From positions 1 to 20,706 of IMG/VR virus record IMGVR_UViG_3300020183_000558: a stretch of 20,706 nt of DNA. One strand, given 5' to 3'. A program made the position numbers and the translations under genes. This DNA comes from a virus. Below are positions 1 to 20,706 of the stretch, in pieces (within the stretch, counting starts at the first letter, position 1; each line of letters opens with the position of its first letter). Under the pieces are notes generated by a model. The model had not been told where the DNA came from. It saw only the letters and a program-made list of their open reading frames with translations, and made no database searches.

Positions 1-496
1 CAGTGGAATAAAAATTAGAAAAAGTATTTTTTGGTTTACTCAGGCCAAACGTGGGAATGGGAATTTCATTATCGGTCAAGAATGTTTCTTTGGTATAGTC
101 TAACTGCCACAGAGAAACCCAAGTATAACCATCGGAAGTTGTAAAAGGAACTGATGATTTTTGAGTTGGAGGCACCGATGTTAAATAGTCACCAGATTCG
201 GCAGTATTATTGTTTGGATTATTGCCTAAACATAAATACATAACATTTTGATAAAAACAATAATAAGGATTTTTTTCTGCGTTTATTCCCGGTTCCCAAG
301 GATAAAATACTTTTCCTGCTTCCCAGTCAACACGTTTTGTTACTAAAGAGGTTTGAGAATCTGGTATTTTTATTGCTAAAAATGCGTCTTCAATATTAAA
401 AACATTAGCTGGATTTGCTGGATTACCACCAATATTTAACCAAAGTTCTTCAGGTTTTACTGCTTGTAGATTTGTTTCTGTTAATTTTTTATTCAT
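1..496 (-). CDS. 8: Baseplate wedge protein gp8-like (5' part only; runs off left edge)
   Basis: The first 165 codons are visible; the gene continues beyond base 1. In T4, gp8 is a wedge subunit that joins gp7 and gp10 in the baseplate. The visible part has the order of landmarks of gp8: a region around residue 50 with K-R-V-D-W before a Y-P segment (T4: RRDWG, then YPDPY), a middle stretch with YYCFYQNVMYLCLGN and AESGDYLTSVPP (T4: an 'I-Y-R-C-L' strand and S-x-x-P), then SDGYTWVSLWQLDY, matching the gp8 DGYVWEYLFEI strand. It starts at ATG 496-494, one base after the stop of the gp7-like gene, so translation is probably coupled. No Shine-Dalgarno is visible. Assignment rests on motif order and position after gp7; identity to T4 is low. 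Confidence 0.72.
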   Translation of the reverse strand, partial: MNKKLTETNLQAVKPEELWLNIGGNPANPANVFNIEDAFLAIKIPDSQTSLVTKRVDWEAGKVFYPWEPGINAEKNPYYCFYQNVMYLCLGNNPNNNTAESGDYLTSVPPTQKSSVPFTTSDGYTWVSLWQLDYTKETFLTDNEIPIPTFGLSKPKNTFSNFYST

Positions 497-497
497 A

Positions 498-1598
498 TTA
501 GCATCCGGTACAATTTATATCATCGTTTGGATAAACACCTGAAAGACGTGGCTCCATTTCCCAAAAGTCACTAATATTTATTAAACCAAAACTTATCCCT
601 ACAGGAATTTTAGTGCTCCAGCTGGGGAAAACGTAGCTTGGTACATTTTCTGGGGCAGAATAGCTACAGCCGTTACATCTGTCTACAGATTCTGTAGACA
701 ATAAAGTATAAAAGAAATAGTTGTATATCTTTGGTATTTCTATTTTTCGTGTTATTATGGTTTCTGTTATGTTTTCAAATAAATTTTGTTGTTCTTGATA
801 ATAATCTTTAAGCCCTACAGGATGAAGCATAGGCCGTATAAGACGCTCAAATCGTTCTTTTTGAATGTATTGACCGGTTCCTTTAATATTAACCACATAA
901 GAGAATTCATTCCACAGATTATTATCTCTTAAAATACTATAATTTAATCTTCCCATAGTGTTTAATGGGGTTCCACCGTTTATTTCACTACTATAACCTG
1001 AATTTAATGTCATAAGGTATCGTTTGGGATACACAACATAAATGTCATTTGGTGTTACTTTAAAAAATAAAGATATTAAATATTTAAATGAGTATTCTGC
1101 TCCCTTTTTAACATACAATTTATTGTAAATACCATTAAGTAAAGTTTTTAATTCTTCCTCAGACACATCGTTGTCTAAAGCGTCTTCTGGTAATGATGGT
1201 ATAAACAATTGAGAATATAAAAGTAGCAACTCTTTTGGAAGTTCATTTACTTGTTTTAATTTTTCTAGTTCAAAAAATCCAAAATTAGGAGAAATATCAA
1301 CGTTGGTACCGCACGTCAACCAATTATAATATGATTGAGTTAAATCTGCTAAGTTTGGTTCTGTAGATACTGTTTTAAATAATGCCCATAACGGAAATTG
1401 ATTACGTATATCTAAAGGATATGAACAACCAGATTCGTAAATAGAAACCGTAGGTGGTGCTGCTGCGGAAAATGTATTAACAGAACGAATTATTGGTTCT
1501 TCTTCAATACCTTCTAAAATTGAAGACAAGTCTAATGAAGCAAGCTCTTCATTAATTATTGCTTTTTTGTTGGGTTTTGTTTTATTCCAAAATAGCAT
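498..1598 (-). CDS. 7: Baseplate wedge protein gp7-like, short form
   Basis: 366 residues. The diagnostic segment is around residues 155-200: NKLYVKKGAEYSFKYLISLF followed by a V-Y-P-K-R strand. This resembles the 'shared-fold' part of T4-like gp7 and P2 gpI-type wedge proteins (Y-R-x-K-G-x-x-x-S-F-x-F-L-F). In T4, gp7 is a trimerising wedge protein that binds gp6, gp8 and gp10. T4 gp7 is about 1030 residues, so this version is roughly a third of that and would lack most of the outer arm domains. The last 90 residues contain CNGC and end in CTGC. Position between gp6 and gp8 supports the call. ATG 1598 lies 8 bases after the gp6 stop; there is no obvious ribosome site. Alternative: a generic P2 I-like wedge protein. 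Confidence 0.7.
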   Translation of the reverse strand: MLFWNKTKPNKKAIINEELASLDLSSILEGIEEEPIIRSVNTFSAAAPPTVSIYESGCSYPLDIRNQFPLWALFKTVSTEPNLADLTQSYYNWLTCGTNVDISPNFGFFELEKLKQVNELPKELLLLYSQLFIPSLPEDALDNDVSEEELKTLLNGIYNKLYVKKGAEYSFKYLISLFFKVTPNDIYVVYPKRYLMTLNSGYSSEINGGTPLNTMGRLNYSILRDNNLWNEFSYVVNIKGTGQYIQKERFERLIRPMLHPVGLKDYYQEQQNLFENITETIITRKIEIPKIYNYFFYTLLSTESVDRCNGCSYSAPENVPSYVFPSWSTKIPVGISFGLINISDFWEMEPRLSGVYPNDDINCTGC

Positions 1599-1606
1599 GT
1601 TAGATA

Positions 1607-3331
1607 TTATTTGTTAACTGTTGCATTTAAAACAAAAAGATTGTTAAATTTACTTGTTAGTAGTTTATTATTGTTGGGAATTGCCGTGCAAGTGACTGCA
1701 GATTCTGGAATATATTTTTTATTAATATAAATTTCGCCTGTAGCATAATCTATAGTTCCTACTTCCGATGAAGCAAGAGGGGCTCTTGTGGTTTCATTGT
1801 AGATAACTATAATTCCTTTTGTGCTGCTTATTTCGGTGTTTTTATAATCTCTAAACGTACAACTAGCTCCTTCGTATGTAAAGGTGTTAGTGATAAAAGC
1901 AGTTCCATAAGAAGTTATTGATGATGGTGTTCTTAGTTGATTAAATAGTTCTATCTTATTTGTAAAGCTATTTAAAGAAAATTGTATATTAGTACCAGTT
2001 ATATCTAAAAGACTTACTGCTGGATATTTATTTTTAATAGACAAGGCTAATTCTGTATTAGAAAATATTCTGTTAAATTGTAAAGTTCCATTGAATAAAG
2101 TTTCTAATTCTGACTTTATTAAAGCTGCAGTAGGAGTTCCTATCAATTGAAATGTAGAATTTATTGTTAATTGTTTAGCTGGGATATATTCTGGAATAAT
2201 AGTCATCATTCCTTTTTGTTTTAATAAATTCGTGAGTGATTTAACATTATCTGTTCCTATTGAAGGATCTGCAAATGAATAGAAAGATCTGCCTGGTAAA
2301 GGATATCTTAATTCTTCGCCACCCCAAACTATAATTTGCTCTGGTATGGTTATGCTTGGTGGAACTAAATTGCTATTTAAAATAACACCGTAGTAATCGT
2401 CTTTTGTTACCGCTCTATCAGAAGCAGCAAATAGTTTAGGTGCAAAAGATTTTATAATATCCAAATCTGGAACACCACCACCACTACTTATAGTAGAATC
2501 TGTCGGTGTACCTACTACACTAGTTAAGGCAGAATTATTGGCATTTTCTCCTACTGGTTTTATATAAGATATGGTTACTAGATCATTAGAGCCAATAGTT
2601 AATCCCTCAGTAAATCCAAAAATATCATCTAAAGTGGATCTAGAAAATAGGAGATAAAAACCATTATCGCGTCTTTCGATAAAATAAATTTTATTTGTTT
2701 CTGCGGTGGTTGATGGATTATTTGGATCAAAGCGTGTCCAAGTTTGATAACCACTTCCACTATTTACTTTTACTGTTACTGTGTTTATGTCTATATCGAA
2801 AGCACCAATATAGTAACTCTGAGTTTCTAGATTTATTTTGTCTAAAAGAACCGCGTTAGGATCGTTTATAACTTTATCTTTTACAAGTGTATTTGCATTA
2901 TATAAAATAACTTCAGTGTCTTCTAAAGTGTTTAGAGTGTAGTCTTTAATAGAATAGAATCGATAATTAACACCTAAAGAATTTACAGCAGTAAAGAGAG
3001 TTGTATATGCTGTTATAGCTGTTCCATCACCTTTTAAATTTACTGTAATTTTTGAAGAGTTTACTCCATTAACAACATATCCTAACGGTCTGATTATAGA
3101 TAAAACATTTTCTGGTATTTGCGATGTTCCTAAAAAGGTTTCATTTGCTATCATGTTTGCATAATACGTATAGAACATAGTATTATACGACAAAATATTT
3201 ACCAGAGTACTTAATGCAGACGATTCAAAATTATAGCTATTAAAATACGTTTGATTTTTTAAATAATTAACCAGAGATTTTTTAATCTCTGCAAAATCCA
3301 TAGAGGATATATTAATTGGTGGGTTTGCCAT
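1607..3331 (-). CDS. 6: Baseplate wedge protein gp6 (baseplate J-like)
   Basis: 574 residues (T4 gp6 is 660). gp6 dimers form the iris-like inner ring of the wedge, which widens at sheath contraction. The N-terminus has the family signature: FAEIKKSLVNYLKNQTYF, then ALSTLVNILSYNTMFYTYYANMIANETFL, then a P-E-N-V-L-S-I-I-R-P-L-G-Y helix. The middle contains a J-like part with a KSFAPKLFAASDRAVTKDDY motif at about residue 290-310. The last 100 residues form a beta-rich domain (EVGTIDYATGEIYI), typical of the cyanophage-type gp6 C-terminus. An AGAAGG ribosome site (3344-3339) lies 7 bases before ATG 3331, inside the end of gp25; the two genes are 3 bases apart. Confidence 0.93.
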   Translation of the reverse strand: MANPPINISSMDFAEIKKSLVNYLKNQTYFNSYNFESSALSTLVNILSYNTMFYTYYANMIANETFLGTSQIPENVLSIIRPLGYVVNGVNSSKITVNLKGDGTAITAYTTLFTAVNSLGVNYRFYSIKDYTLNTLEDTEVILYNANTLVKDKVINDPNAVLLDKINLETQSYYIGAFDIDINTVTVKVNSGSGYQTWTRFDPNNPSTTAETNKIYFIERRDNGFYLLFSRSTLDDIFGFTEGLTIGSNDLVTISYIKPVGENANNSALTSVVGTPTDSTISSGGGVPDLDIIKSFAPKLFAASDRAVTKDDYYGVILNSNLVPPSITIPEQIIVWGGEELRYPLPGRSFYSFADPSIGTDNVKSLTNLLKQKGMMTIIPEYIPAKQLTINSTFQLIGTPTAALIKSELETLFNGTLQFNRIFSNTELALSIKNKYPAVSLLDITGTNIQFSLNSFTNKIELFNQLRTPSSITSYGTAFITNTFTYEGASCTFRDYKNTEISSTKGIIVIYNETTRAPLASSEVGTIDYATGEIYINKKYIPESAVTCTAIPNNNKLLTSKFNNLFVLNATVNK

Positions 3332-3334
3332 CTA

Positions 3335-3727
3335 TTAGCCTTCTGTTCTATTTAATGTTAGGAATACGTTTCTGTCTACTTTTGGTACAGTTAAGGTTGT
3401 AACATTGACATTTACGCTCAAAATTGCATCCGTTTGTGTTACTGTAACTGTATTTACTTTTACTCTTGGTTCAAAAAAGTTTATCACATTTTTTATTTCT
3501 GATTCTAAAATTCTTCTTGATAAATCCGGTAAAACATCAAACTTTTTTTCCCAGAGACCAATTCTATTTGTTGTAAATGGCACTTCTCCATTCGAGCTTA
3601 ATATTATATTTTTAATAGATTGAATTATATCGGTTTCATTATTTTTTGTATTAATCCAATCTCCTCCCACTCTTTCTATTTTGCCTAGATTAAAATCTAT
3701 GTCTCTATATGTTGGAGTTACTGCCAT
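3335..3727 (-). CDS. 25: Baseplate wedge protein gp25
   Basis: 130 residues, close to T4 gp25 (132). gp25 links the wedges to the first sheath ring. It starts with TPTYRDIDFNLGKIERVGGD and carries N-x-x-D-I-I-Q-S-I-K-N-I-I-L-S-S-x-G-E-x-P-F, the N-terminal strand and helix conserved in gp25/W family proteins (also T6SS TssE). E-P-R-V at about residue 88 matches the family 'FEPRI/V' core motif. The family is sometimes labelled lysozyme-like, but no catalytic argument applies here. ATG 3727 overlaps the stop of the 352-residue gene by one base (TAATG), with a GGGAGA ribosome site 9 bases upstream, so it is translationally coupled. Confidence 0.95.
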   Translation of the reverse strand: MAVTPTYRDIDFNLGKIERVGGDWINTKNNETDIIQSIKNIILSSNGEVPFTTNRIGLWEKKFDVLPDLSRRILESEIKNVINFFEPRVKVNTVTVTQTDAILSVNVNVTTLTVPKVDRNVFLTLNRTEG

Positions 3728-4785
3728 TATTCTGTTTCTCCCGATTCGTCTGATTGCTTAGTTTTGTATGTCGGATTACCGTATTTATTTAGACTTGGTT
3801 CACTATATTTATCTGTATTAAATCCGTCTCTCATCAAATATAGTGCCATAGTATGTTTAGACGCCATTATAGTTCTTTCAATTCTATAAACCATCCAAGT
3901 TCCAGCAAATCTTTTATCTGTAAGAAAACTAGTACTACGAGATGTATGCAATTCGTCTTTTATAGGCATTCTAATGTTTATAAGACTGCCTATTTTTACG
4001 CCATAATCTCCATTTACTGTTATTTTTATTTGCTGAAATCTATACAACGCCATTAATGCTGCTCGTATAAGCGGTGTTTTTTCTGGAGTATTCCAAAAAG
4101 TAGCATTAGTTTTTGAATATTCTAGATAGTAAGGAAATAATGGACCTGTGATTTTTTGTGACCAAGACTGATAATTTTCTTGAACTCCATCTCCCAGAGG
4201 TAGCTGTAGCATATCATCTCTAGAAGAATCCGTATCTTGCTGTAATATTCCTTGGCTACTTATACCAGACAATCCTAAAGAATACGGATATTTGCCACCT
4301 AAATCACCAGTTGGACCAAAAAATGGCGTTTTTAATACATTTTCTTTCTTTTTTGCAACAGTTGGTTTATCTGATTCATAGTAAAAACAATTATATGGAC
4401 ATTTTTTATTAGAAAAATCAATACCCCACCAATCAGACGGCTTATTTTCGTCTATTTCTCCGTCCTTATTTGGTAAAACTTCTTGGATCAAAGTACATTC
4501 ATTAGTTGCAACTTTCATTTCTAAAATTTCTTTATCTGTAAATATTGGTTTATTTGGTCTGTATTGAGATATCAAACAATTACAAGACGGATCCCAATCG
4601 GGGCAATCTATGTTAGATACCGCACCAAATTGATTGTAACAAAAATCACTTACAGTGTTTATTGTTGATTTTTGCAAACCAAAAGAAAAAGGAACATAAC
4701 TAACACCCTCAGGTGCAGTAAATCCAGTAAAAGCACCACATTCATCAGGAGTAAAACTTACATAGTTTGTTATATTAGATGCCAT
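3727..4785 (-). CDS. Hub protein, C-terminal-like part (gp27 family)
   Basis: 352 residues. Residues about 210-320 resemble the C-terminal domain of gp27-type hub proteins: a helix (PLIRAALMALYRFQQIKI), a strand pair 'I-T-V-N-G-D-Y-G-V-K-I-G-S-L-I-N-I-R-M-P' (compare 'GN-x-x-L-x-x-G-x-x-I-x-I' of hub proteins), then FAGTWMVYRIERTI and HTMALYLMRDG (compare 'SGxYxVxxIxHxF...YxxxLxLxRDG'). The N-terminal 140 residues are different: Cys-rich (CPDWDPSCNC, CPYNC), with F-T-P-D-E-C-G at the start. The hub's N-terminal domains are encoded 7 kb upstream in the 871-residue gene, so the hub seems split. In the 13 bases between the giant gene stop and this ATG is an AATAAATA late-promoter-like sequence; no Shine-Dalgarno. 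The function is inferred from motif pattern only. Confidence 0.6.
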   Translation of the reverse strand: MASNITNYVSFTPDECGAFTGFTAPEGVSYVPFSFGLQKSTINTVSDFCYNQFGAVSNIDCPDWDPSCNCLISQYRPNKPIFTDKEILEMKVATNECTLIQEVLPNKDGEIDENKPSDWWGIDFSNKKCPYNCFYYESDKPTVAKKKENVLKTPFFGPTGDLGGKYPYSLGLSGISSQGILQQDTDSSRDDMLQLPLGDGVQENYQSWSQKITGPLFPYYLEYSKTNATFWNTPEKTPLIRAALMALYRFQQIKITVNGDYGVKIGSLINIRMPIKDELHTSRSTSFLTDKRFAGTWMVYRIERTIMASKHTMALYLMRDGFNTDKYSEPSLNKYGNPTYKTKQSDESGETE

Positions 4786-4792
4786 ATTAGTA

Positions 4793-4800
4793 TATTTATT
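4793..4800 (-). promoter_or_regulatory. Possible late promoter before the hub C-terminal gene (AATAAATA)
   Basis: One mismatch from TATAAATA, 7 bases before ATG 4785, at the junction with the giant gene. The leader would be extremely short or absent, so this is weaker than the site at 17213. Confidence 0.25.
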
Positions 4801-7800
4801 ACGAAGGCCAAGTTCTGTTTACGATATTTGCTGAATACTGTCTTAGATTGTCGGTATTGAATACGAATCCCGGTCCTAGATGTTGGAAATATGGATTCCA
4901 TCTGCTATAATCCACACTAAAACTTACATCTGTTGCTCCTCCAGTTCCGTCACCGCCGCCTAATATTACACTGCCCCAATCTGGAAAATACGCATCTAAG
5001 TAACAATTAAACCAGATAGAAGTATTCATTGCATAAAATGTTCCAGTTTTTGGTGGAGCACTAGATTGTGTCGAACAATAACATGATCTTGGAGGCCATA
5101 TTTCATCGCTTGCACTGTTGCTCCCTCCCCCTCTTACAGATTGAACCCAACGCAAACTTCCCAAATTTAATTTTACATGAGAAACAGGACTGTCATATTT
5201 TCTATGGTTCCAGCCAAGTTTAAATCCACCAAATGCTCCAGAGTAACTTTGATCAAATAATTCTAATCCAGAACAGGTTTCTGGATAACATTCTGGACTT
5301 GGGTCATTAATGAACATTGTTGCAATATTATCTTTATTTACTCCTAAGAATAAAGGAAGCTCCCATCTTCTGTGTCGCCATTCTTTGATATTTTTAAACC
5401 AATCAAATCCGTCCCAACATTGAGTTGAATTATAATCCCAAGCCCACCAATAATCTGCCCAGACCGGCGTAAGAGTACTTTTAAGTCTGTTGGTATAATC
5501 ATTTGGATTGAATGGATCTCCGTGCCATTTTCTAAAAATAATTTTGCTACTATTTCCAGTGGTTATTGGATGAGATCTGTACATAGCATTATACAGATTT
5601 CTATACTTATTTTTTCTTACATTAAATGAATATCTATCTGGTAAAACACTATTTGTTACAGATGATGGTGCTTCATTCAAGTAATTTTCACCAAAACAAC
5701 ATGCTTTTAGTATTTGTTTTTTCTTGTTTTGTGTTCTTGGGAATGGTGTTCTGTCTTCTGGATTTTTTGGATCCATTGGTCTAGAACTTGGTATTCCTAG
5801 AAGACAACCATCTTCTCTAGCCTCTACCCAATTTTCACGAATAGTGGGTTTACCATATTGTATAAAATTCCATAAAGACATACTAGAAAATTGAGTTCCA
5901 CTAGTAGTGTTGTAGATATTACCTTCAGAGCCACACTCCGTTCCTCCTCGATAATATGTGGGCTGGAATAAATCACCAATGCTGTCTCCTCCTATTTGGG
6001 TAGTCCAATAACCATCTGTAGGATTGACGAAAGCATATCCTAACCATCCTTGTGGATGTGATGCTTCAAAAGGAATATCACCAGCAACTCTATCTTTATC
6101 ATCATCTGTGTTTGTTTTCGTGGTAAAGAAGTTTGAATGCCCTCTATTACTTAGCCAATCAGACCAAAATCCTCTGACACCGGTTCCGTTTAGTTTATAA
6201 ATTGGTAAACAAAGAGTAACTGCATTTGTTAATTGCACAGGATACCAAATAGTAGCAGTATCGGGGCCTTTACCCGAATACAATATTAGAGGATCTAAAA
6301 TTTCATTTCCTTGTGATCCTATATGAAAACTTCTTCCGCCACCATAGCAATTATACCCGTTACCACACATACTCTTATTCCAGATTGGCCATGCACCAGA
6401 CATATCACCTAAACCAATTTCTCCTTGTTTACTACCAGCAGATATAGCCAATTTAGGTGAAGCACCAGACTCCAAGTAAGTAATTGGATTTTCACAATTA
6501 GCGTATTGTACTAAAGCTATACCACCAGTATCAGCATCTCCAACTATTAATTTTTGTCTTTCTTCTACAGTAAGAGATTCTGGATCTGTTTGATATTTTG
6601 TTAAAATTTCTTTTGCTGTAGTATTAACTATTGCTCTGGGATCAATATAATTAGGATCTTCTAAACTTATTCTACTATTGCACGAGCATTCATCACTGAA
6701 CCGACCCCACCTATATTCGTAATTTTCTTTTGCTTGATTTGGTTTTATTGTCTTGCCTAATTCGTTTGGATATTGTTCAAATTTTCCTTTTGCTTCTACC
6801 GTATAAAAATATCCATCATTAAGTTGAGTTTCACTTACATTATCAATCTGTACTCCTCTTCCAAACATTATAGTTTCGCCCGGAAGTAAATTTATAGGAA
6901 CCATTACTCGGAGTCTTTTTATTATTCTGCCTCCACTAGTAAATCTATCTTTAGCTATGCCCAGCCATACCCCATTTTTTCCTTGAGAATTTATTTTCAA
7001 ATTACCGATTTCTTTGTCCAGGATAATATCACCAGTTAATTCAGTTATTTCTTGAACAGCATTAACTATGTCATCATTTTGTAGATCAAATCCCCAAGCA
7101 GAAATTTTTGCTCCAGTAAATGGAATAGAGCAAGAGGAACATCCTGTTTCAGAATCGCCAGCTAAAGGTTCTATTTTATATTTTTCGTTTTGTAATAGAT
7201 TTTGATATGCTATATCTTTAGTATGAAAAAACACCCCGGGAGGAGGAGGAGTAAAATCTAAAACATTTTCTTGATCTGATCTAAATTCTGGATAATGACC
7301 CACAGCTTGTTTATACGGACCTGTTATACAAATATTTTTATTGAAAGGATATTCAAAATCTATAGAGTCTTTAATATAACGAGATTTACTAAAGCTGCTA
7401 AAGTAAACCAACGGCATAAAATTGTATGCGTATCGTGGAGGAGGAATGAATGCAGATTGTAACAGATAAGAATAAGAAGAATGTATTTCTGTCATAAAAA
7501 CAGGATCCATTCTGTTAGTAATACTCCATAGTTCTGTATCAAAATATCCTTCCATATTATATTTTGGTCCTATGTCTCCTCCATGTGCAGGAACAACAAC
7601 TAAAGGATAATCTATTTCCGTATAACTTGTGGAACTTAAAAATTCTGTATCATTTTTGTTTATCAACCAAGAATTTAATAAACCATCTTCTTCTAAAGAA
7701 GCCCATCTGGGGATTAAATAACGATTTAAAGATGGCCACGATTCTTCTATGGGTGTTGATAATTCTCCAAAAGAATTGTATTTATTTAAAGCAGCATTAT

Positions 7801-10800
7801 AAGCAGAACAATTTCCTTGTATCGATCTGTACTGATAATCACTAAATTCATATTCATCTCCATCTTCTTTTACATTCATAAAATATACTGGAGCTGATCT
7901 TATTATTATTCTTTTTAAATTTTCTCTGTCTTCTGGACCATCGTAAGGAATGAATGTAAACGTTTTTCTTTTTATTTTAGTTACCTCACCAATATTCCAT
8001 ATTATTATTTCTTGTTCTCCTGTTTCTGGATCAATTACTATTTCTTTTTGATATAGTGGTTTATTTTTTAATTCAGGAATTATTTTTTGAACCTGATTGG
8101 TTGATACTATTATTTCGTCGGGCAAAATATCACCAAAAACATTTGCAGAACATCTATATCCATATACATCTCTTATTGGCGGTGCGGTTTCTGGACAATC
8201 CCAAACTCCATATTCATTAAAAGTGCAACCAGAACATAATTGTTCATTGTAATTAAATTCACAACCGGTACAACCCATTCTGCCCATCCAACCAGTTCTT
8301 TCTGCTGTCTCATAAGTTATGCCTTTAAAGCAGGGATCACACCAATTTTGTATTATGTTATTATTGCCTCCATATGCATACTTGTTTCTACAGTATAGAG
8401 ACAGTTCTGAGGGGAATTTTCCTGGCGGAACTTCTATAATATTATGAGTAAATGAATTTGCCGGAGCATAATAATAATTTATTTTTGGTTTTAGAGGTCC
8501 ATCAGACCACACATCTGTTGGAAAATATTCTGGATTAAATGCTTTGGTTGCTGCACTTTCAAAATTTCTCCATGGTTGTTCATGACCACCAGGAGCATCT
8601 CCTTCTATTTGAGATCCTCTTAATTGATTAAAATAAACCCATTGATACGATTCAGAGGTATTTCTTATATCGGGATTGGCATCATAACCTATATGATTTA
8701 ATAAAGTTCCTTGATGACCAGCCATTTTAAAACTATCGGTTGCATAATCAGACCAGACACAATCACATGTTGCTCCCGTAAAAGGCTTAACTCTTTGATC
8801 TCCGCGTGTTCCTATAAGGTTAACAGAAATTCCATTTTGTTGAGAACTGTTTGTTTTGTCTACTTTAAAATGTAATTCTTTTTTCTTTACATTTTGCAAT
8901 TCGCCATTAATTATTTCTTTTCTGTATTTTGTGATTTTAATATCTAAATCAAATAACAAACGAGAAGAAGAATTTAAATCAAATTCTGGCTGATACCAAT
9001 CAGCAGTATTTCCCATAGATCTTAATAAAATTAAAGGACTGTCTGCCTTATCAGTAGATCTAAATCTCCAATTTAGATTACTAGATTTGTCTATTTCTCC
9101 TCTATACGGAAAATCTATTTTTGGTGGTTTATCTGGATTTTGTATTATTAAATTATGGTATCTACCAGCACTTAGATGATTTACTAATTGGTATTGACCA
9201 CTGTTGGCATTTAAAATATTTGGAATACAACCAGTACTGTCTTGTCCTTCGGGAGTTCCTACACCACCGGCACCATATACACTACTTTTATATTGTTCTT
9301 TAGTGTATGCACCACTATTAATTTCTTCTTGTGTGGGTTTTACAGAAAGCGAAGCTACGGTTCTATCGTAACCAACTGCACATTTAACAAAATATTCATC
9401 AGTATTACCAAAAAGATTAGATTCATATACAAAATGTTTATTAATATATGGAGTTGTAAAATATTCTTGTGAGTTTTTTAGACCTATTTGTGTTAGTTGT
9501 TGAAATCTATCATCTCCCCAACCATCTAACATAAATCCATATTGATTATTACAGCATTGAAATGCTTTATTTGGTTCTGTAGAGGGCTGACAACAACTAA
9601 AATAATCTTGTTCTGGTTTATAATAAGAAGATGCACCTTCGCTCAAACTAATTCTTGGTTGTTCACAACACTCATTTCCTATTTTAGATCCATCTGTGCA
9701 ACCACAACAACAATCTCCATTTCTGCATGTATTACTCTGATCAAAATTAGGATTTGTACTTGTTCCTCTAGGTATATCACACAATGCTGCATCGCCATTT
9801 TTTCTATAAATTATTCTACCGTCGTCTTGATATAAAGATTGACAATAATTATTAAACTTTTTTCTAGCAAAAACGGTATGATTTGCTGTAGACGAAGTTA
9901 TTAAAAATAAGGTATCGCTTATACCATAAAAAGTGTCTGTATATTTAATTCTTCTAAAATCAAAATACTCATCTACTAACAAGTGCATTGGAATGTTATT
10001 TTCTCCTACTTTACATTCCAATGAATTTAACTTAAACAGATAATTTGGATTGGCTTGTCGTACCAGTAATTCTCCTCCAATTGTTTGATTATATGGATCT
10101 CCAGGCATACCATTGCCCCAAGAAAAAACTCGAATAGTAACAAACCTTAGTTCAGAATCTCTTGGATTAAACTGTAACCCGGTATAAGGATCTTGAATAT
10201 GAACGATATCGTTTGAATTTAAAATATGTTTTCCAAGGTCGTATCCAGAAAGATAAACAGGATATTTTATCAAACCAACTATATGTCTACGACCAGCCCA
10301 AATATCAATAAATTCTATTTCTTTGCTTATAGGATCATTTGGTAATCCAAATTCATCTACAGAAGATTCATAAGTTTTAACAACATTAAAGAAATTTTCA
10401 CGATCTCCCCAGAATGGAATTATTTCTCCTCTTCTTATTAAATGCTGTTCTCCTATCGAGTTGGTTGCTTGAAACTTTACATCATTACCTACAATATAAA
10501 AATTAGTTGTTGCTATTCTTGGTCTTATCGATAGTCTATTACGGTAACCCGAATTACCCCATATTTCAATAACTCCGTCAGAATCTGTATTTCTTGATCT
10601 GCCATCAAAAGCTAAAGTATGCCCAGCATTTAACATGGCAACACAGTGTCCACCACCAACAGCTAGTTTTACTATATCACTAGAATTAGTTTTAAATTCT
10701 GTTGGAATAGAAAGACTACCACTATTATTAGAGCCCCAACCAGTAATTCCATCCTGTAATACTGCTATTGTGAAATCTAAACCACAATTTATGTCTAAAA

Positions 10801-11788
10801 CAGGAATTTGTTTTAATTCTTCGGGTCTGCTTAAAGTGTAACCTGCAGTTCCAGTTAAACCAAAACAATCACAAAGACCATTATCTAGCAGAACACACGA
10901 GTGGTATTCTCCTGAAGACACTTTGACTACATTGGCTCTTTGATTTTCTTCATCTAAAAATGTAATACCATCACAACCAGTTTTATAACATTCTGGTGAA
11001 ACTATAGAATCACATTTTATTTTTTTACTTAAAAAATTTATTATAGTATTAGAAAATAAATCAGAACCATTATATCCTTTAACATTTCCTGGATGTATGG
11101 CATTCCACCAGCTTATCCAATAATCTCCTGGATATGATGTATTTGTGTGTTGATTTTTATCATGTGAATACGAATTAATAATTATTTCGCCTAATCGACC
11201 GGTATAATTATAGCTTTCTACTTGTTTTGCATTTTCAAAAATATCAGGAATAATATTTGAAATCATCAGTCCTCTAGAACGTGAAGAGGTATCTGCTGTT
11301 TGATAAGGTCTGCCTACACTAGGATAATGTGTTATTAATCTGTAGTATTTGTTATCACATATTCCTTGATTTGATTCTGATGCTGCTATTTTTTCTGTAA
11401 GTGGCCATTCTGGTTTAAATCCAAAACCTTGTGGTCCAGACCAGCCACTGGGATTAACACAATCTAAAGAGTCACATACACTATATGGTTGAATTGGATC
11501 AGAATGATTCCATTCAAATGCTGGATCTGCTTTTTCTGGATTGAAAGTACCATCCAAAGATCCGTTTCTCATTATAGTTTCAATTTCTAGGGGTCCTTTA
11601 GGTGGTTTTACCACGCCTAAATCTTGCATTTCTTCTCTTAACCAAAAAGGCTTACCCCATATACTGTCTAATATAGAATTTTGAAATGGAGCACCACAAT
11701 CTTGTAAAATTTCACGACCACATGGAGATCGTGTAACTCCTGGTTTTGGCGGTGGGGTTCCACAACAATTATTGGTGATTGTAAACAT
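4799..11788 (-). CDS. Giant Cys/Trp-rich structural protein with RCC1-like repeats
   Basis: 2329 residues, the largest gene here, between the two hub-like genes. No full-length family is recognised. Residues about 287-885 hold RCC1-like beta-propeller units: SSGEYHSCVLLDNG, NCGLDFTIAVLQDG, GITGWGSNNSG, AVGGGHCVAMLNAG, WAGRRHIVGL, CAVGYDRTVASL, SAGRYHNLII, separated by long insertions. One insertion (688-746) is a Cys cluster with CRNGDCCCGC and three CC pairs. Further C-x-x-C sites follow near 1150-1190 (CDPC, CTGC, CSGC) and at about 1550 (CSSC). By hand count there are about 60 Cys in total. Residues about 1595-1685 carry a beta pattern (LLPGETIMFGRGVQI, GYFYTVEAKGKF) reminiscent of hub proteins. 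The 2050-2120 region is very Trp-rich. No signal peptide or membrane segment. An in-frame stop lies just 6 bases before ATG 11788, so the start is firm. Likely a virion baseplate component, by context. Confidence 0.75.
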   Translation of the reverse strand: MFTITNNCCGTPPPKPGVTRSPCGREILQDCGAPFQNSILDSIWGKPFWLREEMQDLGVVKPPKGPLEIETIMRNGSLDGTFNPEKADPAFEWNHSDPIQPYSVCDSLDCVNPSGWSGPQGFGFKPEWPLTEKIAASESNQGICDNKYYRLITHYPSVGRPYQTADTSSRSRGLMISNIIPDIFENAKQVESYNYTGRLGEIIINSYSHDKNQHTNTSYPGDYWISWWNAIHPGNVKGYNGSDLFSNTIINFLSKKIKCDSIVSPECYKTGCDGITFLDEENQRANVVKVSSGEYHSCVLLDNGLCDCFGLTGTAGYTLSRPEELKQIPVLDINCGLDFTIAVLQDGITGWGSNNSGSLSIPTEFKTNSSDIVKLAVGGGHCVAMLNAGHTLAFDGRSRNTDSDGVIEIWGNSGYRNRLSIRPRIATTNFYIVGNDVKFQATNSIGEQHLIRRGEIIPFWGDRENFFNVVKTYESSVDEFGLPNDPISKEIEFIDIWAGRRHIVGLIKYPVYLSGYDLGKHILNSNDIVHIQDPYTGLQFNPRDSELRFVTIRVFSWGNGMPGDPYNQTIGGELLVRQANPNYLFKLNSLECKVGENNIPMHLLVDEYFDFRRIKYTDTFYGISDTLFLITSSTANHTVFARKKFNNYCQSLYQDDGRIIYRKNGDAALCDIPRGTSTNPNFDQSNTCRNGDCCCGCTDGSKIGNECCEQPRISLSEGASSYYKPEQDYFSCCQPSTEPNKAFQCCNNQYGFMLDGWGDDRFQQLTQIGLKNSQEYFTTPYINKHFVYESNLFGNTDEYFVKCAVGYDRTVASLSVKPTQEEINSGAYTKEQYKSSVYGAGGVGTPEGQDSTGCIPNILNANSGQYQLVNHLSAGRYHNLIIQNPDKPPKIDFPYRGEIDKSSNLNWRFRSTDKADSPLILLRSMGNTADWYQPEFDLNSSSRLLFDLDIKITKYRKEIINGELQNVKKKELHFKVDKTNSSQQNGISVNLIGTRGDQRVKPFTGATCDCVWSDYATDSFKMAGHQGTLLNHIGYDANPDIRNTSESYQWVYFNQLRGSQIEGDAPGGHEQPWRNFESAATKAFNPEYFPTDVWSDGPLKPKINYYYAPANSFTHNIIEVPPGKFPSELSLYCRNKYAYGGNNNIIQNWCDPCFKGITYETAERTGWMGRMGCTGCEFNYNEQLCSGCTFNEYGVWDCPETAPPIRDVYGYRCSANVFGDILPDEIIVSTNQVQKIIPELKNKPLYQKEIVIDPETGEQEIIIWNIGEVTKIKRKTFTFIPYDGPEDRENLKRIIIRSAPVYFMNVKEDGDEYEFSDYQYRSIQGNCSAYNAALNKYNSFGELSTPIEESWPSLNRYLIPRWASLEEDGLLNSWLINKNDTEFLSSTSYTEIDYPLVVVPAHGGDIGPKYNMEGYFDTELWSITNRMDPVFMTEIHSSYSYLLQSAFIPPPRYAYNFMPLVYFSSFSKSRYIKDSIDFEYPFNKNICITGPYKQAVGHYPEFRSDQENVLDFTPPPPGVFFHTKDIAYQNLLQNEKYKIEPLAGDSETGCSSCSIPFTGAKISAWGFDLQNDDIVNAVQEITELTGDIILDKEIGNLKINSQGKNGVWLGIAKDRFTSGGRIIKRLRVMVPINLLPGETIMFGRGVQIDNVSETQLNDGYFYTVEAKGKFEQYPNELGKTIKPNQAKENYEYRWGRFSDECSCNSRISLEDPNYIDPRAIVNTTAKEILTKYQTDPESLTVEERQKLIVGDADTGGIALVQYANCENPITYLESGASPKLAISAGSKQGEIGLGDMSGAWPIWNKSMCGNGYNCYGGGRSFHIGSQGNEILDPLILYSGKGPDTATIWYPVQLTNAVTLCLPIYKLNGTGVRGFWSDWLSNRGHSNFFTTKTNTDDDKDRVAGDIPFEASHPQGWLGYAFVNPTDGYWTTQIGGDSIGDLFQPTYYRGGTECGSEGNIYNTTSGTQFSSMSLWNFIQYGKPTIRENWVEAREDGCLLGIPSSRPMDPKNPEDRTPFPRTQNKKKQILKACCFGENYLNEAPSSVTNSVLPDRYSFNVRKNKYRNLYNAMYRSHPITTGNSSKIIFRKWHGDPFNPNDYTNRLKSTLTPVWADYWWAWDYNSTQCWDGFDWFKNIKEWRHRRWELPLFLGVNKDNIATMFINDPSPECYPETCSGLELFDQSYSGAFGGFKLGWNHRKYDSPVSHVKLNLGSLRWVQSVRGGGSNSASDEIWPPRSCYCSTQSSAPPKTGTFYAMNTSIWFNCYLDAYFPDWGSVILGGGDGTGGATDVSFSVDYSRWNPYFQHLGPGFVFNTDNLRQYSANIVNRTWPS
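9134..10930 (-). repeat. RCC1-like repeats with long insertions in the giant protein
   Basis: This encodes roughly residues 287-885 of the giant protein. The 'G-x-x-H/F-x-x-x-L-x-x-G' units begin near residues 291, 333, 375, 497, 803 and 873. The matching W-G strands are at 351, 409 and 557, with G-W-G-D-D near 757. Spacing is irregular because of large insertions, including the Cys cluster encoded at 9551-9727. More diverged than the gp53 propeller, but the same type. Confidence 0.65.
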
Positions 11789-11800
11789 GATTTATAAAGA

Positions 11801-11808
11801 TATTTATG
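11801..11808 (-). promoter_or_regulatory. Possible late promoter before the giant gene (CATAAATA)
   Basis: One mismatch from TATAAATA, 12 bases before ATG 11788 and overlapping the stop of the 871-residue gene. Similar near-matches occur by chance in this AT-rich sequence, so support is modest. Confidence 0.35.
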
Positions 11809-14419
11809 GTATGGAACAGGTATTATCACACAGGCCATCGTGTGCATTAACCACATCAAACAAGAATAAATACGGTATTTCTTTTTTAGTATTTACAACA
11901 CCCAATTCAATTTCTAAATCAGAACCTGGAGCAGTTTTACTATATTTTTCAGCATCACCATTTATAGTATCAGACAAAGTAATACCAGTTATTCCTTGCT
12001 CACCTTTAATCATGGTTTGCATTATTTCTCTGGGTATTACATGCATTTGGACTATTCTACCAAAATTCCATTTTTTTTCTTGTTTAGAACAATCACCCAG
12101 ATATCTAAAATTACCAATAGGCATCATATTGTATCCTAAAGGATATGAAGTTTTACAATTTTCTTTGGATCTGTCAAAAGGAACAGATATGCCCGGATTG
12201 GTTATAAGAACTTTGCATTCGTCTATGGATTGTAAAATAACAGGATCCGCATTTACAATATCATTAGGACTTAAAGTTATACCAACAGTGTTTAATACTT
12301 CATTTATGTTATAAGCTCTAGTATCTTTAGTTTCATATAACTCATCTTTTTTATCAATAACAGGAGGATCTGCTTTTGTCCAGTCTGTTTTTGGTTTATA
12401 TTTTTTAACTAAAGGTCCATGTCCTTCTAGAGCTCCTTTTGGTTTAACAAAAACAAATGGATATGATTCATGGCCATCAAATTTTATAATTTCTTCTCCA
12501 TTTTGTAATATGGCTTCTGTGCTTTCTCTTGGCCAAAACTCTACTTCTATCCAGTTGTATGAGTAAATACCTCCCGGATCTTTATCAAAAGTTATTCCAT
12601 CTCCGCCATAAATTTTATCTGCTTTAGTTAGTAGTGCAAAGAAATTTAATGGTATTTTTCTTTCACAACAAATATTATTTAAATAAAAGTTCCATTTTTC
12701 GTTGTGTTTTTTGGCATCAATATATTTTTCTCTAGCTTCAGTTAGTTTCCATTTAATATCATTGTATATTAAGTAAGCACCAGCTCCGGGTAGTTCAGAA
12801 AAATCATATTGTGATTGCCAGTATTCTTCTTCCATTCTATTGTGATTATGAAAATCGTATGTTAGACCGAAGACACCGCCATCATAAGATTCTTTATACT
12901 TATCTTTATCCCAAGTAAACCCTCTGGTTCCAATATCTAAAAATTCCCACCAAGGAGATCTATCCGAATTATGAGTGGTTCTATCATAGAATCCGTAAAT
13001 CTCTTCTGATATTCTGAAAGATGACGAATTAAAATCACCTTCATTATTTGTTAATTTATAGTCTTTGCTACTAAATGGTGGATACCCCGTAACACTATCC
13101 CATTTTTTGTTTGTGATGATAACATCATTTTTAAGTTTTAAATTATTATAAAAAAATATATCATTATAATAACTGTATTTAATTAATTTTTTAATAAACC
13201 TGTCTGTTCCAACTAAAACATTTCTAAAAGGATTTCTCCAATTTGGTTTTACTCTAATATATTCTGAAGCCAGTGCACCGGATGCTATAAGCTCCATGGG
13301 ATCAGTATCTTTTAAAACTTCCATAGAAACAATCGTATTCATAGTATTAGTGTTGACATCCGGCCAAAATTCGTAAGTTTTTTCTTTATCTCTTTCTTCT
13401 CTAACCATTTTTGATATAGATTTAAAATTAAATCCATCTAAATCTTCCCAAAACATAAAATCAACATAATTTGGATCTTCTTTTAAACAAGCAAAGTTTT
13501 TTATATAATTAATAAATTGAGTTATTCTTGGTATTTTAGAGATTTTATAACTAGGCCAATAAAAATATTCCGGTTTTACCCATACGTCATTATATGTTGC
13601 ATGAGCTCGAAGCTGTTTTGGTTGTCTATTTCCGGCAATAGTTCTTTCGTCGTTATAATTTTTAATTAAATTTCCAAAAAACGTTGGTGTTTTAGGTTCC
13701 CATTTATTTTGTAAGATGTATTGTTCTTCACCAAACTCATCCAAAATAGGAACATCGGTATCACCATCAGTATCAAGAGGATCTTTGGGAGTTTTTAATA
13801 AAGTCACTTCTAATTTTGGAGTTACTGGTGTTGTTCCTATATCTTCTAAAGTTTCATAATCGTCTGATATTGGCCCTATAAAATTTTGTATAGACTCAGA
13901 ATTTTTTCTATCATAATTTTTAGTTATAAAATCTGAATGAACAAATTCTTTAGAAGCAAACCGTATAGAAATATAATTTTGTGTACCCATACCTCTAGAA
14001 ACTTCTTGTGAAGCTGGATCGTTCATCACATCTATATCAATAATATAAAAAAATAAAGTTTTATCAGTAGTTATTACATCTTCAAAATCATCATCAGTAT
14101 CTAAAAATTGTAAATCAATTTCTATTTCTCCTGTTGTAGAAATACCTAAATGATCAAAAATATTTGTGCCGTCTATTAAAATCAAAGTGCCACTCATATG
14201 TGGTTCATTAATATCTTCAATAAAACTTAAAGAATAAAAAGAAAGAGTATCTGTTTTTTGAGAAGTTTTATTTATTAAATCTATTTCAAAATTATTTTCT
14301 ACATCATCTATACCAGAAACTACGTTACGATCTGTAACTAGTCCTGGACTATTAGAACGTAAAATCAATTTTTTGATTACTATATTTGGAGACTGTACTT
14401 GTCGTGGAGAATTTAACAT
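11804..14419 (-). CDS. 27: Baseplate hub protein, gp27-like (N-terminal domains)
   Basis: 871 residues; T4 gp27 is 391. gp27 trimers form the central hub ring through which the tail tube passes. Residues about 55-125 show the first hub domain: SFYSLSFIEDINEPHMSGTL, then LILIDGTNIFDHLGISTTGE, then I-D-L-Q-F (compare 'I-x-x-L-x-I-x-E-D-I-x-x-P-x-x-S-G-x-I-x-I-x-D'). Residues 291-338 have YKISKIPRITQFINYIKNFA, Y-V-D-F-M-F-W-E-D and FKSISKM, the 'nYI-x-x-x-A...F-x-F-Y-E...F-x-S-I-x-x-M' pattern of T4-like hub proteins. Residues 400-700 are rich in Trp, Tyr and charge and look like an insertion. The C-terminus reads YLFLFDVVNAHDGLCDNTC. The expected last hub domain is absent here and is found in the 352-residue gene. 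ATG 14419 is 2 bases after the gp53 stop. Confidence 0.72.
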   Translation of the reverse strand: MLNSPRQVQSPNIVIKKLILRSNSPGLVTDRNVVSGIDDVENNFEIDLINKTSQKTDTLSFYSLSFIEDINEPHMSGTLILIDGTNIFDHLGISTTGEIEIDLQFLDTDDDFEDVITTDKTLFFYIIDIDVMNDPASQEVSRGMGTQNYISIRFASKEFVHSDFITKNYDRKNSESIQNFIGPISDDYETLEDIGTTPVTPKLEVTLLKTPKDPLDTDGDTDVPILDEFGEEQYILQNKWEPKTPTFFGNLIKNYNDERTIAGNRQPKQLRAHATYNDVWVKPEYFYWPSYKISKIPRITQFINYIKNFACLKEDPNYVDFMFWEDLDGFNFKSISKMVREERDKEKTYEFWPDVNTNTMNTIVSMEVLKDTDPMELIASGALASEYIRVKPNWRNPFRNVLVGTDRFIKKLIKYSYYNDIFFYNNLKLKNDVIITNKKWDSVTGYPPFSSKDYKLTNNEGDFNSSSFRISEEIYGFYDRTTHNSDRSPWWEFLDIGTRGFTWDKDKYKESYDGGVFGLTYDFHNHNRMEEEYWQSQYDFSELPGAGAYLIYNDIKWKLTEAREKYIDAKKHNEKWNFYLNNICCERKIPLNFFALLTKADKIYGGDGITFDKDPGGIYSYNWIEVEFWPRESTEAILQNGEEIIKFDGHESYPFVFVKPKGALEGHGPLVKKYKPKTDWTKADPPVIDKKDELYETKDTRAYNINEVLNTVGITLSPNDIVNADPVILQSIDECKVLITNPGISVPFDRSKENCKTSYPLGYNMMPIGNFRYLGDCSKQEKKWNFGRIVQMHVIPREIMQTMIKGEQGITGITLSDTINGDAEKYSKTAPGSDLEIELGVVNTKKEIPYLFLFDVVNAHDGLCDNTCSIP

Positions 14420-14421
14420 TG

Positions 14422-16338
14422 TTATTCGAATTCAGAAATATTATAATTTAATTCTTTTTTACCGGCTAACAGGTCTTGGTAGATTTTAGAATCTATTTTT
14501 TGCAATAGATTAGAATCAGCATAAATAAATTCTTGTTTTAGTAGTATATTATACTCATCATAAATTTTTTGTAGTGTTATCAGTCTATTATCTTTATCTG
14601 GAGTAGAATAATTAGTTATATAAACAGTCTTCCATATGTTTTCTGTGACTGGTTGTGATTCGTTGTCTATTCGTATTTCTACTGTTGAATTCTTTTGCTT
14701 TTGTATACCTATAAGTTTATGTCTTATTTGATTAACTTCTTCTCCATTTCTCCATATGGATACAACTGTTCCTGTTGGATCGTCTAAGAATAATTCATCG
14801 GTTGTTAAGTTTCCACCATAAACTTTACACACAATTCGTTTATAATCTAAATCTACTTGTGTAACAATTCCAGCAAATCGTTTAGTCGAACCTGTTAATC
14901 CCCTAAGAACAACATGACTATCTCCAGAATAAATTTTATCAAATTGTCCGTATATGGTGTAGTCGGATAAAGTATAATCGCTTTGTGTAATTCCTGTTAT
15001 TGTAGCTCCACTAAATCCTGCTTTGGGTATCTTACCCCAAGCGTACACTTCATTATTTTCAGTTATTGCGGCTGAATGTTTTTTACCTGCAGCTATAGCT
15101 ATAAATGTTTTATTTGGTACATTACATTGACCATGTGCTGTCATTCCCCATGCATATACTGTTCCATCGGTTTTTCTTGCAAGTGCATGATTGTATGTTG
15201 CGGATACTTCAACAAATCCTGTTCCAGATGGCATATTTGTTATTTGGCCGTAATCGTTGGCTCCCCAAGCAGTAAGACCACCATTTCCCATAACTCCAAC
15301 ACAAAATTGATTTCCACATGCAACATCTATAAAAGTTACCCCAGTAGGAGCACCAGTAAAATTATAGTCAACCAGATAACCTGTAGATCTAAGAACTACA
15401 CCACCGTGTGCTCCTGTGTCTGTTACATGATACCATGAAGTTTTTATTCCGGTTGTTATACCGGCTAAATAATCTGTCAGCTCACTATAAACATTACCAA
15501 AAAATTCTAAAGTACCACTACTATTTATGGCAATTAGTTTATCATGGCTGGCTTCTATAAATGTGTATCCGCCTTCCGGGGATTTATATATGGGCTGTCC
15601 GTTTATATCATCATTATCAATAAAAGAAGCAAATCCACTGTTTAAAAGAGATTCGTCGCCCCAGCAGTAGATGTATCCATCTTTATCTCTAACACACGTT
15701 ATCTTTTGCCCAGCAGTTAATTGCACTATATTATTATGATTATCGAATAATATGGGAACTAAAGATTGACCGTAATGGTGCCAATTTTCTAATTTATTTT
15801 CATAATACAATGCTTCTATAGTAGAAGTAGCACGTAAAATACCAGCACCAAAACATTTAATAGCATACGGCCCCATTCCTGTTTCAAAAATAACAGTGTC
15901 GCCTATTTGCACTTGACTTAAATCAACCCCTTCATAGGAATCAATATCTGTCTGTTCGTACAGATTAAAAGCGGTTCCATCATAAGTAATCGACGCCTCT
16001 GCTGTGGAAGGCAAAAACGGAGAAGAATTTGAAAATTGTAATACTCTTGTATCGTATCTTTCAAGTTCTTCATATGTTCCTTTTTGGCCCAGTATAGTAG
16101 TCCAATCAAATGGATTTTTAATTCCATTTAATAACATTAATAACCAATAATAGTTGTAATTTCCATACAACCTAAGCGACAGCTGTTCTGGTCTTTCTCC
16201 AGAATAAACTGTTTCTGTTTCAACAAATTCTGGATCGTCTATACTCAGATTAACCGATTTAAAAATATTTTTAATATCCTTTAAACCACCAGTTGCACCA
16301 AAATTATATGATGTTAAATTGGGAAAGTATTTAATCAT
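14422..16338 (-). CDS. 53: Baseplate wedge protein gp53 with inserted RCC1-like propeller
   Basis: 638 residues, against 196 in T4 gp53, which clamps wedges together at the inner baseplate. Residues 1-90 are a clear gp53 N-terminus, including the LysM-like unit: VYSGERPEQLSLRLYGN, then YYWLLMLLNGIKNPFDW (T4: GSPRPEELANAIYGN, YWVLLMCN). From about 204 to 480 lie RCC1-type repeats, for example AGQKITCVRDKDGYIYCWG, ACGNQFCVGVMGNGGLTAWG, ARKTDGTVYAWG, AAGKKHSAAITENNEVYAWG and SGDSHVVLRG. They sit inside a beta domain that resumes at FAGIVTQVDLDYKRIVCKVY. The C-terminal 60 residues are helical. The start is firm: ATG 16338 overlaps the gp48 stop (ATGA) and an AAAAGGA ribosome site ends 6 bases upstream. 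Product roles: wedge joining (family knowledge) plus an unknown propeller role. Confidence 0.88.
   Translation of the reverse strand: MIKYFPNLTSYNFGATGGLKDIKNIFKSVNLSIDDPEFVETETVYSGERPEQLSLRLYGNYNYYWLLMLLNGIKNPFDWTTILGQKGTYEELERYDTRVLQFSNSSPFLPSTAEASITYDGTAFNLYEQTDIDSYEGVDLSQVQIGDTVIFETGMGPYAIKCFGAGILRATSTIEALYYENKLENWHHYGQSLVPILFDNHNNIVQLTAGQKITCVRDKDGYIYCWGDESLLNSGFASFIDNDDINGQPIYKSPEGGYTFIEASHDKLIAINSSGTLEFFGNVYSELTDYLAGITTGIKTSWYHVTDTGAHGGVVLRSTGYLVDYNFTGAPTGVTFIDVACGNQFCVGVMGNGGLTAWGANDYGQITNMPSGTGFVEVSATYNHALARKTDGTVYAWGMTAHGQCNVPNKTFIAIAAGKKHSAAITENNEVYAWGKIPKAGFSGATITGITQSDYTLSDYTIYGQFDKIYSGDSHVVLRGLTGSTKRFAGIVTQVDLDYKRIVCKVYGGNLTTDELFLDDPTGTVVSIWRNGEEVNQIRHKLIGIQKQKNSTVEIRIDNESQPVTENIWKTVYITNYSTPDKDNRLITLQKIYDEYNILLKQEFIYADSNLLQKIDSKIYQDLLAGKKELNYNISEFE
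14899..15729 (-). repeat. RCC1-like propeller repeats within gp53
   Basis: This encodes roughly residues 204-480 of the gp53-like protein. Six to seven degenerate units of 35-55 residues are visible, each with the pattern [A/S]-x-G-x-x-H/F-x-x-[A/V]-x-x-x-x-G-x-[V/L]-x-x-W-G. The best are the ones ending YCWG (about 227), TAWG (359), YAWG (398) and YAWG (435). The repeats are at protein level only; no direct DNA repetition is seen, so they are old or fast-diverging. In RCC1 proteins seven such units close into a circular beta-propeller used for protein or DNA binding. Confidence 0.85.
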
Positions 16339-17210
16339 CCAAAATCCTTTTGAGATCTTATTATTAGATTTTGTCCGTCCAGATTTAGTGCTGGTTCTAG
16401 TTCGGTAAAATTAAGTTTAATATTAACAGCTAAAGGCCATCGTTTACCATTATAAAAAATTGTATACGGTATATTTTGAATAGGAGATCTATTGATGTCT
16501 ACTCTAGCTAAAACGCAAGTTAATCCTTGACCGTCTAATTGCGATTCAGATTCGCCGGGTTTGGTACTTATACCAAATGTCCATATATCTGGATGAGTCA
16601 TTGTGTAAATAGATCTAGTAAAAGCTCCGGGATGTGCATTTGCTTGAAATGCATTTGCTATTCTAGAAGCAGCTTGTGCAGACTCTCCCGATTTTGCGAT
16701 TAAATTAAATTCAAATGTGTGCGTTCTTCTACAGCCAGGTTTTAATACAGTTTCTGTGTGATCAAATCTAAACACATTACCACCGGTCATAAAGCTTTCA
16801 AACAATTCTCCAGACGCAATTGCTCCCTGTGCCAACATTCCTCCAACATTTTGGAGAGTGTTTGTTTGTGGAGCTGCTTGATTAGCCGGTTCGGATGGTT
16901 CTGGATTTATAGGAACAGTTCCACCAAATCCTGGTGCTGGTTGATTGTTTTGTCTTGTTCCAAACGTCTTTTTTAATACTTGTTCTACACCCCTCATCTG
17001 TATAGATGCACTGTTAGCATAAGGAATATTATTTAAAGTATTAAAATTATTAGGATATGGTAAAACAATTTTATTGTTACAATTACTGGTTACTGCAGCA
17101 GGAGTCCTATAAAAAGCCCATGTACTATAGTTTGCAGAGTAAAAAGTGATCCAAACCGGAACGTCTTTTTGGCTAAGATCGCTTGTATGTGGAAAGGTTA
17201 ATAATACCAT
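16335..17210 (-). CDS. 48: Baseplate tail-tube cap protein gp48
   Basis: 291 residues (T4 gp48: 364). gp48 forms the ring on top of the hub that joins it to gp54 and the tube. Order of landmarks: an N-terminal FPHTSDLSQKDVPVWITF strand, I-V-L-P-Y-P segment (T4: ANILLPRS), a Pro-rich linker at about 88-120 (QPAPGFGG, PEPSEPANQAAP), then ETVLKPGCRRTHTFEFNLIA, matching the gp48 'NRTKVFTWDLTPRS', followed by an A-x-x-I-A-N-A-F-Q helix, H-P-D-I-W-T-F-G-I (T4: NPTVWMVKNFG), CVLARVDINRSP and the final INIKLNFTELEP strand (T4: TLEITMREI). It is the first gene of the leftward operon. No ribosome site is seen before ATG 17210, and its last 4 bases overlap gp53. Confidence 0.85.
   Translation of the reverse strand: MVLLTFPHTSDLSQKDVPVWITFYSANYSTWAFYRTPAAVTSNCNNKIVLPYPNNFNTLNNIPYANSASIQMRGVEQVLKKTFGTRQNNQPAPGFGGTVPINPEPSEPANQAAPQTNTLQNVGGMLAQGAIASGELFESFMTGGNVFRFDHTETVLKPGCRRTHTFEFNLIAKSGESAQAASRIANAFQANAHPGAFTRSIYTMTHPDIWTFGISTKPGESESQLDGQGLTCVLARVDINRSPIQNIPYTIFYNGKRWPLAVNIKLNFTELEPALNLDGQNLIIRSQKDFG
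16345..16351 (-). promoter_or_regulatory. Ribosome binding site of gp53
   Basis: AAAAGGA on the minus strand ends 6 bases before ATG 16338, inside the end of gp48. Together with the ATGA overlap it fixes the gp53 start and shows translational coupling. Confidence 0.75.
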
Positions 17211-17212
17211 AT

Positions 17213-17220
17213 TATAAATA
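17213..17220 (+). promoter_or_regulatory. T4-type late promoter (TATAAATA)
   Basis: An exact copy of the T4 late -10 box, in the 25-bp gap between the divergent gp48 and gp4 genes. It points right, towards gp4, leaving a leader of about 10 bases. In T4 this box is read by RNA polymerase with gp55 and gp33 plus the gp45 clamp. The reverse strand of the same gap has no exact copy, so how the leftward operon is started is not clear. Confidence 0.75.
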
Positions 17221-17235
17221 TATAGTTAATATTAT

Positions 17236-17685
17236 ATGGCCTATAAAACAAAATATACACCAGAAAACCCCCAAAAGTATACAGGAAACGTCAACAACAT
17301 AATTTGTAGATCTCTTTGGGAACGCAAGTTTTGTAAGTATCTTGATAGCAATCAAAATGTTATTCGGTGGGCAAGTGAAGAGATAAGAATACCGTACATG
17401 TCTACAATTGACAATTCTGTGCACTATTACTATCCCGATTTTATATTTGAAGTGAAAAATAAAGACATGATACAGACTTTTATGGTGGAAATTAAACCAA
17501 AAAAGCAAACTGTTAAACCCAAACCAAAGAAAAATAAAAAAACATATTTGCAAGAATCTATATTATTTGAAATAAATACTTGTAAGTGGAGTGCTGCTCG
17601 CAAATATTGCGAAAAACAAGGTTGGATATTCAAAATCTTAACAGAAGATGATATATTCAAAACACCAAAAAGGACTAACAACTAG
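17236..17685 (+). CDS. 4: Head completion protein gp4 (PD-(D/E)xK nuclease fold)
   Basis: 149 residues, like T4 gp4 (150). It is needed to finish DNA-filled heads before tails attach. The sequence follows T4 gp4 closely: KYTPENPQKYTGNVNNIICR, SLWERKFCKYLD, W-A-S-E-E-I-R-I-P-Y, H-Y-Y-Y-P-D-F, V-E-I-K-P-K-K-Q-T. The nuclease-type residues are intact: E29 (LWER), D68 (YPDF), E85 and K87 (VEIKPKK), a TnsA-like PD-(D/E)xK arrangement. A Lys/Pro-rich loop (PKPKKNKK) follows. ATG 17236 sits about 16 bases after the late box, with no Shine-Dalgarno. The next gene starts at the base after its stop. Confidence 0.94.
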   Translation: MAYKTKYTPENPQKYTGNVNNIICRSLWERKFCKYLDSNQNVIRWASEEIRIPYMSTIDNSVHYYYPDFIFEVKNKDMIQTFMVEIKPKKQTVKPKPKKNKKTYLQESILFEINTCKWSAARKYCEKQGWIFKILTEDDIFKTPKRTNN

Positions 17686-18333
17686 ATGGCATCAAATATA
17701 AAAAGCGTAGGTTGGCCAACAGGGTCACCTAAAACAATAAACGAAATAATTAATCAAATAACAGTATGGGGCGTTCAAAGACCCAACAGATATGCTGTAG
17801 AATTTATAGATTGTCCAGTTTCTCAGTCTGGTGGAAGTTCACCGTATGTTTTCTTTGCCACAATGGTACAAATTCCACAAAGAACTACTAACTATTTTTC
17901 TGATTCTGTTGGTCCTTTTAGCCCATATTGGGATGTTCCTCTAAAAACAGAATACGACGATCATTATATAATTAATTTTTTAGTCGATAAAAACTGGTCT
18001 ATTCGTAGCCTTATAGAAGCATGGATGGATCATACCATTGGAGGAACCATAAACACCGAAGGTTACATCTATGGAACTAGTGCCAAAGGAGCAAGTTTAG
18101 TTCCTGTCGCAGCTCGTACTGGTGATTCTAAAATAAAAATAACAGGAATATCCACCGCCGAAAATAACAAGCAAACTGGTACAATTACATTACATCAAGC
18201 ATGGCCTAAACTCATACTTCCAACTCAATTCGATACTGGTGCAAACAACCAACCTCTAATAATGAGTGTGGACTTTTCTTATAGATACTATACTTTTGAT
18301 AATTTATCTCATATACCAGATGCTTCAACCTAA
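17686..18333 (+). CDS. 54: Tail tube / baseplate tube initiator protein (gp54/gp19 type)
   Basis: 215 residues. The pattern is that of the tail-tube fold: RPNRYAVEFID (compare gp19 'RPNLFQVEI', gp54 'NMFSCVF'), F-A-T-M-V-Q-I-P-Q-R-T, a central I-I-N-F-L-V-D strand followed by a helix with a W (SIRSLIEAWMDH), then TGTITLHQAWPKLI and a last strand SVDFSYRYYTF. In T4, gp19 (163 residues) is the tube itself and gp54 (320) is the first tube ring on the hub. Size is intermediate. Neighbours gp48, gp53 and gp26 favour gp54, because gp19 normally follows the sheath gene gp18, which is not here. A weak AAGGA lies 11 bases before ATG 17686. Confidence 0.7.
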   Translation: MASNIKSVGWPTGSPKTINEIINQITVWGVQRPNRYAVEFIDCPVSQSGGSSPYVFFATMVQIPQRTTNYFSDSVGPFSPYWDVPLKTEYDDHYIINFLVDKNWSIRSLIEAWMDHTIGGTINTEGYIYGTSAKGASLVPVAARTGDSKIKITGISTAENNKQTGTITLHQAWPKLILPTQFDTGANNQPLIMSVDFSYRYYTFDNLSHIPDAST

Positions 18334-18338
18334 TTATT

Positions 18339-19043
18339 ATGAAAACTTTTAAAAAATCATTTCCAAAATATAATGTAAAATTGTCCTCGGGCAAAAAGGT
18401 TTCGTTTAGACCATTCACAGTAAGAGAAGAGCAATCCTTACTAATAGCCAAACAAACAGATAATAATAACGACATACTATCAACATTGATACAAATAGTA
18501 TCCGATTGTTACGAAGAAGACGCAAAAGAATATAGCATAAGTGATTTTGAAACTGCTTTTCTTTATCTAAGAGCAAAGTCTGTTGGAGAAATTGAAAAAG
18601 CAACAATAGTGTGTCCTTATACTGGCGAACAGGTCAAAGTAATAGTCGATTGTATAAATGATATACAAGTAAAAGGAAAAAAACAATCAAACAGTTTAAA
18701 ACTAGACGATTGTGTATTAAAATTAAAAGAAATTACCGTTAAAGAATTACTGTTAAATCCAGATTACAATAAAACTTATGAAGATAAAATAAGTTTTATA
18801 GCAAATAGTATAATTTGTATAGAGAAAAATGAAGAAATAATAAACAGCTCTGATATTTCTTTAGAAGATAGAATACTATTTTTAAACAATTTAACCCCCA
18901 AAGAATTTAAAAAGATAATAGAATATTTTGATAATACATCTAAACTTTTCTTTAATTTACAATATAAAACAAAAAATGGAGAAGAAAAAATTACAGAACT
19001 TTCTGGCACATTTAATATTATTAGTTTTTTTTTAACCACATAA
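18339..19043 (+). CDS. 26: Baseplate hub assembly protein gp26 (possible tail assembly chaperone)
   Basis: 234 residues (T4 gp26: 208). The family marks are SFRPFTVREEQSLLIA at about residue 25, L-I-Q-I-V-S-D-C-Y near 50, FLYLRAKSVGEI near 80 and a P-Y-T-G-E strand; T4 gp26 has RPFTV and LRAKSVGEI in the same places. gp26 is required for hub assembly in T4. The last codons are TTT TTT TTA ACC ACA TAA, inside a run of nine T (19025-19033) that contains the frameshift heptamer T TTT TTA (19028-19034). A fraction of ribosomes may therefore continue in the -1 frame (see the next entries). The start codon follows 5 bases after the upstream gene. Confidence 0.88.
   Translation: MKTFKKSFPKYNVKLSSGKKVSFRPFTVREEQSLLIAKQTDNNNDILSTLIQIVSDCYEEDAKEYSISDFETAFLYLRAKSVGEIEKATIVCPYTGEQVKVIVDCINDIQVKGKKQSNSLKLDDCVLKLKEITVKELLLNPDYNKTYEDKISFIANSIICIEKNEEIINSSDISLEDRILFLNNLTPKEFKKIIEYFDNTSKLFFNLQYKTKNGEEKITELSGTFNIISFFLTT
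19028..19034 (+). promoter_or_regulatory. Putative -1 ribosomal frameshift site (T TTT TTA)
   Basis: This is a canonical X-XXY-YYZ slippery heptamer in the gp26 reading frame, 6 bases before the gp26 stop (19041-19043). The -1 frame is closed by a TAG at 19022-19024, just before the T run, and is open from 19025 to 19183, which includes the 35-residue ORF. A slip gives join(18339..19034, 19034..19183), 281 residues. The T9 run could also cause transcriptional slippage. The only downstream fold noticed is a weak 6-bp hairpin at 19068-19083. Confidence 0.6.
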
Positions 19044-19075
19044 CTTTAACTACTTTAATAAATCTGATATTTCAA

Positions 19076-19183
19076 ATGAAATACCACCATCACTTCAGTT
19101 TACAAGAGATAGAAGAACTAATACCTTGGCAAAGAACCGTGTACATTCAACTTATAACTAACGAAATAGAAAAAGAAAAATAA
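19076..19183 (+). CDS. Small protein / frameshift extension of gp26
   Basis: 35 codons from ATG 19076 (product begins MKYHHHFSLQEIEELIPWQR and ends NEIEKEK). If entered by the -1 frameshift it gives a 49-residue tail on gp26 that begins NHITLTTLINLIF. The 'E-E-L-I-P-W-Q-R-x-x-Y-I-x-L-I' core looks like the helical segment often encoded right after the tail assembly chaperone in tailed phages. In lambda, Mu and P2 a frameshift joins such a segment to the chaperone. There is no Shine-Dalgarno upstream of ATG 19076. The 3-base gap to the next ATG suggests coupling. T4 gp51 or gp28, small hub assembly factors, are alternative counterparts; I cannot decide by sequence. Confidence 0.65.
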   Translation: MKYHHHFSLQEIEELIPWQRTVYIQLITNEIEKEK

Positions 19184-19186
19184 AAC

Positions 19187-20149
19187 ATGAAAGAACCAAT
19201 AGAAAACAAAGAACTAGTAAATTCTTCTGATTTTTTTTCTGATTCTGGTGTAATAAAAGAAGAACCTGTTGTTTCTGATCAGATACAAAAAGTTTCATCA
19301 AACACACAAACTACTCCTGAAATAAGAAAAATTTCAGGAGAAGCAGCAAATGCGTCCGATATTCAGATTGAAAAAAATATAAATGTCGATTTAGAACCAG
19401 CTAAATCCAAACAAACAGAACAAATTACACAACAACCAAATTCTGATGTTTCTTCCACTAAAGAAGAACCTCCCCAACAAAAAATATCAGAAAAACAATT
19501 AAAAGATATTTGGAATTTATCTAAAAAGGGAGAAATAGAAAGAGCAAAAAAGGGAGATTTTGGTTCATTTAAAATTTTAAGTAAAGAAGAAAGAGCAGAT
19601 TTATCTAAAGAATCTAGAATACATTACGATAGAATGGCTTCTTTAAAAAGAAAACAAGATCTTAAAGAAGCAAGACAAGGAAATTTTTCGTCTTATAAAA
19701 AATTAGATAAAGAACAGTTAGATACCATGTCTACTGAAGACGTTAATCTATACAATTCTATAACCAGATTAAAAAATAAATCAGAAAAAAATAACGGTAA
19801 TATCAGTTTTCAACAATCACTACAAGTAGAAAAAGAATTTCCAGAAACATCGTTAACAAAAACTAATAGAAAAAATCCTTTAACACCATTTCATTCTACA
19901 TCAAACACAATGCAATCTGATGCGTTCCAAGAAAACGTAAACGCATTCCAAGCAATTTCGGCTTATAAACCACAGTTAAATACTAATCAACAAAAATTTA
20001 CACAAGATGATATTAATGTGAGGCCCACTTATAATGTGTTAGAACAAGATTCATCTCCACCAATTCCTCATCGTTCAAAATATTCGTATGTGGATATTTT
20101 AAATAATGAATATAAAAATATTCCATCATTTAAAGCTAAATTTGGTTAA
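19187..20149 (+). CDS. Hydrophilic repeat-containing protein of unknown function
   Basis: 320 residues, not recognised. Residues 1-100 are Ser/Thr/Gln/Glu-rich and probably disordered (SSTKEEPPQQKISEKQ). Residues 100-200 are Lys/Glu-rich and helical, with two repeats: 120-156 (AKKGDFGSFKILSKEE start) and 162-198 (ARQGNFSSYKKLDKEQ start), 14 of 37 positions identical without gaps. The C-terminal 120 residues are Asn/Gln/Pro-rich and end KNIPSFKAKFG. No membrane segment or signal peptide. It is the last gene of the rightward operon, directly after the chaperone-like pair, where many phages encode the tape measure. But T4 gp29 is 590 residues and largely helical, and this protein lacks the long hydrophobic helices expected. 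A scaffold or assembly factor is as likely. Confidence 0.75.
   Translation: MKEPIENKELVNSSDFFSDSGVIKEEPVVSDQIQKVSSNTQTTPEIRKISGEAANASDIQIEKNINVDLEPAKSKQTEQITQQPNSDVSSTKEEPPQQKISEKQLKDIWNLSKKGEIERAKKGDFGSFKILSKEERADLSKESRIHYDRMASLKRKQDLKEARQGNFSSYKKLDKEQLDTMSTEDVNLYNSITRLKNKSEKNNGNISFQQSLQVEKEFPETSLTKTNRKNPLTPFHSTSNTMQSDAFQENVNAFQAISAYKPQLNTNQQKFTQDDINVRPTYNVLEQDSSPPIPHRSKYSYVDILNNEYKNIPSFKAKFG
19544..19780 (+). repeat. Two 37-residue protein repeats
   Basis: Units at 19544-19654 and 19670-19780 encode residues 120-156 and 162-198. The shared pattern is A-x-x-G-[DN]-F-x-S-[FY]-K-x-L-x-K-E, then S-x-E, Y and L-K-x-K. The DNA copies differ widely, so the duplication is not recent. Confidence 0.8.
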
Positions 20150-20151
20150 AT

Positions 20152-20178
20152 AAAAAAGGCCCCTTTCGGGGCCTTTTT
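20152..20178. terminator. Bidirectional intrinsic terminator
   Basis: A GGCCCC/GGGGCC stem (20158-20163 with 20168-20173) with a TTTC loop, extended by five A:T pairs and flanked by A-rich and T-rich tails. It lies between the stop of the rightward operon (20149) and the stop of the convergent gp32 gene (20178-20180), so it can end both transcripts. Confidence 0.92.
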
Positions 20179-20705
20179 CACTCGTCTCCTAGAGACTTGA
20201 AGTATGCTTCAACATCAACATCTTCTTCAGGTTCTGGCTTAGAGATAGGCTTACGATTTGAACGAACGGTTGGTTCGTCTTCGATTGTTTCGTCATCACT
20301 ACTTGAACCACGAAGATCACCGCCCAGAGCGTCCACAAGCTTGGTCTTAAGCTCTGCGTAGCTCTTGAACTCCTTAGGATTCACAAACTCCTTGAGAGAA
20401 TATTGCTTCTTCCACAGGGCCTCAAGCTTGGCATCATCGCCATCAAAAAGTTCTGTGGCAGCACTAAACTCAGACTTGTCGTAGTTAACATAACCCTCAA
20501 CCTTACGAACCTTGAGCTTGAAATTAGCACCCTTCCAGAAGTCAAACGGATTAACTGCAGTCTCGTCATCAAATTCCGGATTCATCTGCTCTTGAATCTT
20601 CTCAAAGATCTTCTTGCCGTACTTGAACAGGAAAATCTTTCCCTTGTTTTGAGGTGCTGCTGGATCTTCCACAACAAGAATATTGGAAATATAATTAAGC
20701 TTACG
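20178..20705 (-). CDS. 32: Single-stranded DNA-binding protein gp32 (C-terminal part; 5' end off right edge)
   Basis: The reading frame is open to the right edge, giving the last 175 residues (T4 gp32: 301). gp32 coats ssDNA in T4 replication, recombination and repair. The gp32 core is obvious: RKLNYISNILVVEDPAAP, then GKIFLFKYGKKIFEKIQE, M-N-P-E-F, NPFDFWKGANFKLKVRKVEG, then Y-V-N-Y-D-K-S-E-F. These match the T4 'NILVV...AAPxNEGKVFLFKFGKKIFDKI' block and the aromatic/basic DNA-binding face. The C-terminal 50 residues are acidic (SSSDDETIEDEP, EPEEDVDVEA), the tail used to bind replication partners. GTG at 20672 is internal, not the start. GC content is clearly higher than in the late genes (52 of 120 bases at 20181-20300). 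Confidence 0.97.
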   Translation of the reverse strand, partial: RKLNYISNILVVEDPAAPQNKGKIFLFKYGKKIFEKIQEQMNPEFDDETAVNPFDFWKGANFKLKVRKVEGYVNYDKSEFSAATELFDGDDAKLEALWKKQYSLKEFVNPKEFKSYAELKTKLVDALGGDLRGSSSDDETIEDEPTVRSNRKPISKPEPEEDVDVEAYFKSLGDE

Positions 20706-20706
20706 C

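Follow-up and report, generated by a model that had tools for sequence, protein, structure and literature searches.

A giant cysteine- and tryptophan-rich protein is encoded between two pieces of an apparently split gp27 baseplate hub gene in a distant T4-type phage

Hubs of the gp27 type are common to contractile injection machines and to the tail tips of siphophages. In T4 gp27, the second tube domain is described as comprising residues 207-239 and 307-368 (PMC3004832). Hubs built from two polypeptides are described for phage lambda (gpL and gpJ) and for a gene transfer agent (GTA; Hub and Megatron), with domain I of the lambda hub residing in gpL and domains II-IV in gpJ (PMC10721106; PMC10038345). 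In T4-like phages, nrdA/mobE of Aeh1 and gene 43 of phage 25 are reported as split genes in which the products of two coding regions reassemble (PMC2988022). Agrobacterium phage Milano is reported to possess Cys-rich structural proteins (2.1% Cys) and a disulfide network in its baseplate and sheath (PMC10811340), and RCC1 units have been described in a protein of phage phAPEC6 (PMC7247149).

The stretch of DNA analyzed here (the window) is a virus record of 20,706 bases, whose minus strand carries, in this order, genes for a gp48-like tail-tube cap (16335..17210; phrog_230, E 1.4e-5), a gp53 baseplate wedge protein with an RCC1 insert (14422..16338; Pfam/PHROGs and an RCC1 profile), a first hub piece termed hubN (11804..14419; 871 aa), a giant protein (4799..11788), a second hub piece termed hubC (3727..4785; 352 aa), and the wedge proteins gp25 (3335..3727; PF04965, E 1.3e-6) and gp6 (1607..3331; phrog_219, E 4.7e-62). 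With homologues of gp48, gp53, gp25 and gp6 adjoining the giant gene, the operon is, judged by homology, the baseplate operon of a T4-type contractile-tail phage, and it shares the gene order 48-53-27 with HTVC008M and 53-27 with phiM12. The gp6 protein matches 2290 phage records, all of them below 60% identity and the best-ranked near 27%, and the phage is classed on these comparisons as a distant T4-type virus. A gene for a TnsA-like endonuclease (17236-17685; Pfam, E 3.8e-19) is located between the tail-tube and tube-cap genes, near the place of the annotated head-closure gene in HTVC008M.

The family phrog_350 is assigned to the gp27 hub by profile comparison: hhalign of six T4-type gp27 sequences against 13 single-ORF members of the family gave an E-value of 1.2e-10 over most of the length, and the phiM12 member, which lies between gp53 and gp5, was annotated by its depositors from an HHpred hit to gp27. 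Along the 436 positions of phrog_350, hubN matches at positions 12-139 and 173-281 and hubC at 349-433, and the hub pieces of a related phage (see below) show the same two-part pattern. By hhalign, columns 33-265 of the family fall on hubN (E 1.2e-9) and columns 343-423 on hubC (E 6.1e-9), while the giant gave no match to the hub profile (E 0.71; best sub-threshold stretch, residues 1623-1671). Direct comparisons of T4 gp27 with hubN (E 0.018) and hubC (E 0.23) were not significant, so the link to T4 runs through phrog_350. By these alignments, hubN would comprise the first three-fifths or so of gp27 followed by a C-terminal extension of about 440 aa, and hubC a Cys-rich N-terminal part of about 240 aa followed by the last 85 or so residues of gp27, which correspond to the second half of tube domain 2.

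The hubN match ends at column 265, near T4 residue 261, and the hubC match begins at column 343, near T4 residue 297. Set against the domain limits of T4 gp27, these columns place the giant gene where the domain hdIII is normally encoded. Since the break would fall inside tube domain 2, in the hdIII loop, a single barrel would need two polypeptides. A search for hdIII in hubN, hubC and the giant did not find it, although few columns are conserved in the hdIII stretch of the hub alignment and the result is therefore weak evidence of loss. Taken together as gp27, hubN and hubC are homologous over both halves and collinear, but they do not form one polypeptide containing hdIII. In comparison, the hubs inspected, 16 of the 808 matching phage records (the 13 family members plus S-CAM4, ACG-2014j and S-RIM44), are all single ORFs.

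The initial annotation had proposed a search for homologues of the giant, and among the matches listed from 2.9 million viral contigs (viral_contigs) there was one relative, with the same neighbors: contig IMGVR_UViG_3300022752_000086 encodes a full-length counterpart of 2247 aa (locus L002, 9980-16723). Scans of genome_contigs revealed no homologue of the giant; all contig scans were seeded by short exact peptide patterns and can miss distant relatives. No match to the full giant was obtained by tblastn against 50,697 phage records, and searches with pieces of it at E ≤10 returned 49 records (best E 0.05) and 3 records (best E 2), which were taken as chance; those of the 49 with a named product are helicases. 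Likewise, tblastn of hubN and hubC gave no match in the phage records. The order hubN-giant-hubC recurs in L002 and is known from these two phages only. In the window, the 871-aa ORF and the giant are in frame with each other and the giant and the 352-aa ORF are not, whereas in L002 neither junction around the giant is in frame. A single assembly error, a frameshift or stop read-through was rejected as the origin of the arrangement, as L002 has the same three ORFs in different relative frames. In both phages, gene 27 thus appears, from the alignments, to be split in two with the giant encoded in the gap, an arrangement for which no report was found in the open-access literature.

Compared along their full lengths (2329 and 2247 aa; 2170 codons aligned), the two giants share 54% identity. 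By codon position, identity is 0.63 (first), 0.69 (second) and 0.54 (third), which resembles the values for gp6, gp53 and the hub pieces and therefore argues that the giant is constrained like a core baseplate gene and evolves at the rate of its neighbors in the operon.

The placement of promoter-like sequences bears on how the three ORFs may be expressed. The motif TATAAATA, which we take to be the T4 late-promoter core, is rarer in exact form than expected by chance (one against 5.0 expected in the window, six against 9.4 in L002), and only its placement is notable, not its abundance. Four of the six exact boxes in L002 lie 5-25 bases ahead of an ORF that starts on their own strand, against 0.04 expected for a uniform distribution, and two of these precede the giant and hubC; boxes just before ORF starts are found at 9962, 16715, 4564 and 470 in L002 and at 17213 in the window. 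In the window, boxes with one mismatch precede these two genes as well. Their placement hints that the giant and hubC may each be expressed as a late gene of its own. On visual inspection, no clear ribosome-binding site (Shine-Dalgarno) precedes hubN, the giant or hubC in either phage, whereas gp25 and gp6 have one.

Read from sequence, the initial annotation had described a 2329-residue ORF at 4799-11788, of no full-length family, with RCC1-like units, some 60 Cys, a dense Cys cluster at residues 688-746, several CxxC sites and Trp-rich stretches. Each of these features was recovered, and the strand, absent from that description, is minus. The giant contains 62 Cys (2.66%) and 56 Trp (2.40%), of which 48 and 51, respectively, are kept in the relative; in this phage, Cys is scarce in gp6 and gp25. 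The first Cys cluster (residues 688-746; 9551..9727) holds 11 Cys, eight of them conserved, with CCC at 693-695 and CC at 707, 732 and 745, as had been described. A second cluster (residues 1133-1213; 8150..8392) holds nine conserved Cys including CDPC, CTGC and CSGC. Five CxxC sites were located, of which those at 1150, 1173, 1185 and 1550 are kept in the relative and that at 694 is not. A Trp-rich stretch at residues 2110-2142 (5363..5461) reads WADYWWAWDYN...W...EWRHRRW. In 5000 composition-preserving shuffles, clustering of Cys and Trp exceeded chance: CC pairs numbered 7 against 1.6 expected (3/5000 as high), CxxC sites 5 against 1.6 (112/5000), the Cys peak was 11 per 59 residues against a mean maximum of 5.6 (0/5000), and the Trp peak 8 per 45 residues against 4.7 (9/5000). 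Against Pfam and PHROGs, the giant gave matches of E 0.11-0.12 at best besides RCC1, and the RCC1-like HERC1 domain was the sole PDB match of a profile search at E ≤0.1. AlphaFold models built from the two sequences only had mean pLDDT values of 29.7 (residues 285-890) and 25.9 (residues 1550-2329).

By its profile matches, the giant is an RCC1 repeat protein with about three clear units (residues 281-411; 10556..10948), above the curated cut-off: RCC1_2 (PF13540) scored 27.3 bits against a cut-off of 22, and residues 280-394 matched WD40_RLD with E 1.7e-11 and 44.5 bits, under that model's cut-off of 150. Blades were also scored with an iterated RCC1 profile, a regular expression and a three-sequence seed profile having proved too narrow; it recovered two units in the giant (10.5 and 12.6 bits) and two in its relative (20.4 and 24.1 bits), with 6.4 as the best score of 400 shuffles. 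Further, degenerate blades may follow at residues 412-885 (9134..10555), where the motifs WAGxRHIVG, FSWGxGMPGD, MxDGWGDD and SxGxxHN are conserved in both giants. The profile scores of these later units are weak and near noise, and strand pairs modeled at the proposed blades carry no weight at the given pLDDT. With such blades, the giant might form a complete seven-bladed propeller. RCC1 units also occur in gp53, where an insert at residues ~196-443 holds four clear units, as it does in the relative. Some cyanophages have, ahead of the hub, a gene annotated as NlpC/P60, transglycosylase or peptidase M23 instead of gp53; together with the RCC1 insert, these annotations give the gp53 gene the look of a place where modules are added repeatedly. 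Elsewhere on the relative's contig (locus L017, 2619-17744), a 5041-aa ORF with a collagen-like start contains 101 Cys and many RCC1 units, and its neighbors of 864 and 716 aa (4.05% and 4.75% Cys) consist in part of repeated GACC..GxC-type units. At locus L019, a 1304-aa ORF (6217-10131) has halves that are alike by eye, a possible internal duplication, and the ORFs at one end (10398-11965) resemble cellular genes by eye (methyltransferase- and endonuclease-like) and could be host-like genes or the mark of a chimeric end of the contig.

Judged by position and conservation, the giant is, somewhat more probably than otherwise, a structural component of the virion that belongs to the baseplate hub, docked at a split gp27 ring. 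The initial annotation had placed it in the hub or the baseplate sheath; the former part is upheld by position, as the gene lies inside the split gp27 gene, and the sheath has no support, as no sheath family in Pfam or PHROGs matched. In the proposed model, gene 27 would have been split in the loop that interrupts the second tube domain, at the position of hdIII, and the giant gene would fill the break. The gp27 trimer, which extends the tail tube, would be formed by co-folding of both hub pieces, each bearing additional domains. Docked next to these pieces at the distal rim, in the usual place of hdIII, the giant would surround the end of the tube as a large collar and, through an N-terminal RCC1 propeller, bind wedge proteins or the cell surface. 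Metal or disulfides could stabilize the Cys-rich clusters of the giant; the conserved Cys of both clusters look like metal ligands, yet conserved, clustered Cys would fit either chemistry.

Position inside the hub gene need not mean position inside the hub, and the giant might instead be an adhesin or tail-fiber-like virion protein at the baseplate periphery that is merely encoded in the break of gene 27. In Synechococcus phage S-SRM01, RCC1 proteins adjoin the distal tail-fiber gene, so that RCC1 units do not by themselves imply a place in the hub, and the 5041-aa ORF of the relative's record, rich in RCC1 units and Cys, has a fiber-like look. However, both phages carry the giant gene within the hub gene and not among fiber genes, no collagen-like repeats were seen in the giant by eye, and the wedge gene 53 of its own operon carries RCC1 units as well, which makes the peripheral location rather unlikely. 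It is less probable still that the hub is not split at all, with hubN holding an undetected second half, hubC being a separate protein with a tube-like domain and the giant lying between two genes. In its favor, ~440 residues of hubN are left without assignment after its hub match, hubC also matches phrog_24827, a tail family of 282 positions, and hdIII was located in none of the pieces. Against it, the phrog_350 matches of hubN and hubC are collinear and complementary in both phages, and the hub profile gave no match to hubN 400-871 (E 0.21) or hubC 1-235 (E 0.62) while matching hubC 200-352 with E 2.5e-9. Replacement of gp5 by the giant, which would then close the distal tube end and form or carry the puncturing tip, is very unlikely. 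In its favor, cyanophage, pelagiphage and phiM12 records with enough flank have a gp5 hub/lysozyme gene immediately after gene 27 or separated from it by a few small genes (one of these records names the putative gp5 only as "baseplate hub protein"), here gp25 comes after the hub genes instead, Gp5_OB, Phage_base_V and PAAR matched nothing in the window or the 56-kb relative, and hub insertions are reported to close the tube in T5 and the GTA (PMC10038345). Against it, both records are fragments and gp5 may be encoded in another part of the genome, as in T4, where it is distant from gene 27, and Pfam detected no OB fold or lysozyme family in the giant.

Returning to the giant as a hub component, a break in the second tube domain with a huge protein in the gap would, if true, mean that the ring tolerates assembly from pieces. 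It would further suggest that a separate protein can substitute for hdIII or enlarge it, the long helix of hdIII being the hinge of tube opening in T5. Two questions thereby become testable, namely what share of the hub has to be covalently continuous and whether closure of the tube is possible in a contractile phage that lacks a gp5 spike. The split hub and the giant together hint at a tail tip unlike known ones. The fullest version, a hub of three kinds of chains in which two polypeptides complete the tube-domain barrel, the giant replaces hdIII and also closes the tube without gp5, and metal- or redox-sensitive Cys clusters hold it and could act as a trigger, is speculative and would be surprising if it held throughout.

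In comparison with known systems, the T4 gp27/phrog_350 hubs of HTVC008M, phiM12 and cyanophages resemble this locus in the 48-53-27 neighborhood and in their homology to both pieces, but those inspected are single ORFs of ~390-480 aa, whereas here two extended ORFs flank a giant. The RCC1 units have phage precedents in S-SRM01 and phAPEC6; the S-SRM01 proteins are regular and occur with tail fibers, while the units found here are degenerate, belong to a giant in the hub operon and are present in gp53 as well. Milano, as described, sets a precedent for a disulfide-linked baseplate, while here Cys is concentrated in one giant protein, where it may form disulfides or bind metal. The reported inserts in Aeh1 nrdA and phage 25 gene 43 are a homing endonuclease or intercistronic sequence, in contrast to the conserved giant protein found here. 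The GTA likewise has a two-chain hub (Hub/Megatron), for which the cited passage gives no break point (PMC10038345). In lambda, the described break lies between hub domains I and II, whereas here a T4-type phage with a contractile tail would have it within the second tube domain and with a giant gene in between. Two-chain hubs have thus already been published; what would be new here is the position of the break and the giant encoded in the gap.
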